Shown here: positions 1 to 64,000 of the stretch, piece after piece
Layout: each line of letters begins with the position of its first letter
How positions within the stretch are numbered: position 1 is the first letter of the stretch
Source: Bacillota bacterium
Lineage (GTDB): Bacteria; Bacillota; Clostridia; Peptostreptococcales; Acidaminobacteraceae
Reading direction: 5' to 3'
Assembly: GCA_030529225.1 (NCBI GenBank)
Contig: JAUMXH010000002.1
Span: forward strand, 62,001-126,000
DNA: 64,000 nt
The notes under the pieces: model-generated
The model's database searches: none
The model's input: only the letters and a program-made list of their open reading frames with translations
Told to the model about the DNA's origin: nothing
Translations under genes and position numbers: made by a program

Positions 1-1226
1 TGGACTCGGCCTTGCAGGATGTGTACCGCCGATCCGAGCAGGAAGCCTACGCTCGGCTTAGAGAGGAAAGGCAGATGTCGCAGCCTCTGAACGATGTGAT
101 TGCGGACGCGGAGTTTAAAGGTCTGAAGAAGGACTTTCAACGGGAGGATGAGTTGAAGGGACTGTTCCGATTGCAGGAGGAGCAAGGTCCCGACCACGAG
201 CCGTTTACCTTCGACCACAGCATCGATATGCAGGAGTACGTGACGCGAAACTACGGTAGTCTGGGGGATGAGTCCGAAGACCTCGATATCGACGGCATTA
301 TGAGCAGCGTCAACGACATCTCTTCCGAGACCGGCAATGTCGAACTGGACTCGGTTGAGACCGAGGTTCCGGAAGACGTGAGAGAAACGGACGAGGCGGA
401 TAAAACCGGGGCCGAAACAGGCGAAGGTGCTACAGAAAACGGCGCGCCGGAGGGTGCGGAGCCGGAGAGAGACAGGGTAGGTAAGGAAATGAATGTAAAT
501 ATGAGATACGATGAGATGAGACAGGGACAGCAAGAAGAGAGAGAGCAGAGCTACTCTGAGGCGCCGATGCAGAATTACGAACCGCAAATCCCGCCGAGCC
601 TTCCACAGGAAGAGCAGAGGGCGATGAGAAAAGAGTCGCTGATTGACAGGGCGCTCGAAGAGGACATCGAGAAGCTGAAGCGTTCCGGCTACAAACCGCA
701 GGGATTCGTCTTTGAAGAGGGAGTCAACTCAAAGACCGTTCCGGAGGTTCCGGACGCGATGATTCTAACGGAAGACGGCAGTATCGACTACGACAAGATT
801 GTCGGAGAGAACAGAATCGTAAACATCGAATCCATCTACGACAAGAACCAACTGATTAAGCAGATGAGCGAAACGGTCTTTATGATAGAGCTTTACAACA
901 AGACCCTGCCTGCCAACCTTCCGATTGATGTGAAGAGAGAGTCGGTGCTGAACATCGTGAAGGCCAGCTCCATCCAAATTGAGGAGCTCCTCGCCGATGC
1001 CTACCAAAGAATCGACGTTTTGAACGAGGTGCTTGAGGACATTGCACTGAAATCGGACGAGCTGGACAAGCAGAACCGGGACGAGATTGAGGAGCTCGAG
1101 GAGAAGATTCAGGAGCTCAAGACGCGCATCCAGAAGAGGGCGAGCTACAAGCAGTCACAGAACGCGATGATCGGCTATGAGATCCAGCGAATTGTCAATA
1201 TTGTAGAATTTATCAATCCGGAGTAG
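1..1226 (+). CDS. Acidic coiled-coil protein of unknown function (5' partial)
   Basis: The reading frame is open to the left window edge, and no ribosome binding site precedes the first possible start (TTG at 12), so the gene very probably begins outside the window. At least 404 residues are visible. The first half is very acidic and low in complexity (many E, D, G and Q; no membrane segment or signal peptide). A more ordered stretch begins near residue 205. The last 60 or so residues are a charged heptad-like coiled coil (pattern EELEEKIQELKTRIQK) that ends in a short hydrophobic tail. It lies 6 bp before tadA, so the two are probably cotranscribed. I do not recognise the family. A cytoplasmic scaffold is one guess from composition alone; no enzyme motif is visible. 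Confidence 0.75.
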   Translation, partial: DSALQDVYRRSEQEAYARLREERQMSQPLNDVIADAEFKGLKKDFQREDELKGLFRLQEEQGPDHEPFTFDHSIDMQEYVTRNYGSLGDESEDLDIDGIMSSVNDISSETGNVELDSVETEVPEDVRETDEADKTGAETGEGATENGAPEGAEPERDRVGKEMNVNMRYDEMRQGQQEEREQSYSEAPMQNYEPQIPPSLPQEEQRAMRKESLIDRALEEDIEKLKRSGYKPQGFVFEEGVNSKTVPEVPDAMILTEDGSIDYDKIVGENRIVNIESIYDKNQLIKQMSETVFMIELYNKTLPANLPIDVKRESVLNIVKASSIQIEELLADAYQRIDVLNEVLEDIALKSDELDKQNRDEIEELEEKIQELKTRIQKRASYKQSQNAMIGYEIQRIVNIVEFINPE

Positions 1227-1232
1227 GCCTCG

Positions 1233-1685
1233 ATGTACTCTGACGAAGCGATGATGAGGCTGGTTTTGGAGGAGTCCGAGCGGGCCTTTGCCCTGGGCGA
1301 AGTGCCTGTCGCCTGCATCATCACGATGGGAGATCGGATTATCAGTAAGGCCCACAACGAGAAGGAGACGGGTAGCTGCGCCACCCGCCATGCGGAGATC
1401 CTCGCAATCGAGGAAGCCTCTCGCATTTTGGGCGCTTGGCGCCTGCAGGATTGCAAGATGTATGTGAACCTGGAACCCTGCCTGATGTGCCTCGGAGCCA
1501 TCCTGGAATCGCGGATTCCGGAGTTAATTTATTCTTTATATGATTATCGTATGGGGGGAATCAACGGGCGCTTCGGAATCGGCGAAGAAAAAGTTAAGTT
1601 AACACCGCTTTGTGTAAAAAGCGGTGTTTTAATAAGTGAAAGTAAAAGAATAATCCAAAGGTTTTTTCGGGAAAAGAGGAGATGA
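1233..1685 (+). CDS. tadA: tRNA-specific adenosine deaminase TadA
   Basis: 150 residues, the usual length. It deaminates the wobble adenosine 34 of tRNA-Arg(ACG) to inosine. The zinc-binding cytidine/deoxycytidylate deaminase signature is intact: HAE, with the catalytic glutamate and first zinc ligand, near residue 53, and PCLMC, with the two cysteine ligands, near residue 83. The MGGINGRFGI segment that follows is typical of TadA. The ATG at 1233 is preceded by GGAG overlapping the end of the upstream gene, which indicates translational proximity. The last 130 bp are more AT-rich than the rest and contain an 11-bp inverted repeat (listed separately), which is odd inside a coding region. The residues there still fit a TadA C-terminus (ending FREKRR), so the frame appears intact. 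Confidence 0.95.
   Translation: MYSDEAMMRLVLEESERAFALGEVPVACIITMGDRIISKAHNEKETGSCATRHAEILAIEEASRILGAWRLQDCKMYVNLEPCLMCLGAILESRIPELIYSLYDYRMGGINGRFGIGEEKVKLTPLCVKSGVLISESKRIIQRFFREKRR
1601..1630 (+). terminator. Terminator-like hairpin inside the 3' end of tadA
   Basis: AACACCGCTTT at 1601-1611 is the exact reverse complement of AAAGCGGTGTT at 1618-1628, with a 6-nt loop, and the 3' arm runs into TTTT (1627-1630). The shape is that of an intrinsic terminator, but it lies about 55 bp upstream of the tadA stop codon. The T-run is short, so real termination may be partial. Confidence 0.45.
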
Positions 1686-1898
1686 GCCCGCCTCATACCG
1701 CTTAAAAGAAAGCGTGACGCTGTTAACTTAGTAAAAACTCAGGCGACTTACCACGCCCTATTAAAAGAGGCTAAGAAGCGGTCGTATCTCTCCGGTTGCC
1801 ATCCCGCCCTCTCTATTTTTTTGAACCCGGGTGCCGCGGCGAAAGCTAAAAAGGTGACCCCGAATGCCTTCAAAGTTCCAAGGACGCGAGCCCTGTAC
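1686..1898. other. Non-coding stretch between tadA and the M50 protease gene
   Basis: The full gap is 288 bp; its right end holds the next promoter. No convincing ORF is present on either strand. In many Bacillota the small SRP RNA gene lies just downstream of tadA. I looked for its GGAAG-type apical core and for RNase P, tmRNA and 6S signatures on both strands and found none I would defend. Short complementary segments exist (for example GGGT and ACCC around 1830-1860), but no strong helix followed by a T-run. An unassigned RNA cannot be excluded. Confidence 0.4.
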
Positions 1899-1927
1899 TT
1901 TCCTTTTTCCACACTTAATGCTATAAT
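1899..1927 (+). promoter_or_regulatory. Extended -10 sigma-A promoter for the M50 protease gene
   Basis: A perfect TATAAT (1922-1927) is preceded by TG one base upstream (1919-1920), giving an extended -10. The -35 position (1899-1904, TTTCCT) matches poorly, as is common with extended -10 elements. AGGAG at 1957-1961 follows, 12 bp before the ATG at 1974. Confidence 0.6.
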
Positions 1928-1973
1928 ATTCGGATACCGGATAACAGATATAAGATAGGAGACATACCAAGTA

Positions 1974-2612
1974 ATGGAAAGAATCAAGATGTTAATTTTC
2001 GTTCTTCCGGCGGTCCTGATCGGGCTGAGCTTTCACGAGTTCGCCCACGCGATGGTCGCTTACTGCTTTGGAGACAGAAGTCAGAAGCAGTCCGGAAGAC
2101 TTTCTTTGAACCCGATTCATCACATCGATCCGATCGGATTCCTGATGATTGTGTTGGTCGGCTTCGGTTGGGCAAAGCCGGTGGTCTATGACCCGAGGGA
2201 AATCGAAAAGAAAAAGCTGGGCAGGATTTTAATCGCCCTCGCCGGCCCCTTCACAAACTTCCTCTTGGGCATGCTCTTTGCTTTTATTTGCGGATGGCTC
2301 TTCCGTGATTTTTCGTTCATGGTCAAAGCCCAGGACAAGTCGATCCAGCACTTTATCTTCAACCTGGTTCTCTACACCTCTTTGATTAACTTCGGTCTGG
2401 GAATCTTCAACTTACTACCGATCGCGCCCCTGGATGGAAGCCATGTGGTCTCGGTCCTCTTCGGGCTGAGTCCGAGTCAGGAAATGAAGTATTACAGGTA
2501 CGGCATGCCCGTCCTCTTAATTCTGGTGTTTTCAGATACCCTCTTCGGGATAGACTTATTGCCGATCACGAAGGGGATCAATTACTTATTCGGCTATTTT
2601 TCGGGAATATAG
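1974..2612 (+). CDS. Site-2-type zinc metalloprotease, M50 family
   Basis: 212 residues, predicted polytopic inner-membrane protein. The zinc-binding motif HEFAHA lies in the first transmembrane segment (about residues 22-27). The second ligand motif LPIAPLDGSH is in a later membrane helix near residue 156. This is the compact M50B type, with no PDZ domain, found next to ScpA/ScpB in many Bacillota. The function is inferred as intramembrane cleavage; the substrate is unknown. It has its own promoter and lies 18 bp before the ABC transporter genes. The GWAKPV segment between the motifs is typical of the family. Confidence 0.85.
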   Translation: MERIKMLIFVLPAVLIGLSFHEFAHAMVAYCFGDRSQKQSGRLSLNPIHHIDPIGFLMIVLVGFGWAKPVVYDPREIEKKKLGRILIALAGPFTNFLLGMLFAFICGWLFRDFSFMVKAQDKSIQHFIFNLVLYTSLINFGLGIFNLLPIAPLDGSHVVSVLFGLSPSQEMKYYRYGMPVLLILVFSDTLFGIDLLPITKGINYLFGYFSGI

Positions 2613-2630
2613 CAAAGTTTGGAGGATCTT

Positions 2631-4151
2631 TTGGATTATGTAGTGGAAATGAGGGGAATACGCAAGGTGTTTCCCGGAATCGTCGCAAACGACAACGTGG
2701 ACTTCTGCTTGAAAAAGGGGGAGATTCACGCCCTTCTCGGCGAGAACGGAGCCGGAAAATCAACCTTGATGAGCGTTCTCTTCGGACTTTACAAGCCGGA
2801 GGGCGGAACGATCAAGATCAACGGTAAGCAGTGCGAGATCGACAATCCCAACATCGCCAACAAGCTCGGAATCGGGATGGTGCACCAGCACTTTAAGTTG
2901 GTCGACAACTTTACGGTGACCGAGAACATCATCTTGGGGCAGGAATCGGCTTATTTGAGTAAGAAGAACATGCTTCACGAAAAAAGCAAGGTCAAGGAAA
3001 TCTCGGAGAAGTACGGCCTCCAGGTCGACATCGACGCTAAGATTGAGGAGATATCGGTCGGCATGCAGCAGCGCACCGAGATCTTGAAAATGCTCTATCG
3101 CAAGGCCGAGATAATGATTTTTGACGAGCCGACTGCGGTTTTGACGCCGCAGGAGATTGTCGATTTAATCAAGATCATGAAGCAGTTCGCGAGCGAGGGA
3201 AAATCCATCATTCTGATTACGCACAAACTCAAGGAGATTATGATGGCCTGCGACAGGTGCACGGTGCTTCGCCGCGGAAGGTATGTCGATACCGTCAACA
3301 TCAGCGATGTGAACGAGAGAATCCTCGCCGAAATGATGGTCGGAAAAGAGTTTGACTTCAATGTGGAGAAGAGCCCGGCTCAGCCGAAGGAGACCATACT
3401 GAAACTTGAAAACATCTCGTACACCGACCACAAGAAGGTCAAGCGCCTTAAAAACCTGGACCTTGAACTGAAAGCCGGAGAAATCCTGGCGATTGCGGGA
3501 ATAGACGGGAACGGACAGCGGGAACTCGTAGAGATTATCACCGGGCTTCTGAAACAGGACGAAGGGAAGATTTTCTTACGGGATATCGACCTTTCCAAAC
3601 AGAGCATCCGAAACAGGACGCTGGCCGGAATTTCGCACATCCCGCAGGACAGGCACAAACACGGCCTGGTGCTGGACTTTAAGCTCTCGGAGAACATTGT
3701 CCTGCAAAGTTACTACCAAGAGCCCTACTCTAAGAAGGGGATTCTCAACTACAAGGCAATCACACAGAAAGCGCAGCAGATTATAGAAGAATACGACGTG
3801 CGCTCTTCCCGCGGGCCGGAGACCGTCGCGCGGAGCATGTCGGGCGGGAACCAGCAGAAGGCCATTGTCGGGCGGGAGCTCGACCGGAATGCGAGCCTCG
3901 TCATCGCCGCCCAACCTACCAGGGGCTTGGACGTGGGCGCAATCTCTTACATTCATAAGCGCCTAATAGAGGCTAGAGACAGTGGAGCCGCGGTGCTCCT
4001 GGTCTCTCTGGAACTCGACGAGGTGCTCGAGCTCGCAGACAGAATCAATGTCATTTTTGAAGGAGAAATCGTAGGAAGAGTGAACGCCGACGAGACCAAT
4101 GAGCAAGAGATCGGTCTGATGATGTCGGGTTCCAAGAAGGTTGGTGTTTAG
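2631..4151 (+). CDS. BMP-type ABC importer, double ATP-binding subunit
   Basis: About 506 residues with two fused nucleotide-binding domains. The first has a canonical Walker A (GENGAGKST), a signature SVGMQQR and Walker B ending DEPT. The second has the degenerate P-loop region GIDGNGQ and signature MSGGNQQK, as usual in the YufO/NupO and sugar-importer families. I place the start at TTG 2631, five bases after GGAGG at 2621-2625; an upstream TTG at 2619 overlaps that ribosome site. GTG 2643 is an alternative. It is followed 2 bp later by two permease genes. By family the cargo is a nucleoside or similar small molecule. No binding-protein gene is adjacent. Confidence 0.92.
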   Translation: MDYVVEMRGIRKVFPGIVANDNVDFCLKKGEIHALLGENGAGKSTLMSVLFGLYKPEGGTIKINGKQCEIDNPNIANKLGIGMVHQHFKLVDNFTVTENIILGQESAYLSKKNMLHEKSKVKEISEKYGLQVDIDAKIEEISVGMQQRTEILKMLYRKAEIMIFDEPTAVLTPQEIVDLIKIMKQFASEGKSIILITHKLKEIMMACDRCTVLRRGRYVDTVNISDVNERILAEMMVGKEFDFNVEKSPAQPKETILKLENISYTDHKKVKRLKNLDLELKAGEILAIAGIDGNGQRELVEIITGLLKQDEGKIFLRDIDLSKQSIRNRTLAGISHIPQDRHKHGLVLDFKLSENIVLQSYYQEPYSKKGILNYKAITQKAQQIIEEYDVRSSRGPETVARSMSGGNQQKAIVGRELDRNASLVIAAQPTRGLDVGAISYIHKRLIEARDSGAAVLLVSLELDEVLELADRINVIFEGEIVGRVNADETNEQEIGLMMSGSKKVGV

Positions 4152-4153
4152 CG

Positions 4154-5269
4154 ATGAAGAAACTATTGGATGCGATGACGACCGGGAAAAAATACACGGT
4201 CATTATGACGATTTTTCCAATCGTCTGTGCCTTCCTCGTGGCCTCTATCATCCTGCTCCTCACCGGCTTGAGCCCGGCGGACGCCTTTAAGGGCATCTTT
4301 AAGGGAATCACCGGTATGGACCTGATGCTGATCGGAGAGAAAGGCTTTTTCAACGCGAGGATACTCGGCGAATACGGCGTGGCGCTGATGCCGATCATTC
4401 TCTGCGGTCTCTCAGTCGCCTTTGCCTTCCGAACCGGCCTCTTTAACATCGGTGCGGAAGGACAGTTGATGATGGGTTCGGTGGCCTCTGTTTCGGTCGC
4501 CCTCCTCCTGGATTTGCCGAGCATTCTTCACTTGCCTTTGGCCATCCTTGCGGGCTTTCTCGCAGGCGCGCTCTGGGGCGCGATTCCGGGCTTCCTGAAG
4601 GCCAGGTTCCGCGTACACGAGGTCGTCGTCTGCATCATGCTCAACTACGTGGGCCTCTCTCTATCGGGCCTATGGATTTCAAAGCTTCCGGGCTTTGCCA
4701 GCATGAAGACCCCGATGATTCCGGCTTCGGCCTCGCTGAAGAGCGAATTTTTATCGAGCATCACCGCAAACTCAAGATTTCACTGGGGCTTTGTGATCGT
4801 CCTCGCCTCGCTCTTCCTCTTCTACTACATCATCGAGAAGACCGCCTTCGGCTTTGAACTCAGGGCGGTCGGAAACAGTCAGGACGCGGCAAGGTACGCC
4901 GGCATCAAGGTCGAGCGAAGCATCGTCCTCTCTATGATGATATCGGGCGGCTTTGCGGGCCTCGCAGGCAGCATCCTCACGCTGGGAACCTTCGGATTCG
5001 GCAGGTATCTGGGAGCCTTTGAAGGGTACGGCTTCACCGGAATCGCGGTCGCCCTCGCCGGCGGAAACAGTGCGCTCGGCGTCTTCCTCTCGGCCCTGGT
5101 CTTCGGCGGATTGGACAACTCGGGCAGGTTGCTGCAGGTCAAGAAGATTCCTCTGGAAATCACCATGATTATTTCGGCCCTCATCATCCTCTTTATTGCG
5201 ATGAAGGACGGCTTTAAGGATATTTTGATGAACATGAAAAAAGACTTGGCTGAGAAGGGAGAGAAATAA
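4154..5269 (+). CDS. BMP-type ABC importer permease 1 (NupP/YufP-like)
   Basis: 371 residues with about nine or ten hydrophobic segments and the branched-chain/BMP permease signature region (GLFNIGAEGQLMMG near residue 96). It pairs with the next gene to form the membrane channel. An N-terminal helix extension precedes the conserved core, as in YufP. It starts at ATG 4154, two bases after the ATPase stop, and its stop codon overlaps the first base of the next ATG. By family it works with a lipoprotein of the Med/BmpA type to import purine nucleosides; that partner must be encoded elsewhere. Confidence 0.92.
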   Translation: MKKLLDAMTTGKKYTVIMTIFPIVCAFLVASIILLLTGLSPADAFKGIFKGITGMDLMLIGEKGFFNARILGEYGVALMPIILCGLSVAFAFRTGLFNIGAEGQLMMGSVASVSVALLLDLPSILHLPLAILAGFLAGALWGAIPGFLKARFRVHEVVVCIMLNYVGLSLSGLWISKLPGFASMKTPMIPASASLKSEFLSSITANSRFHWGFVIVLASLFLFYYIIEKTAFGFELRAVGNSQDAARYAGIKVERSIVLSMMISGGFAGLAGSILTLGTFGFGRYLGAFEGYGFTGIAVALAGGNSALGVFLSALVFGGLDNSGRLLQVKKIPLEITMIISALIILFIAMKDGFKDILMNMKKDLAEKGEK

Positions 5270-6228
5270 TGAATACGGACCTACTATTTTCGATGCTTCC
5301 CTTGACGATGATTTACGCGACGCCGATTTTTATCGCGGCTCTGGGCGGACTGATGAGTGAGCGAAGCGGTATCGTCAACATCGCCCTCGAGGGAATCATG
5401 ATGATCGGCGGCTTTGTTGCCGGAACCTTTGTAGTCATCCTGGCGCCCCACCTCAGCTCCGAGCTGACCCCGCTGCTCAGCATTCTGATCGCCTGCGCCT
5501 TCGGTGCGCTCTTCTCGTTGATTCACGCCTTTGTCTGCATCAATCTGAAGGCGGACCAGGTCATCTCGGGAACCGCGGTCAACCTCCTTGCGGCGGGTCT
5601 GACGGTGTTTCTGGCGCAGATCATCTTCTCTCAGCAACGAACCCCGAACTTTACCGAGGGCTTCACCAAGACCACCTACCGACCGCTGAGTGAGATTCCG
5701 GTGATCGGAAAGATCTTCTTTACCAACATTTACTATACGGTTTACATCGGCTTTGCCCTGGTCCTTTTGATTTGGTTCCTCGTCTACAAGACGCGCCTGG
5801 GCCTCAGACTCAGGGCTTCGGGCGAAAACCCGCACGCCTTGGCCAGCACCGGGGTCAGCGTCGCTAAAATCCGATACATCGGCGTCATTTCATCCGGCGC
5901 CCTCGCGGGCCTCGCCGGCGGCATCATGGTGCTCACGCAGGATACCCAGTTTACGACCGGCAGCATACACGGCACCGGCTTCATCGCCCTTGCCGCCCTC
6001 ATATTCGGAAAGTGGAATCCGTTCGGCGTCCTGGCGGCGAGTCTCTTCTTCGCCTTTTCGCAAGTCCTCGCGGTCTTTGCGACCGACATCAGCTTCCTCT
6101 CTTTCCTACCGGCGGAGTTCTTCTTTGCCTTCCCTTACATTTTAACCATCCTGGCCCTCATCCTGTTCAGCGGGAAATCGTCGGGACCGAAGGCGGTCGG
6201 AGAGATTTACGATGTAGGGAAACGATAG
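5269..6228 (+). CDS. BMP-type ABC importer permease 2 (NupQ/YufQ-like)
   Basis: 319 residues, polytopic. It carries the matching permease signature (SGIVNIALEGIMMIGG near residue 33) and a second conserved stretch ASGENPHALASTGV in a cytoplasmic loop that contacts the ATPase. The start codon overlaps the stop of the previous gene (ATAATG), so translation is probably coupled. The stop is followed at once by the recD2 ATG, so transport and helicase genes appear to share a transcript. It forms a heterodimer with the upstream permease. Confidence 0.92.
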   Translation: MNTDLLFSMLPLTMIYATPIFIAALGGLMSERSGIVNIALEGIMMIGGFVAGTFVVILAPHLSSELTPLLSILIACAFGALFSLIHAFVCINLKADQVISGTAVNLLAAGLTVFLAQIIFSQQRTPNFTEGFTKTTYRPLSEIPVIGKIFFTNIYYTVYIGFALVLLIWFLVYKTRLGLRLRASGENPHALASTGVSVAKIRYIGVISSGALAGLAGGIMVLTQDTQFTTGSIHGTGFIALAALIFGKWNPFGVLAASLFFAFSQVLAVFATDISFLSFLPAEFFFAFPYILTILALILFSGKSSGPKAVGEIYDVGKR

Positions 6229-8412
6229 ATGCAAAGCAGCTTTCACGTTCAGTCCAAGGTCCATAAAATCATTTATGAGGCCTTGGACACCGGCTTTAAG
6301 GTCGCCTTCATCGACATCGACGGAGAGGAGCAGAAGATTACCGGCATCATGCCCGATTTGAAGGAGGGCGTGGACTACGAGTTCGAGATTGTAGAGGACT
6401 ACAACGAGAACTACGGCTTTCAGTTGCAGGTCGTGGCCTACAAGCGCTATGAACCTGTTTTAAAGGAAAACATCATTCACTTTTTGGCTTCCGGCGCCTT
6501 TAAGGGCATCGGTCAGGTGACGGCCAAGGCCATCGTCGACAAGTTTCAGGAAAAGAGCCTGGACATCTTGAAAAATGACATTGAGAGGCTGCTGGAAGTC
6601 AAAGGAATCGGGAGGAAGGGGCTCGAAAAGATCAAGGAGTCCGTCGAGGAGCACTTTGAGGCTTCGGACCTCCTCTACGAGCTCAGCAAAATGGGCTTTA
6701 CGCTGGCCCAATCCAACCGCATCTACCTGAAATACAGGGAGGAATCCCTCAACATCATCAGAGAAAACCCCTATCGGCTGCTCGCCGAACTCAGGGGCAT
6801 CCCGTTTAAAGTCATAGACCAAGTGGCGCTCAACATAGGATTTGAGCGGTTCTCCGCCAAGAGAATCGACGCGATTCTGCTCTACGAGATGCAGAGTTTT
6901 ACCTATGCGGACGCCCATCTTTGCGTGCCCGAAACCAAGCTGTATGAAAAGATTCGCGAGCGAATCGGGATCGACGAAACGCTCTTTTCCGAGGCGGTCG
7001 GCCGCCTGATTGACTTCTACCGGGTCGTTAAGATCGTCAAGGACGGGGTGGCCTACCTCTACTTGAGTGAAGCCTTTGAGTGGGAATCCAACATCGTGGA
7101 CAATCTGCTCCGGCTCTCACTCTCCTACAAACCCTTTGCCTCGTTTGAGAACCTGCAGGCGAGTATCGAACTCAGCGAGGAGCAAAAACAGGCCCTGGAC
7201 CACGCCTTTGACGAGGCGATTTTCATTTTGACCGGGGCGGCGGGAACCGGAAAGACCACCATCCTGAAAGAGTTGATCCACCGCGCAAATGCCCTGGGTC
7301 TGAGCACCCTGCAGGCGGCTCCGACCGGGCGGGCGGCCTCGCGCATGGAGGAGGTCATCGGCCAAAAGGCTTCAACTATACACCGGCTCCTGCAATACCA
7401 ATACGATGAAGATGACAGCTTTCTGTACTTTTTGCGTGACGAGGAAAATCCTTTGGAGGCCGACATCGTCTTTATAGACGAGGCGTCCATGGTCGATGCG
7501 AGGCTCTTCAGCGCCCTGCTCAGCGCGATTCCGTCGGGCTCTATGTTGGTTCTGATCGGCGATCCGAACCAGTTGCCGCCGGTCGGCGCGGGTGCACCCT
7601 TTACCGATATGATAGAGAGCAAGGTCTTCAACGCCAGAAAACTGACCGGCATCCACAGGCAGGCGATGGGCAGCGAAATCCTGAAGAATGCGCACAGCAT
7701 CCTGAACGGGGGCAGTTTTACTTACAATAGGAAGGGCGGGGACTTCTTCCTGTTTACCGAGCAGCGGAATCAGCAGACCCTGGGAAGGGTCTTGGAACTT
7801 GTGAGTCAGAGGATTCCGAGGGTCTTCGGCTACGAGCCGCTGGACTCAATCTGCGTGCTCAGCCCGATTAAAAAGGGGCCCCTGGGGGTCGAGAACCTGA
7901 ATCGGGAGCTGCAAAAAGTCCTGAATCCGCTGGCTAAGAACCTGTATTTTGAAAAGTTTGCGGCCGGCGACAAGGTCATGCAGATCAAGAATAATTATAA
8001 CGCCGAGTGGATCAATAGAGAGAGCGGCGAGGAAGGCTCCGGCGTCTTTAACGGCGAGATCGGCTTTGTCAGCAGCGTCAGTGAGAGCGGGCTCAATGTG
8101 AGGTTTCTGGACGGGAAAGAGATTTTTTATCGGCCGAACACGCTCCGAAAGGAGCTCGACTTGGCCTACGCGATGACCGTACACAAGTCGCAGGGCAACG
8201 AATTCGATGTGGTCGTCTTTCCTTCCTTTTTCGTGCCGCCGATGATGCAGAGTAAAAAGCTGATGTATACGGCCCTCACGCGGGCCAAAAAGCTCTTTGT
8301 CATCGCGGGAGAGGTGTATCACTTTGAGACGGCCTCGCGGGCCGAGGATAGGAACCGCAGCCTAAGTTTCCTGAAGGAGCGCCTCCTCTCTTTGGGCTCG
8401 GAACGCAGGTAG
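6229..8412 (+). CDS. recD2: ATP-dependent 5'-3' DNA helicase RecD2
   Basis: 727 residues, typical for the RecD2 (RecD-like, AddAB-independent) family. The N-terminal third contains an OB-like region and helix-hairpin-helix repeats (VKGIGRKGLEKI near residue 125). Walker A GAAGTGKTT is near residue 338, the Walker B-like segment IDEAS near 419 and the GDPNQLPPVG motif III near 440. The C-terminal helicase motifs include MTVHKSQGNEFD (near 651) and YTALTRAKK (near 684). It probably acts in repair and replication-fork processing. The start codon abuts the stop of the permease gene (TAGATG). Confidence 0.95.
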   Translation: MQSSFHVQSKVHKIIYEALDTGFKVAFIDIDGEEQKITGIMPDLKEGVDYEFEIVEDYNENYGFQLQVVAYKRYEPVLKENIIHFLASGAFKGIGQVTAKAIVDKFQEKSLDILKNDIERLLEVKGIGRKGLEKIKESVEEHFEASDLLYELSKMGFTLAQSNRIYLKYREESLNIIRENPYRLLAELRGIPFKVIDQVALNIGFERFSAKRIDAILLYEMQSFTYADAHLCVPETKLYEKIRERIGIDETLFSEAVGRLIDFYRVVKIVKDGVAYLYLSEAFEWESNIVDNLLRLSLSYKPFASFENLQASIELSEEQKQALDHAFDEAIFILTGAAGTGKTTILKELIHRANALGLSTLQAAPTGRAASRMEEVIGQKASTIHRLLQYQYDEDDSFLYFLRDEENPLEADIVFIDEASMVDARLFSALLSAIPSGSMLVLIGDPNQLPPVGAGAPFTDMIESKVFNARKLTGIHRQAMGSEILKNAHSILNGGSFTYNRKGGDFFLFTEQRNQQTLGRVLELVSQRIPRVFGYEPLDSICVLSPIKKGPLGVENLNRELQKVLNPLAKNLYFEKFAAGDKVMQIKNNYNAEWINRESGEEGSGVFNGEIGFVSSVSESGLNVRFLDGKEIFYRPNTLRKELDLAYAMTVHKSQGNEFDVVVFPSFFVPPMMQSKKLMYTALTRAKKLFVIAGEVYHFETASRAEDRNRSLSFLKERLLSLGSERR

Positions 8413-8421
8413 GAGAACGAC

Positions 8422-9150
8422 ATGGCGGATTTTTTGGAACTTGCCCTCAATCTCCTCTTTCCGATCGATGAAAGTTGTATGTTCTGCAGAAAGCGGAGAC
8501 CCAATTTGAAACACTGCCTCTGCTCGTCCTGTGTGAGCGCCCTGGATGCCGACTTCTATTCCTGCAAGTACTGCGGCGTTTGGCTGAAGGATCGCTCCTT
8601 CGGCCTCTGTGACGACTGCGCCGGGGGGACCAAGGCGATGGACGGCTTCGTAAAGAGCTATCTTTTGGACGATACGGCCAAGCGCGCCATCTATCGTTAC
8701 AAAAACGGAAGGAAGCGGGAACTGTCCTACTGTCTGGCCTCCATCATAGAAGAGAGGGTGCGGGCCGCCCTCAATCCCCGGGGCATCGATCTGATCGTCC
8801 CCGTCCCCACCTCCAAGAAAAAGCTCAGACAGCGCGGTTTTGACCATATCGCCGACATTGCGGAAAAACTCTCCGCCTCTCTGCAAATTCCGTATGAGCC
8901 CCTGCTGGGGCGCAGCCACGAGGGCAGGGAGCAGAAAGCCCTCGACAAGCTCCGCAGGTTGGAAAACATGAAGGGCGCCTTCTACCTAAAAAAATATACG
9001 CCATCCTCTATCAATATTCTCTTGGTGGACGATATTCTAACCACAGGGGCGACGATGGAATCCTGTGCAAAAGTCCTACATCAATTAGATTGCAACATAT
9101 ACGGAGTCTGTGCCTTCCATGCACCCGCTCAAGATATTTCGAACTTGTAA
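8422..9150 (+). CDS. comFC: ComF family protein (double zinc finger, phosphoribosyltransferase fold)
   Basis: 242 residues. The N-terminus has two cysteine pairs forming a zinc ribbon (CMFC...C..C, then CKYCG...CDDC). The C-terminal half has the type I phosphoribosyltransferase PRPP-binding loop LLVDDILTTGATMES. ComFC proteins are linked to DNA uptake and to handling of incoming single-stranded DNA. The recD2-comFC-flgM order matches the common Bacillota arrangement in which comF lies just before the late flagellar genes. GGAG lies 6-9 bp before the ATG. Confidence 0.92.
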   Translation: MADFLELALNLLFPIDESCMFCRKRRPNLKHCLCSSCVSALDADFYSCKYCGVWLKDRSFGLCDDCAGGTKAMDGFVKSYLLDDTAKRAIYRYKNGRKRELSYCLASIIEERVRAALNPRGIDLIVPVPTSKKKLRQRGFDHIADIAEKLSASLQIPYEPLLGRSHEGREQKALDKLRRLENMKGAFYLKKYTPSSINILLVDDILTTGATMESCAKVLHQLDCNIYGVCAFHAPAQDISNL

Positions 9151-9190
9151 CATCTTACAAAAAATAAATAATAAAAAGTGAAAAAGATGT

Positions 9191-9217
9191 TAAACTAAGG
9201 GGGAAAGATTCCGATAT
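9191..9217 (+). promoter_or_regulatory. Sigma-D (FliA-type) promoter of the flgM operon
   Basis: TAAA at 9191-9194, a 16-nt spacer, then CCGATAT at 9211-9217. This matches the Bacillus sigma-D consensus (TAAA, 15 nt, GCCGATAT) at every position except the leading G. It lies 129 bp before the flgM ATG. A second sigma-A-like -35 (TTGACA, 9261-9266) has no convincing -10. Confidence 0.85.
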
Positions 9218-9345
9218 GAAAGGTGAACTTAATCAAATAAAATTCGGATATAGATAAAAATTGACATATAGAAACAAATAGCAAATTACGAAACGTGAAG
9301 TGACAGAAAGACATAGAAAGCAAGCTATTGAAAGGGAGGGGAAAT

Positions 9346-9633
9346 ATGAGAATCAATTATACACCCAAAGTAATCCAGTCAGTGAAAAACTACAAAAGCC
9401 AAGTGAACAAGGCCGAAGTGATTCAGCCGAATAAAATGAAATCTGACAAAATAGAGATTTCTTCTTCAGCAAGAGAGTTTCAAATAGCTTTTTCGGAAAT
9501 CAAAAAATTGCCGGAGACCAGAGAAGCGAGAGTGGCTCAACTGAAAGAACAAGTGAACAACGGTACCTACAGGGTTGATTCGGGCAAGATTGCCGAAGCG
9601 ATTTTGAATGCCGAAAAATTTGAGGATTCTTAA
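9346..9633 (+). CDS. flgM: Anti-sigma-D factor FlgM
   Basis: 95 residues. The C-terminal half carries the FlgM pattern (DKIEISSSAREFQ followed by an arginine-rich helix and ..VNNGTYRVDSGKIAEAIL). It binds and inhibits the flagellar sigma factor until the hook is complete and is then exported. The ATG at 9346 is chosen because GGGAGGGG lies 4 bp upstream; a TTG at 9328 in the same frame precedes that site and is unlikely. It is the first gene of the late flagellar operon and lies behind a sigma-D promoter, giving the usual feedback loop. Confidence 0.92.
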   Translation: MRINYTPKVIQSVKNYKSQVNKAEVIQPNKMKSDKIEISSSAREFQIAFSEIKKLPETREARVAQLKEQVNNGTYRVDSGKIAEAILNAEKFEDS

Positions 9634-9654
9634 TGTTAAGTAAGGGGCGATTTT

Positions 9655-10152
9655 ATGAATGATTACTTTAAAGATCTGCTCGAAATCATGGACAAGGAAA
9701 GTCAACTATACTCTGAACTGACGAGGGTAGAGGAGCAAAAGAAAAAAATCATTATTGAAAACGATGTGAAGGCATTGGACGCCATCACCAAAAAAGAACA
9801 GGGATTCGTAAAAGCCATCGTTAACTTGGAAAGCCTTAGAGCTCAGGTTGTCGATGGTTTTTGTAACTTCAAGGGAATCTCAAAGATAGACAGAATCGAT
9901 GAGGTTATGGAGCACCTGAATCCCGAGGAAAAACTTCAGCTCGAGGAGAAGCGGGACAAGCTCAGCACTGTGATCAACGGGATTCTGCAAGTGAACGACT
10001 TGAACGCCAAGCTCCTGAACCAGTCGATCGAGTACATTGACTACACGATGGAGCTGACCAGAAGCCTGATCGAGGAAGAAGCGGGCTACGCGGAAAACGC
10101 CAAAGACAAGACCGTGAAGGTAGACAAGAACCTATTCGACGTAAAGATTTAA
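9655..10152 (+). CDS. flgN: Flagellar chaperone FlgN
   Basis: 165 residues, almost entirely helical. The N-terminus has the FlgN-like pattern (ELTRVEEQKKKIIIENDVKALDAITKKEQ). It is a cytoplasmic export chaperone for the hook-filament junction proteins FlgK and FlgL, whose genes follow directly. The end of flgM is 21 bp upstream and flgK starts 20 bp downstream. A weak AAGGGGCG precedes the ATG. Confidence 0.88.
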   Translation: MNDYFKDLLEIMDKESQLYSELTRVEEQKKKIIIENDVKALDAITKKEQGFVKAIVNLESLRAQVVDGFCNFKGISKIDRIDEVMEHLNPEEKLQLEEKRDKLSTVINGILQVNDLNAKLLNQSIEYIDYTMELTRSLIEEEAGYAENAKDKTVKVDKNLFDVKI

Positions 10153-10172
10153 CGCAGAGAAAGGAAACAGAG

Positions 10173-11831
10173 ATGAGTTCATCATTTTTCGGACTGAACA
10201 TAGCCAAGACGGGCCTCTTTGTGAGCCAGCGCGCCCTACAGGTGGTCTCGCACAACATTGCGAACGCGAACACGCCGGGATTTTCCAGACAGCGTCTGGA
10301 TACCAAGGCGATGTGGCCGGACGTGCTTCCGGGTACCCAAGGGACCCTGGGCCGCGGCGTCGACTCGGAGTCGGTGATTCAGATCAGGGAAGAATTTTTT
10401 GATAAAAAGATCAGACATGAGAACGGTTTGAAGGGCAACTGGATGATTCGTTCGGAGATCTTGGGAAACATCGAATCCATCTTCAACGAGCCGAAGGACA
10501 GCGGATTCACCAAGGTGGTGGACAAGTTCTTCTCGTCGCTCGACGAGCTCGCAAAGAACCCGGATTCTTTGACGACCAGGGCGCTGGTCAGACAGCGGGC
10601 GATCGCCTTCACCGAGAGCGTCGGCGACATCTACGCCAAGCTTGGAGAGCTCCAAAAGCAGGTCGACTTTGAGGTCAGAACCACGGCGAATCAAATCAAC
10701 GGCTATGCCGAGCAGATCAGAGACCTGAACAAGAGCATCTATATGAGCGAGCTCGGCGGGGCGAAGTCGAACGACCTCAGAGACCAAAGAAACCTGATAT
10801 TGGACAAGCTTTCGGAGCTTGTGAACGTAGATTATTTTGAGGACGCGCAAGGGCATTTTCATGTGATGCTCGGCGGAAAGCCCCTCGTTTCGCACTACGA
10901 CTTTGAGACCATCAAGGTCACGAACCGGGAGGAGAGGCTGAACGCGGACGATGCGGACGGGCTCGCGGAACTCGAGTGGGAGAAGGGCGGAACCCTCAAC
11001 CTGACTTCCGGGCAGCTCAAGGCCCTGGTGGACATGCGGGACGGAATAAAGGGCGATGCCAAGGGAATTCCTTACTACATGGACAAGCTCAACCACTATA
11101 CCGACAGGGTTTCGAGTGAAATCAACAGAATCCAAATGGAGGGCTTCGACCTCCAGTCGAACAAGGGCGTGATGTTCTTTACCAAGAACGGCATGTCTTC
11201 TGCAGAATACCGCGATTACCTGTTGGAGAAGGGCCTGAACGGCGGCAAGCCGGTCGATCTGACCGCGCAAGTCCTGGAGGGCACCGACGAGAAGTTCAGC
11301 AAGGTGAAAAACAACGAAATTATCGCGAAAAACATACAAAAGATATTGAGCAACAACCCCGACAACGCGAACAAGTCGGTCAAGTTTTTGGACAACAAGT
11401 TTTATCTGGTGGACAGGATTCCGACCGACCAGCTCAAGCTCTCTAAGGATCTGGACAAGGACATCAACAAGTTCGCGGCCTCGGAGAGCATACAGGGAAC
11501 GCCGGGAGACGGCCACAACGTGCTCAGAATCAAAGAAATTCGACACAACAGGCAGATTTTTGAATGGGGCAGTTCGGACGACTTCGTGAAGAGTTTGATC
11601 TCCAACCTGGGGGTAGACGGCGAGGAAGCGAAGCGAATGCAGAAGAACGAGGCCCTGCTGATCGTGGAAATCGAGAACAAAAGACAGTCGGTCATGGGCG
11701 TATCCTTTGACGAGGAAGTCAGCGACATGATCAAATTTCAACACGCATATAACGCAAACGCAAGGATGCTGACCACCATGGATGAGCTGCTGGATACAGT
11801 GATCAATCGGCTGGGTACAGTGGGAAGGTAG
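10173..11831 (+). CDS. flgK: Flagellar hook-associated protein 1 FlgK
   Basis: 552 residues. The N-terminal rod/hook motif (SQRALQVVSHNIANANTPGFSRQR) and the C-terminal motif (VSFDEEVSDMIKFQHAYNAN...MDELLDTVINRLG) are both present, so it is complete. It forms the first junction ring between hook and filament. The central region (residues about 170-470) is variable, as usual. It lies between flgN and flgL with short gaps, consistent with one transcript. Confidence 0.95.
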   Translation: MSSSFFGLNIAKTGLFVSQRALQVVSHNIANANTPGFSRQRLDTKAMWPDVLPGTQGTLGRGVDSESVIQIREEFFDKKIRHENGLKGNWMIRSEILGNIESIFNEPKDSGFTKVVDKFFSSLDELAKNPDSLTTRALVRQRAIAFTESVGDIYAKLGELQKQVDFEVRTTANQINGYAEQIRDLNKSIYMSELGGAKSNDLRDQRNLILDKLSELVNVDYFEDAQGHFHVMLGGKPLVSHYDFETIKVTNREERLNADDADGLAELEWEKGGTLNLTSGQLKALVDMRDGIKGDAKGIPYYMDKLNHYTDRVSSEINRIQMEGFDLQSNKGVMFFTKNGMSSAEYRDYLLEKGLNGGKPVDLTAQVLEGTDEKFSKVKNNEIIAKNIQKILSNNPDNANKSVKFLDNKFYLVDRIPTDQLKLSKDLDKDINKFAASESIQGTPGDGHNVLRIKEIRHNRQIFEWGSSDDFVKSLISNLGVDGEEAKRMQKNEALLIVEIENKRQSVMGVSFDEEVSDMIKFQHAYNANARMLTTMDELLDTVINRLGTVGR

Positions 11832-11838
11832 GATGTAG

Positions 11839-14247
11839 ATGCGCATAACCAATAACATGATGACCAACATGTTGCTGCACAACCTGAACAGGAACGTGTT
11901 CAACATGTCCAGATTACAGGAACAGGGAACCGACGGCAAGAGGATACACAGACCCTCGGACGACCCGATCGGCATCTCCAAGATATTAAAATTTAAGACC
12001 GACCTGAGCGATTTGGAGCAGTACGAGAGCAACATCAGAGACGCCCTCAACTGGTACCAGGTTTCGGAAAGCTCGGTTGAGGATATGAGTGCCGCAATCA
12101 AGAGGATTCGCGAGCTTTCGGTGCAGGCGGCCAACACCGCGACCAATTCGCCGGAGGACTTGCAAAAGATCAAGGCCGAGGTCATGCAGCTCAGGGACCA
12201 CATCATCAGTGCCGGAAACTTCAGCTATGCCGGAAAATATGTGTTTTCGGGCTATCAGAATGACAAGCCCCTGTTCAAAACCGAGATCATCAACGGCAAG
12301 AAGGTCGTTTCCTACAACATAGACATCACCCACAGGGACATTTCCAACCCGCAAAAGATGAGGTATGAGGTCGGACAGGCCGAGCAGATTCAGGTGACCA
12401 CCAACGGGGTCGAACTGTTCGGCATCCTGAACCCTGAGGACAAAAAACATAAGTTGAGCGTGAACTTTGATGCGAATCAGGACTACAGCGCCAAAGACAT
12501 CACCCTGCTGGTCGGGAACGAGAAGTTTGTGGTGCAGACCAGACGCGTGCAGAACGTCAACGGCGAAGAGAAGATAGTGAACGTTCCGTTCACGACAAAA
12601 GATGAGATTGAGAGGGCCTTTGCGAGCGCGACCAACGCGAACGGAAGAAAGCTCTCCTCGCTCGCGAAAATCAGCTTTGACGGCGGAAAACTGAGCATCG
12701 AAGCGAAGGATTTTGACAATAAGAGAATCGAGTTTGAGACCCTTCCTGCCGGAATCACGAACCCGAAGGCGGAGTTTTCTTACAACCAAAACGTGTACGG
12801 GAACATGTATTCGGACACGAGCGGGAATACGCCGGGCGAAGGCATCAGCAGCATACAGACCCGATTTGACAGAAGCAGAGACTATACCAACGAAAACTTG
12901 AATATCCGCCTTAGCAACGGCGGTGTCGGCATCAACTACGAGGTCGACGAGACGCTCTTGAACGGCACGCAGACCGCCCTCGACAAGGCCTTGCTGCTCG
13001 AGCGCTACCGAAATGCGAAGCCGCCTGCGGGCTCACCCGCCTGGGCGGGAACCAAGCTCTCGGACGTCGCGGACGTGTCCTTTGACGAGCACAACAACCT
13101 GGTGATCACCGCCAAAAACAAGGGCGTAGAGGTCGCTCCGCAGGACCCTGCCGGACCGGTCAAGTTCGCCTCGAGCCAAATGGGCGTCAGCTCTAAGAAG
13201 GCGGAGCTCAAAGGGGACTTCATTTTGGACGGGCCTCTTTCGGACTACAGAAATTCGACCCTTTCTTACACCTTGGACGCCGGAAAGCCGGGCCAAAGGA
13301 CCTTCCAAGTCGACATGTCCCAACTCACCGGACACGGCTTCAATCTGAAGAAGGAGAAGGTGCTCGAGGAGATTCGTTCCGCCGATGACGGGCACGGAAA
13401 CAAGCTCTCAGACTACGCGGACGTCTTCTTTGATAGAGACGGCAAGCTCGTCGTGAAACACAAGGAGTACGGCTCGGATCACAGCGTCAGCGCGACCTTC
13501 AACCCGGGCGGCAGCGCGACGGCGGACTCTTACAAGCCGGTGCAGGTTCCGGGCGTCGACAAGGTGGAATCGAAGGTTTCATTCTCGGCCTTCAACGGCT
13601 TTGATGACCAATACATCAGAGACCACGCCGAAGAACTCAAGACCAACTCGATCTTCATCAGCTACAACGGCGAGAGAAAGGAAATCGTGATCGACAAGGA
13701 CGCAAGGCTGGATTCGGTGGCGGACTACAAGACGGCCCTTCAGGATGCGATCAACAAGACGATCGGCGAGAACAAGATCGTGGTAGGCCCGCGAAACACG
13801 CCGACCGACCCGACTTCTCCGTTTACCAACGATGCGTTTTTGAGTTTTCAGACCATCAACACCAAGGACGGGGTTCCTCCGCAGATTCAGGTGGAGCCTG
13901 TGGTGGCGAGCAAGAGCTCGCTGATCGCCGACATTGACAAGTTCATTTCGGCCCTGGATTCTTACGACCAGGATACGATTGACCAATTTATGGGCAAGAT
14001 CGACGGGCACCTGGACAGGGTCCTTTCGGTGCGGGCCGACGTGGGGGCAAAGACCAACCGAATGGAGCTTGCGATCGAGCGGACAAAGGACAACGCGCTC
14101 TCGTTCACCAAGTCGCTCAGCAAGGTGGAGGACGTGGACTTGGCGGCGACCCTGATGAAGCTCAAAAACTTTGAGAATGCTTACCGAGCCTCTCTCTCAA
14201 TGGGATCCAAAATCATTCAACCGTCTTTGGTTGACTTTATCAGATAA
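11839..14247 (+). CDS. flgL: Flagellar hook-associated protein 3 FlgL, greatly enlarged
   Basis: 802 residues; usual FlgL proteins are about 300. The ends are standard: the N-terminus carries MMTNMLLHNLNRN and the RIHRPSDDPIG segment, and the C-terminus carries NFENAYRASLSMGSKIIQPSLVDFI. The core D0/D1 parts therefore flank a large insert of roughly residues 195-670. Within the insert a motif recurs: KLSSLAKISFDGGKLSIEAK at about residue 271, KLSDVADVSFDEHNNLVITAK-like at about 406 and KLSDYADVFFDRDGKLVV at about 522. Each is preceded by a short helix-like segment, suggesting tandem beta-rich domains of 115-135 residues. It probably forms a surface-exposed domain at the hook-filament junction. 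No frameshift is visible. Confidence 0.93.
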   Translation: MRITNNMMTNMLLHNLNRNVFNMSRLQEQGTDGKRIHRPSDDPIGISKILKFKTDLSDLEQYESNIRDALNWYQVSESSVEDMSAAIKRIRELSVQAANTATNSPEDLQKIKAEVMQLRDHIISAGNFSYAGKYVFSGYQNDKPLFKTEIINGKKVVSYNIDITHRDISNPQKMRYEVGQAEQIQVTTNGVELFGILNPEDKKHKLSVNFDANQDYSAKDITLLVGNEKFVVQTRRVQNVNGEEKIVNVPFTTKDEIERAFASATNANGRKLSSLAKISFDGGKLSIEAKDFDNKRIEFETLPAGITNPKAEFSYNQNVYGNMYSDTSGNTPGEGISSIQTRFDRSRDYTNENLNIRLSNGGVGINYEVDETLLNGTQTALDKALLLERYRNAKPPAGSPAWAGTKLSDVADVSFDEHNNLVITAKNKGVEVAPQDPAGPVKFASSQMGVSSKKAELKGDFILDGPLSDYRNSTLSYTLDAGKPGQRTFQVDMSQLTGHGFNLKKEKVLEEIRSADDGHGNKLSDYADVFFDRDGKLVVKHKEYGSDHSVSATFNPGGSATADSYKPVQVPGVDKVESKVSFSAFNGFDDQYIRDHAEELKTNSIFISYNGERKEIVIDKDARLDSVADYKTALQDAINKTIGENKIVVGPRNTPTDPTSPFTNDAFLSFQTINTKDGVPPQIQVEPVVASKSSLIADIDKFISALDSYDQDTIDQFMGKIDGHLDRVLSVRADVGAKTNRMELAIERTKDNALSFTKSLSKVEDVDLAATLMKLKNFENAYRASLSMGSKIIQPSLVDFIR

Positions 14248-14268
14248 TAAGAAACGGGGCGGATTGCG

Positions 14269-14835
14269 ATGCAAATACCGATGATACAGATCAGGACGAC
14301 ACCGATGAAACTCGGCATGCGGACGAGCCCGCCCGAACTTTCGATCGAGCAGGGAAATCCGATCACCCTGGAGCTTCAGACCAAGCCCGGGCGCCTTGAG
14401 ATGCACACCGAGCACGTGAAGGTCCACATCGATCAGAGCAAGTGCTTTGAGGAGTGCGGGCTGATGAGCAACGCCTCCCTGATTCAGGACGCGGCTTCTT
14501 ACGCTCAGCAGAAGGCCCTGGAAGGCATCGGAAACACGGTCGAGCAGGGCAATCAGTTCGCCGCGATTGAGAACCGGCAGGACCCGATCCCCGAGCAGGC
14601 GGAGCAAAACGCCTTCGACCAATTCATCAGAGATTGGACCATAGGCAGCATCCCGAGATCTCGTCCCGAGTTTAAAGTTACGGGCGGAACTGTCGATATT
14701 CAGTACAGGCCCGCCGAAGTCATCAACAACACACAAAAGAGCAGGCCCAACATCCAATACAACAAGGGAAAATTGGATGTCTATGTGGAACAGTACAATG
14801 CGATTGAGTTTTCAGTGCTCGACTTGAAGGGCTGA
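14269..14835 (+). CDS. DUF6470 family protein (YviE-like)
   Basis: 188 residues, no signal peptide. It starts with the typical MQIPMIQIRTT pattern and a predicted beta-strand N-terminus, then a helical QDAASYAQQKALEGI stretch. The family is found almost always between flgL and fliW in flagellated Bacillota (B. subtilis yviE) but has no established biochemical role. Position implies a part in flagellar assembly or in FliW/CsrA control; that is inference. Confidence 0.85.
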   Translation: MQIPMIQIRTTPMKLGMRTSPPELSIEQGNPITLELQTKPGRLEMHTEHVKVHIDQSKCFEECGLMSNASLIQDAASYAQQKALEGIGNTVEQGNQFAAIENRQDPIPEQAEQNAFDQFIRDWTIGSIPRSRPEFKVTGGTVDIQYRPAEVINNTQKSRPNIQYNKGKLDVYVEQYNAIEFSVLDLKG

Positions 14836-14851
14836 TGCTCCGGGAGGAAAT

Positions 14852-15280
14852 ATGCTAATACAGACCGACTACATCGGAGAGGTGGAATATAGCGAGGAAG
14901 AACTGATCGTCTTCCCCGAGGGAATTTACGGATTTGAAGACTACACAAAGTTTATCATAGTAGGAGAGTTGACGAAGGAGTTTCCCTTTGTTTGGTTGCA
15001 ATCGGTGGAGGACGAGAAGGTCGTCTTCGTTTTGACCGACCCCTTCCTCTTTGTCGAAGAGTATGACTTTTCGCTGAACGAGGAGAATGTGGAGAAGCTT
15101 CAAATCGCAGGGCAGGAGGACCTACAGGTCTTCGGCATCTGCGTGATTCCGAACGAAATCAAAGAGACCACCCTGAACTTAAAGTCCCCTGTTGTAATCA
15201 ACGCGAACAAGAGGCAGGGCTTACAAGTGATCTTGGACGAAGACTGGCCTTACAAACACAAACTTTTTCAGAAAAAGTAG
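14852..15280 (+). CDS. fliW: Flagellar assembly factor FliW
   Basis: 142 residues. Diagnostic segments include FPEGIYGFEDYTKFI near the N-terminus, FVWLQSVED in the middle and NLKSPVVINANKRQGLQVIL near the end. In B. subtilis FliW binds flagellin and CsrA in turn: when flagellin is exported, FliW is freed and antagonises CsrA, relieving repression of flagellin translation. The gene is directly upstream of csrA (18 bp), the partner in this switch. GGGAGG lies 7 bp before the ATG. No flagellin gene is in the window. Confidence 0.93.
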   Translation: MLIQTDYIGEVEYSEEELIVFPEGIYGFEDYTKFIIVGELTKEFPFVWLQSVEDEKVVFVLTDPFLFVEEYDFSLNEENVEKLQIAGQEDLQVFGICVIPNEIKETTLNLKSPVVINANKRQGLQVILDEDWPYKHKLFQKK

Positions 15281-15298
15281 GAGAGGGGGACTGTTTGC

Positions 15299-15529
15299 AT
15301 GCTGGTATTGAGTAGAAAAAAAGGTGAATCCGTCATCATCAACGAGAACATCGAGATCAAGATTATTGAGACCCGAGAAGGGCGCATCAAACTTGGCATC
15401 GAGGCTCCGAAGGACGTGACGGTCGTCAGAAAAGAAGTGAAGGAAGTCGCTGAAGTGAACCGGGAAGCGGGTCAGAGGGCTGCGAGCAAGCTCGAGCTGA
15501 TCGACCTGTTGAAAGAAACCCTTTCGTGA
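15299..15529 (+). CDS. csrA: Carbon storage/translation regulator CsrA
   Basis: 76 residues; begins MLVLSRKKGESV and continues with GRIKLGIEAPKDVTVVRKEV, the full CsrA core. The homodimer binds GGA-containing hairpins over ribosome binding sites, classically in the flagellin (hag) leader, and is countered by FliW. The ATG lies 18 bp after fliW with GAGAGGGG before it. It is the last gene of the flagellar block; a 24-nt imperfect inverted repeat (15549-15572) without a T-run follows. Confidence 0.95.
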   Translation: MLVLSRKKGESVIINENIEIKIIETREGRIKLGIEAPKDVTVVRKEVKEVAEVNREAGQRAASKLELIDLLKETLS

Positions 15530-15604
15530 CGGCATCACGGAACATAGGCGGATCGGGCGCGTCCCGCATCCGAACGGCAAGAAAAACTCTTTATATTTTG
15601 TATA

Positions 15605-15633
15605 TTGAGTTTTTTTGTGTCTAAGGGTATTAT
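15605..15633 (+). promoter_or_regulatory. Sigma-A promoter for murT-gatD
   Basis: TTGAGT (15605-15610), a 17-nt spacer, TATTAT (15628-15633). It lies about 70 bp before the murT ATG chosen here, which argues against an in-frame ATG at 15605. Confidence 0.65.
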
Positions 15634-15703
15634 TAGATATGCACTTTCCCTGAGAAAACGCAGGAAACGAGTGCAGGACAAGACAAGAATCGCGGGAGAA
15701 CAG

Positions 15704-17041
15704 ATGAAGTATATCGCACTGATCATAGGAAAGGTACTGGTAAAACTGCTCAAGGCCTTGGGCAGAAACGGGGGCTCCTTCCCCGGCCAAATCGCCATCA
15801 AATTTTGTAAGAATCTTTTAGAACAGTTTCAATATCCGAAGATAACGCTCCTGGTGACCGGCACCAACGGGAAGACCTCGACGAGCAACCTGATTGCGAA
15901 GAGCTTTGAGCGGGACGGCTACCGCACGATTTCCAACTCCAGAGGGGACAACATGGTCTACGGAATCCTGACCCTCTTCATTCGAAACGCGGATTTTCGA
16001 TTTCGCGTGAAGGCGGATGTCGCGGTGATTGAAATCGATGAGTTGACCCTGGCGCGATACTTTTCACAGATGGACGTGAGCGACCTTGTGGTCACCAACT
16101 TCTTTAGGGACCAGCTCGACCGCGCAGGCGAGATGGAGAGCATCGTCTCTAAAATCGAGGCGGCCGTCCGAGATTACACGGGCAGGCTCTATCTGAACGA
16201 GGACGACCCGAATGTAAAGCGCCTCTCTTACGCGGCAACGGAGGCCCTTGTCAGGACTTACGGCATGGGAACGGAGCCGAGTGCCGAGCAGGCGAGCGCC
16301 GAGGCGAGGGAAGGAAAGTTTTGTCCGCTCTGTAAAAAGGAGCTCGTTTACGAGTATTTCCGCTACTCTCATATTGGAAGCTACCGATGCACCGGATGCC
16401 GTTTCGCTTCGGACCGGGCCGATTACACGCTGAAGGAGCTCTTTGCCGAGGACTGCGCCTTTGAACTTCGGACCAAAGACGGGAGGCTCGAGCGCTTTTC
16501 TTTCAATTTGAACGCGAGCTACCACTTTTACAACCTGCTGGCGGCCGCTTCCGCCCTCCTGGAAAACAGGGTCAGGGCTTCGAGCATCGATGCGGTCTTT
16601 GCGAAGTTTCAACTCGGCATCGGAAGGATGGAGACCATTCAGGTGGGCGGGGAGCGCATCCTGCTAAACCTGGTCAAGAACCCCACCGGTTGCAACGAGA
16701 TCATCAAATATATCGAGGCGCAGGGCGGCGAAAAAGCCCTGCTCTTCCTGCTGAACGACAACGAACAGGACGGCACGGACACCTCTTGGATCTGGGATGC
16801 CGAGTTCGAGGCCCTCAGTGAGCTGAAGCGGGTCATCCTGACCGGAAAGCGCGCGGCCGAGGCTGCGATTCGCTTTAAACTGGCGGGCGTCTCGGCGGAC
16901 ATCGCAATCGAAAAGGACGTCAAAAAAGCCTTGCAACTCTTACTGGCAGAGGAGAGGCCAAAGTATATGATCTCCACCTATACCGGCATTTTCAGCAGCC
17001 GCGAGATCCTCTTTGCGCTTCGGAAAGAGCGGGAGGCGTAG
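15704..17041 (+). CDS. murT: Lipid II isoglutaminyl synthase, MurT subunit
   Basis: 445 residues. The Mur-ligase P-loop GTNGKTSTS lies near residue 53. A zinc-ribbon insert typical of MurT, CPLC...CTGC, is near residues 206-230. The C-terminal DUF1727-like domain includes NPTGCNEI and NDNEQDGTDTSWIWDAEFE. With GatD it amidates the alpha-carboxyl of D-glutamate in the lipid II stem peptide on the cytoplasmic face. The ATG at 15704 is chosen because GGGAG lies 5 bp upstream and a promoter overlaps the longer N-terminus. gatD follows 47 bp later. Confidence 0.94.
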   Translation: MKYIALIIGKVLVKLLKALGRNGGSFPGQIAIKFCKNLLEQFQYPKITLLVTGTNGKTSTSNLIAKSFERDGYRTISNSRGDNMVYGILTLFIRNADFRFRVKADVAVIEIDELTLARYFSQMDVSDLVVTNFFRDQLDRAGEMESIVSKIEAAVRDYTGRLYLNEDDPNVKRLSYAATEALVRTYGMGTEPSAEQASAEAREGKFCPLCKKELVYEYFRYSHIGSYRCTGCRFASDRADYTLKELFAEDCAFELRTKDGRLERFSFNLNASYHFYNLLAAASALLENRVRASSIDAVFAKFQLGIGRMETIQVGGERILLNLVKNPTGCNEIIKYIEAQGGEKALLFLLNDNEQDGTDTSWIWDAEFEALSELKRVILTGKRAAEAAIRFKLAGVSADIAIEKDVKKALQLLLAEERPKYMISTYTGIFSSREILFALRKEREA

Positions 17042-17088
17042 GCGATGAGAGGAGAGAGGGCAAAGAGCATGAGGAGAGGGGCGAAGCG

Positions 17089-17841
17089 ATGGAGCTAAAG
17101 CTACTGCATATGTACCACGATGTGATGGATCTGTACGGAGACAAGGGAAACATCCGCAGTTTCCAATACCGTTGCGAGCAGCGGGGCATCGACTTTATTT
17201 ATGATACCTGCGGAATCGGCGAAGAGAAGCCGTTTTGGGACTACGATTTACTCTTTATGGGAGGGGGCGCCGACCTGGAGCAGCTCATCCTTTCCAAGGA
17301 CCTTCTGACCAAGCGCGAGGGGCTGAAGAAGGCCTACGAAGAAAAGACCTTCTTTCTCTTGATTTGCGGGGCCTACCAGCTCTTCGGTCGCTACTATGTG
17401 AACGCGGAGGGGGAGAAGATCCCGGGACTCGGGTTTTTTGATTATGTGACCGAAGCGGCCGAGAATCATCAGCGCTGCATCGGCAATATCTATCTGGAGG
17501 TCAGAGCGGGCGAGCATCATTTTGATGTGCTCGGCTTTGAGAACCACGGCGGGCAGACCCGCGGAGCCGGAGTGGAAGAGAGGCCCTTCGCTAAGGTAAT
17601 CTTCGGAAACGGCAACCGCTACGGGGCGAAGGAAGAGGGCTATCTGGAAGAGACGGTGATCGGCACCTATGTGCACGGCCCTCTACTCCCCAAGAACCCG
17701 GAGCTTGCGGACTACATCATCGGGCGCGCCCTGGCAAAGAGGCACGGAAGGGTGGACTTGCAGCCGCTCGATGACAGCATGGAACGGATGGCGAAACAGG
17801 AACTTTTGAACAATCTCGGACGGGAGAGAATCGCATTTTAA
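17089..17841 (+). CDS. gatD: Lipid II isoglutaminyl synthase, GatD glutaminase subunit
   Basis: 250 residues, class I glutamine amidotransferase fold of the CobB/CobQ type. The nucleophile cysteine is in LICGAYQL (Cys about 93), and a late histidine lies in YVHGPLLPKNP near residue 195. It supplies ammonia to MurT. The start is ATG 17089 with GAGGGGCG upstream. The murT-gatD order is standard in Bacillota. Together with the FemX-like protein at 29766 and MurJ at 41476 it points to amidated, possibly cross-bridged peptidoglycan. Confidence 0.93.
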   Translation: MELKLLHMYHDVMDLYGDKGNIRSFQYRCEQRGIDFIYDTCGIGEEKPFWDYDLLFMGGGADLEQLILSKDLLTKREGLKKAYEEKTFFLLICGAYQLFGRYYVNAEGEKIPGLGFFDYVTEAAENHQRCIGNIYLEVRAGEHHFDVLGFENHGGQTRGAGVEERPFAKVIFGNGNRYGAKEEGYLEETVIGTYVHGPLLPKNPELADYIIGRALAKRHGRVDLQPLDDSMERMAKQELLNNLGRERIAF

Positions 17842-17903
17842 ACAGCTTGGTTTGAAATGTGTTGGAATCATGGCGGAATACGGACATGGAAAGGAGATAG
17901 GGA

Positions 17904-19580
17904 ATGGGTTTTTTAACGGACATCGAAATCGCACAGGCGAGCAAGGCGAAGCACATCACCGAAATCGCGGAAAAAGCGGGTATCGAAGGGGAGTACCTCG
18001 AGCTCTACGGCAAGAACAAGGCGAAGATAGACTACTCCATTTTGAAAGACAAACAGGATAAAAAAGACGGAAAATTGATCTTGGTGACTGCGATCTCTCC
18101 CACTCCTGCGGGAGAAGGGAAGACCACCACAACGGTCGGTTTGGGCGACGCCCTGAACAGGCTCGGCAAAAACGTGATGATCGCCCTGCGCGAACCTTCT
18201 CTGGGTCCCGTGTTCGGCGTGAAGGGCGGGGCGACCGGCGGCGGATACGCCCAGGTTCTGCCGATGGAGGAGATCAACCTGCACTTTACCGGCGATTTTC
18301 ACGCGATCGGAGCGGCAAACAACCTGCTCGCGGCGATGATAGACAACCACATCCATCAGGGAAACGCCCTGGGATTCGATGTCAGAAGGATCAGCTGGAA
18401 GCGGGCGGTCGACATGAACGATCGTCAGCTCAGACAGATTACCTGCGGTCTGGGCGGCAAGGTGAACGGCGTGCCGAGGGAGGACGGCTTTGACATCACG
18501 GTCGCATCGGAAGTCATGGCGGTGCTCTGCCTGGCCAATTCACTGAGCGACCTCAAGGAGAGGTTGGGAGAGATGATTGTGGGATACACCCGTGAAGACG
18601 AGCCGATCAAAGCCAAGGATTTGAAGGCGAACGGCGCGATGGCGGCCCTGCTGAAAGAGGCCTTGAAGCCGAACCTGGTGCAGACCCTGGAACACAGCCC
18701 GGTCATCATTCACGGAGGCCCGTTTGCGAACATCGCCCACGGCTGTAACTCGCTGATTGCAACAAAGACCGCGCTCAAGTTGGCGGACTACGTGGTCACC
18801 GAAGCGGGATTCGGCGCGGACCTCGGGGCGGAAAAATTCCTCGACATCAAGTGCAGGATGGGAGACTTGCACCCATGTGCGGTCGTGGTCGTCGCAACCG
18901 TCAGGGCGCTGAAACATCACGGCGGAGTCAAGAAGGCGGATTTGGGACGAGAGGATCTCAGGGCCCTCGAAGAGGGTATGCCCAACCTCTTGCAGCACAT
19001 CGAGAATATGTCTAAGGTCTTTGGTCTTCCGACCGTCGTTGCCATCAACCGCTTCCCTACCGACACCGTCAACGAACTCGGCCTGATTGAGGATATGTGC
19101 CGTTCGCTCGGCGTAAACGTGGTGCTTTCGGAAGTCTGGGGCAAGGGCGGTGAAGGCGGCATCGAACTTGCGAACGAAGTGCTCAAGCTCTGCGAGGACG
19201 GCATAGCGTATGAGCCTGCCTACAGCCTCGAGGACAGTATTCAGGAGAAAATAAACAAGATTGCAAGTAAAATATACCGTGCGGACGGCGTCACCTTCAG
19301 CGGCGCGGCTCTGAAGCAGATCGACACCCTGAACCGCAACGGGTATGCTAACCTGCCGATTTGCATGGCCAAGACCCAGAGCAGTTTTACGGACGATGCG
19401 AGCAAGCTCGGAGCGCCGAGGGACTTTACCATCAACATTCGGGAACTTCGCGTTTCTGCGGGCGCGGGCTTCATCGTCGCGCTGACCGGCGATATTATGA
19501 CCATGCCGGGGCTTCCTCCCGTTCCTGCGGCGGAGCAGATCGACATCTTGGATGACGGCACCATCATCGGCCTGTTCTAG
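17904..19580 (+). CDS. fhs: Formate--tetrahydrofolate ligase
   Basis: 558 residues, full length. The ATP-binding P-loop is [10 protein letters not shown] near residue 67, followed by the family blocks [23 protein letters not shown] and FTGDFHAI. It converts formate, ATP and THF to 10-formyl-THF, the entry to the one-carbon pool in anaerobes and to purine synthesis. AAGGAG lies 7 bp before the ATG. FolD, the next enzyme in the pathway, is encoded immediately downstream behind its own promoter. Confidence 0.97.
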
Positions 19581-19600
19581 GCGGAATATCGCTCCTGAAC

Positions 19601-19629
19601 TTGATAAAATCTTGGAACTGTAGTATTAT
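19601..19629 (+). promoter_or_regulatory. Sigma-A promoter for folD
   Basis: TTGATA (19601-19606), 17-nt spacer, TATTAT (19624-19629), 20 bp after the fhs stop. Its position supports the downstream folD start at 19682. Confidence 0.7.
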
Positions 19630-19681
19630 TATCAAATGGAACAGTATCGTATGCGGAGGAGAAAGGACGAGAGGGGATAGC

Positions 19682-20536
19682 ATGGCAAAGCTGCTAAAAG
19701 GAATCGATTGCGCGAACAGAATAAGCGAGGAGCTGATGCCGGAGATACAGGCATTGAAGGCGAGCGGCGTGAACCCCTGCCTTGCGATTCTCAGAATCGG
19801 TGAGAACCCGGACGACCTGGCATACGAGAGGGGCATCGAAAAGCGTTTTGCGAAGCTGGACTTATCAATCAAAAAGTTTGTGCTCGATGCGGGCGCGAGT
19901 CAGGATGCGGTTTTGCAGGCAATCGACGAGATCAACGGCGATGATTCCTTACAGGGAGCCCTGCTCTTCCGTCCCTTTCCCAAGGAGATGGACGACGAGT
20001 TGATTCGAAACGCCCTCCGTCCGGAAAAGGATTTGGACGGCATCAGCGACGGGTCCCTGGCGGGGATTTTTACCAACAGCAAACAGGGCTTTGCCCCGTG
20101 CACCCCGGAGGCCTGCGTGGCACTCTTAAAGCATTACGGATACGAGATTGCAGGGAAAAACATCACGGTCCTGGGCAGGAGCCTGGTAATCGGAAAGCCG
20201 GTCAGCATGATGCTTCTGAATGAGCACGCGAGCGTCACCATCTGCCACAGCAAGACCAAGGAGATCAGGGAGCATTGCAAGCGGGCGGACATCGTGATCG
20301 GTGCAATCGGAAAGGCCGAGTTCATTGATGGGAGCTTTGTCGGCAGGGACCAGGTCTTTTTGGACGTCGGCATCAATGTGGATGCGGAAGGAAAGCTCCT
20401 CGGTGATATCAAATTGGATGAGGTGGAAGCAGCGGCGGAGGCCATCAGTCCGGTTCCGGGCGGAGTCGGGTCAATCACGACCTCGATTCTTGCGAGCCAT
20501 CTGGTGGAGGCCTGCAAGCGCAACATAAAATCGTAA
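19682..20536 (+). CDS. folD: Bifunctional methylene-THF dehydrogenase / methenyl-THF cyclohydrolase
   Basis: 284 residues. The active-site lysine region is AYERGIEKRF, with substrate and nucleotide motifs PFPKEMD, KDLDGIS and GRSLVIGKPVSMML. It interconverts 5,10-methylene-THF and 10-formyl-THF with NADP(H) or NAD(H), linking to the Fhs product next door. The ATG at 19682 is preceded by GAGGGG. A TTG 81 bp upstream in frame falls on the promoter and is rejected. A small GC hairpin (20542-20558) without a T-run lies just after the stop. Confidence 0.96.
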   Translation: MAKLLKGIDCANRISEELMPEIQALKASGVNPCLAILRIGENPDDLAYERGIEKRFAKLDLSIKKFVLDAGASQDAVLQAIDEINGDDSLQGALLFRPFPKEMDDELIRNALRPEKDLDGISDGSLAGIFTNSKQGFAPCTPEACVALLKHYGYEIAGKNITVLGRSLVIGKPVSMMLLNEHASVTICHSKTKEIREHCKRADIVIGAIGKAEFIDGSFVGRDQVFLDVGINVDAEGKLLGDIKLDEVEAAAEAISPVPGGVGSITTSILASHLVEACKRNIKS

Positions 20537-20606
20537 CAAAACAAACCGTAAGGGTTTGAAGTATTTTAAAGCACCATAGAATACGTATGGGATTGGGAGG
20601 TAAACA

Positions 20607-21824
20607 ATGAAGGCAGTTGAGGTAACGAACGGGATCTATGCGCTCAGCGTGGATGCGGAAGGATTTCTTTTTGAAGAAATGTGGGACATCCCGAACGGCG
20701 TAAGCATCAATTCTTATATTGTAAAGGGCGAGAAAACCGCTCTGATTGACGGCGTTTGCGGCTGGGAAGGCGTGCCGGAGCAACTTTATGCGATGCTCGA
20801 TGAGCTGGACATCAAGATTTCGGACATCGATTACTTGGTCATCAACCATATGGAGCCGGACCACTCGGGTTGGATTCAAGACTTCGCAAAATTGAAGCCG
20901 GACTTTGAAATCTACTGCACCGGAATGGCGAAAAAACTCTTGAAGGGCTTCTTTGAGGAGAGCGACAAGGTGAACGTAATCAAGCCGGGAATGAAGCTCG
21001 ACTTGGGTGGCGGAAAAGAATTGGAATTCCACCCCCATCCGTTCGTGCACTGGCCGGATACCATGATGACCAGAGAACTCTCTACCAACTCTGTATTCTG
21101 CTGCGATATGTTCGGCAGCTTCGGAAATTGCGCGGGCAGAAACTTTGACGACGAGTTCAAGCCGGGCGACTTGGAATTCTTTGAAGAAGAGGAAATCCGC
21201 TACTTCTCAAACGTCATGGTGACCTTTAACGAGGCGACTGCGGAGGCGGTCAAAAAGGTAAGGGAATTCAACCCTGCCATCATTTGCCCGGGCCACGGAC
21301 CGATTTACAGAAAGAATCCTGCCAGAATCCTGGACAGATACGAGAGACTCACGCAGTTTTTGGAAGGAAAACCGGAAGAGGAAATCACGGTCATTTACGG
21401 CTCAATGTACGGCATGACCGAAAAAGCCGTAGACAAGATTGTAGAGATCTTAAAGCGCGAGAACGTGAAACACAATGTGCTCAAGATGCCTTACGCGCAG
21501 ATCGGAGAAGTTTTGTCTAAGGGCGTGAGATCCTTCGGCTTGATTTTGGCGGCTCCTACCTATGAGGACCACATGTTCCCTCCTATGGCGTACGCGATTG
21601 ATGAGCTCGGAAGAAAGAAAATCGGCGGTGCGAAGAAGGTGCTCAGTCTGGGTTCTTACGGATGGTCGGGCGGATCGAAGAAGGAACTCGCGGAAATCAT
21701 CGAGAAGCGCAAGCTGAACTGGGAGATGATGCCGGAAGTGCACTTTGCAGGAATCCCACAAGATAAGGATTACGAAGCTTTGGAAGCTGCGGTCATGGAT
21801 ATGATCAAGGCGATGAGAGGCTAG
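20607..21824 (+). CDS. Flavodiiron protein (FprA family A-type flavoprotein)
   Basis: 405 residues: N-terminal metallo-beta-lactamase-like diiron domain and C-terminal flavodoxin domain. Diiron ligands are visible in NHMEPDHSG (near residue 81), in HPHPFVHW, in the CCDMFG aspartate and in GHGPIY. The FMN-binding loop is YGSMYGMTEKA near residue 257. It reduces oxygen to water and/or NO to N2O in the cytoplasm, protecting strict anaerobes. The electron donor (rubredoxin type) is not encoded nearby. GGGAGG precedes the ATG by 6 bp. Confidence 0.95.
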   Translation: MKAVEVTNGIYALSVDAEGFLFEEMWDIPNGVSINSYIVKGEKTALIDGVCGWEGVPEQLYAMLDELDIKISDIDYLVINHMEPDHSGWIQDFAKLKPDFEIYCTGMAKKLLKGFFEESDKVNVIKPGMKLDLGGGKELEFHPHPFVHWPDTMMTRELSTNSVFCCDMFGSFGNCAGRNFDDEFKPGDLEFFEEEEIRYFSNVMVTFNEATAEAVKKVREFNPAIICPGHGPIYRKNPARILDRYERLTQFLEGKPEEEITVIYGSMYGMTEKAVDKIVEILKRENVKHNVLKMPYAQIGEVLSKGVRSFGLILAAPTYEDHMFPPMAYAIDELGRKKIGGAKKVLSLGSYGWSGGSKKELAEIIEKRKLNWEMMPEVHFAGIPQDKDYEALEAAVMDMIKAMRG

Positions 21825-21835
21825 TACCAAATAGA

Positions 21836-21943
21836 GGATTCGGGGAATCCGAATCATAAGAAAAAGGAATCATCAGCAGCAGGCTCCTACCCTCGGCGCA
21901 TCGCGTTCGGATAGGGGGTTTGGCTCACGAGGATTCCTTTTTT
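21836..21943. terminator. Two-way terminator with alternative pairing arms
   Basis: The strong helix pairs AAAAAGGAATC (21861-21871) with GATTCCTTTTTT (21932-21943), enclosing about 60 nt; T-runs flank both sides, so it can end the + flavodiiron gene and the - radical SAM operon. A smaller perfect hairpin, GGATTC/GAATCC, lies at 21836-21850. The 3' arm GGATTCC (21931-21937) can also pair with GGAATCC at 21844-21850, giving a competing fold. Confidence 0.7.
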
Positions 21944-21994
21944 GTTTTGCAAACGGCAGGCTTCCGGATTTTGTGGGCGGGCCGGGATTCCGAT

Positions 21995-22954
21995 TTAAAA
22001 CGCCTTGCCAAAAGCCCTGTCCCCCTGGTAGCTCCCGCGCCGTTTGAACTCCTTTTGAATCTCGTTCAGAACCCGTCTCTTGTCCCTGACCCAGAGGGGC
22101 TCAATCAAGCCTTCTTCCGGGGGATCTCCGGTGAGGCGGTGCATCACAATCTCCTTGGGGATGCGCTCCAGGAGGTCGACGACCAGCTGCACGTACTCCT
22201 CGCGGCTCATCAAGCCGCAGCCGTTCGGGTAGCTTCTGCCCAGCTGACTGTTCGCAATCAGGTTGAACATGTGCAGTTTGATGCCGAAGGGCTTTAGAGA
22301 GCAGGCGTACTCTACGGTTTGGAACATCTCTTCGCGCGTCTCCCCGGGCAGACCCAGGATGATGTGGATGACGGTTCGGATTCCGGCATCGATCAGGCTC
22401 CGAGCCCCCGCTTCAAATTGCCTCATGCTGCAACAGATGTTCATCTCTTTGCGAAGTTCGGGATGGATGGATTGCAGACCGAGCTCCACCCACAGAAAGG
22501 TCCTTTGGTGGTACTCTTTGAGCAGGCTCAGCACATCTTCCGGCAGGCAGTCCGCCCGCGTTCCGATGGCCAGCCCCACGACGCCCTCAATTTGGAGGGC
22601 CTTATCGTAGGCTTGCCGCAAGACTTCGACCGGCGCGTAGGTGTTGGTATTGCTCTGGAAGTAGGCCAAATACTTGGCATCCCTCCACTTGTAGCGGGTC
22701 AGGGCCTTCTGCTCCTCGGGGGTTCCGGTGTAGTAGCCGCCGGCATCGTCGTCCGAACAGAACGCACAGCCGCCAACCCCGCAGCGACCGTCCTTGTTGG
22801 GACAGGTGAAGCCCGCATCAAAAGAGAGCTTGGCGATTCTGCCGCCGAACTCCTCCTTCAGGTAATTGGCGAGGGTATACATATGCTGACTCTGAAAGCC
22901 GTGTTCCCTCTTCCTTTGTTTCGCTTCCTGCTCCAATGCTTCTTTTTGTTCCAA
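21995..22954 (-). CDS. Radical SAM protein, TIGR01212/YtqA type
   Basis: 319 residues from a TTG start with AAAGGAAG upstream; an internal ATG at 22882 is the more conventional N-terminus for the family, so the start is uncertain. The cluster-binding cysteines lie in DAGFTCPNKDG...GGCAFC, the long-spaced pattern of this family. Further family segments are IGTRADCLPEDVL and GLPGETREEM. The reaction is unproven; the family is often grouped with tRNA/rRNA-modifying radical SAM enzymes. It is the last gene of the leftward operon that also contains the rRNA methyltransferase RlmN. Confidence 0.88.
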   Translation of the reverse strand: MEQKEALEQEAKQRKREHGFQSQHMYTLANYLKEEFGGRIAKLSFDAGFTCPNKDGRCGVGGCAFCSDDDAGGYYTGTPEEQKALTRYKWRDAKYLAYFQSNTNTYAPVEVLRQAYDKALQIEGVVGLAIGTRADCLPEDVLSLLKEYHQRTFLWVELGLQSIHPELRKEMNICCSMRQFEAGARSLIDAGIRTVIHIILGLPGETREEMFQTVEYACSLKPFGIKLHMFNLIANSQLGRSYPNGCGLMSREEYVQLVVDLLERIPKEIVMHRLTGDPPEEGLIEPLWVRDKRRVLNEIQKEFKRRGSYQGDRAFGKAF

Positions 22955-23049
22955 CGCTTCTTCCTTTGCTTGCCGGTGCCGGGTTTGCCGAACCCACCCT
23001 TTTTGCCTCTTCTCTTTGCCTGAAAAGGCCTCCCCGGCCTCGTTCTACC

Positions 23050-24111
23050 TTAGTCCAAATACTTGCTCCTGAGCTGCCCGCAGGCCGCATCGATGTCGCT
23101 CCCGTGTTCTTTTCGGATCACGCAGCGAATCCTTTTCCTACTCAAATAGTCAAAGAAGGCCGCGATGTCCTTTTCTTCGCTCCTCTCGTAGCCGGCTTCA
23201 AACACGGGGTTGTAGGGAATCAGGTTTACATAGGCGTAGTCCTGAATCGGCTCCAGGAGTGTCGCCAGCTCCTCGGCCTCCTTCAAGCTGTCGTTAAAGC
23301 CTTTGATCAGAATGTACTCAAAGGTCACCCGCTTGTTGGTTTTGGCGATGTACTCGGTGATGGCTTCAAAGATGCGGGCGATCGGATAGACCCGGTTGAT
23401 CTTCATCAGGGCGGAGCGCAGGGCATCGTTCGGTGCGTGCAGGGAGATCGCGAGGTTGCTGCGGAAGCCTCTCTCTGCGAAATCAATGATCTTGGGCGCG
23501 ATGCCGCTCGTGGACACCGTGATGTGGCGCGAGCCGAAGGCCAGGCCCCTGCCGTCGGTGACGATGCTCAGGAACTGAATCAGATTCTCGAAGTTGTCGA
23601 AGGGCTCCCCGATTCCCATCACGACCAGGTGGGTGATCCTGCTCTCCTCTTCCGATAAAATCGCGTGTTCCTTCAGGTAGGCATCCACCCCCAAAATTTG
23701 GGCGATGATCTCGCTGCAGGACAAATCGCGCTTCTTGGGTTTTTGCCCGCTGGCGCAGAAGGCGCAGCCGATGTTGCAGCCGATTTGCGTGGTCACGCAG
23801 ACCGAGTTCCCAAAGCTGTGGTGCATCAGCACGGTCTCAATCAGCGAGTGATCCTCGAGCTGAAAGAGGAACTTGAGCGTCCTGTCGCTCGATCGCTGCA
23901 CCTCTTTTACCGAAAGTGCGGGGAAGAAGAAGGCCTCCTCGAGCTTTGCCAAATGGTCCGCCCGGACTCCCTCCATGTCCGCAAAACACTTTGCGCGTCC
24001 GCGGTACAGGCTTTCCCAAATTTTTTCATGATAAAAGGAGCTCACTCCGTTTGAGTCAGCCCACTTTTTCCAATCGTTCCGGTTCAGATTGTAGATTGCT
24101 TCTTTCTTCAT
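23050..24111 (-). CDS. rlmN: 23S rRNA (adenine-2503-C2)-methyltransferase RlmN
   Basis: 353 residues. The radical SAM motif CNIGCAFCASG and the flanking MGIGEPFDNFENL and HAPNDALR blocks identify the RlmN/Cfr family. The C-terminal cysteine in AACGQL is the methyl-carrying residue of RlmN. It methylates A2503 of 23S rRNA and A37 of some tRNAs. I start at ATG 24111 (AAGGA 5 bp upstream) and not at the longer frame, whose extra 49 residues are low-quality and arginine-rich. It lies 52 bp after the DUF951 gene on the same strand. Confidence 0.94.
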   Translation of the reverse strand: MKKEAIYNLNRNDWKKWADSNGVSSFYHEKIWESLYRGRAKCFADMEGVRADHLAKLEEAFFFPALSVKEVQRSSDRTLKFLFQLEDHSLIETVLMHHSFGNSVCVTTQIGCNIGCAFCASGQKPKKRDLSCSEIIAQILGVDAYLKEHAILSEEESRITHLVVMGIGEPFDNFENLIQFLSIVTDGRGLAFGSRHITVSTSGIAPKIIDFAERGFRSNLAISLHAPNDALRSALMKINRVYPIARIFEAITEYIAKTNKRVTFEYILIKGFNDSLKEAEELATLLEPIQDYAYVNLIPYNPVFEAGYERSEEKDIAAFFDYLSRKRIRCVIRKEHGSDIDAACGQLRSKYLD

Positions 24112-24163
24112 ATTCCTTGATTTGCGGGTAGTGTCCGAGTCCCTCGCGGCTGCCGCGACCCTC

Positions 24164-24376
24164 CTACCAGTCTTCCCGATGCAGCTCGGCGCCGTCCCGG
24201 ATAATCTTCTTGATCCTCTTTTCCAGCTTCTGCCTGCTGATCCAAATGTCCTTCTCACACTTCATACAGGTGATCAAAAAGTCCATGCCGGTGCGCTCCA
24301 CCTTGAACTCGTGCGAGCCGCAGGGGTGATTCTTCTTCGTCTCTATCCTGTCATCCACCAAAATCTTGTACGGCAT
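24164..24376 (-). CDS. DUF951 domain protein (YyzM-like)
   Basis: 70 residues. The diagnostic motif is KNHPCGSHEFKVERTGMDFLITCMKCEK, recorded here as HPCGS at residues 17-21 and CMKC at 37-40, probably a small zinc site. A C-terminal basic helix has the LEKRIKKII pattern. The family is widespread in Bacillota, often near ychF or genes of translation, with no assigned role. AGGAGG lies 8 bp before the ATG. It sits between the CvpA and rlmN genes with 12 and 52 bp gaps. Confidence 0.9.
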   Translation of the reverse strand: MPYKILVDDRIETKKNHPCGSHEFKVERTGMDFLITCMKCEKDIWISRQKLEKRIKKIIRDGAELHREDW

Positions 24377-24388
24377 AGCGTGGCCCTC

Positions 24389-25066
24389 CTACAGGCTCAT
24401 ATTCGCCAGCCCGAGCAAGATCGGGTTGTAGGCGATGAAGTGTTTTGCCAGCTTGGAGCCCGCTATCATCGCGCTCAGCTTGGAATTCGCATCCATCGAA
24501 ACGAAGGAAGTCACCAAGAGGAAGAGGATGGTCAGGATGATATAGGTCGTAATCAGGGAGAAGAGCACCCCGCCGACGCGGTTGAACGCGTTCAGCACCG
24601 GAAGCTTGGCCACCAGGTTCAGCACCCTGACGAGGATGCTGATGGCGATTGCAATCAGGAGAAAGAGCAGGAAGAAGGCGAGCAGGCTCATCACAAAGTC
24701 CGAAATCGTCTGTGCCACGCTGTTGCCCAGGCTGTTCGCACTTTGCTTCAGGTAGTCCGCCATCTTGTCTTTTAAGACATCCGGCAGGGGCATCTTGCCC
24801 AAGGCGTCGATGTCCGAGCCCGCGACGCTCGATTCCGCCGCGTGTCCCCCGAGGGCGACCAGGCTGCGCTTCACCTTTTCCAATACATAGCCGTCCATGC
24901 CGGTCAGTTCGGTCAGGAGCTTTTGAAACGGCTTATAATAAAAGTACGCCAGGGTCATGGCGATGAATTTTCCGATAAAACTCGCCAGGGTCTTGATGAA
25001 ACCGCGCTTGTATCCCGTATAGGCGCTGATCAGCAGGATCAGCACCAGCACAATATCTAAAATCAT
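24389..25066 (-). CDS. CvpA family membrane protein
   Basis: 225 residues. The N-terminus has the classic CvpA pattern: a short hydrophobic helix then SAYTGYKRGFIKTLASFIG. Further hydrophobic segments follow a soluble amphipathic middle (residues about 60-110). E. coli CvpA is needed for colicin V production and envelope-stress resistance; the role in Bacillota is unknown. It is in the same leftward operon as DUF5711 and DUF951. GGCGGTGAG lies just before the ATG. Confidence 0.88.
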   Translation of the reverse strand: MILDIVLVLILLISAYTGYKRGFIKTLASFIGKFIAMTLAYFYYKPFQKLLTELTGMDGYVLEKVKRSLVALGGHAAESSVAGSDIDALGKMPLPDVLKDKMADYLKQSANSLGNSVAQTISDFVMSLLAFFLLFLLIAIAISILVRVLNLVAKLPVLNAFNRVGGVLFSLITTYIILTILFLLVTSFVSMDANSKLSAMIAGSKLAKHFIAYNPILLGLANMSL

Positions 25067-25099
25067 AGCTCACCGCCTTTGTTTTATTATTCAGAGTCC

Positions 25100-26200
25100 T
25101 TATTTATTTGCGTAGATGATCAGTTTGTTGTTTCCCACGATGTAAAAACTGTCCTCCGACATCCACTTGAGTTCGCTGATTTCGCCCTTCAGGTTGATTT
25201 CCTGCAAAATCTTGAGGTTCGAGTCCATCACGCTGATGCGCTGATCCGAGGCGCTGATCAGGTACTTTTCGCCGGCTGCGACCTTGGCCGCCGTTTCGGG
25301 CAACTTGGTGATGTTCACCTGGTTCAGAGAGGAGTCGTAGACCTTGAGCTCCTTCTCGCCGACATTTCCCTCCGAAGCGTTCGATATGACATAGAGCTTG
25401 GCGTTTTTAAAGTCGGTGTCGGTGATGCCGGTACTGTAGGCGAATTCGGCCAGCGGTCTGACCAGCCTGTTAAAGACCAGGAAGCTCTGGTCGCTGATCA
25501 TCACGATGTTGTCCTCCACATAGATATCAAAGATCAGCGCGCCGTTCAGGTCGAGGCTCGCGATGATGTTTCCCTTGTTGTCGTAGACGATGCAGAAGGT
25601 CTTGAGTTCCCCGCTCTCTATGGAAGAGGTGTAGAGGATCAGCTCGGAACTTTCAAAGTCGCAGGCGATTCTGATTACATCCCCGTGCTTGTGTTCAATC
25701 TGCCCCGTCGGCTCGAGCGCCGCGTTCATAATGATCAGCTTGTTCTCATTGTCCAGGAGCAGGTAGATGTTCTCTCGGGAAACCGCGATGTCCGTAATCT
25801 TTCCCTTTACCGTGTTTTCGGCGACGATGTTGTTGTTATCGTCGACCAGGGCCAGCCTGCCGCTGCTCAAATCGCTGATGACATAGTTGTCGTTCCATTT
25901 TATAATGTTGGTATTTGCACTTTTCAGAGGTCTGGTCCACTCCTGCTTTCCGTCCGGCCCGTAGCAGAAGAGGGTCTCGCCGGATTGAATCATCAGCTTG
26001 TCCTTAATCAGAAAGCCCTTCTTGTTCGGCGTCTTTTCGTCGATGTCGAACTCCATAATCTTTTTCATGTGGAGAGAGGATTGAAAGAGGGCGTCTTTTG
26101 CCAAGCCGAAGAGGAGCGGTGCCAGGAAGACCGCGAGGGAGATCAGAATCAGGTATAAAATTTCTATGGGATAAATTCTATATTTTCTGAATGTTTTCAT
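25100..26200 (-). CDS. Membrane-anchored beta-propeller-like protein, DUF5711 type
   Basis: 366 residues. One N-terminal transmembrane helix (about residues 15-35) is followed by an exported domain of repeated short beta-strand units, for example QSGETLFCYGPDGKQEW and LALVDDNNNIVAEN, consistent with a propeller. DUF5711 proteins occur beside CvpA in Clostridia. No enzyme motif is visible; a scaffold or sensing role outside the membrane is inference. It lies 3 bp after the methyltransferase gene and 33 bp before the CvpA gene. Confidence 0.78.
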   Translation of the reverse strand: MKTFRKYRIYPIEILYLILISLAVFLAPLLFGLAKDALFQSSLHMKKIMEFDIDEKTPNKKGFLIKDKLMIQSGETLFCYGPDGKQEWTRPLKSANTNIIKWNDNYVISDLSSGRLALVDDNNNIVAENTVKGKITDIAVSRENIYLLLDNENKLIIMNAALEPTGQIEHKHGDVIRIACDFESSELILYTSSIESGELKTFCIVYDNKGNIIASLDLNGALIFDIYVEDNIVMISDQSFLVFNRLVRPLAEFAYSTGITDTDFKNAKLYVISNASEGNVGEKELKVYDSSLNQVNITKLPETAAKVAAGEKYLISASDQRISVMDSNLKILQEINLKGEISELKWMSEDSFYIVGNNKLIIYANK

Positions 26201-26203
26201 CTC

Positions 26204-27322
26204 TTACCTTCTAAAATGATACTGATACAAATAGCACTTGATATTTCCGTTGTAGAGTTTTCGGTTTTTGTCGGCCCTGTCGCCGAAGGCGTTTTCAAAG
26301 TCCTCATTTGAGGTCAGCACATAGGCCGAGAAGCTGTCGGAATCAAAGAAGGCATCGCCCAGCGCCGCGTACAGATCGAGGACCTTCTCCCGGTCTCCGA
26401 GTCGCTCCCCGTAGGGCGGGTTGCAGACGATCACGCCCTTTTCTTCGGGCAGGACCAAATCTTTGACCGCGAGCTGCTTAAACGCGATGTTCTCCATCAC
26501 GCCCGCTTCCTCGGCGTTCTCCTTGGCCATCGCGATCGCATTCTGATCGATGTCGTAGCACCTGATATCGAGCTTGGCCTCGGTCTTAATCTTCTTCTTG
26601 GCTTCGGTTCGGGCGTTTTTAAACAAATCGTGCGGAACAAAGACCCAGTTTTCCGCCGCAAAACTGCGATTCAAGCCGGGTGCAATCTGCATGCCGATCA
26701 TCGCGGCCTCGATTCCCAGGGTGCCGGACCCGCAGAAGGGATCGACCAAGACCTTGTTTTCCCTCCAGTCCGAGAGCAGGATCATGCCGGCCGCCAGGGT
26801 CTCCTTGAGCGGGGCCTCGCCCTGCTGCACGCGGTATCCGCGCTTGTGAAGCGGGGCGCCCGAGCTGTTCAGGAGGACCGAGACCTTGTCGTTCAGCAGG
26901 TTCACATGGATTTCCACCAATTCTTCATCTTCTCTGAACTGTTCGATTCCGTAGTCCTCGGAAAGCTTCTTCACGATCGCCTTTTTGCTGATGCTCTGGA
27001 TGTCGGACTTGCTGTAAAGAGCCGACTTGACGCTCTTGGTCAGCACCGGAAATCTCGCCCCTTCGGACAGGTAGTCCTCCCAGTTGATGCTGTAAATCCG
27101 TTCAAAGAGCTCATCGAAGGACCTCGCTTCAAACTCGGCGACTTTCAAAAAGACCCTGTCGGCGGTGCGCAGGTTGATGTTCAGGTCCGCGAGCGCCATC
27201 AGCCCGCCCTCGACCTCGATTGCGCCGTTCTCGACCGACAGGATTTCGTAACCCAGCCCGGTGAGTTCGTTTTTGGTTATTTTTTCCAGTCCAAACGAAG
27301 AGGTGATGATATATCTGTCCAT
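26204..27322 (-). CDS. THUMP-domain RNA guanine-N2 methyltransferase (YpsC/RlmL-like)
   Basis: 372 residues. An N-terminal ferredoxin-like plus THUMP region (about 1-155) precedes a Rossmann methyltransferase domain. That domain carries VDPFCGSGTLGIEAAMI near residue 190 and the catalytic CNPPYGERL near residue 303. NPPY is the mark of N2-guanine or N6-adenine methylation. By homology the target is 23S rRNA. It is the first gene of the six-gene leftward operon; an extended -10 promoter lies about 35 bp upstream. Confidence 0.92.
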   Translation of the reverse strand: MDRYIITSSFGLEKITKNELTGLGYEILSVENGAIEVEGGLMALADLNINLRTADRVFLKVAEFEARSFDELFERIYSINWEDYLSEGARFPVLTKSVKSALYSKSDIQSISKKAIVKKLSEDYGIEQFREDEELVEIHVNLLNDKVSVLLNSSGAPLHKRGYRVQQGEAPLKETLAAGMILLSDWRENKVLVDPFCGSGTLGIEAAMIGMQIAPGLNRSFAAENWVFVPHDLFKNARTEAKKKIKTEAKLDIRCYDIDQNAIAMAKENAEEAGVMENIAFKQLAVKDLVLPEEKGVIVCNPPYGERLGDREKVLDLYAALGDAFFDSDSFSAYVLTSNEDFENAFGDRADKNRKLYNGNIKCYLYQYHFRR

Positions 27323-27354
27323 GTCTGCTCCTATTCCTACCTATATACGGACTC

Positions 27355-27363
27355 ATTATAGCA
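27355..27363 (-). promoter_or_regulatory. Extended -10 promoter of the YpsC-like operon
   Basis: Read on the - strand the sequence is TGCTATAAT, a perfect TATAAT with the TG extension. The -35 position is poor. It lies 33-41 bp upstream of the methyltransferase ATG and faces left. Confidence 0.65.
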
Positions 27364-27427
27364 TAAGCGCTTTGAAAATCGATTAAAAAAGGGCAAAAGA
27401 AATAAAAATGCAAAGTTGGAGGCAAGC

Positions 27428-27460
27428 AAAAACCCCCTTGCTTCAAACAGAAAGGGGGTT
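27428..27460 (-). terminator. Intrinsic terminator of the thi operon
   Basis: On the - strand AACCCCCTTT (27460-27451) pairs with AAGGGGGTT, followed by a T-run (27432-27428). The loop is 11 nt. It begins about 20 bp after the thiE stop codon. Confidence 0.8.
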
Positions 27461-27482
27461 CCACGGTATCCGTTCCATTCCG

Positions 27483-28106
27483 TTAGAGGGAGTTTCGCAT
27501 CGCCTCTCTCAGTTCGGAAACGGCAAGGCTCGCGTCTTCGGCCTGCATAATTGCCGAAACCACGCAGATTCCGGTGATCGGAGACCCCTTCAGAATCTCC
27601 AGGTTGTCCTTGTTCAGGCCGCCGATCGCGTAGACCGGAATGTTCACGGCCTCGCAGATTTGATTCAGGGTTGAAACCTCGGTTCTGACCGTCACGACCT
27701 TGGTCGTGGTCGGGTAGATCGCCCCGACTCCCAGACAGCTCGCGCCCTCTCTCTCAGCCTCCAGGGCCTGTTCCACGGTCTTGGCGGTCGCGCCCACCAT
27801 GCTGCCTGCGGGCAGGAGCTCTCTCGCGTAGCGAATCGGGATGTCGCTTTGGCCCAGGTGGACATGGCAGCCCGCTATCATCGCGATGTCAATCCGGTCA
27901 TCAATGAAGAGGGGGGTCTCGTAGCGATCCGCGATCTCCTTCACCTTTTGGGTCAGGGCGAGCAGCTCCCGATCCGAGCGCATCTTCTCGCGCAGCTGCA
28001 ACAAATCGACGCCCGCCTTGCAGACCTCTTCGACGCGCTCCAAAAAGGCGTCCTCACTCATGCCGCTGCTGTCCGTGATGAAGTACAGTTGTTTCTCTTG
28101 ACTCAT
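27483..28106 (-). CDS. thiE: Thiamine phosphate synthase
   Basis: 207 residues, TIM barrel. Substrate and phosphate motifs include LQLREKMRSDRELL, the GATAKT loop and GVGAIYPTTTK. It couples HMP-pyrophosphate with hydroxyethylthiazole phosphate to give thiamine phosphate. I start at ATG 28106, where GGAGAT lies 7 bp upstream and the ATG overlaps the thiM stop by 4 bp (ATGA). The longer frame adds 21 residues that are thiM sequence in another frame. It is the last gene of the operon; a terminator follows. Confidence 0.94.
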   Translation of the reverse strand: MSQEKQLYFITDSSGMSEDAFLERVEEVCKAGVDLLQLREKMRSDRELLALTQKVKEIADRYETPLFIDDRIDIAMIAGCHVHLGQSDIPIRYARELLPAGSMVGATAKTVEQALEAEREGASCLGVGAIYPTTTKVVTVRTEVSTLNQICEAVNIPVYAIGGLNKDNLEILKGSPITGICVVSAIMQAEDASLAVSELREAMRNSL

Positions 28107-28951
28107 TTTGATCTCCTTTCCCAAGTTGCGAGGCGTTCCAAATCCCCATCTTCCAGTATGCTGATGCAATCGATCAGATGGAGCTCAAAGGACATGGAGC
28201 CCAAGGGCGCCTCCCCTGCGATCGAACACCTTTCTTCGGCCAGTTCTCCCGAGACGCCCATGACCACGCAGCCGCAGAGGGCGGCCTCGATCGGCTTGGA
28301 AGCGGGAAGGTAGGACGCGATCAGTGTCGTCAGCATGCAGCCGGTTCCGGTGATGGAGGAGAGCAGGGGCGTGCCGTTCTTCACCAGGTAGCTCTCTTCT
28401 CCGTCCGAGAGGATGTCGATCTTGCCGCTCCCGACCGCGACCGCGCCGGTCTCCCGGGCCAGGCGCCTGACAATCGCGATCGATTCTTCCAAATTCTCTT
28501 CTTTTACCCGGTCTTCCGCCCCGACATCGACGCCGGCGGCATGGGAGTCCAGGCCGAGCATGGTCTTGATTTCGGACATATTGCCCTTGATGACGGAAAC
28601 GGATTCCCCATCCGCCAGTGTCCTTGCGAGCTCCAGGCGCAGCGGACTGACGCTGATTCCCACGAGGTCTAAAATAATCGGAATTCCGTTTTCCGAGGCG
28701 ACCCGCGCCGATCGCTGCATGGATTCCATCCGCGCATCGGTGATGTTTCCGAGATTCAGCGCCAAGGCTTTGCTTCGCCCGGTGATGCCCTCGACCTCGA
28801 GCGGGTGCTCCGCCATGATCGGCGAGGCCCCGACCGCGAGCACGGCGTTCGCGCAGTTCTTGATCGAAATCGGGTTGGTGATGCAGTGAATCAGCGGTTT
28901 ATTTTCCTTCGTGTGCTTCCTTATAGCGGAGAAGGCTCTTTGAACTTTCAT
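28103..28951 (-). CDS. thiM: Hydroxyethylthiazole kinase
   Basis: 282 residues. Family blocks are PLIHCITNPISIKNCANAVLA near the N-terminus, GNITDARMESM and the ribokinase-like SSITGTGCMLT with the catalytic cysteine/glycine loop. It phosphorylates salvaged thiazole alcohol for ThiE. The start (ATG 28951, GGGAG 9 bp upstream) lies inside thiW: the two genes overlap by 53 bp in different frames. The N-terminus up to PLIHCIT is of normal length, so the overlap seems real. Confidence 0.94.
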   Translation of the reverse strand: MKVQRAFSAIRKHTKENKPLIHCITNPISIKNCANAVLAVGASPIMAEHPLEVEGITGRSKALALNLGNITDARMESMQRSARVASENGIPIILDLVGISVSPLRLELARTLADGESVSVIKGNMSEIKTMLGLDSHAAGVDVGAEDRVKEENLEESIAIVRRLARETGAVAVGSGKIDILSDGEESYLVKNGTPLLSSITGTGCMLTTLIASYLPASKPIEAALCGCVVMGVSGELAEERCSIAGEAPLGSMSFELHLIDCISILEDGDLERLATWERRSK

Positions 28952-29462
28952 ATGAATGTACTCCCAGTTTGCATTGGATTTTGTAAAGCAGGCCGTTGGC
29001 TCTGAGGGTGTTCAGGAAGAGGAAGGCCACCGATCCGCCCATTAAAGTCGCGAGGACGAAAGACGGAACGTAGAACATCCAAGTCAGGCCGGTCTTGCCG
29101 TAGAGCAGGGTCATGACCGGGTAAGAGACGATCGAGCCGATGAAGCCGGTGCCGATGATTTCTCCGAGCACGGCCGCCCAAATTTTTCCGTTAGACAGTT
29201 TGTAAAATACGCCGGATAAAAAGGCGCCAAAGACAGCTCCGGTGATCGCGAGCGGCGGAATTCCCATCACGCTCATGCGGATGATGGCGATGGTAAAGGC
29301 ATTCAGAAGCGCATACCATGGCCCTAAAAATACGGCCGCCACGATGTTGACCAGGTGGGCGGTGGGACAAAGGCCTTCGACCCTCAGCAACGGGCTGATG
29401 ACGACACCGATGGCGACAAACATCGAAAGTGTCACCATTCTCAATAGATTTGTTTGTTTCAT
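28899..29462 (-). CDS. thiW: ThiW family thiazole/thiamine precursor transporter (ECF S component)
   Basis: 187 residues, about five or six hydrophobic segments. The conserved core CPTAHLVNIVAAVFLGPW identifies ThiW. By family it is the substrate-binding subunit of an energy-coupling-factor importer, predicted to take up the thiazole moiety used by ThiM; the shared EcfA/EcfT genes are not here. The ATG at 29462 is preceded by GGAGGG 5 bp upstream. That ribosome site is also part of a possible switch hairpin in the leader. An in-frame extension upstream would run through the leader and is rejected. Confidence 0.9.
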   Translation of the reverse strand: MKQTNLLRMVTLSMFVAIGVVISPLLRVEGLCPTAHLVNIVAAVFLGPWYALLNAFTIAIIRMSVMGIPPLAITGAVFGAFLSGVFYKLSNGKIWAAVLGEIIGTGFIGSIVSYPVMTLLYGKTGLTWMFYVPSFVLATLMGGSVAFLFLNTLRANGLLYKIQCKLGVHSYESSKSLLRYKEAHEGK

Positions 29463-29627
29463 AGGTTCCCTCCAAACCGTCGCGACACCGCTCGAAGGAA
29501 ACCAAGTAGCGCGCGAACATACACAAGTCGGTCGAAACTTACAGTTTCCTCTCACCCTGTAACACAGGTTCCCTCGCTACTTTATTTACGGTAAACAAGG
29601 CGCTCCCCAGGCTTACCACACATTCCA
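29463..29627 (-). ncRNA. Structured leader RNA of thiW-thiM-thiE, candidate translational switch
   Basis: About 165 nt of leader. An 8-bp stem pairs 29575-29582 with 29504-29511 and encloses two small hairpins (29564-29568 with 29556-29560, and 29543-29548 with 29534-29539). Just 3' of the stem, 29494-29503 (GGTTTCCTTC on the - strand) can pair over 10 bp, including two G-U pairs, with the ribosome site GGAGGGAACC (29464-29473). The same segment can instead pair with an identical GAGGGAACC copy at 29567-29575 inside the junction, which would disrupt the stem. The conserved TPP-riboswitch strings CUGAGA and the UCUGGAUAAU region are absent, so the class is unassigned. Confidence 0.6.
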
Positions 29628-29633
29628 ATGCAC

Positions 29634-29661
29634 AGTATAGCACAAAGTCGCGAAAATGCAA
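29634..29661 (-). promoter_or_regulatory. Sigma-A promoter of the thi operon
   Basis: On the - strand TTGCAT (29661-29656), 16-nt spacer, TATACT (29639-29634), with TG one base before the -10. Transcription would start near 29627. It is divergent from the femX promoter. Confidence 0.7.
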
Positions 29662-29693
29662 GAAAAAATTGCCCTCGCCCGCACGCCCGCAGC

Positions 29694-29722
29694 TTGACAT
29701 CGGAATTTTTATTACCTATAAT
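29694..29722 (+). promoter_or_regulatory. Consensus sigma-A promoter of the FemX-like gene
   Basis: Perfect TTGACA (29694-29699), 17-nt spacer, perfect TATAAT (29717-29722), about 45 bp before the ATG at 29766. Confidence 0.85.
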
Positions 29723-29765
29723 AAGACCGTATTTGTGCACAGAAAGGGAAGATAAGGGGACGAGT

Positions 29766-30833
29766 ATGCCGCTATTAACAAACCATCCGGAAAAAAGAGA
29801 AGACTACGACAGATTTATGCAGGAGGCCCTCCTTCCGAACATCCTGCAGGCCGGGGCCTGGTCTGCAGTCAAGGACAACTGGGGCAGCGAGCGGATTTAT
29901 GTGGAAAAAGACGGAAAGATTGTCGCGGCGGCCTCCCTTTTGATCAAGCGCCTGCTCGGCCAGACCCTGCTCTACTCGCCGAGGGGCTTTGTGGTGGCAC
30001 CCTTTGATGCCAAGGAGACTTCGATTGAAACCGAACACTTTGAGGGGGAGCGGGCCGAGAACCTGAAGGCGCTGATTGCCGAAATCGACGCCTACGCGAA
30101 GTCGGTCGGTGCCTACTCCCTTGCGATCGACCCCGAGATTGCCAAGGGGGACGCCTCGGAAGACTTCATCCGGTCGCTCGGGTTCAAACAGGAAAAGGAC
30201 CCGATGAGCTTCATTCAGCCCCGCTACCTGGCTTGGCTCGACATCCAAAAGAGCGACGAGGAGCTGATGGCCTTTTTCAGCTCCAAGACCCGCTACAACA
30301 TCAAGCTCGCGGAAAAGAAGGGCGTCTATGTGAAGGAGCATGGGATAGATGCGATTCCCGTGTTTTTTGAGCTCCACAAAATCATGGCCAAGCGAAACGA
30401 CATCGCCATCCGCGGGGAGGACTATTACTACAAGCTGATGAACACCTTTCCGGATTCGAGGGTCTTTATCGCCTACCACGAGGAGGAGCCGCTGGCGGCC
30501 GCAATCCTGATCAACTACTGCGGAACCGCTTGGTACGCTTACGGTGCGAGCTCCAACAGCAAACGAAACTTCATGCCGAACCAGCTGATGCAGTGGGTGA
30601 TGATTCAGTGGGCAAAGCAGCGGGGCGCAATCCGCTACGACTTCGGCGGCTTCTTTTACATTGACCCTGAAGACGGGCTCTACCGCTTTAAATCGGGCTT
30701 TACCGGAAAGGAAAACAACGTGGAACTGATCGGGGAATACGAGAAGGTCTACAAGCCGTTGGTCTACGCCTTCTTCAGCAAGGCGCTGCCGCTAGGATCC
30801 AAGCTTCTGAAGTTCATCAACCGGCGAAAGTAA
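29766..30833 (+). CDS. FemX/FemAB-family peptidoglycan interpeptide bridge enzyme
   Basis: 355 residues with the two GNAT-like subdomains of the FemABX family. Recognisable blocks are GAWSAVKDNWG and LYSPRGFV near the N-terminus, and LMQWVMIQWAKQRGAIRYDFGG and YRFKSGFTG near the C-terminus. These enzymes transfer an amino acid from aminoacyl-tRNA to the lysine (or equivalent) of lipid II at the cytoplasmic membrane face. The residue added cannot be read from sequence. The ATG at 29766 fits the consensus promoter and an AGGGGA ribosome site; 46 extra upstream residues overlap the promoter and are rejected. Confidence 0.88.
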   Translation: MPLLTNHPEKREDYDRFMQEALLPNILQAGAWSAVKDNWGSERIYVEKDGKIVAAASLLIKRLLGQTLLYSPRGFVVAPFDAKETSIETEHFEGERAENLKALIAEIDAYAKSVGAYSLAIDPEIAKGDASEDFIRSLGFKQEKDPMSFIQPRYLAWLDIQKSDEELMAFFSSKTRYNIKLAEKKGVYVKEHGIDAIPVFFELHKIMAKRNDIAIRGEDYYYKLMNTFPDSRVFIAYHEEEPLAAAILINYCGTAWYAYGASSNSKRNFMPNQLMQWVMIQWAKQRGAIRYDFGGFFYIDPEDGLYRFKSGFTGKENNVELIGEYEKVYKPLVYAFFSKALPLGSKLLKFINRRK

Positions 30834-30856
30834 AGCCTTTCTCAATTCGCAAGGCC

Positions 30857-30940
30857 CCCTGTTTGCAGGGAAAAGGGAGGCGAACAATCGGAAAAAGCCG
30901 GCCCTTCACTCAGACCGGCGGCCCCGGACACTACCCGGAA
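30857..30940. other. Cluster of GC-rich hairpins between femX and the SLH gene
   Basis: CCCTG/CAGGG (30857-30870), GCCGG/CCGGC (30897-30919) and CCGG/CCGG (30924-30937) form three small inverted repeats ahead of the terminator at 30965. I compared them by eye with the c-di-GMP-I, SAM and T-box consensus and found no match. This could be a structured 3' UTR or a small RNA. Confidence 0.35.
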
Positions 30941-30964
30941 AGGAAAACGAATCTTTGATCAAAC

Positions 30965-30988
30965 GCCCCTTATAACAGGGGCTTTTTT
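30965..30988 (+). terminator. Intrinsic terminator upstream of the SLH gene
   Basis: GCCCCT (30965-30970), 6-nt loop, AGGGGC (30977-30982), then six T. It probably ends the femX transcript. Confidence 0.85.
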
Positions 30989-31010
30989 ACTGGAAAAAAG
31001 TCCCGAATCA

Positions 31011-31019
31011 TGGTATCAT
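31011..31019 (+). promoter_or_regulatory. Extended -10 promoter of the SLH gene
   Basis: TGGTATCAT: TATCAT with the TG extension, 79 bp before the ATG at 31098 and just after a terminator. The -35 region is weak. AGGAGG lies 6 bp before the ATG. Confidence 0.45.
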
Positions 31020-31097
31020 CTTTTTATGATTCTCATTCCTATTTTATTATTGGTTTGGGTATCAATATCACTGTTATGTTCGAAATAAGGAGGCGGA

Positions 31098-34000
31098 ATG
31101 TTTAAGAACAGATTCATCAGATCGTTATTTGCAGTAGCGCTCGCGCTCAGTCTGCTTTTACCGAGTATCCCTTTGCAAGCGGATACCAAAAAGGAGATCA
31201 CCCTGCGTGGCAGCAGCTACGGGTTTACAAAAATCGCTCGATTTACCCTTACAAACTTTGATGAGGTAAACAGCGTGACCGGAGTCAAGGTAAATGACAA
31301 ATCGTACCGGAAGGTGGACAATCAGGATAGCTTGCAGGAAGACGAAACTTACTTCCTAAATGACACTGATCCCCAAGTTATGCTTCGGAATTTGAAAAAC
31401 GGAGACAAGGTCGAGTTATTCACGAAGGACGGATTCCTGCACATCGATATCAACAATATTGACGCCTATTTTGGCGGAATCCACAATAAAAGAACCCTGA
31501 AGTTCACCTTCTATGAGGACTCTTCGAACGGGGGAGATGCAGGTAATCCGGGAGAGGGCGGAAGCCCGGGAGACAGCGGTAACCCGGGAGATAACGGCGG
31601 TTCGGGAGATAACGGAACGCCGGAGCAACCGGGCGGCAATCAGCTCATCATACATTTGAAGCCGATCAGGCAGTTCAGCAACTTCCACATCGAATCGGAT
31701 GTCAATTTGAACGGAAAGATAAGTTCGCTGTCGGTCAACCATGTCGCCTATGAGTTGGTGACGAGTTCCTACATGGCCTGGTACCCGCAAAAGTACTATA
31801 TTGACGGGCGAAAGATTCATTTGTCCGAATTGGAACATGAGGATGTTTTAAGTCTTGTAGACCTCGACGGAAACACCCACAGTTTTGTGTATAAGAAGGT
31901 AGGCTCGAACGTCTCGTTGGAAGCGATTGCCGAGGCTCCGAAACCGAAGCGTCTCCAAGTTCGCATTCGGGGATCCTTTGAGGCCGCGATGGAAAACCAG
32001 AAGGGCTATGATGCGATTTCAGGAGCCACTTCCGGCGGAGCGATAGATAACCAAAACAGCAATGTGAAGGTGGAGGTCTTTGAAGGCGACAATCCGGAGG
32101 AATCGGACTGGAAGCCGCTCCATGAAAGCAAGGTTAAACAAAAGAAACTCACTCTGATTTTGGATGCGGAGTCGGGCATGGAGCCGGTCTATAACAACTT
32201 GACCTCTGCACTGACCTTGAGGGGGACCCCGAAGAAGGCCGGAAAATACAAGGTGAAGGTGATCTTGGAAGAGGTCGGCGGAAGAACGGCGGAAAGCAAC
32301 GAGCTTCCTTTTCATGTGTATGACTACAATGAACTGTTGATAGACCACTTTAAGGTTGAGAATGCCAAGAAGATGCAGGACGGAAAATACATCTGGGATA
32401 TGGAACCTTGGGTGATACAAAAGTTCGGCGGCGAACAGGAAAGCGTCTTGGCACCGAAGGAGATTAAGGCATGGTTCGGATCTCACAAGAGCGGAACCTA
32501 CGGAGAACTCGGAACGTCCGTGCACGGAGAGCCGACCCAGACGCTCATCATAGGAGAGGGAACAAATTTAACCCTGGTCAATATGAAGATTTTGAGCAGT
32601 GTTAAGATTCTGGTCAAAGACGGCGGCGTCCTGAACCTGATGGATTCTTCTCTGCACGGCAAGGTGGAAGTGAGGGACGGCGGAATCTTGCAGGTAAACT
32701 ATGATGCGCACAAGGGCAAGTTCCTGACGGGTTCTTCGATCAACGGACAGGTGGAGCTCAAGGATGGAGCGATTCTTGAGAATTCCCTTCTTTATTCAAA
32801 CACCAATTACCTGGCGAACGGTGAACTGGTGAGACAGAACGTAAACCCTGTCGTGAAAATCAGCGGCAAGGTCAGAATAAACGGAAAGGTTTTTGTAAAA
32901 GGAGATGAGGCTCCCGGCGGGATAGATCCGAATACCGGAAAGTCTTACAAGGGACAGCCTGCCCTGGGTCTGGAAGAAAATGCGGAATTGGAACTTCTAA
33001 AAGATGCCGTTCTGGGACTCTACGGGGGAGGAAAGACCCACCTCAGCACGCAGGGAGGAGCAGCGCTTCTTTTGGCCGGCGGCTCAACGGTGAGCGGAGA
33101 GGGTTCATTGATCGCCATCCCGGGCAACACCGTGTACGGAGACGGATCGGTGGCTGTGGAAGGTAGCGGAACCCTCGCGGCGAAGCAACTTTACATCCAG
33201 GGAGGAAATACGCATGACAAAAAAGCGAAGGGCGGAAAGCCTCTGGGAGAAACGGTAAAGGTGGACATGCGTGTGGAACCGGTCGGAAAACTCTTGGAAG
33301 GGAAGGCGGGAGCCGGTCAGGTAATCGATGACCAGCCGCGCTACTGGCAACTGATTCTGACTCCGCCGGACTACGAATATTTAAAAGAACAGGAAAATCA
33401 GCAGCCGATCACATGGAAGCCTACTGAGGAGAACGGGGGCAATGCGGGTGACAACGGCGGAAGCGTCGGAGACAATGGCGGAAGCGCCGGTAATAACGGC
33501 GGCAATGCAGGCAATAATGGCGGCAATGCCAATTCCGGAAACGCCGGAAATCCGCCGAGCCAAGACACAGGAAATGCAAACAACAGCGGAAACCACTCGA
33601 TTATCAGCGATTCGGGAAGCACCGGAGGGTCGGGATCCTTCGTGCCGTCAAGGCCTGCGCCGAAGAAAGACGGCAATTCGGACGTGACGATCCAAGATGC
33701 CGCGACGCCGCTTTCCGCATCGGAAAAAGCTTTGAAAGAAGAGCTGGAGGGGCTTACGATAGCGGAGCATGACAGGAAGTTGATTGAGCGGCTCCTTCTG
33801 AAAGAAATCGGGAATGCAGCCTTTGCAAGAGAAATCTCCGAGGACGCACTGCGCGAGTATGCAAAGACGGTGAACAAGGTCTTTGCGGACGAGTCGGAAG
33901 CCTCGTGGTATGCGAAGGAGCTCAGCGCAATGCGCCTCATGAAACTCATGCAGGGGTATGAAGACGGAACGATGCGCGCAGAGAACCCGATTACGGGAAA

Positions 34001-34391
34001 AGAATACGTGACCATCCTTGTGCGAGCGGGCGCTTGGGAAATCGAGAAGGTCGATGGCGACTGGTTTGCGCCGTACCTCAAGGTGGCGAGCGAGAAAAAA
34101 CTCCTGGATCAAATCGAGTTTGATTTGAGCAAGCAACTGAGCAGGGAGGAAATAGCGGCCTTGTCGTATAACTTTGCCAAAATCCATCCCGCATTTCAGG
34201 ACGTAGCCGAAAAGAGCGCGACCCTTACGGACGGGGACTTGATTGACAATCGTTATAAAGAAGCGGTCAAACACCTGTTTAACAGGGAGGTTTTGAAAGG
34301 AAATCCGGATGGAGCGTTCGCGCCGAAGCAGGCAGTCAAGCGGGCCGAGGTGCTGGCGATTGTATACCGATTGCTCGCGACTTCCAAGTAG
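31098..34391 (+). CDS. Large exported surface protein with C-terminal SLH domains
   Basis: 1097 residues. A signal peptide (about 1-29, ending SIPLQA) is followed by a globular region, a Gly/Asn/Pro linker (about 145-177), and a second region (about 180-400) with an Ig-like stretch. A beta-helix-like region (about 480-760) is built of short repeats such as GGVLNLMDSSLHGKVEVRDG. A second Gly/Asn linker lies near 778-830. The last 200 residues are SLH-like; the clearest unit contains EVLKGNPDGAFAPKQAVKRAEVL near the end, while the preceding unit (YEDGTMRAENPITGKE) is more diverged. SLH domains bind pyruvylated secondary wall polymer. The ligand or function of the exposed part is unknown. Its own promoter and terminators make it monocistronic. 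Confidence 0.9.
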   Translation: MFKNRFIRSLFAVALALSLLLPSIPLQADTKKEITLRGSSYGFTKIARFTLTNFDEVNSVTGVKVNDKSYRKVDNQDSLQEDETYFLNDTDPQVMLRNLKNGDKVELFTKDGFLHIDINNIDAYFGGIHNKRTLKFTFYEDSSNGGDAGNPGEGGSPGDSGNPGDNGGSGDNGTPEQPGGNQLIIHLKPIRQFSNFHIESDVNLNGKISSLSVNHVAYELVTSSYMAWYPQKYYIDGRKIHLSELEHEDVLSLVDLDGNTHSFVYKKVGSNVSLEAIAEAPKPKRLQVRIRGSFEAAMENQKGYDAISGATSGGAIDNQNSNVKVEVFEGDNPEESDWKPLHESKVKQKKLTLILDAESGMEPVYNNLTSALTLRGTPKKAGKYKVKVILEEVGGRTAESNELPFHVYDYNELLIDHFKVENAKKMQDGKYIWDMEPWVIQKFGGEQESVLAPKEIKAWFGSHKSGTYGELGTSVHGEPTQTLIIGEGTNLTLVNMKILSSVKILVKDGGVLNLMDSSLHGKVEVRDGGILQVNYDAHKGKFLTGSSINGQVELKDGAILENSLLYSNTNYLANGELVRQNVNPVVKISGKVRINGKVFVKGDEAPGGIDPNTGKSYKGQPALGLEENAELELLKDAVLGLYGGGKTHLSTQGGAALLLAGGSTVSGEGSLIAIPGNTVYGDGSVAVEGSGTLAAKQLYIQGGNTHDKKAKGGKPLGETVKVDMRVEPVGKLLEGKAGAGQVIDDQPRYWQLILTPPDYEYLKEQENQQPITWKPTEENGGNAGDNGGSVGDNGGSAGNNGGNAGNNGGNANSGNAGNPPSQDTGNANNSGNHSIISDSGSTGGSGSFVPSRPAPKKDGNSDVTIQDAATPLSASEKALKEELEGLTIAEHDRKLIERLLLKEIGNAAFAREISEDALREYAKTVNKVFADESEASWYAKELSAMRLMKLMQGYEDGTMRAENPITGKEYVTILVRAGAWEIEKVDGDWFAPYLKVASEKKLLDQIEFDLSKQLSREEIAALSYNFAKIHPAFQDVAEKSATLTDGDLIDNRYKEAVKHLFNREVLKGNPDGAFAPKQAVKRAEVLAIVYRLLATSK
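31530..31633 (+). repeat. Low-complexity GGA/GGT repeat coding the first Gly/Pro linker
   Basis: Imperfect tandem 15-18-bp units coding (N/S)PG(D/E)(N/S/G)GG. It separates two exported domains of the SLH protein and is a plausible slippage or recombination site. Confidence 0.7.
33432..33550 (+). repeat. Low-complexity GGN repeat coding the second Gly/Asn linker
   Basis: Tandem imperfect 21-bp units coding (A/S)G(D/N)NGGN, located just before the SLH region of the same gene. The unit length is a multiple of three, so copy-number change would preserve the frame. Confidence 0.7.
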
Positions 34392-34421
34392 TGATTGAAG
34401 GCCGTGAAGGCTTTGGAAAAG

Positions 34422-34471
34422 ATCCTTCCGAGGGAGCATTTCACCGTGCTCCCGGAGGAGGGATTTTTTTT
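34422..34471 (+). terminator. Intrinsic terminator of the SLH gene
   Basis: ATCCTTCCGAGGGAGCA pairs with TGCTCCCGGAGGAGGGAT (long, slightly imperfect stem, 8-nt loop), followed by eight T (34464-34471). Confidence 0.9.
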
Positions 34472-34492
34472 GAGCGAGCGAAAGAAAAATGT

Positions 34493-34522
34493 TTGACAAG
34501 GAGAATCCCTTTGTAGTATCAT
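34493..34522 (+). promoter_or_regulatory. Sigma-A promoter of uraA
   Basis: TTGACA (34493-34498), 18-nt spacer, TATCAT (34517-34522). The leader to the ATG at 34577 is short (about 48 nt) and holds AGGAGG; no room for a PyrR-type attenuator. Confidence 0.65.
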
Positions 34523-34576
34523 TGCACGGATGACAAAATAACGGTAGTTTTTACAAGACGATAGGAGGTTATTTGG

Positions 34577-35833
34577 ATGGAGAGGAAGATTTATCAAGTA
34601 GAGGAAAAAGTTCCTTTTAGTTTGTTGCTTCCGCTTAGCTTGCAGCACACATTCGCCATGTTCGGAGCGTCTGTTTTGGTTCCGATCGTGATGGGGATTC
34701 ATCCCGGAATTGTTTTATTGATGAATGGCGTGGGAACGCTTTTTTTTATACTTATTACCAAGGGAAAGGCGCCCGCTTACTTGGGTTCGAGCTTTGCCTT
34801 TCTGGCGCCGGCAGGGGTAATCATCAGCGCCTGGGGATTTGAATACGCCCAAGGGGGCTTCATTGTGACCGGACTCTTCGGCTGTATTCTCGCCTTTATT
34901 ATCAGAAAGTTCGGCACGCGCTGGATTGACGTGGTGCTTCCGCCCGCAGCGATGGGTGCCGTCGTGGCCCTGATCGGTCTGGAGCTGACAAAGATCACCG
35001 TGACCGGCGGCAAGATCGGCGCCAACCTGATGACCGAAACGGCGACTACAAACGACTGGATCGTCTTCCTGGTGACCCTCGGCGTGGCGGTCATCGGCTC
35101 GGTCCTCTTTAAAAAGTTTTTCGCGACCATTCCGATTCTGATTGCGATGGTCGTAGGTTACATCACCGCGGCGAGCCTGGGCATGATCGACTACAGCGCG
35201 CTGAAAGAGGCGAGCTTCTTCACCATGCCGGTGTTCCAATTACCGAAGTTCAGCATTGAAGCGGTGTTCACGATGCTGCCCGCCCTTTTGGTCATCATCG
35301 CCGAACACATCAGTCACCAGAGCGTGACGAGCACCATCGTGGGCAAGGACCTAATCAAGGAGCCGGGCCTCGACAAGACCATCTTCGCGGACAACTTTTC
35401 AACGATGATTTCGGGCTTTGTGGGCGGTGTTCCGACCACGACCTACGGAGAAAACATCGGCGTGATGGCGGTCACCGGTGTCTACAGCGTGCAGGTCATC
35501 GGCGGAGCGGCCGTGATCTCCATCCTGATGGCCTTCATCGGACCGCTCTCGGCCTTTATTCTGACCATTCCGGGGGATGTCATCGGCGGCGTGACCTTCC
35601 TGCTCTACGGTATGATCGGGGCATCGGGCATCCGACTCCTGGTAGATAAGAATGTCGACTACGGCAAGTCCAAGAACCTGGTTCTGACTTCGGTGATTTT
35701 GACCACCGGCCTCAGCGGGATCAGCGTCAGCTTCGCCGGCATCAGCTTGAGCGGCATGGTCTTATCGAGCGTGGTCGCGGTCGTGCTCAGCCTCTTCTTC
35801 TACCTGGTGGACAAGGTCTCTCATACGGCCTAG
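34577..35833 (+). CDS. uraA: Uracil permease, NCS2 family
   Basis: 418 residues, about 12-14 transmembrane segments. The N-terminal signature SLQHTFAMFGASVLVP includes the histidine of the UraA substrate site. Later blocks VLPPAAMGAVVALIGLEL, EHISHQSVTS (substrate glutamate/histidine) and GVPTTTYGENIG are characteristic of uracil rather than xanthine carriers. It imports uracil with protons across the cytoplasmic membrane. It is flanked by terminators on both sides, so it is monocistronic, and no pyrimidine genes are nearby. Confidence 0.93.
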   Translation: MERKIYQVEEKVPFSLLLPLSLQHTFAMFGASVLVPIVMGIHPGIVLLMNGVGTLFFILITKGKAPAYLGSSFAFLAPAGVIISAWGFEYAQGGFIVTGLFGCILAFIIRKFGTRWIDVVLPPAAMGAVVALIGLELTKITVTGGKIGANLMTETATTNDWIVFLVTLGVAVIGSVLFKKFFATIPILIAMVVGYITAASLGMIDYSALKEASFFTMPVFQLPKFSIEAVFTMLPALLVIIAEHISHQSVTSTIVGKDLIKEPGLDKTIFADNFSTMISGFVGGVPTTTYGENIGVMAVTGVYSVQVIGGAAVISILMAFIGPLSAFILTIPGDVIGGVTFLLYGMIGASGIRLLVDKNVDYGKSKNLVLTSVILTTGLSGISVSFAGISLSGMVLSSVVAVVLSLFFYLVDKVSHTA

Positions 35834-35900
35834 GCCCCGCGCAGAGGAACCTCTTTTAGGAAGAAGGCTTGCGACGGATTGCAAGATTTGCATTTTTCAG

Positions 35901-35927
35901 TAAAAAAACGGTAAAAAATGCCGATGT
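35901..35927 (+). promoter_or_regulatory. Candidate sigma-D promoter of the solute-binding/GGDEF-EAL pair
   Basis: TAAA (35901-35904), 16-nt spacer, GCCGATGT (35920-35927). The spacing equals that of the flgM promoter; one base of the -10 differs from consensus (G for A), while the leading G is present. It lies in the arm and loop of the uraA terminator, 46 bp before the lipoprotein ATG. Overlap with an A-run makes chance occurrence possible. Confidence 0.45.
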
Positions 35928-35944
35928 ATTTTTTACCGTTTTTT
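35902..35944. terminator. Two-way intrinsic terminator after uraA
   Basis: ACGGTAAAAAAT (35908-35919) pairs perfectly with ATTTTTTACCGT (35928-35939), 8-nt loop, with A-run before and T-run after. A candidate sigma-D promoter overlaps it. Confidence 0.88.
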
Positions 35945-35972
35945 GTATGGGTGAGAGATAGGAGCTTTAACT

Positions 35973-37439
35973 ATGGGAGAAATGAAATCTAAATTGTCAA
36001 TCTTGCTGGCGCTCTTTTTGCTGATTTTTACTGCCGGATGCGGGGAATCTCCGGAGGCGGTCAAAAAGGCGAGGACGCCGCTTGTCATAAATGTGTGGTC
36101 GTACTACACGTCGAGTACGAAGGACGCCTTCGACAGCCTGGTTAGCGAGTTCAACGAGAGCGTCGGAAAGGAATACAAGATTACCGTGAAGCACGAGACG
36201 ATCGGAAGCCTCAGGGAGCTGAACCACGCTCTGATGAGTTCCGCGCTCGGCGAAGCCGGATCGATGCGCATGCCGAACCTCTTTATCAGCTACAAAGGGG
36301 TTGCGAAGGATGTGGAGAAGGAAATCGAACTGATCGACTTCAACGAGTATTTTTCAAAGGAAGAAAAGGAAAAATATGTTGACAGTTTTGTGGAACTGGG
36401 TAAGGTTGAAGGAGGAAAACGGGATCGATTGATTATGCTTCCGTTCGGAACCTCGACTACGGTCTTGATGATCAACGAAACCGACTTTGCCCCGCTCGAA
36501 GCGGCGATCGGCGTGGGCTACGAGGACCTCAAAACCTACGAGGGCCTGGCAAAGGCTGCGCAAAAATACTACGAGTACACCGATGCCAAGACTCCGACCA
36601 AGAACGACGGCTTGGCCCTCTTCGGATTGGACTCGGTTCCGAACTACTTCTTTGAGGCCCTCAAACAGCAGGGGGCAGACCTCTTGAGTGAGAAGGACGG
36701 CAAGGTCGTCGCGAACCTCAGCAAGGAGCACGCGAGAAAGATTTGGGACAACTACTATGTGCCGATGGTCAAGGGCCACTACGGCAAGTACGGCAAGTTC
36801 AGCTCGGAGGACATCAAGATCGGCAAGGTCTTGCTCAGCCTCTGTTCTACGACCAGTTCCACCTACTTCCCGGACCAGAAGTTTGTGGGCGACGAGGCCT
36901 TCGACATCGATCTGAAGGTGTTGCCGTCTCCGAAGTTTGAAGGCTCTGAAGGGCTCTTCATCGTGCAGGGCGGCGGTTTGATCGGCGCGAAAAAGTCGAA
37001 GGAAGAGGACGAGGCCGCGGTCATGTTCGCCAAGTGGATCACCGCGAGCAAGAACAACTCGGACTTCACGATCACTTCTTCGTACCTGCCGGTCACCAAG
37101 GAAGGCTTTGACGAGGCCTACGTGAGCAAGCACACCAAAGAGAAGGGGCTCTCTCCGAAGATTGAGAAGACCCTGATCTGCGGGTTCAACCAATATAAGG
37201 AAAAGACGTCTTTCTACGTCGAGCCGCTGGACGGCTACGAGGGCGTCAGAAGCGTGATTGAGAAAGATTTTGGAGACTTCGCGATGAACGATGCCAAGGA
37301 GGCTTGGGCCAAAATCCAAGCGGGCGGAGACTACGAGGAGGTCTTGAAGAGCTATTTGTCGGACGAACACTTTGAGGAATGGTACAGTAAATTTATTCGG
37401 GATGTCAATTCCATTTTAGACGATGTAAATAAAGGATAG
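35973..37439 (+). CDS. Extracellular solute-binding lipoprotein (family 1), probable sensor partner
   Basis: 488 residues. A lipoprotein signal ends in FTAGC (Cys about 23). The mature part has the family 1 binding-protein layout (LVINVWSYYTSST near residue 37, ...LFISYKG, MLPFGTSTTVLMINE, FAKWITASK). No permease or ATPase gene is near. Instead the next gene, 7 bp downstream, is a membrane GGDEF-EAL protein with a large extracellular domain. The arrangement matches Vibrio NspS-MbaA, where a binding protein signals to a c-di-GMP enzyme. A sensory rather than transport role is therefore inferred; the ligand is unknown. AGGAG precedes the ATG. Confidence 0.85.
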   Translation: MGEMKSKLSILLALFLLIFTAGCGESPEAVKKARTPLVINVWSYYTSSTKDAFDSLVSEFNESVGKEYKITVKHETIGSLRELNHALMSSALGEAGSMRMPNLFISYKGVAKDVEKEIELIDFNEYFSKEEKEKYVDSFVELGKVEGGKRDRLIMLPFGTSTTVLMINETDFAPLEAAIGVGYEDLKTYEGLAKAAQKYYEYTDAKTPTKNDGLALFGLDSVPNYFFEALKQQGADLLSEKDGKVVANLSKEHARKIWDNYYVPMVKGHYGKYGKFSSEDIKIGKVLLSLCSTTSSTYFPDQKFVGDEAFDIDLKVLPSPKFEGSEGLFIVQGGGLIGAKKSKEEDEAAVMFAKWITASKNNSDFTITSSYLPVTKEGFDEAYVSKHTKEKGLSPKIEKTLICGFNQYKEKTSFYVEPLDGYEGVRSVIEKDFGDFAMNDAKEAWAKIQAGGDYEEVLKSYLSDEHFEEWYSKFIRDVNSILDDVNKG

Positions 37440-37446
37440 ACTTGGA

Positions 37447-40400
37447 ATGAAGCAAAAGAGGGTTTATTCGGCGCGATTTATCGTGACGACCGTTACATTC
37501 GCTACCTTGTTGGTGCAGGTTCTTATCTTCTATCTCTCATTCTCGGAGATAGATGTCTTTAACATGCTTGAAAATTCCACCTACAGGTACTATAACAACA
37601 GGTTGGAGCAGGGCGCCGAAAAACTCGAGAGCAAACTGGTCAAATCGGTCGCATCCAGGGAAGTGAAGGAGCGATTGCTCAACGACATTCAGCTCCTCTA
37701 CCTGTCGAACCAAAAAGGGCTGGTTCCGCTTCATGTGAACGACAAGGTCGCCAGCGACCTGTTGCAGAATGTGACCAGCACCGAGGCGTCGGGGGCCCTC
37801 GTCCTGCTCAACAGGGGCATGCAGGACTCTTCCGCCGAGGAGGACATCTTCTTCATTCGCGACAGCAACACCGACATCAAGCTGAGGGACAACAGCGACA
37901 TCATGCTCCAAATGGGGAGCTCAAGCCTGGCCAAGCGCATGAACATCAGTCTGGACAATACCTGGACGCCCAAGACCGAGATCGGAAAGTACAAGGCGGA
38001 AACGATTGCCAAGCTCAAGAGCAAGGTCCGCGAAGACTTTGCAAGAATTGAGAAAAAGAACGCCGAGGAGCTCGCGTTCTGGCTCGGAAACGTGGATTTG
38101 ACCGACGACGGCAACGACGGTCTGGTTTACGTGCAACCGATTGTGGACATCCATTCGGACACCCTTTACGGGATGCTCGTCTTTGAGTTGAACAGTAAGG
38201 TGCTTTCGGAAATCATTGATGTGAATGTGATGCCGTCCGAGTTTTCTTCGGGCTTTGCGCTGATTCAAAAGGAAAAGCACAGCGGAGAGGCGAGCCCGAA
38301 CTTCGAGAAGGCCGTTCTGATCGATTACTTTGGCGACCACATCCCGGGAATCAGCGGGAAGGACAAGATTTCCTACCAAAAAATCAAGAATAAATACAAT
38401 TCGACCTCGGCCGATTCGAGCGACATGTACCTTCTGGACAGCGGGGAGGGCAGCGGCATAAACATGTACGGCTTCCCCAAAAAACTCAGACTTTACAACA
38501 AGAATTCAACCCACTACGAGCGGGGCTTTTACCTGGTCTTGTTCCTGGCCGAATCGAACTTCTACTTTTACCAGAGTGCCTACGTGAAGGGCGTCATCGT
38601 ATCGATCGTGATCAGTATCCTCTTTGCGGTCCTCTTATCTATGCTGCTCTCCCACTACCTGACCCTGCCGGTCAGCTCCCTGGTCGGGGAGATCGAGTCG
38701 GTCGACATCACCAAAAAGATTCAGTTTAAAAAGACCAGAATCAAGGAGATGGACCTGCTGGCGGACCAGATTGAGAACCTGTCCTACAACATCGGGAACT
38801 TTTACTTTAAGATGCAGAACCTGATGGAGATGTTCGGAAAGGCGGTCGTCATCCTCGAGGAGGACGCTTCGGCCAAGATCGTCTACAAGACCGGCAGAAT
38901 TTCGGCCATGCTCGGGGAATCGGACAGCGAGGAAGCGCTGATCGAGGAGCTCAGCAACTACAACTTTGAACTCAAAATGAAAAAGTACTCCAAGGGCAAG
39001 CTCATTGAAAATGAGAAGTTCGATGCTTTGGATGTCAAAATTATCGGGATTACCAACAGGGACGGCAAGCTCTACCTCAAGTACGAGAAGAAGTACTTTG
39101 AGGGCCGCTGGTTCCACATCTATATGGACTACACCCAGGAGTACGACAACATCTTAAAGCTCGAGAAGGAGAAGAACTACGACTTTTTGACCTCGCTGCC
39201 GAACCGCAAATACTTTAAGGAGCTGGTGACCGAGAGCTTGGAAAAGAACCCGTACGACAGCTATGCGATGATTATGTGGGATCTCGACAACCTGAAGTAC
39301 ATCAACGATATGTTCGGACACGACTGGGGCGATACTTACTTGAAGGCGACCGCCGATGTGATCAGCACCCTGGAGGGAGATCCGGTCTATGTTTCGCGCT
39401 TCTCGGGCGACGAATTCTTTGCCTTTGTCAAGTTCGATGGCGATAAGGAGGCGCTCAGAAACAGGCTGAACCTTCTGCAAAATAAGCTTTTGAACAGCAA
39501 GATTGAAATTCCGGGTTTTGAGACCATCAAAATCCGGGCATCGGTGGGACTGTCGTGGTATCCGGACGACGCGAATAACTATGAAGATTTGTATAAGTAC
39601 ACCGACTTTGCGATGTACCAGGCCAAGCACACCAACAAGGGAACCATCGTGGAGTTCGACGGCGAGCTCTATGAGAAGGAGAACATTGTCATCCTGGGTA
39701 AGGAGGACTTGAACAGGCTGATCGAGCAAAAACTCGTGAAGTTCGCCTTCCAGCCGGTGGTTTCGGTGCGGACCGGAGAGATCTTCGGGTACGAGGCGCT
39801 GATGCGCAGTAAGTCGGAGTCAATCGACTCGGTCGACAAGATTATGAAGCTCGCGAAGCACCAGTATAAGCTGCCTCAGATCGAGAGCCTGACCTTTGAG
39901 GGCGTCTTCGATGCGATGGAGGAAAACAAGGTCTTGATCAAGGACAAGAAGATCTTCATCAACTCGATTGCCAGCGTCCTGCTGCCGGACAAGCACGAAC
40001 AGTACGTCAGGGACAAGCTCGCCAAGTACTCGGATCAGGTGGTCATCGAGATTACCGAGAGCGAGGAGGTCAACAGCGACGGAATCGTCATCAAGAAGAA
40101 TTACAGGAACAAGTACGGCACGCAGATTGCGATTGACGACTTCGGTTCGGGATACTCGACCGAGACCAGCTTGCTCGAGGTCAACCCCGACTTCATCAAG
40201 ATTGACATGGTCATCATTCGCGACATCCACAAGGACAAGAACCGCTACCAGCTCGTGAAGAGCATCGTCGAGTACAGTAAAATCAGGGGCATCAAAATCA
40301 TTGCCGAGGGCGTGGAGACCGAGGAGGAGCTCTACACCTTGATCGAGCTCGATGTGGATTTGCTCCAGGGTTACTACCTGTCAAAGCCGTCCTTCGACAT

Positions 40401-40482
40401 CAAGGACATCAGCGCCGAGAAGAAGGAAAAGGTGCTGTCGATCGGCAGACGCATCCGCGAGGCAAAGGGCGAAAACAAGTAA
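37447..40482 (+). CDS. Membrane GGDEF-EAL protein with extracellular sensor domain
   Basis: 1011 residues. A transmembrane helix (about 10-30), a 340-residue extracellular region, a second helix (about 378-402), a HAMP-like linker and a PAS-like region (about 455-570) precede the catalytic domains. The GGDEF domain has SGDEF at about 653-657 (an accepted variant), with DLDNLKYIND upstream. The EAL domain (about 755-995) keeps EAL at 783, EITES, IDDFGSGYS, the FIKID lysine, AEGVETEEE and LLQGYYLSKP, so phosphodiesterase activity looks intact. It makes and/or degrades cyclic di-GMP in response to the outside domain and probably the upstream lipoprotein. A terminator follows. Confidence 0.93.
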   Translation: MKQKRVYSARFIVTTVTFATLLVQVLIFYLSFSEIDVFNMLENSTYRYYNNRLEQGAEKLESKLVKSVASREVKERLLNDIQLLYLSNQKGLVPLHVNDKVASDLLQNVTSTEASGALVLLNRGMQDSSAEEDIFFIRDSNTDIKLRDNSDIMLQMGSSSLAKRMNISLDNTWTPKTEIGKYKAETIAKLKSKVREDFARIEKKNAEELAFWLGNVDLTDDGNDGLVYVQPIVDIHSDTLYGMLVFELNSKVLSEIIDVNVMPSEFSSGFALIQKEKHSGEASPNFEKAVLIDYFGDHIPGISGKDKISYQKIKNKYNSTSADSSDMYLLDSGEGSGINMYGFPKKLRLYNKNSTHYERGFYLVLFLAESNFYFYQSAYVKGVIVSIVISILFAVLLSMLLSHYLTLPVSSLVGEIESVDITKKIQFKKTRIKEMDLLADQIENLSYNIGNFYFKMQNLMEMFGKAVVILEEDASAKIVYKTGRISAMLGESDSEEALIEELSNYNFELKMKKYSKGKLIENEKFDALDVKIIGITNRDGKLYLKYEKKYFEGRWFHIYMDYTQEYDNILKLEKEKNYDFLTSLPNRKYFKELVTESLEKNPYDSYAMIMWDLDNLKYINDMFGHDWGDTYLKATADVISTLEGDPVYVSRFSGDEFFAFVKFDGDKEALRNRLNLLQNKLLNSKIEIPGFETIKIRASVGLSWYPDDANNYEDLYKYTDFAMYQAKHTNKGTIVEFDGELYEKENIVILGKEDLNRLIEQKLVKFAFQPVVSVRTGEIFGYEALMRSKSESIDSVDKIMKLAKHQYKLPQIESLTFEGVFDAMEENKVLIKDKKIFINSIASVLLPDKHEQYVRDKLAKYSDQVVIEITESEEVNSDGIVIKKNYRNKYGTQIAIDDFGSGYSTETSLLEVNPDFIKIDMVIIRDIHKDKNRYQLVKSIVEYSKIRGIKIIAEGVETEEELYTLIELDVDLLQGYYLSKPSFDIKDISAEKKEKVLSIGRRIREAKGENK

Positions 40483-40487
40483 TGAGC

Positions 40488-40534
40488 AAAACCTCTTTAT
40501 TGGATACTCTAAAATCCGATAAAGAGGTTTTTTC
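40488..40534 (+). terminator. Intrinsic terminator of the GGDEF-EAL gene
   Basis: AAACCTCTTTAT-GGAT pairs with ATCC-ATAAAGAGGTTT (loop of 8 nt), then a T-run. Very stable. Confidence 0.92.
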
Positions 40535-40624
40535 ATGTTTGTAAAAAACTCTGTTTTTTGTCGTAACGATAACTAAAAAATATCAGAACTGAATAGAAAC
40601 GTCTCCTAATTTATCCCCAAGAGA

Positions 40625-40633
40625 TGGTATAAT
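40625..40633 (+). promoter_or_regulatory. Extended -10 promoter of the VanZ-like gene
   Basis: TGGTATAAT: perfect TATAAT (40628-40633) with TG extension. The -35 region (CCTAAT) is poor. The start codon of vanZ is 69 bp downstream. Confidence 0.6.
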
Positions 40634-40664
40634 AAATATGGGGAATAAGTTGGGGGATTACTCT

Positions 40665-40709
40665 ATGGTTAGATACATAACCGAATCACAACTGGAGAAT
40701 AATGCTTGA
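40665..40709 (+). CDS. Possible 14-residue leader peptide overlapping the VanZ-like gene
   Basis: ATG 40665 opens a 14-codon frame (MVRYITESQLENNA) whose TGA overlaps the next ATG by 8 nt. Its upstream ribosome site is weak (GGGGGATT). It could couple translation of the VanZ-like gene or be chance. Low certainty. Confidence 0.25.
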   Translation: MVRYITESQLENNA

Positions 40710-41262
40710 TTTTGATATAACAATTATTGGGGTGTTCTTTTTACTATATTTAATTATTATTGCTTTTCTGAAGAAGAGAAGCAATAATAATTTTTTGGTT
40801 GTGTTCACTCTATTCTATATTTATTTAATTATGGTAATAAAATACACACAATTTCCTATTTTTCTAGATGAGTTGTTTATGGATTCTCAAAATTATAAGA
40901 TTTCATATAATTTAGTCCCTCTTGTCAATTTAAGCTCGGGACAATTTGTTACTTCTATGTTAAATGTGCTTTTGTTTTTGCCGTTCGGTTATTTGTTTTT
41001 TATCATGTCAAGGTTTCATTTTAAAAAGACTGTACTAGCGGGTTTTTCAATGAGTTTTCTGATAGAGGTAACACAGGCTGGTATTTCTTTGCTGACACAG
41101 GTTGCTTATAGAGTTTTTGATGTGAATGATTTAATCTTCAATACAATCGGAACTTTTCTAGGTGTCATTCTATTCCTGATTTTTAATCTATTTGCAAAAA
41201 GAGTAGGGCTCGTTTCTTCCTTGAAAAAGAACAGTTTTATGAATTATATAACCATGAAATAG
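40702..41262 (+). CDS. VanZ-like family membrane protein
   Basis: 186 residues, about five hydrophobic helices. The VanZ domain is recognisable from NVLLFLPFGYL, SFLIEVTQ and RVFDVNDLIFNTIGTFLG. VanZ of Enterococcus gives low-level teicoplanin resistance and homologues affect lipoglycopeptide sensitivity; chromosomal copies are common and their role is uncertain. The gene is strikingly AT-rich compared with its neighbours, and codon choice differs (many ATT, TTT, AAT), which suggests foreign origin. GGAG lies 4 bp before the ATG, and it has its own promoter. Confidence 0.85.
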   Translation: MLDFDITIIGVFFLLYLIIIAFLKKRSNNNFLVVFTLFYIYLIMVIKYTQFPIFLDELFMDSQNYKISYNLVPLVNLSSGQFVTSMLNVLLFLPFGYLFFIMSRFHFKKTVLAGFSMSFLIEVTQAGISLLTQVAYRVFDVNDLIFNTIGTFLGVILFLIFNLFAKRVGLVSSLKKNSFMNYITMK

Positions 41263-41475
41263 AGTATTGGACTGTATGAAAAAATAATTGGCAGAGGAAC
41301 TCTACTCCTTACATTCACTCAGGTGACGAAACTGTTCGGAGTGTATATCTTTTAGAGTGGTTTTTGCTGACAGATAGGGTGAAAGAAATTTGAATATCAT
41401 CAGCATAGAGATTATTTTTCTTGCTTTTTTTATCATTAGGTTCTAAAATGAAGTGATAATGAGTTAAGGAATGTT
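41263..41475. other. AT-rich gap between the VanZ-like gene and murJ
   Basis: 213 bp without a gene. A short open stretch from TTG 41390 (18 codons, hydrophobic: MNIISIEIIFLAFFIIRF) looks like the start of a membrane protein cut by a stop, possibly a relic. No strong promoter or terminator was found; the composition matches the VanZ gene rather than murJ. Confidence 0.4.
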
Positions 41476-43041
41476 ATGGATAAAAAAAAGACAGTAAAAA
41501 CAATCAGCTATGTGATGATGCTCAGCCTTGTGGGCAAACTGATGGCTCTTTTCAGAGAGGTTATGCTGGGAAGAGCCTACGGCACAGGCATGGAGGCAAA
41601 CGCCTTCCTGGCCGCCAGTCGAATCCCCAGGGTATTTTTTGATGCCATTTTTGCCTCGGCAATCACGATGAGTTTCATCCCCATCTTCAGTAAGTATATG
41701 AAACAGGGCGGTAAGGAGAAGGCCTTTGAGTTCTCGAATGTCTTTGTCACCTACATCTGCCTGTTTACCATCGTGTTTTCGATATTCGGAGCCTCGTTTT
41801 CCGATTTTTTTGCGGTTCTTTTTGCGAACAAATTTCCGCAGGAAACCTTGGAGCTCTGTTCCAAACTGCTCAAAATCCTCTTTCCCACTATGATATTTAC
41901 CGGAATCGCCTTCAGTTTTGTGGGCATCCTGCAATCTCTTGAAAATTTTTTGGTGCCGGCCATCATCAGCGTGGTCTTTAACGGCATCATCATCGCCTAT
42001 TTCTTTGGTCCGGTTTCAACTTGGGGCATCTACGGCCTCGCGGTCATCTATGTGATCGCTTGGCTGATGCAGGTCCTGGTGCAGGTTCCCTCCCTACATA
42101 GGAACGGGTATCGCTTCCGACCGAGCTTGAGCCTGAAGAGCGGCTATATGAAGGAAGTCGGGGTCCTCCTCCTTCCGGTCATGCTCAGCACCTGGGTGCA
42201 GCCGTTCAACTTCTTCATCAACACCAAGTTTGCCTCGGGTTTTTATGAGGGCTCCGGCACTTCGGCGATGGAATACTCGAACAATCTTTACACGATGATT
42301 ATCGCGATCTTTGTGCTCTCGGTCATGAACGTGGTCTTTCCAAGGCTTTCCAAACTCATCAACGATGACGATATGGAAGGGGCGGAAAAGCTCACCGGAG
42401 AGACCCTGGGAATCAGCCTGATCTTTGTGATTCCGATGATGATCGGCATCATGCTGCTCAGCACGGAGCTGGTGAGCCTGGTCTTTGGCGGAAACGAGTT
42501 CGACGCGTTTTCAATCAAAATCACCTCCTATTCCCTCTTCTACTTTTCCTTGGGGATGATCGGCTACACCTTCCAGAATGTGCTCTCTCGGGTTTACTTT
42601 GCCGCGAGACAGACCAGGGTGCCGGTGATTGGAGCGGTGATTGCGATTGTCGCGAACTACCTGCTCTGCATCCCGCTTTCACAAAAGATGGACATCGGGG
42701 GGCTGGCGCTGGCCTCGTCCATCTCGGTCTTCATCAACGGGCTGGTGCTGATGCTCCCGCTCTTAAAAAAGGAAAAACAGGTTTTTGACAAGGATTTCTT
42801 TGTCGACCTTGTAAAAATATCCGTCTCGTCTGCGGCCATGGGCTTCTTCCTGTACTACATGAAGGCGCCCGTCTTTTCGCTCCCGGTGCAGGGTTTGCCC
42901 GGAGATATCCTGAAGATTCTGCTGCTGGTTGCCCTGTCGGTACTCGTCTACGCGGTGCTGATCATCCTGTTTAGAGTCAGACACGTCAGGACGATGATGG
43001 AAGTGTTAAACATGAAAAAGAGAGGTAGAAATGAAGTTTAA
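41476..43041 (+). CDS. murJ: Lipid II flippase MurJ
   Basis: 521 residues, about 14 transmembrane segments, MOP exporter superfamily. The N-terminal signature SLVGKLMALFREVMLGRAYGTG...ANAFLAASRIPRVFFDAIFASA is typical of MurJ/MviN, including the conserved arginines. It moves lipid-linked peptidoglycan precursor across the membrane. Its end overlaps the start of the DUF5693 gene by 11 bp, so translation is coupled. Some family members flip other undecaprenyl-linked sugars, and the pairing with DUF5693 makes that an alternative. Confidence 0.9.
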   Translation: MDKKKTVKTISYVMMLSLVGKLMALFREVMLGRAYGTGMEANAFLAASRIPRVFFDAIFASAITMSFIPIFSKYMKQGGKEKAFEFSNVFVTYICLFTIVFSIFGASFSDFFAVLFANKFPQETLELCSKLLKILFPTMIFTGIAFSFVGILQSLENFLVPAIISVVFNGIIIAYFFGPVSTWGIYGLAVIYVIAWLMQVLVQVPSLHRNGYRFRPSLSLKSGYMKEVGVLLLPVMLSTWVQPFNFFINTKFASGFYEGSGTSAMEYSNNLYTMIIAIFVLSVMNVVFPRLSKLINDDDMEGAEKLTGETLGISLIFVIPMMIGIMLLSTELVSLVFGGNEFDAFSIKITSYSLFYFSLGMIGYTFQNVLSRVYFAARQTRVPVIGAVIAIVANYLLCIPLSQKMDIGGLALASSISVFINGLVLMLPLLKKEKQVFDKDFFVDLVKISVSSAAMGFFLYYMKAPVFSLPVQGLPGDILKILLLVALSVLVYAVLIILFRVRHVRTMMEVLNMKKRGRNEV

Positions 43042-45082
43042 TAAGCTGTACTTGGCGTTTATTCTGCTCGGCGTCATCGCCGCGCTGGGCTTGTCCTATC
43101 AGAGGGCGGAGGTGGAGAACGCCTACAAGAACTACGAGATGACTATGTCCTTTGAGGATGTGAAAAAACAGGCCGCCATCAGCGGAAGGAGCATTGAGGA
43201 AGAGCTCGAAGGCTGGAAAGAAGCGGGCTTGAACACGATTACGCTGAATGAGGAGACCCTCGGAACTTTGAAGATGAACCGGGACTTTCAAATCAGCGCA
43301 AGAAACAGGGGGCTTGACAACTACATTGAAGGAACCAAGGAAGGAATTGACTTTATAGAGAAGGGGATCAAGGAGACCTACATCGGAAATCGTAAGGTGG
43401 AGAGGATTTCGGACACGGAACTTGTGATTGAGGGAAAGGAGTCGGACATCGTCATCACCAAAAAAGAGGGCCTCAAGAACAAGGTCGACAAGATCGGTCT
43501 GGGTTACATTCAGAAGGACATCGACCGTATTTTGGAAGCCGGTTTTGAGATTCGCTTCCGACCGGTCTATATTTACGGAGAGCAGGATCCGGAGAAGGCG
43601 ATCGAGAGACTGCTTAAGTACATCGATACATATTCGAATCAGAGCTATGTGGTGTTCCAAGGCAATGAGACCTTTGCGATCGATGCCGACATGGAGGAGC
43701 TGGTCAAAGCGTTCAAGGAGCGAGGCATCAGCGTAGGGATGATTGAGAGCGTCGAGCAGCGCAAGCACTTTGAACAGATCGGCCTCGACGATTTGGTCAA
43801 GGCGATGGACTATCACGCAATCCGCGTTTTCTCTACCTGGGAGTTTATCCAGAAGCGCTACGACTACGGCATCCGAGGTCACCACCACGGCGAGGAGATT
43901 GTGAACGCTTACTTTAGAGCGATCACCGAGCGAAACATCCGCGTCGTCTTCTTCAAGCCGTTCTTGGAGAAAAACCAGAGTCCGGTCACGGACATGGAGA
44001 TTTACAAGGCGAGGCTGGCCGAGCTGAAGGAGAGGCTCGAGGAGGCTCCACACCGCATTATGAATGTGAAGGACGGAGACAGTGAGATGCAGGTCATGCC
44101 TGCGATGCATAACAGACCGCTCTGGCAGATCTTCGTCGGCTTTGCACTGGTTGCAGTCTTTATGATGATACTCGAAAACATCACCGAAGTTCGAAGAAAG
44201 TATCGTTACCTTCTCTTCGGCATGGGGCTCTTTGTGACCGCTCTCATCTATTTGCTGAAAATCAAACTCGGGGTATTCAACAGCCTCTACGGGCTTGCGA
44301 GTATCGTCCTCTATGTGATTCTGGCTTCTCAGTTTATGATTATGGAGAGCAAGAAGAGCTTTGAAACCGGCAGCAGTTTGAACAAGCTTGCCCTCTTTGC
44401 AAAGTCGCTCGGACTCCTGCTCATAACAATTTTGATTTCGCTCGCCGGAGCGGTTTCAGAAGTTGCTTTTTATGCAGAGAGCAAGTATTTATTGGAGCTC
44501 GGCATCTTCAGGGGCGTGAAACTTTCGCAACTCATCCCGATCATGCTGGTCTTTTTTCTGGGCTTGTTCTACTTTGCAAAAATTATCCTCAAAAAGGAGG
44601 ACATGTCCAACATCGAGATCACCAAGGGCATCCTGAACCTGAATGTAAAGGTTTGGCACGCGCTGATCGCCGGCATCGTCTTTATGGGCCTTGGGGTTCT
44701 GCTCCTAAGAAGCGGGAACTCGAACATCGAGCCTTCAGAGCTCGAACTTTTAATGAGAAATATTTTGGAGAATACCCTGCCGGCAAGGCCGAGAACCAAG
44801 GCCTTTATCGTGGGCTACCCGTCCGCGATCGCCCTCTACTACTTTGCGAGCCAGAAGCGTTACCGCATCATGTACCCGGTCTTGGTCATCTTCATCGCAA
44901 TCGGGCAGGCGAACATTTTGAATACCTTTTCGCACTTTAGAACCCCGCTCTACCTCTCGTTTATGAGGGTATTCTTTGAATTTGTGGTGGCGGCGGTCTT
45001 GGCCATCGTTTACATCGTTCTGATCGAGCTGATTCGCAAGCTGATTAAGAGGCTTTACCCGAGGGAACTCGTATTAAAATAA
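43031..45082 (+). CDS. DUF5693 family membrane protein
   Basis: 683 residues. An N-terminal helix (about 5-22) anchors a large soluble domain (about 25-360); the C-terminal half has about ten hydrophobic helices. The soluble part has recurring TIM-barrel-like features (GWKEAGLNTITLNEETLG, then a histidine-rich RGHHHGEEIV near residue 285). DUF5693 genes in Clostridia are usually next to murJ-like flippases and the wall-polymer pyruvyl transferase CsaB. A role in wall-polymer or S-layer anchoring is plausible, especially with an SLH protein at 31098, but unproven. CsaB is not in this window. Confidence 0.82.
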   Translation: MKFNKLYLAFILLGVIAALGLSYQRAEVENAYKNYEMTMSFEDVKKQAAISGRSIEEELEGWKEAGLNTITLNEETLGTLKMNRDFQISARNRGLDNYIEGTKEGIDFIEKGIKETYIGNRKVERISDTELVIEGKESDIVITKKEGLKNKVDKIGLGYIQKDIDRILEAGFEIRFRPVYIYGEQDPEKAIERLLKYIDTYSNQSYVVFQGNETFAIDADMEELVKAFKERGISVGMIESVEQRKHFEQIGLDDLVKAMDYHAIRVFSTWEFIQKRYDYGIRGHHHGEEIVNAYFRAITERNIRVVFFKPFLEKNQSPVTDMEIYKARLAELKERLEEAPHRIMNVKDGDSEMQVMPAMHNRPLWQIFVGFALVAVFMMILENITEVRRKYRYLLFGMGLFVTALIYLLKIKLGVFNSLYGLASIVLYVILASQFMIMESKKSFETGSSLNKLALFAKSLGLLLITILISLAGAVSEVAFYAESKYLLELGIFRGVKLSQLIPIMLVFFLGLFYFAKIILKKEDMSNIEITKGILNLNVKVWHALIAGIVFMGLGVLLLRSGNSNIEPSELELLMRNILENTLPARPRTKAFIVGYPSAIALYYFASQKRYRIMYPVLVIFIAIGQANILNTFSHFRTPLYLSFMRVFFEFVVAAVLAIVYIVLIELIRKLIKRLYPRELVLK

Positions 45083-45094
45083 AAAAGGAAACCT

Positions 45095-47929
45095 ATGGAT
45101 AAAAAAGATTTTATAAGGATACGTGGCGCAAGGGCCCACAACTTGAAAAATGTAAGTATAGACATACCGCGGGATAAATTCGTGGTTGTGACCGGGATAT
45201 CCGGATCAGGCAAGAGTTCTCTTGCCTTTGATACTTTATACGCCGAAGGGCAGAGGCGTTATGTGGAGAGCTTGTCCGCCTACGCCAGACAGTTTTTGGG
45301 TCAGATGGACAAGCCGGAGGTCGAGTCGATAGAGGGCTTGTCTCCGTCGATTTCAATCGATCAGAAGACGACCAACCGAAATCCCAGATCGACTGTGGGA
45401 ACCGTGACCGAAATCTACGACTACCTGCGTCTGCTCTATGCAAGGGTGGGGACCGCCCACTGTCCGATTTGCGACAAGCCGATTGAAAAGCAGTCGATTG
45501 ACCAGATCGTGGACAAGGTATTGAAGTTTGACGAGGGCACCAAGCTCCAAATTTTGGCGCCTTCGCAGAGGGGGGCAAAGGGAACCCACAAGAAGCTCTT
45601 TGAAACGTTCAGAAAAGACGGCTTTGTGCGCGTCATCGTGGACGGGGAGCTCTACGAACTCAGCGACGAGATTGAACTGGACAAGAATAAGAAGCACGAT
45701 GTGGACCTTGTGATTGACCGCATCGTCATCCGCGAGGGCATCCGAAACCGGCTCACCGACTCGATTGAGATCGCCCTGGAGCACGGAAACGGCCTGGTCA
45801 AGGTCAGCGAAATCGGCGGGGAAGAGACCCTATACAGCACCAAGTTCTCCTGCGCCGAGCACGGGAGCGCGATCACCGAAATGGAGCCCAGAATCTTCTC
45901 CTTCAACGCGCCTTACGGGGCCTGCGAGCTCTGCAAGGGCTTGGGTGAGGATCTGCGGGTGGACATCGACCTCTTGGTGCCGGACGATACCCTTTCCTAC
46001 AAGGAGGGGGCGATTACCTCGTACTCGGCTTCTTTGGACGGCACCTACTACTCGGCGCTGATTGAATCGATGCTCGCTGACTACGGGGTCACGGTCGATA
46101 CCCCGTTCAAAGACTATCCCGAAGAACTCAAGGAGGAGCTCTTTTACGGCACCGGCTCGAAGCGGATGGAGTTTTCGTACAAGAGTCGATTCGGCAACCG
46201 CAAGCGCACCTACCGCAAGCCCTTTGAGGGCATCGTGAACAACCTGGAGCGCAGGAGGCTCGAGACCAATTCGGATGTGATGCGGGCCTACCTTGAAAAG
46301 TTTATGTCCATCACGCCCTGCCAAAAGTGTAACGGGGCCAGGTTAAAGCCAGAGGTGCTGGCGGTCAAGGTCGGCGGAATCAGCATCATCGACTTGACCA
46401 AGCTCTCGGTCAGGGACTGCGCACAGTTTTTGGAAGAGATCGGCTTTGACGAGAGCAAGGGCAAGATTGCCGAGCAGATTTTGAAGGAAATCAAGGCGCG
46501 GCTGCGCTTTTTGAACGATGTAGGCCTGGGCTATTTGAACCTTTCCCGCTCTGCGGGAACCTTGTCCGGCGGGGAGAGCCAGAGGATCCGGCTCGCGACC
46601 CAGATCGGGAGCGCCCTCTGCGGCGTCCTCTACATTCTGGACGAGCCGTCGATCGGCCTGCACCAGAAGGACAACGACAAGTTGCTCAAGACCTTGCGCG
46701 AGCTCTGCGACATCGGAAACTCGCTGATTGTCGTAGAGCATGACGAGGACACGATCCGCTTCTGCGACCACATCATCGACATGGGTGTGGGGGCCGGTGA
46801 ATTCGGCGGCTCGGTGGTCGCGGCGGGGAGCCTGGAGGATATTTTGAAGTCCGAGGAATCCTTGACGGGCCAGTACCTGTCCGGCAGAAAGGCGATCGAG
46901 GTGCCCAAGAACAGAAGAAGGCCGGACGGCAGGTTTTTGAGCGTCAAGGGCGCAAGGGCCAACAACCTGAGGAATATTGATGTGGACTTTCCGATCGGGC
47001 TCTTCACGGCGGTGACCGGGGTTTCGGGTTCGGGCAAGTCCTCGCTGGTCAACGAGGTTCTGTTTAAGGGGCTGACCGGCGAAATCAAGAGATACAAGAC
47101 GCAAAGGGCGGGGCTTCACGACGAGATCAGCGGGGCCGAGGCGATTGACAAGATCATAGAGATCGACCAGTCGCCGATCGGCAGGACGCCGCGCTCCAAC
47201 CCGGCGACCTATACCAAGGTCTTTGACAAGATCAGAGATCTCTTTGCTGCCCTGCCGGCCGCCAAGCAGCGCGGCTACCAAAAGGGGCGCTTCAGCTTTA
47301 ACGTGAAGGGCGGGCGCTGCGAATCCTGCAGCGGAGACGGCCTGATTAAGGTGGAGATGCACTTCCTGCCGGACGTCTACGTGCCGTGCGAGGTCTGCGG
47401 CGGCAAGCGCTACAACAAGGAGACCCTGGAGGTCAGGTACAAGGGCAAGAACATCGCGGAAGTGCTGGACATGACCGTGCACGAGGCCTACGAGTTCTTT
47501 GAGCCGGTTCCCGCAATCAGGACCAAGATGGAGACCCTGATGGATGTCGGCCTGTCCTACATCAAGCTGGGGCAGTCATCGACCGAACTTTCGGGCGGGG
47601 AGGCGCAGAGAATCAAGCTCGCGTCGGAGCTCTCGAAGAGGAGCACCGGCAGCACCCTGTATATTCTGGATGAGCCGACCACCGGCCTGCACATTGCCGA
47701 TGTGCACAAGCTGGTCAAGGTTTTGGACAAGCTGACCGAGCAGGGCAACACAATCATCGTGATCGAACACAACCTGGACTTGATCAAGTGCGCGGACTAC
47801 ATCATAGACTTGGGGCCGGACGGGGGAGACGGCGGCGGCAAACTGGTCGCAGTCGGCAGCCCCGAGGAGATCGTAAAAGAGCACCTGGGGGATTCGTACA
47901 CCGCGCAGTTCCTAGAGAGGTGCCTATAG
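45095..47929 (+). CDS. uvrA: Excinuclease ABC subunit A
   Basis: 944 residues, full length. Two ABC modules each have a Walker A ([12 protein letters not shown] near residue 31 and [12 protein letters not shown] near 640) and signatures ([18 protein letters not shown]). Zinc modules carry CPIC, CELC...., CQKCNGARL and CESCSGDG...CEVCGGKRY. It recognises DNA damage with UvrB in nucleotide excision repair. uvrB and uvrC are not adjacent. It starts 12 bp after the DUF5693 gene and is probably cotranscribed with murJ. Confidence 0.97.
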
Positions 47930-47934
47930 GCAAC

Positions 47935-47963
47935 TTGCATTTATTCTGTATATTATGTATAAT
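47935..47963 (+). promoter_or_regulatory. Sigma-A promoter of serS
   Basis: TTGCAT (47935-47940), 17-nt spacer, perfect TATAAT (47958-47963), 34 bp before the ATG. The leader is far too short for a T-box. Confidence 0.82.
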
Positions 47964-47997
47964 AAACTACCGTGGAGTGAAAGAGTAGGAGGCTGAT

Positions 47998-49278
47998 ATG
48001 TTAGCATTAACGAGAATCAGGGAACATGCGGAAGAAGTCAAAAGAGGACTCGAAATCAGGGGAGGACAGTTCCCGATCGATGAGGTTTTGAAGGTCGACG
48101 AGAAGAGAAGGGCGCTTGTGACCGAGACAGAGGCCATCAAGGCCGAGCAGAACAAGGCTTCCAAAGAGATTCCTCTACTGAAAAAGAAGGGCGAGGATGT
48201 CACGGAACTCCTCGCGGAACTCAAGAAGACATCGGATCAAATCAGGGAGAAGGAAGTCGAGATCCAGGCGATTGATGAAGAGCTCAAGCGCCTGCTCTAT
48301 GAAATTCCGAACGTGCCGCACCCGGAGACCCCGGTCGGAAAGAGCGACGAGGACAACGTCGAGGTCAGACGGGTCGGAGAGCCGAGCAAGTTCAGCTTTG
48401 AGCCGAAAGCACACTGGGATTTGGGAGAGCTCACCGGTACCCTGGACTTTGAGCGTGCGGGCAAGATTACCGGAGCGCGCTTCGTGATCAACAAGGGTTT
48501 GGGCGCGAGACTCGAGCGTGCCATCGCCAACTTTATGCTGAACCTTCACACCCTGGAGCACGGATACACCGAGATTTTGCCGCCGTTTATGGTGAATAGG
48601 GACTCGATGATCGGAACCGGACAGCTCCCTAAGTTCGAGGAAGACATGTTCGAAATCCCTGCAAAGGACTACTTTTTGGTGCCGACCGCTGAAGTGCCGG
48701 TGACCAACATTTTTAGAGATGAAATTTTGAGCGAGGACGAACTCCCGATTTATTATACGGCACATACGCCTTGTTTTCGTAAGGAAGCGGGTTCGGCGGG
48801 CAGAGATACCAGAGGAATCATCCGGCAGCACCAATTCAACAAGGTGGAGCTCGTGAAGTTCGCCCATCCGAATAACAGTTATCAGGAGCTCGATTCCCTC
48901 TTGCAGGCGGCCGAAGAAGTCTTGAAGAGGCTGGAGCTTCCCTACCGCGTGGTCAGATTGTGTAGCGGAGACCTCGGATTTTCGAGTGCTTGCACCTACG
49001 ATATTGAGGTGTTCATGCCGAGCTACGACAGGTACCTTGAAATTTCTTCCTGCTCAAACTTTGAGGACTTTCAGGCGAGAAGGGCGAACATCAGGTACCG
49101 CGAGAAGGAGAGCGGCAAGCTCAGGTTTGTTCACACCTTGAACGGCTCCGGCTTGGCGGTCGGAAGAACCCTCGCGGCAGTGATGGAAAACTACCAAAAC
49201 GAGGACGGATCGATTCGCGTGCCGAAGGCACTGATTCCTTACATGGGCGGCGTGGAGCTGATTCCGGCAATCAAATAG
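47998..49278 (+). CDS. serS: Seryl-tRNA synthetase
   Basis: 426 residues. The N-terminal long antiparallel coiled coil (about 1-105) contacts the tRNA-Ser variable arm. Class II motifs are present: motif 2 [23 protein letters not shown] (near residue 257) and motif 3 [20 protein letters not shown] (near residue 380). It charges tRNA-Ser (and tRNA-Sec if present). AGGAGG precedes the ATG; a terminator follows the stop. Confidence 0.97.
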
Positions 49279-49311
49279 GTGCGGAGCCGGTTCCAACGAA
49301 TAAAAAGTAAA

Positions 49312-49340
49312 GAAAAGGCGGCTTTTTTAAGCCGCTTTCT
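49312..49340 (+). terminator. Intrinsic terminator of serS
   Basis: GCGGCTT pairs with AAGCCGC, extended by AGAAA/TTTCT with one bulge; small T-rich loop. The downstream T content is modest, so it may rely on the extended A/T stem. Confidence 0.65.
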
Positions 49341-49395
49341 GATTGTTCCGATAATATTGCCCTCTCCCCCGGTTTTTGTTTCATATTGTGAGACA

Positions 49396-49605
49396 TTACT
49401 TTTTTATTATTGTATTTATTATCTCTGAAAAAGTATAGATGCCCAGCAAGAGAGAAAGCCCTCTGCAGATTACAATTCCGTCACTTGCCGAGTTATAACC
49501 ACCCATTGCAAACAGTTCGGGGTTAAAAAACAGATATACCAAGATAACGATTACTAAAACTTTTAAGAAAAAATACATTTTTGCAGACTCATTCATATTC
49601 TCCAT
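49396..49605 (-). CDS. Small hypothetical membrane protein
   Basis: 69 residues, two predicted transmembrane helices (about 10-28 and 45-64) joined by the loop NPELFAMGGYNSASDG. Two ATGs are possible; the second (codon 4) has GGATGGAG just upstream and is equally likely. The composition is AT-rich. No family recognised. It is isolated between serS and the heme operon. Confidence 0.5.
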   Translation of the reverse strand: MENMNESAKMYFFLKVLVIVILVYLFFNPELFAMGGYNSASDGIVICRGLSLLLGIYTFSEIINTIIKK

Positions 49606-49879
49606 CCTTTCTTAGTTACAAAAAAAAGTAATGGTGGATATTCCGTTATTACCTTCTAAGATTAGAGTCGCTCATAACCCCACCCCTTTTTTAAGCCTTA
49701 CATTGCATAGCTAAACAGGAAGCTATCCCTCTGAGCCGATCAAGAATTATGAAAATCTGTCACTGATATTGATAACCTGTATTCCATAAAGCTTGACTAT
49801 AGAATACCAAAGTTTAAGCAGATAGGCAAGATGTATTTAAAAATTTTTCCTTCCTTAGGTTGACGGCAAAAAAACACAC
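49606..49879. other. AT-rich intergenic region left of the heme operon
   Basis: 274 bp with no supported gene. It would contain the promoter of the small membrane protein (facing left), but no clear -35/-10 pair is visible. No intrinsic terminator for the heme operon was found at its right end beyond a run of A/T. Confidence 0.4.
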
Positions 49880-50722
49880 TTATTTCAGTTCCAACCCTTC
49901 CGCATTGTACCATAAAAAACCGTTTTCCTTGCAGTAGGCTTCAATTTTTTGAGACAATTCCGGCTCCGCTCCATATTCCAGAAGATAGACGGATAAGCCG
50001 TTCATTTTTGCTTTCTCAAGATAGTCCATCAGATAACGGGTCTCCGCCTCCTGTTGCGCCCCGTAACTTTTGTTTTTAAAATCGATGCTTGTAAACACAG
50101 TTTCCTGGTTGATTCCGTCCATCAGAATCTCGGTCTTTGCGTTCTCCGCTTCCTCCAGTTGCCTGAAAACGAAGTCGCTTCCGCCATTCACAATCAGCGG
50201 AATCTCATACTTCTTCAAGCCTTTTAAGATGGTGGAAAGCCCTTGATAGCTCGCATCGGTCGGGTACTGAGAATAGACATCACAATTGTCTAGAAAGAAG
50301 CCGTCCAGACCCTTCTTGGCATACTCTCTTCCCAACTCGTCCACCAGAAACGCTTGCCAGTTGGAATCGGATACATCCACCCAGCGCTCCTCCGGCCAGT
50401 TTTCATAGTCTCCGAGCGTCAGGTTCTCAAATCGTTCATAGTAGGGGCGATGACGCTCTATGGCGCCAATGTTCAGGTAGCCATACACGGTTTTTCCTGC
50501 TCGGTGAAGGTTCCGGATGTCTTCTTTTCCGAGTTCCGAAGGTTCTATTACGATGATCCGATACCCATCTAAACGATGGATTTGTGCGGCATCGATACCA
50601 AGAAAGACACCGTAATCTTTGGGTGGCTCCGCCTTGCATCCGGTAAAAGAGAAGAGGGAACTGAGGAAGAGGAGGGCGGAAGCCCAAAGCAAGCGGTGCC
50701 GTTTCACTTGAGTTTGTCGCAT
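49880..50722 (-). CDS. GH114-like (TM1410-type) lipoprotein, endo-alpha-1,4-polygalactosaminidase family
   Basis: 280 residues from ATG 50722; the longer frame adds 22 residues lying over the end of the ATPase gene. A lipoprotein signal ends FSFTGC (Cys about 29). The catalytic-type TIM barrel follows, with GIDAAQ, YGYLNIGAIE, WVDVSD and FFLDNCDVY (acidic candidates), then VNGGSDFV and GINQETVF. The family includes enzymes that cut galactosaminogalactan/PEL-like polymers. It is the last gene of the heme operon, 14 bp after the ATPase gene; a link between polymer cleavage and heme access is only inference. Confidence 0.82.
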   Translation of the reverse strand: MRQTQVKRHRLLWASALLFLSSLFSFTGCKAEPPKDYGVFLGIDAAQIHRLDGYRIIVIEPSELGKEDIRNLHRAGKTVYGYLNIGAIERHRPYYERFENLTLGDYENWPEERWVDVSDSNWQAFLVDELGREYAKKGLDGFFLDNCDVYSQYPTDASYQGLSTILKGLKKYEIPLIVNGGSDFVFRQLEEAENAKTEILMDGINQETVFTSIDFKNKSYGAQQEAETRYLMDYLEKAKMNGLSVYLLEYGAEPELSQKIEAYCKENGFLWYNAEGLELK

Positions 50723-50735
50723 ATCCGCCCTTAGC

Positions 50736-51506
50736 CTATTTCGCCATGTGTTTGGGCAGCACGACCACGCTGTCTCGAAACTCTTCAATAATCAGATGGG
50801 TATCGTAGAGCTCGCTGATGATTTCGCTGCTCAGCACCTCCTTCGGTGCGCCTTGAAACACGATTTTTCCCTTCTGTAGGCCGATGACCTCGTCCGAGTA
50901 GTTGATCGCCTGCATGATATCGTGTAGAACCATGATAATGGTGATTCCAAGATCCTTGTTAATTTTTCTAACCAAGTTCAAAATATCCATCTGGTACTTC
51001 ACATCCAGGTAGGTCGTCGGCTCGTCGAGGAGCAGGATGTTGCTGTTCTGCGCCAGGGCCATCGCGATGAAGACCCTTTGTCTTTGCCCGCCGGAGAGCT
51101 TCGCAACCTCTTTTTCCTGGATGCTTTTTAAGTTTGTCATCTCGAGGGCAAAGTCGATGCGCTCCAAATCCTCTTCCGAGTACTTTTGCAAGGGCTTCAG
51201 GTAAGGCGTCCTCCCGTATGAAACCAGCTTTTTCACTGTGATATCGCCGAGGATGCGGTTCTGCTGGTAAACCATGCCGAGCTCTCTGGCAAATTCCTTG
51301 TTTTTGTACTCCTCTATGCTCTTTCGGTTCAGGTAGATTCTGCCCGAATCCGGCTCCAGGTTTCTGGACATCAGGTTCAAAAGCGTGGATTTTCCGCAGC
51401 CGTTTGCCCCCATCAGGGTGGTTACCGCGCCCCGCTTGAACTTCAGATTGATATTGCTCAGAATCGGGGTCTTTTCATAGGAAAAGAATAAGTGTTTAAT
51501 TTCCAT
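50736..51506 (-). CDS. Heme/siderophore ABC importer ATP-binding protein (FecE/FepC type)
   Basis: 256 residues. Walker A GANGCGKSTLL near residue 35, Q-loop YQQNRIL, signature LSGGQRQRVFIAMALAQ near residue 139 and Walker B LLLDEPTTYLD are intact. It powers the FecCD-type permease encoded just upstream (11-bp overlap). The operon context (IsdE, NEAT, Shp) indicates heme as cargo. Confidence 0.94.
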   Translation of the reverse strand: MEIKHLFFSYEKTPILSNINLKFKRGAVTTLMGANGCGKSTLLNLMSRNLEPDSGRIYLNRKSIEEYKNKEFARELGMVYQQNRILGDITVKKLVSYGRTPYLKPLQKYSEEDLERIDFALEMTNLKSIQEKEVAKLSGGQRQRVFIAMALAQNSNILLLDEPTTYLDVKYQMDILNLVRKINKDLGITIIMVLHDIMQAINYSDEVIGLQKGKIVFQGAPKEVLSSEIISELYDTHLIIEEFRDSVVVLPKHMAK

Positions 51507-52494
51507 AGTCTTTGCCTCCTGCCCTGAGTAGTAGAATGAAGAACGGTCCGCCGATGATCGCCATCATTATGGATGCCTTGATTTCAAACGGATAGGCGAT
51601 GACCCTTCCCGCCGTATCGGAGAAGAGGAGGAGGGTCGCGCCCAAAATCGCCGAGTACGGAATCAGAAACTTGTGATCTCCGGTGACCAGAAGCCTGCCG
51701 ATGTGCGGCACCAGGAGGCCCACAAAGCCGATGACGCCGACCACTGAAGTCGTGATCGATGCCAGAATGATCGCAATTAAGGCAATTAGGAAGCGATCCC
51801 GGTTCACATTGACCCCCAAGGATTTGGCGGTCTTATCTTCCAGAGTCAGCAAATTACAGGTTTTGATGGTGAAGAGGGAGATCAGCAGGAAGAGTCCCAC
51901 ATAGACCGCTAAAATCTTCACATCCGCCCAGGTCTTCTGCACCACGTTGCCCTCTATGATCGCCTGCGTCTGAGTCAGGTTCGCGCCGAGCATCGACTTG
52001 ACGCCGTCGGAGATGCCGACAAAGGTCATGTTGAGCGCCACGCCGACCAGAATCAGTCTGACCGGCCTCACGCCGCCGTCCCAGGCGAGGGTGTAGATCA
52101 AAAAGTAGGCGAGGAGTCCGCCGAAGATGCTGAAGAGCGGGCTCAAAAAATAATATTCCGGCAGGAAGAACATGGTCATTGACCCGACCATGGCCGCCGC
52201 CGAAGAGATCCCGATGATGCCGGGGTCGGTCAGCGGGTTCTTCATCACCGATTGCAGCATGGTGCCCGAAACCGCGAGGGCGCTCCCCGCTAAAAGGGCG
52301 ACCAGGATGCGCGGAAACCGCAGGTCATAGACGGTCGCCACGCTCGGGTCGTACTCCACGAAGAGCCCGCGGAAGAGCTGTCTCATCGAGAGCTCCACGC
52401 TTCCGGTGTTGATGGAATACAAAAACAGGAGCAGCAAAAATGCGATGGTAATCAGAAAGGTCAGGCCGATTCTGAGCTTTTTTTCCTTAGTCAT
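51496..52494 (-). CDS. Heme/siderophore ABC importer permease (FecCD family)
   Basis: 332 residues, about nine or ten transmembrane segments. Family blocks are LRFPRILVALLAGSALAVSGTMLQ, NPLTDPGIIGISSAA and GFVGLLVPHIGRLLV (coupling helix region). It forms the homodimeric channel for the IsdE-type receptor whose gene ends 12 bp upstream. In staphylococci the equivalent is IsdF. Confidence 0.94.
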   Translation of the reverse strand: MTKEKKLRIGLTFLITIAFLLLLFLYSINTGSVELSMRQLFRGLFVEYDPSVATVYDLRFPRILVALLAGSALAVSGTMLQSVMKNPLTDPGIIGISSAAAMVGSMTMFFLPEYYFLSPLFSIFGGLLAYFLIYTLAWDGGVRPVRLILVGVALNMTFVGISDGVKSMLGANLTQTQAIIEGNVVQKTWADVKILAVYVGLFLLISLFTIKTCNLLTLEDKTAKSLGVNVNRDRFLIALIAIILASITTSVVGVIGFVGLLVPHIGRLLVTGDHKFLIPYSAILGATLLLFSDTAGRVIAYPFEIKASIMMAIIGGPFFILLLRAGGKDYGN

Positions 52495-52506
52495 AGATGC
52501 TCCTTT

Positions 52507-53400
52507 CTAGTTGTTGTAAAGGATGTCCTTGAGCTGTTCCAAGGCTTCCTTGTATCTGAAGTTGGCCGACATGCCGAACTTGGCGTGGTCCAAATCGTAG
52601 ACCTCGCCCTTCTTCACGCAGTCAAAGTGTTTCCAAATATCGTCGGTCTCAAATTCCTTTTTAAACATATCCTTGACTTCGTCCGGCATCGCGTGGGCGG
52701 TGCGCAAAATCAGGTCCGGATTTTTGGAGAGCATGTCCTCGGTGTTGATGGTCAGAAACTGCTCCTTTGTTCCGGCATACACATTCTCCGCTCCCGCAAG
52801 GGCGACCAGAGAGCCCGCGTACGAGTGCTCGGTCGCAACCACATAGGATCCCGGAAGCCCCATCAGAATCAAAACCCTCTTTTTCTCCTTGCCCTCTATG
52901 CTCTTTCGGTAATCTTGGATGTAGGCTTCGTAGTCATCGATCAGCGCCTTCGCTTCCTTTTCCTTGCCCAGCAGCGCGCCCAAGTCGCCGATGGACTTGT
53001 ACATGCCCGGGATGTTGTTCAGGTTCAGGAAGCCGTAGTTGATCTTTGCGGCCTCGTACTTTGGCAGAAGGTCCGGAATCAGGCTGACGGGGCCGAATAC
53101 GTAGTCGGGGTTCAGCGTTTTGATGATCTCGATGTCCGGCGTCATCGCCATGCCGATGCTCGGCAGGTCGCGGTAGCGCTCCGGGAGCTCCGAGACGTCG
53201 GAGTTCGGAACGCCCACCAAATCCACGTTCAGTTTATCTAGTATTTCCGCAGTCGAGATGCTGCTCGCGATGATTCTCGGGTTTTCTATTTTCTCGCCCG
53301 TTTGGGTTTGTTTGACTTGGCCCTTTCCGCTCTGGTCCACACAGGCGCTGAACGCGAAGAGGAGGAGCAGGGCCAGGCTGAACAGCTTAATCTTCTTCAT
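52507..53400 (-). CDS. isdE: Heme-binding ABC receptor lipoprotein, IsdE-like
   Basis: 297 residues. The lipobox is AFSAC (Cys about 20). It is a class III binding protein: the N-lobe has SISTAEILDKL and GMAMTPDIEIIKTLNPD, whose methionine corresponds to the axial ligand of IsdE. The C-lobe has KFGMSANFRYKEAL near residue 280, a family signature close to the distal end. It receives heme from NEAT/Shp proteins and hands it to the permease. Its start overlaps the end of the Shp-like gene by 14 bp. Confidence 0.9.
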   Translation of the reverse strand: MKKIKLFSLALLLLFAFSACVDQSGKGQVKQTQTGEKIENPRIIASSISTAEILDKLNVDLVGVPNSDVSELPERYRDLPSIGMAMTPDIEIIKTLNPDYVFGPVSLIPDLLPKYEAAKINYGFLNLNNIPGMYKSIGDLGALLGKEKEAKALIDDYEAYIQDYRKSIEGKEKKRVLILMGLPGSYVVATEHSYAGSLVALAGAENVYAGTKEQFLTINTEDMLSKNPDLILRTAHAMPDEVKDMFKKEFETDDIWKHFDCVKKGEVYDLDHAKFGMSANFRYKEALEQLKDILYNN

Positions 53401-54274
53401 AGAGCATCACCTCCCGGATGGTGTTGATTCGTCTCATGTGTTTCGCCAAAATGTAGAGGACGATCGCCGCTACCATTAGGAAGAAGGTCAGTAGAACCAG
53501 GAACAGGATGAAGCCCTGAAAGAGGGTCTTTGTGACAAAGCCCCACTCGCCCGAGCCGGCTCGCTGCTTGCCGATGGCTGTCGCCTCGGCCCGATTCACG
53601 CCCTCCTCCGGGTGGATGGGGTCCGGAGAGCCCTTTTTCAGGATGGCCTGAATCTGCTCGGAGTCCCGCATCAGAAGTCCGTGCTCATAGCCCAGCTCGC
53701 CGCTCTGAATCAAGTCGTTGACCGCCTTGGTTTCAACGACTTCCCCCTCCGTTGCAGAAGCGCCTTGGGAACCCGCAACGGAGCTCGCGCCGCCTTCACC
53801 GAGCAGTTTAAAATCGGTGTTGCCGGCCGCAAAGTCCGAGAAATCCGAGTAAAAGATGACTTCCCTTCCCATCGGGATCACAAAGAGGCCGGATCTGACG
53901 ACGATGTCCTTTGAGGGAACCTCGATTCGATAGTCCCTGGTTTCGGCGTTCTCCGCGCTGACCACGTAGTCGCGCTTGTAAAACTTGTCCTCGCCCCTCT
54001 GCTGCACCGCAAAGGTGACTTGATCGATATTCTCAATTAAATGGTAGCGAACGGTCAGGTAGAGCTTCCCGTCCACTTCTTCAAAGAGCGCCTTCTCGTG
54101 CAGGATGTTCTGCGTCATGCCCTGTCCGATGCCCGGGTTGTTCCCCGCGTCCTCGATCACGCCGGTGACCGGGTGCTCGTAGTGGGCGTGTGCGCTCGCG
54201 CTCTCCACGCTGTCTGCAAAGAGGGGCGTGAAGAGCAGAAAGCAGAGTAGTGACACTGCTAATATCTTTTTCAT
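53387..54274 (-). CDS. Membrane-anchored Shp-like heme-binding protein
   Basis: 295 residues: signal peptide (about 1-25), a beta-rich domain (about 28-150), a linker, and a C-terminal transmembrane helix (about 250-275) with a short basic tail. The domain contains GIGQGMTQNILHEKALFEE and FVIPMGREVIFYSDF; the two methionines fit the bis-Met heme ligation of streptococcal Shp. It probably relays heme from the NEAT protein to IsdE at the cell surface. It overlaps the NEAT gene by 4 bp (ATGA), so synthesis is coupled. Confidence 0.85.
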   Translation of the reverse strand: MKKILAVSLLCFLLFTPLFADSVESASAHAHYEHPVTGVIEDAGNNPGIGQGMTQNILHEKALFEEVDGKLYLTVRYHLIENIDQVTFAVQQRGEDKFYKRDYVVSAENAETRDYRIEVPSKDIVVRSGLFVIPMGREVIFYSDFSDFAAGNTDFKLLGEGGASSVAGSQGASATEGEVVETKAVNDLIQSGELGYEHGLLMRDSEQIQAILKKGSPDPIHPEEGVNRAEATAIGKQRAGSGEWGFVTKTLFQGFILFLVLLTFFLMVAAIVLYILAKHMRRINTIREVMLYEED

Positions 54275-56019
54275 TGTCCTTCCTCCTCGTTCAGGGTTCC
54301 GTGGGTTTTCTTCAACATTCTAAGCTTCAACTCCTCGCCGTAGCTCAGCTCTTTTTGCAGGATTCTCAGATACTTCTTGCAGAAGTAGCCCGAAACGGCA
54401 ATCAGAATCAGCATCAGGAGGGTGAAGAAGAGGATAAAGACCTTACTTTCCGCTCCCGTGGCCGCCTTCGGAAGCACCTTTCCCGGCTCCGGATTCGCTC
54501 CGCTCGGGCTCAGCTTCTCCGCTGCGGCTTCCGCGCTCGCGCCGTCTCCCTTTTGATAGACCAGGATGACGGGCTCAAACCGCTCGAGGGAAAAGCGAAT
54601 CCTGTCTCCCTCGCGGGTGAACTTCAGTTCGCTCTTTTCCTCTCCATAGCGGTAGAGCTTCAAATCGCTCACGCCCTGTTCTAGAGGCAGGCTCACCTGC
54701 AACGCCTTCTTGGGTTGAAAGGCTTCCCTGCTCTTGAAAAACGGCGGCTTTTGCTCGTATTCGATGCGCTCCATCGGTGCGAGGGCGCTGAGTTCATACG
54801 CTTTCACGGTATCGAGCGGGTCAAATTCTTTTTGGAACGGCGGCAGCTCCTCTCCCCTAAGTTCTCGGGCGAGAAACTCGTAGTCCGTTTCAAAGGCTCC
54901 GGCGGGAACACTGATTTCTATGCCCTTGTCGCTTCGTTTTTCCTCGGCGCTCGGGTCAAAGGCGGGCTTTGCCTTGCCGTTCTTTGCGAGTTGGTACAGG
55001 CCGGCCTCCTTCTCGGAGATCTCCTTTCTGCCCGCAAAGTCAAACTTCAGTCTGGCCTTGAGCGGATCATCGCCCATGACCGCCACCTTCGGGTCGACCA
55101 TGACCTCCAGGAACTCGGTCCTGCTTTTCAGCGGAAAACGAAAGACTTCGGGCCTGAGGGCTTCTTCTCCCTCGACCTTCATGTTGAAGGAGAGGGGGCT
55201 CGCCTGCACAAAGGCGCTCCCGTCATCCACGTAGAGCTTGCTGAGCGAGGCGATGAGGTTGGAAACTTTGACTTTGCTCGATCCGATGTAGACTGTCATC
55301 TTTCCGTCCTTCTCGTGGAGGATGGCCTCGGACTGCATCGCCTCATTTCCCATAGAGGGCTTGTCCTCCACCGCGTGCCAAAGCCGAACCGGAAGTGTGT
55401 AAAACTTCTCCTCTTTCGAGACTTCTTCCCCGTCCTTGTCCGCTTCGTCCTTTTTGTCCTCCGCCTTTGCGTCCTTCTCCTTCGGCTCACTCAGCGCACC
55501 CTTCTCCGGCTCCGTTTGCTCGGCGCTGAAGAGCTCGCTCGGGTAGTGTACCTTGAGTCTGGCGCTCTGGTTGCCGAAGCCGAGCTCCGCCATCACCGGC
55601 ACATAGACCTGACATGGAAAGACATCCTTGCTGAGGTCGATCGGGAACTCCAAGACCTTGGGGTAGAGCCTTCCCTTCATCTTGGCATCGGTCCCGGTAT
55701 TCGGGTCGTTGTAGGCGTCGATGTCCGGGTAGGTCGACAGGACGCTCGCGTTGATCCCGTTCACCTGAAGCTCTCCCAAAAAGCCTCTAAAGTCCATGTA
55801 GTTCAGCGGGACGAAGCTCACCCTGAGTCTTCCGGCGCCGCCCTTCACATAGAGGGTCGCGTCGCTGCTGAGGGCGCTCGCCCCCATCGAGTTCACATCC
55901 TCGTATGCGTTCCACAGCGAAATCTTCACCGGGTACTCCCCGTCCTTCGCGTCCGCGCGCAAGGAATTGGGAACGCTTATCAGTAGAATGAAAAGCAATA
56001 AAAAAGAGATTCGTTTCAT
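54271..56019 (-). CDS. NEAT-domain heme-capture surface protein
   Basis: 582 residues. A signal peptide (about 1-23) is followed by NEAT domain 1 (about 27-150, with VNSMGASALSSDATLYV), a very charged linker (about 165-195, Lys/Glu/Asp), and NEAT domain 2 (about 196-320, with KPSMGNEAMQSEAILHEKDG). A further beta-rich region precedes a C-terminal transmembrane helix (about 528-548) and a cytoplasmic tail. No sortase motif is seen; anchoring is by the helix. It is the first gene of the heme operon and starts behind AGGAGG. It is expected to take heme from host hemoproteins. Confidence 0.88.
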   Translation of the reverse strand: MKRISFLLLFILLISVPNSLRADAKDGEYPVKISLWNAYEDVNSMGASALSSDATLYVKGGAGRLRVSFVPLNYMDFRGFLGELQVNGINASVLSTYPDIDAYNDPNTGTDAKMKGRLYPKVLEFPIDLSKDVFPCQVYVPVMAELGFGNQSARLKVHYPSELFSAEQTEPEKGALSEPKEKDAKAEDKKDEADKDGEEVSKEEKFYTLPVRLWHAVEDKPSMGNEAMQSEAILHEKDGKMTVYIGSSKVKVSNLIASLSKLYVDDGSAFVQASPLSFNMKVEGEEALRPEVFRFPLKSRTEFLEVMVDPKVAVMGDDPLKARLKFDFAGRKEISEKEAGLYQLAKNGKAKPAFDPSAEEKRSDKGIEISVPAGAFETDYEFLARELRGEELPPFQKEFDPLDTVKAYELSALAPMERIEYEQKPPFFKSREAFQPKKALQVSLPLEQGVSDLKLYRYGEEKSELKFTREGDRIRFSLERFEPVILVYQKGDGASAEAAAEKLSPSGANPEPGKVLPKAATGAESKVFILFFTLLMLILIAVSGYFCKKYLRILQKELSYGEELKLRMLKKTHGTLNEEEGQ

Positions 56020-56040
56020 TCGGTCCTCCTATTTGCAACA

Positions 56041-56076
56041 GGAAAAGAACACATAACAAAGAATCGGTTCTTTTCC
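56041..56076. repeat. Perfect 10-bp inverted repeat in the heme operon leader
   Basis: GGAAAAGAAC (56041-56050) and GTTCTTTTCC (56067-56076), 16-nt spacer. It falls between promoter and ribosome site of the NEAT gene. No T-run follows in the operon direction, so it is not a terminator. It could be a stability hairpin, an operator, or an RNA-binding site. Confidence 0.6.
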
Positions 56077-56081
56077 GTAGT

Positions 56082-56103
56082 GTTATTCATTCTCATTATA
56101 CCA
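56082..56103 (-). promoter_or_regulatory. Extended -10 promoter with overlapping Fur-box-like sequence
   Basis: On the - strand TGGTATAAT (56103-56095) is followed by a 19-nt sequence TATAATGAGAATGAATAAC (56100-56082) that matches the Fur consensus GATAATGATAATCATTATC at about 14 positions. Fur bound here would cover the -10, giving iron repression of heme uptake. Confidence 0.65.
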
Positions 56104-56414
56104 TAGTTCGAGGCAAGTTAAGATGAAATTTTTATAAACCCGAGTTAACAAAGGGCGCTTTTTCAAGGTTTTTTTGTGTCGGAAGGGAGCTCCGAGAGGG
56201 GCAAACGCGCTGAAATAGCGGTGCGTGCCCGGCAAGGGTGGGCGCCCCTCCCTCTTTTTTCCGTGTAACCCATGGTCGAATTTCCAAACGCCTCGCCTCG
56301 AAGCGGAAAAAAACTAAAAAGACGGGATGGATTTTTCGATATTCTATAGAGGCATTTTTTGCGGGGAAAATCGTAAACAATCTGTAAAAAATCATACATA
56401 CAAGAGCCCCGAAG
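56104..56414. other. GC-rich structured intergenic region
   Basis: About 310 bp without a credible gene, although an ORF exists on the - strand (56132-56536, overlapping the NYN gene and with no ribosome site). Around 56193-56265 on the + strand GAGGGGC and GCCCCTC form a 7-bp stem enclosing nested short stems (GCCC/GGGC, CGC/GCG), followed by CCTCTTTTTT. It resembles the end of a small RNA with a terminator; no promoter was identified. Confidence 0.4.
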
Positions 56415-56443
56415 TTGCATGCGTCGGCATTTTGTGTTAGACT
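56415..56443 (+). promoter_or_regulatory. Sigma-A promoter of the NYN-LOTUS gene
   Basis: TTGCAT (56415-56420), 17-nt spacer, TAGACT (56438-56443), 23 bp before the ATG at 56467. Confidence 0.6.
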
Positions 56444-56466
56444 TAGCGCGTGAAAGAAGGTGTAGA

Positions 56467-57411
56467 ATGGACGATACAAAACGATTTGAAGAGAAGCGTT
56501 ACGCGGTTTTAATCGACGCGGACAACGTTTCTGCAAAATACATTAAATATATCCTCGAAGAAATTTCGAACTACGGGCTGATTACATATAAGAGAATTTA
56601 CGGAGACTGGACCAAGAAGTCGACTTCGACCTGGAAGACGACCCTGCTTGAAAATTCGGTCTCTCCGATACAGCAGTACGCCTATACGACCGGCAAAAAT
56701 GCGACCGACTCGGCGATGATCATCGACGCGATGGACATTCTCTACTCGGGCAAGGTCGACGGCTTTTGTCTGGTTTCGAGCGACAGCGACTTTACGAGGC
56801 TCGCTTCGAGGCTCAGAGAATCGGGCATGACCGTGATCGGCATGGGCGAGAAGAAGACCCCGAGGGCCTTCAGCGTGGCCTGCAACTACTTCAAGTATCT
56901 GGACATCTTGTATGAAAATGACAATCAGGTTGCGCAGAGCGAGGTGGACATCAACATCGGGGATATCGAGGAGAGCATCAAAAAGATCATCGCGGAATAC
57001 GGCGATGAGTACGGCGGTATCAACATCGGGGAGTTGGGTTCCAGACTCGTCAAGAGACACCCCGACTTCGACGTCAGAAACTTCGGCTATACCAAGCTTT
57101 CGAGCATGCTGGAGCGCTTAAAATCAATCAGTCTGAAGAGGACCGATTCGGCGATCATGGTCAATTTGAACCAGGCGAAACTGGATCAAAATTCTATTCA
57201 ACAGGCCATCGTCGAGTTTGTAAAAAATTCTAAGGAGCAGGAGATGAACCTTGCTCAACTCAGCCAAAAGACCAGCGAAATGTTCCCGAACTTTGACTGT
57301 AGGACTTACGGCTATACCAAATTCTTCAAGTTTATCAATGATATTTCAGAACTAAAAGTGAAAAGTCGCGGTAAAAACGGTTGCATCAAGACCGTCGTTT
57401 TGTCAAAGTGA
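56467..57411 (+). CDS. NYN-domain putative RNase with C-terminal LOTUS/OST-HTH repeats
   Basis: 314 residues. The PIN-like NYN domain (about 10-150) shows LIDADNVS, TDSAMIIDAMDIL and LVSSDSDFTRLASRLRE, whose aspartates form the metal site. Two OST-HTH/LOTUS modules follow (about 165-235 and 243-312), each ending in a related unit: FGYTKLSSMLERL and YGYTKFFKFINDI. This architecture is known in bacteria and suggests RNA binding and cleavage. The ATG at 56467 has AAGAAGG 8 bp upstream. A MazF-type RNase gene follows after 12 bp, so two predicted RNases share a transcript. Confidence 0.88.
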   Translation: MDDTKRFEEKRYAVLIDADNVSAKYIKYILEEISNYGLITYKRIYGDWTKKSTSTWKTTLLENSVSPIQQYAYTTGKNATDSAMIIDAMDILYSGKVDGFCLVSSDSDFTRLASRLRESGMTVIGMGEKKTPRAFSVACNYFKYLDILYENDNQVAQSEVDINIGDIEESIKKIIAEYGDEYGGINIGELGSRLVKRHPDFDVRNFGYTKLSSMLERLKSISLKRTDSAIMVNLNQAKLDQNSIQQAIVEFVKNSKEQEMNLAQLSQKTSEMFPNFDCRTYGYTKFFKFINDISELKVKSRGKNGCIKTVVLSK

Positions 57412-57423
57412 GGAACTTAGAAG

Positions 57424-57777
57424 GTGTCGACCAAGCATGAAGTAGTCAGAGGCGATATTTACATTGTGGATTTGTCGCCGGTAATCGGTTCGGAACAGGG
57501 CGGGGAGAGGCCCGGTTTGGTGGTGCAAAACAACACCGGAAACCGCTTCAGCCCCACCATCATCGTCGCCGCGATCAGCGGAAAGATCAAAAAGCCCAAG
57601 TTGCCCACGCACATCGCAATCTCCAAGGGGGAGTACGGCCTGCAAAAGGACTCGGTGGTCATGCTCGAGCAGATACGGACCGTGGATCGAAAGCGCCTCA
57701 TTCATAGGGTTGGTCATGCTGACCCTGATTTTATGAGAAAGGTGGACCGGGCGCTGAAAATCAGTTTTGATGTTTGA
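57424..57777 (+). CDS. MazF/PemK-type endoribonuclease (EndoA)
   Basis: 117 residues from GTG 57424, 9 bp after GAGGA. The MazF fold is clear: RGDIYIVDLSPVIGSEQGGERPGLVVQNN, with the catalytic arginine, the SPTIIVAAIS strand with its threonine, then LEQIRTVDRKRL. It would cut mRNA at short sequences. In Bacillota the antitoxin MazE is normally encoded just upstream; here that place is taken by the NYN-LOTUS gene and no small antitoxin frame is visible between them. The enzyme may be housekeeping, or neutralised by another protein. Confidence 0.9.
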   Translation: MSTKHEVVRGDIYIVDLSPVIGSEQGGERPGLVVQNNTGNRFSPTIIVAAISGKIKKPKLPTHIAISKGEYGLQKDSVVMLEQIRTVDRKRLIHRVGHADPDFMRKVDRALKISFDV

Positions 57778-57796
57778 TGAAAACGGAGAAGAAATC

Positions 57797-58270
57797 ATGA
57801 AAAAGAAATTGGCAGTTTACTTGAGTCTGGCGTTGTTGTTCGCAGGGGCCCTTTCAATCTTCAGCTACGGGGACGACAGCGACCCGATCATCAGCAAGTC
57901 GTATTTGGATAAGCGCTTGAAGGAACTCGATGCCAAGATTGAAAAAATAGAGAAAAAGCAGGAGAGTGCGCAGGCGTCCAAGGCGGGGGCCTTTGCGCCG
58001 GTGCAGTTTAAAGAAGGCGAAAAGATTGTGTTTTCGGAAGGGGCGGAGTTTCTGCTGCGCGCCGGCGAGGCGAACATCGCGGATCCGACCGGTAACGGCC
58101 TGGCGGATTTGACACAGGGAGCCAACCTCAAGGACGGGGCGGACCTTCCGCTCAATCACACCGTCCTCTGTCCGAGGGCGGACGGCAGGGGCGTCGCGTT
58201 CCGAACCGATTCGTGGATCATGGTCAAGGGGGCCTACAGCAAGGCGGAAGCGGCCGAAGAGCTGCAATAA
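57797..58270 (+). CDS. Small exported protein of unknown function
   Basis: 157 residues from ATG 57797 (GGAG upstream). A signal peptide (about 1-24) is followed by a short coiled coil (YLDKRLKELDAKIEKIEKKQ), a Gly/Ala-rich stretch, and a conserved-looking beta domain. That domain contains GEKIVFSEGAEFLLRAGEA, LNHTVLCPRADGRGVAFRTDSWIMVKG in outline. I do not recognise a named domain, but the layout (signal, coiled coil, compact C-domain ending in SKAEAAEEL) recurs in clostridial genomes. It lies between mazF and tagA. Confidence 0.75.
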   Translation: MKKKLAVYLSLALLFAGALSIFSYGDDSDPIISKSYLDKRLKELDAKIEKIEKKQESAQASKAGAFAPVQFKEGEKIVFSEGAEFLLRAGEANIADPTGNGLADLTQGANLKDGADLPLNHTVLCPRADGRGVAFRTDSWIMVKGAYSKAEAAEELQ

Positions 58271-58348
58271 TGGGCTTGCAACGGAAACGGCAACATAAAA
58301 CAATGCGATATAGAGTACAATAAAAACGGAAAGGTTACTGTAAGATAC

Positions 58349-59071
58349 ATGGAAAGAGTGAAACTATTGGGCGTCGGCTTTGACGCGGTAGATATGAAGG
58401 AGGCCCTCTCCAAGGTGGAGGCGCTGATTCGGGAGGACAGGGCGGCCCTGGTGGTGACCCCGAACCCGGAGATGCTGGTAAATGCGAGTGAGGTGCCCGA
58501 ACTGAAGGTGGCGCTGAACGCGGCCGACCTGGTGATTGCAGATGGGATCGGCGTAATCTACGGGGCGAAGATGCAAGGAAAGCCCCTCCACCAACGGGTG
58601 ACCGGCATCGATTTGATGACCGAAATCCTGAACTCTCTGTCAAAATCCGGCGGCTCCTACTTTTTGTTCGGCTCCAAGCCGGGCGTTGCGGAGCAGGCGT
58701 CCAAGCGGATTGACAGGATGTTTCCGGGCATTCGTTGCGCCGGCTATACCGACGGATACTTTAAGCCGGAGCAGGAGGCGGGGATCATCGAGACGATCAA
58801 TGCCGCAAAACCGGACGTCCTCTTTGTGGGCCTGGGCTCTCCGAAGCAGGAAGTCTGGGCACACAAGCATTTGGGGGAGCTCCACGCTCCGGTCTGCATG
58901 TGCATCGGCGGTGCCTTCGACGTCTATTCGGGAAATGTGGAGCGCGCGCCTTCCTGGGTGATGAAAATAGGATTTGAGTGGCTTTACCGGGCGATTAAGG
59001 AGCCCGTGCGATTCAAGCGACTCTTAAAAATTCCTATTTTTTTAGTTAAGGTGATAAAAGAGAAGGAATAG
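58349..59071 (+). CDS. tagA: WecG/TagA/CpsF family N-acetylmannosaminyltransferase
   Basis: 240 residues, GT26. Conserved blocks are VTPNPEMLVNAS, ADGIGVIYGAKM, RVTGIDLM (acceptor region), YFLFGSKPGVAE, FVGLGSPKQEVWA and GGAFDVYSGNVERAP. It adds ManNAc to GlcNAc-pyrophosphoryl-undecaprenol, an early step of wall teichoic acid or secondary wall polymer. In a bacterium with SLH proteins this polymer could be the anchor, which is inference. The end has a membrane-seeking helix. No strong ribosome site is visible (AAGG 18 bp upstream). Confidence 0.9.
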   Translation: MERVKLLGVGFDAVDMKEALSKVEALIREDRAALVVTPNPEMLVNASEVPELKVALNAADLVIADGIGVIYGAKMQGKPLHQRVTGIDLMTEILNSLSKSGGSYFLFGSKPGVAEQASKRIDRMFPGIRCAGYTDGYFKPEQEAGIIETINAAKPDVLFVGLGSPKQEVWAHKHLGELHAPVCMCIGGAFDVYSGNVERAPSWVMKIGFEWLYRAIKEPVRFKRLLKIPIFLVKVIKEKE

Positions 59072-59109
59072 ACGCGCTCTCATCGAATCGTCAAGCTTGA
59101 CAGACGGTG

Positions 59110-59115
59110 TATAAT
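59110..59115 (+). promoter_or_regulatory. Possible -10 element of the ftsE operon
   Basis: Perfect TATAAT, 44 bp before the ftsE ATG. No good -35 at 16-18 bp; TTGACA at 59097-59102 is too close (7 bp) to serve. Confidence 0.4.
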
Positions 59116-59158
59116 AAAGAGAACGCGCATGAAAAGAGCCTTTTAAAACGGGGAAAAA

Positions 59159-59842
59159 ATGATTAAATATGTAAATGTATCTAAAACGTACGGGGATGAC
59201 AACGTCGTCCTGGACGATATCAATATCAACATCAAAAAGGGGGAGTTTGTCTTTGTCATCGGACACAGCGGTGCCGGCAAATCCACTTTGATGAAGCTTC
59301 TGTTCAAGGAGGAAGATCCCACATCGGGAAGGATTTTTGTGGCCGGGCAGGAGATTACCAAGGTCAGCAATCGCCTGATTCCGTCGATCCGCAGAAACAT
59401 CGGGATGATTTTTCAGGACTTTAGGCTGCTCGAGAACAAGACCGTGTACGACAACGTCGCCTACGCGATGGAAATTTTGGGCGAGCGCAACATCGTCATC
59501 CGCAGGGAGGTTCCCAGAATCCTGCAACTGATGGGGATTTCCGCGAAGGCCAAGAGTTATCCGAAGGAACTTTCGGGCGGGGAGAAGCAGCGTGTCGCAA
59601 TCGCCAGGGCCATGGTCAAGAACCCGCCGATTCTGATGGCGGACGAGCCGACCGGAAACCTCGACAAGGCGACTTCGGACGACATTATGGCGCTGATCGA
59701 GCGCATCAACCGCTACGGAACCACCGTCATTATGGCGACCCACGACGAGGGCATCGTCAACAAGATGCAGAAGCGGGTCATCGAGCTCAGGCGCGGCAAG
59801 GTCGTGAAGGACGAGGTCGGGGGGTACTACAATGCGAATTAG
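59159..59842 (+). CDS. ftsE: Cell division ATP-binding protein FtsE
   Basis: 227 residues. Walker [14 protein letters not shown] near residue 37, signature [15 protein letters not shown] near 140 and Walker [13 protein letters not shown] near 160. It pairs with FtsX in an ABC-type mechanotransmitter that turns on peptidoglycan hydrolases at the septum. It overlaps ftsX by 11 bp. ftsE-ftsX-M23 activator-ctpA is the usual Bacillota order. Confidence 0.95.
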
Positions 59843-60740
59843 ACCGATTTACTACCTGAAGGAAGCCTTTCTGAACCTTTGGAAGAACAAGACCAACACT
59901 GCGGGCTCGATTTTTGTCATGTCCTTTACCTTTGCGATCTTGGGCATCGTCTTTATGATTGTCATGAACGTGAACGCGCTGGTAAAAGACACCCAGAGCA
60001 CCTTTGATCAGATCACGGTGTTCCTGGAGGATGAGCTCAAACCCGACGAGATCAAACAGATAATCAAGGAAATCGGGCGTATTCCGGGCGTCAAGGACAG
60101 CGTCTTTGAGGACAAGGAAGAGGCCTTCAAAAAGTGGAAGGAAGAGGATTGGGGCGAGGATGCCTACCTTTTGGACGGGATCGGTTCGAGTCCCCTTCCC
60201 AATGCCGTTTACATCACGATAAGCGACATCAACAAGGCGGCGAGCGTGGTCAAGGAGCTCGAGAAGTTCAACGGAATCGAGGAAATCAAGTACTTTAGGG
60301 AAGAGGTGCAGAATTTGCTGGTGGTCGGTAAAATCATCGCCAAGATCGGCCTCGGCGTCATTGCGGTCCTGCTCGTTCTGTGCTTCTTCGTCATCAGCAA
60401 CACCATCAAAATTGCAGTCAATTCCAGACACCTGGAAATCAATATCATGAAGTATGTGGGAGCGAAGAATCGCTTCATCCGCGGACCCTTTATTTTGGAG
60501 GGCATGCTGATCGGCATCATCTCTTCGATCTTCTCTTCGTGCATCGTCTATATCCTATACAAATATGTTCTCAAGAGCTTCGGATTCGACAAATCTACCG
60601 TGATTGACGGAGGAATCTTCTTCTCCGCGGTCGATCCGGCGCAACTGATGAATACCTTTGTGTTTATCGTCGTCGTCCTCGGCATCGGCATCGGGATTCT
60701 GGGTTCAATCAGTTCCACCAGAAAACATTTGAAAGTGTAA
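59832..60740 (+). CDS. ftsX: Cell division protein FtsX
   Basis: 302 residues, four transmembrane helices (about 20-42, 175-197, 222-245, 270-293) with an extracellular loop (about 45-165) between the first two, which receives the hydrolase activator. N-terminal motif YYLKEAFLNLWKNK is typical. With FtsE it transmits ATP-driven movement across the membrane. It ends 4 bp before the M23 activator gene, its likely partner. Confidence 0.95.
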   Translation: MRIRPIYYLKEAFLNLWKNKTNTAGSIFVMSFTFAILGIVFMIVMNVNALVKDTQSTFDQITVFLEDELKPDEIKQIIKEIGRIPGVKDSVFEDKEEAFKKWKEEDWGEDAYLLDGIGSSPLPNAVYITISDINKAASVVKELEKFNGIEEIKYFREEVQNLLVVGKIIAKIGLGVIAVLLVLCFFVISNTIKIAVNSRHLEINIMKYVGAKNRFIRGPFILEGMLIGIISSIFSSCIVYILYKYVLKSFGFDKSTVIDGGIFFSAVDPAQLMNTFVFIVVVLGIGIGILGSISSTRKHLKV

Positions 60741-60744
60741 GCCT

Positions 60745-61944
60745 ATGAAGCAGGGGAATCAGAAAAAAAATCGGGTAAGCTTGCGAATCGCCTTGGCACT
60801 GGCGCTCTTTCTCTGCTCGGGCTACATCGCCTTTGCGGCCATGGTCCCGAACAGGGGCTACGAAGAACCCGCGAGACCGGGCAACGAGATTCAGGACCTG
60901 AAGGATGAGAAGAGCGAGATCGAGCGGAGCATCGAGCAGACCAAGATTGAATACCGGGAGCAGGTCAAGCTCTATTCGCAGCAGGAGCAGGAACTCGCGA
61001 GTCTGCAATCCAAGATTATGACGCAGATCAGCACCATAGAAAAAACCGACCTGGCGATTTCCGCGAAGGCGGCGGAGGTCGATGCAAAAAAACTAGAGGT
61101 CAACAAGGCGCAGGCCGATGTGGACAACCACATTCTGGCGCTCAGAAAGCGCCTGCGGGTCATGTATAAGTTCGGCAAGACCGGCTACCTGCAGCTCATT
61201 TTGAAGTCCGAGAACGTGGTCAGCGCCCTCACCAGGATTGAGCGCGTTCGCATGATCAGCAACTACGATAAACAGATGCTCGATGATTTGAGGTTTCTGA
61301 AAGAAAAACTCGAAATCAAGCAAAAGGAGCTCGAGGAGCAAAAGAAGGCGTTGGAGAACCTGAAGGAAGAACAGACCCGGCAGAAGGAAGCGCTCGAAAC
61401 TTCTTATGACCAGGAGCTCGTGAAAAAGAAGCAGACCTATGAAAATATGGAGGCCTTGGAGAGGCAGAAGAACCAGCTCGAGGCCGAGAGTGCGAGAATC
61501 ACCGAAACCTTGCGCCAGATGCAGATTAAGAGGGACTTTGTAGGGGGCGCGATGATTTGGCCGCTCGACTACCAGAACTCTCTGATTACCTCGTTCTTTG
61601 GCCCTCGGATTGAGCCGATACCGGGTTCCGGTGCCAACCACGGAGCCATCGACATCGCCGCGCCGATGGGAAGCAACATCTATGCGGCCCTCGGCGGAGA
61701 GGTCATCGCCTCCGAATTTATGTGGGGTTACGGAAACGCCATCATGGTGGACCACGGCGGCGGCATCGTGACCCTCTACGCCCACGCGAGCGAGCGCTGG
61801 GTCGGCGTCGGAGATGTGGTGAACCGCGGAGACGTGATCGGCAAGGTCGGATCGACCGGCTTTTCGACCGGCCCCCACCTTCACTTTGAAGTCAGGGAAA
61901 ACGGAACCAGGGTCGACCCGCTGAACTATGTAGGCAGGCCGTAA
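60745..61944 (+). CDS. M23-family murein hydrolase / activator with coiled coil (EnvC/PcsB-like)
   Basis: 399 residues. A signal anchor (about 10-32) is followed by a long two-part coiled coil (about 45-260) and a C-terminal LytM/M23 domain. The zinc ligands HGAIDIAAP (near residue 294) and HLHFEVR (near 377) are all kept, so it may be catalytic itself, unlike degenerate EnvC. The coiled coil is expected to dock on FtsX; gene order supports this. It cleaves or activates cleavage of septal peptidoglycan. Confidence 0.93.
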   Translation: MKQGNQKKNRVSLRIALALALFLCSGYIAFAAMVPNRGYEEPARPGNEIQDLKDEKSEIERSIEQTKIEYREQVKLYSQQEQELASLQSKIMTQISTIEKTDLAISAKAAEVDAKKLEVNKAQADVDNHILALRKRLRVMYKFGKTGYLQLILKSENVVSALTRIERVRMISNYDKQMLDDLRFLKEKLEIKQKELEEQKKALENLKEEQTRQKEALETSYDQELVKKKQTYENMEALERQKNQLEAESARITETLRQMQIKRDFVGGAMIWPLDYQNSLITSFFGPRIEPIPGSGANHGAIDIAAPMGSNIYAALGGEVIASEFMWGYGNAIMVDHGGGIVTLYAHASERWVGVGDVVNRGDVIGKVGSTGFSTGPHLHFEVRENGTRVDPLNYVGRP

Positions 61945-62029
61945 CAGCCTCCGGTCCGAGAGGCGGGCCGAGAGCCCCTGAGGGGAATCTCCAACTTGTA
62001 AATTCAGTAAGAAACGGAAGAATAAAAAT

Positions 62030-63319
62030 ATGAACGAACATTTTGAACATCATGAACGCGAAGAGGAGCGCGGGGAGACCGAGCGCGCTTCGCTTTCGGA
62101 ACAGGGGCGGACCAAGTATCCTGTTTGGCTGGTCTGTCTCTGCATCGCCCTTTTAATCAGTACCGTGTACTTTGCCTACTTTGACCGGGCGAAGGATCCG
62201 CAGGATCTGAACATCGTCACGCAGGAAAAGAAGGAAGACAAGGACCTCGCTTACTATGAGGCGCGCTATAAAAAAGTGGACGAACTCAGGGAATTTGTGA
62301 AAAAGAACTTTTACAAGGAGGTCTCGGACAAGGACTTTGACGAGTGGATCATCCGCGGTCTCTTCCTTGCCCTTGACGACCCGTACTCAAGTTACTTTAC
62401 GCCCGAGGAATACCAATCCTTTATGGAGCTCAACGAGGGCTCTTACGGCGGCCTCGGCATCAGCATCAGCCCGGAGAAGAACGGCTACATCACCGTCATC
62501 AGCACCTTTGAGGACACACCCGCCTCGCGCGCCGGCATCCGTCACAACGACAAGATTTTGAAGGTCGACGGGGTGGAATATCCGGCCGAGAAGATGGATG
62601 TGGCAATCAGCAAGATGAAGGGAGAGCCCGGCACCATGGTCAGCCTGACCATACTCCGCGACAACGAGGAGATCGAGCTGAACCTGGAGCGGGCGCAGAT
62701 CGTGATTCACTCGGTCAGCTCCGAGATGCTTCCCGGGGAGGACAAGATCGCCTACATTCGCATCCGAAGCTTTGATCAGAAGGTTTCGCAGGAGTTTTAC
62801 GAACAGTTCGACCGGATGGAGCGCGAAGGCATGCGCGGTTTTGTGCTCGACCTCAGGGGAAATCCCGGAGGCAGCCTGGCCGAATGTGTCGACGTCGCGG
62901 ATTTTTTGCTCGGGGAGCAGCGCATCGTATCGACCGAGAACCGCTCGGGCGACAAGTACGTCTTTGACTCCGCTGCGGGAAGGGTAGACCAACCCTTTGT
63001 GGTTCTGATTGACGGGGGAAGCGCCTCGGCTTCGGAAATCCTGGCCGCTGCGATACAGGACGGCGCGAGCGCCAAACTGGTCGGGACCCGAACCTTCGGA
63101 AAGGGCGTTGTGCAGACCGTGAGCCCGGAACTGAGCGACGGCTCCGGCTTCAAAATTACGACTTCGGAATACTTCACACCGAGCGGAAAGAGCATCCACG
63201 AAAAGGGTGTGGAGCCGGATGTGGAGGTCAAATTGTCAAACGAGTTTTCCATCTTGGATAAGAGCAGCGACAACCAGCTCGGAAAGGCGCTTGAACTCTT
63301 GAAACAAGAACTGAACTAG
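62030..63319 (+). CDS. C-terminal processing protease CtpA/CtpB (S41 family)
   Basis: 429 residues. Short cytoplasmic acidic N-terminus, one transmembrane helix (about 32-50), PDZ domain (about 135-215, GGLGISI...GIRHNDKILKVDG), then the S41 core. The nucleophile serine is in DGGSASASEILAA (near residue 331) and the general-base lysine in GTRTFGKGVVQ (near residue 360). It processes exported proteins. It follows the M23 gene by 85 bp; in other bacteria Ctp proteases degrade or mature peptidoglycan hydrolases, which fits. Confidence 0.95.
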   Translation: MNEHFEHHEREEERGETERASLSEQGRTKYPVWLVCLCIALLISTVYFAYFDRAKDPQDLNIVTQEKKEDKDLAYYEARYKKVDELREFVKKNFYKEVSDKDFDEWIIRGLFLALDDPYSSYFTPEEYQSFMELNEGSYGGLGISISPEKNGYITVISTFEDTPASRAGIRHNDKILKVDGVEYPAEKMDVAISKMKGEPGTMVSLTILRDNEEIELNLERAQIVIHSVSSEMLPGEDKIAYIRIRSFDQKVSQEFYEQFDRMEREGMRGFVLDLRGNPGGSLAECVDVADFLLGEQRIVSTENRSGDKYVFDSAAGRVDQPFVVLIDGGSASASEILAAAIQDGASAKLVGTRTFGKGVVQTVSPELSDGSGFKITTSEYFTPSGKSIHEKGVEPDVEVKLSNEFSILDKSSDNQLGKALELLKQELN

Positions 63320-63335
63320 AAGGGACGGAGGACAT

Positions 63336-63887
63336 ATGATACTGAGAAGAGCGAACATCTATGACGCAACGGACATCGCGAAGGTTCATTTTAAAGTATG
63401 GAACGACTTTCACAAGGAGAGGGTGTCCGAGCCGTTTTTGAAGCACTTTAATTTTGAATACCGAAAGAAGTACTGGGTCAAGTTTATCAACGAGAACCGA
63501 ATCTGCTTTGTGGTCGAGGAAAAGGGCGGCAGCATAGACGGGTTCATCGTTCCGGGCCTAAAAAGGCTGAACGAGAATGAAAACGTGGGCGAGATTCTGA
63601 TGCACTATGTGAACAACAACCAGCATTTTATGCAAAACTTTTCCGCCCTCCTCCTCTCATCGGCTATGTTGTTCCGCAAAAACAATGCCAACTCCATGTA
63701 TACCTGGATTCACAGAGAACACGGAAACGTTGAAAAATACAAGATGCTCGGAGCCGCCGAAACCAGCGCGAAGGTGGATCGGATGGATTCCAAGGACATC
63801 ATCAAAATCAAATTGGAGTGGAACAACCTGGAAGACTATATCGCGGAACACGAAGCGATTCTGAACGATATGTTGGTCGAGTTTTAA
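63336..63887 (+). CDS. GNAT-like N-acetyltransferase family protein
   Basis: 183 residues. The N-terminus is GNAT-like (ILRRANIYDATDIAKVHFKVWNDF in outline, with RRAN and the HFKVW helix), and a central IDGFIVPG strand fits. The acetyl-CoA loop (Q/RxxGxG/A) is not recognisable, so activity is uncertain. It starts 16 bp after ctpA with GGAGG upstream, and a membrane protein gene follows directly. Confidence 0.7.
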   Translation: MILRRANIYDATDIAKVHFKVWNDFHKERVSEPFLKHFNFEYRKKYWVKFINENRICFVVEEKGGSIDGFIVPGLKRLNENENVGEILMHYVNNNQHFMQNFSALLLSSAMLFRKNNANSMYTWIHREHGNVEKYKMLGAAETSAKVDRMDSKDIIKIKLEWNNLEDYIAEHEAILNDMLVEF

Positions 63888-63897
63888 GGAGGTACAA

Positions 63898-64000
63898 GTG
63901 AAACGAATTAAGTACTTGGAATTTTTACCGATCATCGTCATCAGTTTCTTCCTCTTTCGTCTCTTGAATGAGAAGTTTCTTTTGACCGGCTTACTCGCCG
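63898..64000 (+). CDS. Membrane protein, 3' cut by window edge
   Basis: GTG at 63898 follows AAGGAGG by 5 bp and opens a frame to the window end (34 codons). It encodes a basic tip then a hydrophobic helix (KRIKYLEFLPIIVISFFLFR...). The N-terminus is reminiscent of AI-2E family transporters, but too little is visible to decide. Confidence 0.6.
   Translation, partial: MKRIKYLEFLPIIVISFFLFRLLNEKFLLTGLLA

Follow-up and report, generated by a model that had tools for sequence, protein, structure and literature searches.

TPP riboswitches form the most widespread riboswitch class, and their reading of the ligand by two arms is the textbook case: in the solved structures the HMP ring is held by the UGAGA strand and the pyrophosphate by P4/P5. 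Another riboswitch, the HMP-PP riboswitch (thiS motif), controls thiW and other thiazole genes and often lies directly behind a TPP riboswitch; its small aptamer does not resemble that of TPP and is embedded in a terminator stem (PMC6478431). Finally, a 2022 review from the Breaker laboratory mentions, citing unpublished findings, that thiamin or thiamin phosphate is the preferred ligand of some RNAs grouped with the TPP riboswitches (PMC9481103).

The window, the whole 64-kb stretch of DNA analysed here, contains on its minus strand the genes thiW-thiM-thiE preceded by a leader of approximately 165 nt (29463-29627). The features of this region are the following.

29634..29661, minus strand: sigma-70-like promoter TTGCAT-16-TATACT (consensus match only), transcription start near 29627
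29590..29617, minus strand: HP0, a covarying, conserved hairpin GGUAAGC/GUUUACC with inner GG/CC and loop GGAGCG
29575..29582, minus strand: 5' strand of P1, AAGUAGCG, with the near-invariant sequence GCGA
29530..29573, minus strand: TPP-type pyrimidine-sensor half (P2, P3, UGAGA, P3a)
G29573-C29530, G29572-C29531, then G29571.A29532, A29570.G29533, minus strand: P2
29564-29568/29556-29560, minus strand: P3
29550-29554, minus strand: UGAGA strand
29543-29548/29534-29539, minus strand: P3a
29512..29529, minus strand: 18 nt without conserved sequence where the pyrophosphate-sensor arm P4/P5 would be
29504..29511, minus strand: 3' strand of P1, CGCUACUU, partner of 29575..29582
29464..29503, minus strand: expression platform, a 14-bp anti-SD:SD hairpin (29490-29503/29464-29477) over GGAGGGAACC, before the thiW ATG (29462)
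28899..29462, minus strand: thiW, ECF S-component for thiazole uptake (PF09512, E=5.9e-44)
28103..28951, minus strand: thiM, hydroxyethylthiazole kinase (PF02110, E=1.8e-59)
27483..28106, minus strand: thiE, thiamin phosphate synthase (PF02581, E=7.8e-52)

The original prediction had described the promoter (29661-29634), the closing stem, now P1, and two small hairpins within it. All of these are indeed present: the eight pairs of the stem are all standard, and the hairpins are GAAACU/AGUUUC and CCUGU/ACAGG. It had also reported the TPP motif CUGAGA as absent; the leading C is altered, but UGAGA itself is in place (29554-29550). HP0, which had been overlooked, is the most diagnostic feature of the leader. 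The leader folds more stably than its own shuffles (z -3.24). The core structure was taken from comparison and single-sequence folds were left out for it; P2 and P3 of the comparative model were not recovered by single-sequence folding of the leader. Beside the thiW promoter begins a divergent gene of the FemAB family (PF02388, 9.3e-49; window 29628-30833, plus strand), whose true start probably lies downstream of the first ATG, at 29628, and at 31098-34391 (plus strand) there is a gene encoding a secreted protein of 1097 aa that has Gly/Asn/Asp-rich repeats and, at its C-terminus, a stretch which is SLH-like by eye.

At curated thresholds, Rfam has no match anywhere in the 64-kb window. In a permissive search of Rfam 15, the leader matches one model only, RF00059 (TPP), over the full length of the model (1-105), with 15.6 bits (E=1.3) against a gathering cut-off of 54.3, and the leader thus falls below every Rfam threshold. 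In this alignment the model is matched by the 5' half of the aptamer but not by the P4/P5 half. This agrees with the originally proposed strongly diverged TPP switch, as the sub-threshold match is full-length and the pyrimidine-sensor half is kept; the leader is still a riboswitch candidate with a translational platform. Across the 58 related loci scanned, Rfam made no TPP calls at the positions of the variant. Since no Rfam model reports the element, current genome annotation misses it.

Relatives of ThiW were taken from public genomes (67 loci) and their upstream DNA was read; in all, 102 distinct related leaders were collected. A block common to most of the closer relatives reads AGGGG(G)AGCGCC(C)U ... 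GCGA(U)GGGANCYYGUGUU...RRGNUGAGAGG...CCGACCG. In all 102 leaders the pyrimidine-sensor half (P2, P3, the UGAGA joining strand and P3a) is kept, P4/P5 is absent and HP0 is present. In a 47-row alignment, standard pairs occupy 95.6% of cells, compared to 33-50% in controls with slid partners, and 16 of the 19 pairs change on both sides. Such changes occur in all eight pairs of HP0 (A1 columns 8-31), in all four of P3 and in four of five in P3a; the two P2 pairs are invariant throughout. The spacing of P1 is variable, and this helix was tested apart from the alignment: its score is 19.8 with own partners, 13.5 with swapped partners and 13.0 with shuffled ones. The positions of P1 show A-U, U-A, G-C and C-G types, although the helices were picked per sequence and these data are biased upward. 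Conservation and covariation across homologous leaders, by which the original prediction was to be checked, are thus seen for P1, P3, P3a and HP0 and favour a structured RNA. Judging by this comparison, the leader is a real, conserved structured RNA and appears to be a diverged TPP aptamer rather than an isolated oddity.

The likeness to RF00059 includes P1, P2 with GGGA.../...GACC, P3, the UGAGA joining strand and P3a, as well as the control of thiamin genes by an anti-SD or terminator platform. UGAGA between P3 and P3a/P2 is kept in 96 of 97 variants. The differences were assessed against canonical aptamers drawn from the same loci as the variants. Firstly, the P4/P5 arm of RF00059 with CUGGAUAAU...AGCGUAGGGA is absent from 102 of 103 GCGA-GGGA cores; its place is taken by a variable hairpin or loop, in the window by 18 unrelated nucleotides. 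Secondly, of 87 canonical aptamers 85 have G-C as the P3 closing pair beside UGAGA, compared to 17 of 97 variants; in the variants this pair is A.G (50, including the window), G.U (21), G.C (17) or G.A (4). Thirdly, the first P2 pair is G-C or C-G in canonical aptamers, but A.G or U.G in the variants. Finally, unlike RF00059, the variant has a conserved GCGA ahead of GGGA and the added HP0. By these features the element seems to work like a TPP-type riboswitch, yet it lacks some of those that define membership in RF00059.

HP0 precedes all 102 cores without P4/P5; in 97 cases it was found by pattern and in five by eye, the latter having the loop GAGC closed by stems of the CAAG/CUUG type. Among 4640 random stretches of 200 nt, 117 contain the same pattern. 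HP0 was seen in none of the 115 canonical TPP aptamers compared. The hairpin is located outside P1, upstream of GGGA by a median of 36 nt and a maximum of 128 nt, and GAGC in its loop is invariant. In three cases (the L055 leader, L225 and L226) the loop is CGAGCA or CGAGCG, where the central GAGC is kept and the flanking G.G is replaced by C.A or C.G, which suggests a candidate non-canonical loop-closing pair.

A covariance model was built for the element; it scores the Clostridia copies at 67-94 bits and canonical TPP riboswitches at 52 bits at most. With this model the element was found in 18 of 391 Clostridia genomes and, at E<=1e-10, in 50 of 250 Negativicutes genomes (scores 51-97). In the low-scoring Negativicutes copies that were checked, HP0 is still present, farther upstream. 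Two of 296 genomes of the class of Holdemanella contain the element, and none was found in 148 genomes from the phylum of a Desulfobacterales record (L114) in a search run without a positive control. The range of the related leaders comprises Clostridia, Negativicutes and a few Bacilli.

The first gene after the element is nearly always thiW, encoding the thiazole transporter. In Clostridia the genes are thiW-thiM-thiE-thiD, with cytX or thiC in some cases. Second copies in Negativicutes precede genes either for a PhnD/PhnE-type (PhnDCE-like) ABC transporter or for a protein that combines AIRS and ThiN domains. The PhnD-like lipoprotein follows the second copy in L192-L197, L201-L203, L205 and L207-L209 and, where checked, is accompanied by an ATPase and a PhnE-type permease; the current annotation is phosphonate uptake. 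This system is likely to be a transporter of a thiamin-pathway compound, perhaps a phosphorylated one. In L198 and L206 the first gene encodes a 530-aa fusion of AIRS (ThiL/HypE-like) and ThiN (thiamin phosphate synthase), and is followed by genes for an MFS transporter and then an M20 amidohydrolase. The genes under candidate control centre on the uptake of thiazole and the synthesis of thiamin phosphate.

The genome of the window has two copies of the element, the leader described above and one before another thiW, and two canonical TPP riboswitches. The second copy (L222, G000:C26:119000-124904) precedes a second, divergent thiW, and its 5' neighbour is an operon of an NMT1/THI5-like ABC transporter, itself behind a canonical TPP riboswitch. 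By Pfam, ThiC was not found in this genome, and ThiG has only a weak, partial ThiG-like match; thus the organism probably depends on precursors obtained by salvage.

Most Clostridia have a complete TPP riboswitch, or in some cases two of them, just before the element. In at least 34 of the loci examined, from Clostridia and of the Holdemanella type, the element comes directly after a canonical TPP riboswitch, usually with a terminator behind the latter. Four loci (L076, L078, L083, L086) have a triple tandem of two canonical TPP riboswitches, then the variant element, then thiW. As the TPP riboswitch upstream is complete in most Clostridia, it and the element probably sense different ligands. 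In Negativicutes the element usually stands alone, and this argument does not apply to them.

In the window leader, the anti-SD at 29494-29503 can pair over 10 bp with 29464-29473, and the ribosome-site 10-mer AGGTTCCCTC is repeated, at 29463 and 29566, both as noticed before; the 10-mer also has a third occurrence in the window, at 42083. The original prediction made of this a switch in which one anti-SD chooses between two partners. With the inner copy, however, the anti-SD forms 9 bp, not 10, and this pairing is worse than P1 with anti-SD:SD by approximately 20 kcal/mol in the full leader and by approximately 5 in shorter transcripts. The inner "copy" GAGGGAACC is the aptamer consensus, and the repeat is not kept at the Shine-Dalgarno boxes of the nearest homologues, L053 (GGAGGUAAAAC) and L054 (GGAGGUUAAA); conservation of this specific anti-SD pairing was not seen in the homologues. 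It was therefore rejected as the logic of the class, although it may contribute in the genome of the window.

A terminator-like hairpin with a U-run lies 3' of P1, without overlapping it, in 26 of 27 leaders, and the anti-SD:SD pairing is better than in shuffles in 26 of 50. The pairing of the P1 3' strand with the anti-SD or terminator arm far exceeds 40 shuffles in L053, L054, L073 and L188; as read from the sequence, the anti-SD of L054, UUUCUAAAUAG, can either mask CUAUUUGGAGG or base-pair with CUAUUUAG of P1. The alternative of P1' with the anti-SD was rejected as a general rule, as it beats shuffles in just 6 of 50 leaders (p 0.23 in the window). When P1 was forced in a thermodynamic test of 61 leaders, access to the Shine-Dalgarno box decreased in 11 and increased in 12. 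Control would quite probably be ligand-OFF, because the terminators sit 3' of P1 and are compatible with it, which is the layout of ligand-OFF switches, the P1 3' strand rivals the anti-SD/terminator pairing in the four leaders above, and anti-SD:SD beats shuffles in 26 of 50.

On balance, we favour a cis-acting riboswitch derived from the TPP aptamer, with a ligand that would carry the HMP ring and would probably not be TPP, and which would shut off thiW-thiM-thiE. To the observed structure, conservation, gene context, tandem arrangement and platform geometry, the following scheme adds a ligand, a direction of control and a role of HP0 that we infer. Descent from the TPP aptamer would have kept the pyrimidine-ring pocket (P2, P3, UGAGA, P3a), lost P4/P5 and gained HP0, a 5' hairpin that may dock on the core. 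Binding of the HMP-ring compound would stabilise the core and the closing stem P1; once this stem is formed, the anti-SD downstream of it would be free to silence thiW-thiM-thiE, and in other species the terminator 3' of P1 could form. With no ligand bound, the P1 3' strand could pair with the anti-SD or the terminator arm, freeing the gene.

The retained pocket together with the loss of P4/P5 points to an HMP-ring compound without the pyrophosphate of TPP, or to one held differently via HP0. Thiamin or thiamin phosphate, the latter being the product of ThiE, is the best single guess, albeit a tentative one; HMP phosphates are unlikely, and some other compound is less likely still.

An alternative is that the element still senses TPP, HP0 being a substitute grip for phosphate or Mg2+ and the tandems merely sharpening the TPP response. 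The pocket with UGAGA is intact, HP0 is invariantly tied to the core, AGCG of its loop is also part of the canonical J5-4 strand CCAGCGUAGGG (a likeness of sequence only), and TPP-TPP tandems are known (PMC9481103). However, systematic changes affect the first P2 pair and the pair that closes P3 next to the pocket, HP0 lies outside P1 and up to ~128 nt from the core, and triples of two TPP riboswitches and a TPP variant would be oddly redundant. We consider sensing of TPP unlikely.

Sensing of HMP, HMP-P or HMP-PP, with thiazole salvage turned on under ample supply of the pyrimidine partner and low TPP, would follow the logic of the thiS motif. The target thiW and the place behind a TPP riboswitch match that motif (PMC6478431), and the pyrimidine pocket is retained while the pyrophosphate arm is gone. 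Yet the compatibility of terminators or anti-SD hairpins with P1 (26 of 27) fits ligand-OFF rather than ON, and this reading too has a low probability. Unlike the thiS motif, the element has its core upstream of, and separate from, the terminators, and the window leader has no U-run after the SD hairpin.

The thiazole HET or HET-P, suggested originally, could explain why the thiazole transporter gene thiW is nearly always the first gene; a thiazole-only ligand is disfavoured, as the retained pocket is the pyrimidine sensor, reading that ring in TPP, and members before AIRS-ThiN or thiD/thiC are not thiazole-specific, which makes it very improbable. Decay into a TPP riboswitch without ligand binding, as the lost defining domain and a Rfam score far under the cut-off might suggest, hardly comes into consideration, because near-invariant loops and strong covariation across classes (50 of 250 genomes of Negativicutes, 18 of 391 of Clostridia) would not survive in a decayed copy.

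No published description, structure or model of the HP0-bearing form without P4/P5 was found in the open-access literature. The Breaker-laboratory variants, compared by description only, are similar in being derived from TPP riboswitches, with altered specificity and possible TPP tandems (PMC9481103); they are RNAs currently classed as TPP, whereas copies of the element never reach the TPP threshold in the loci scanned. They may include or neighbour the present group, which would then be partly known. We lean slightly towards a separate class: derived from TPP riboswitches without the pyrophosphate arm, with a recruited external hairpin and another thiamin-pathway ligand, and forming two- or three-input gates with canonical TPP riboswitches before thiazole-salvage operons.

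If this is true, a natural one-armed relative of the TPP riboswitch with a new hairpin would show directly how an aptamer changes specificity. Gut and rumen bacteria would have an additional logic gate in the salvage of vitamin B1, and concrete predictions would follow, one of them being transport of a thiamin-pathway compound by the linked PhnDCE-like transporter.
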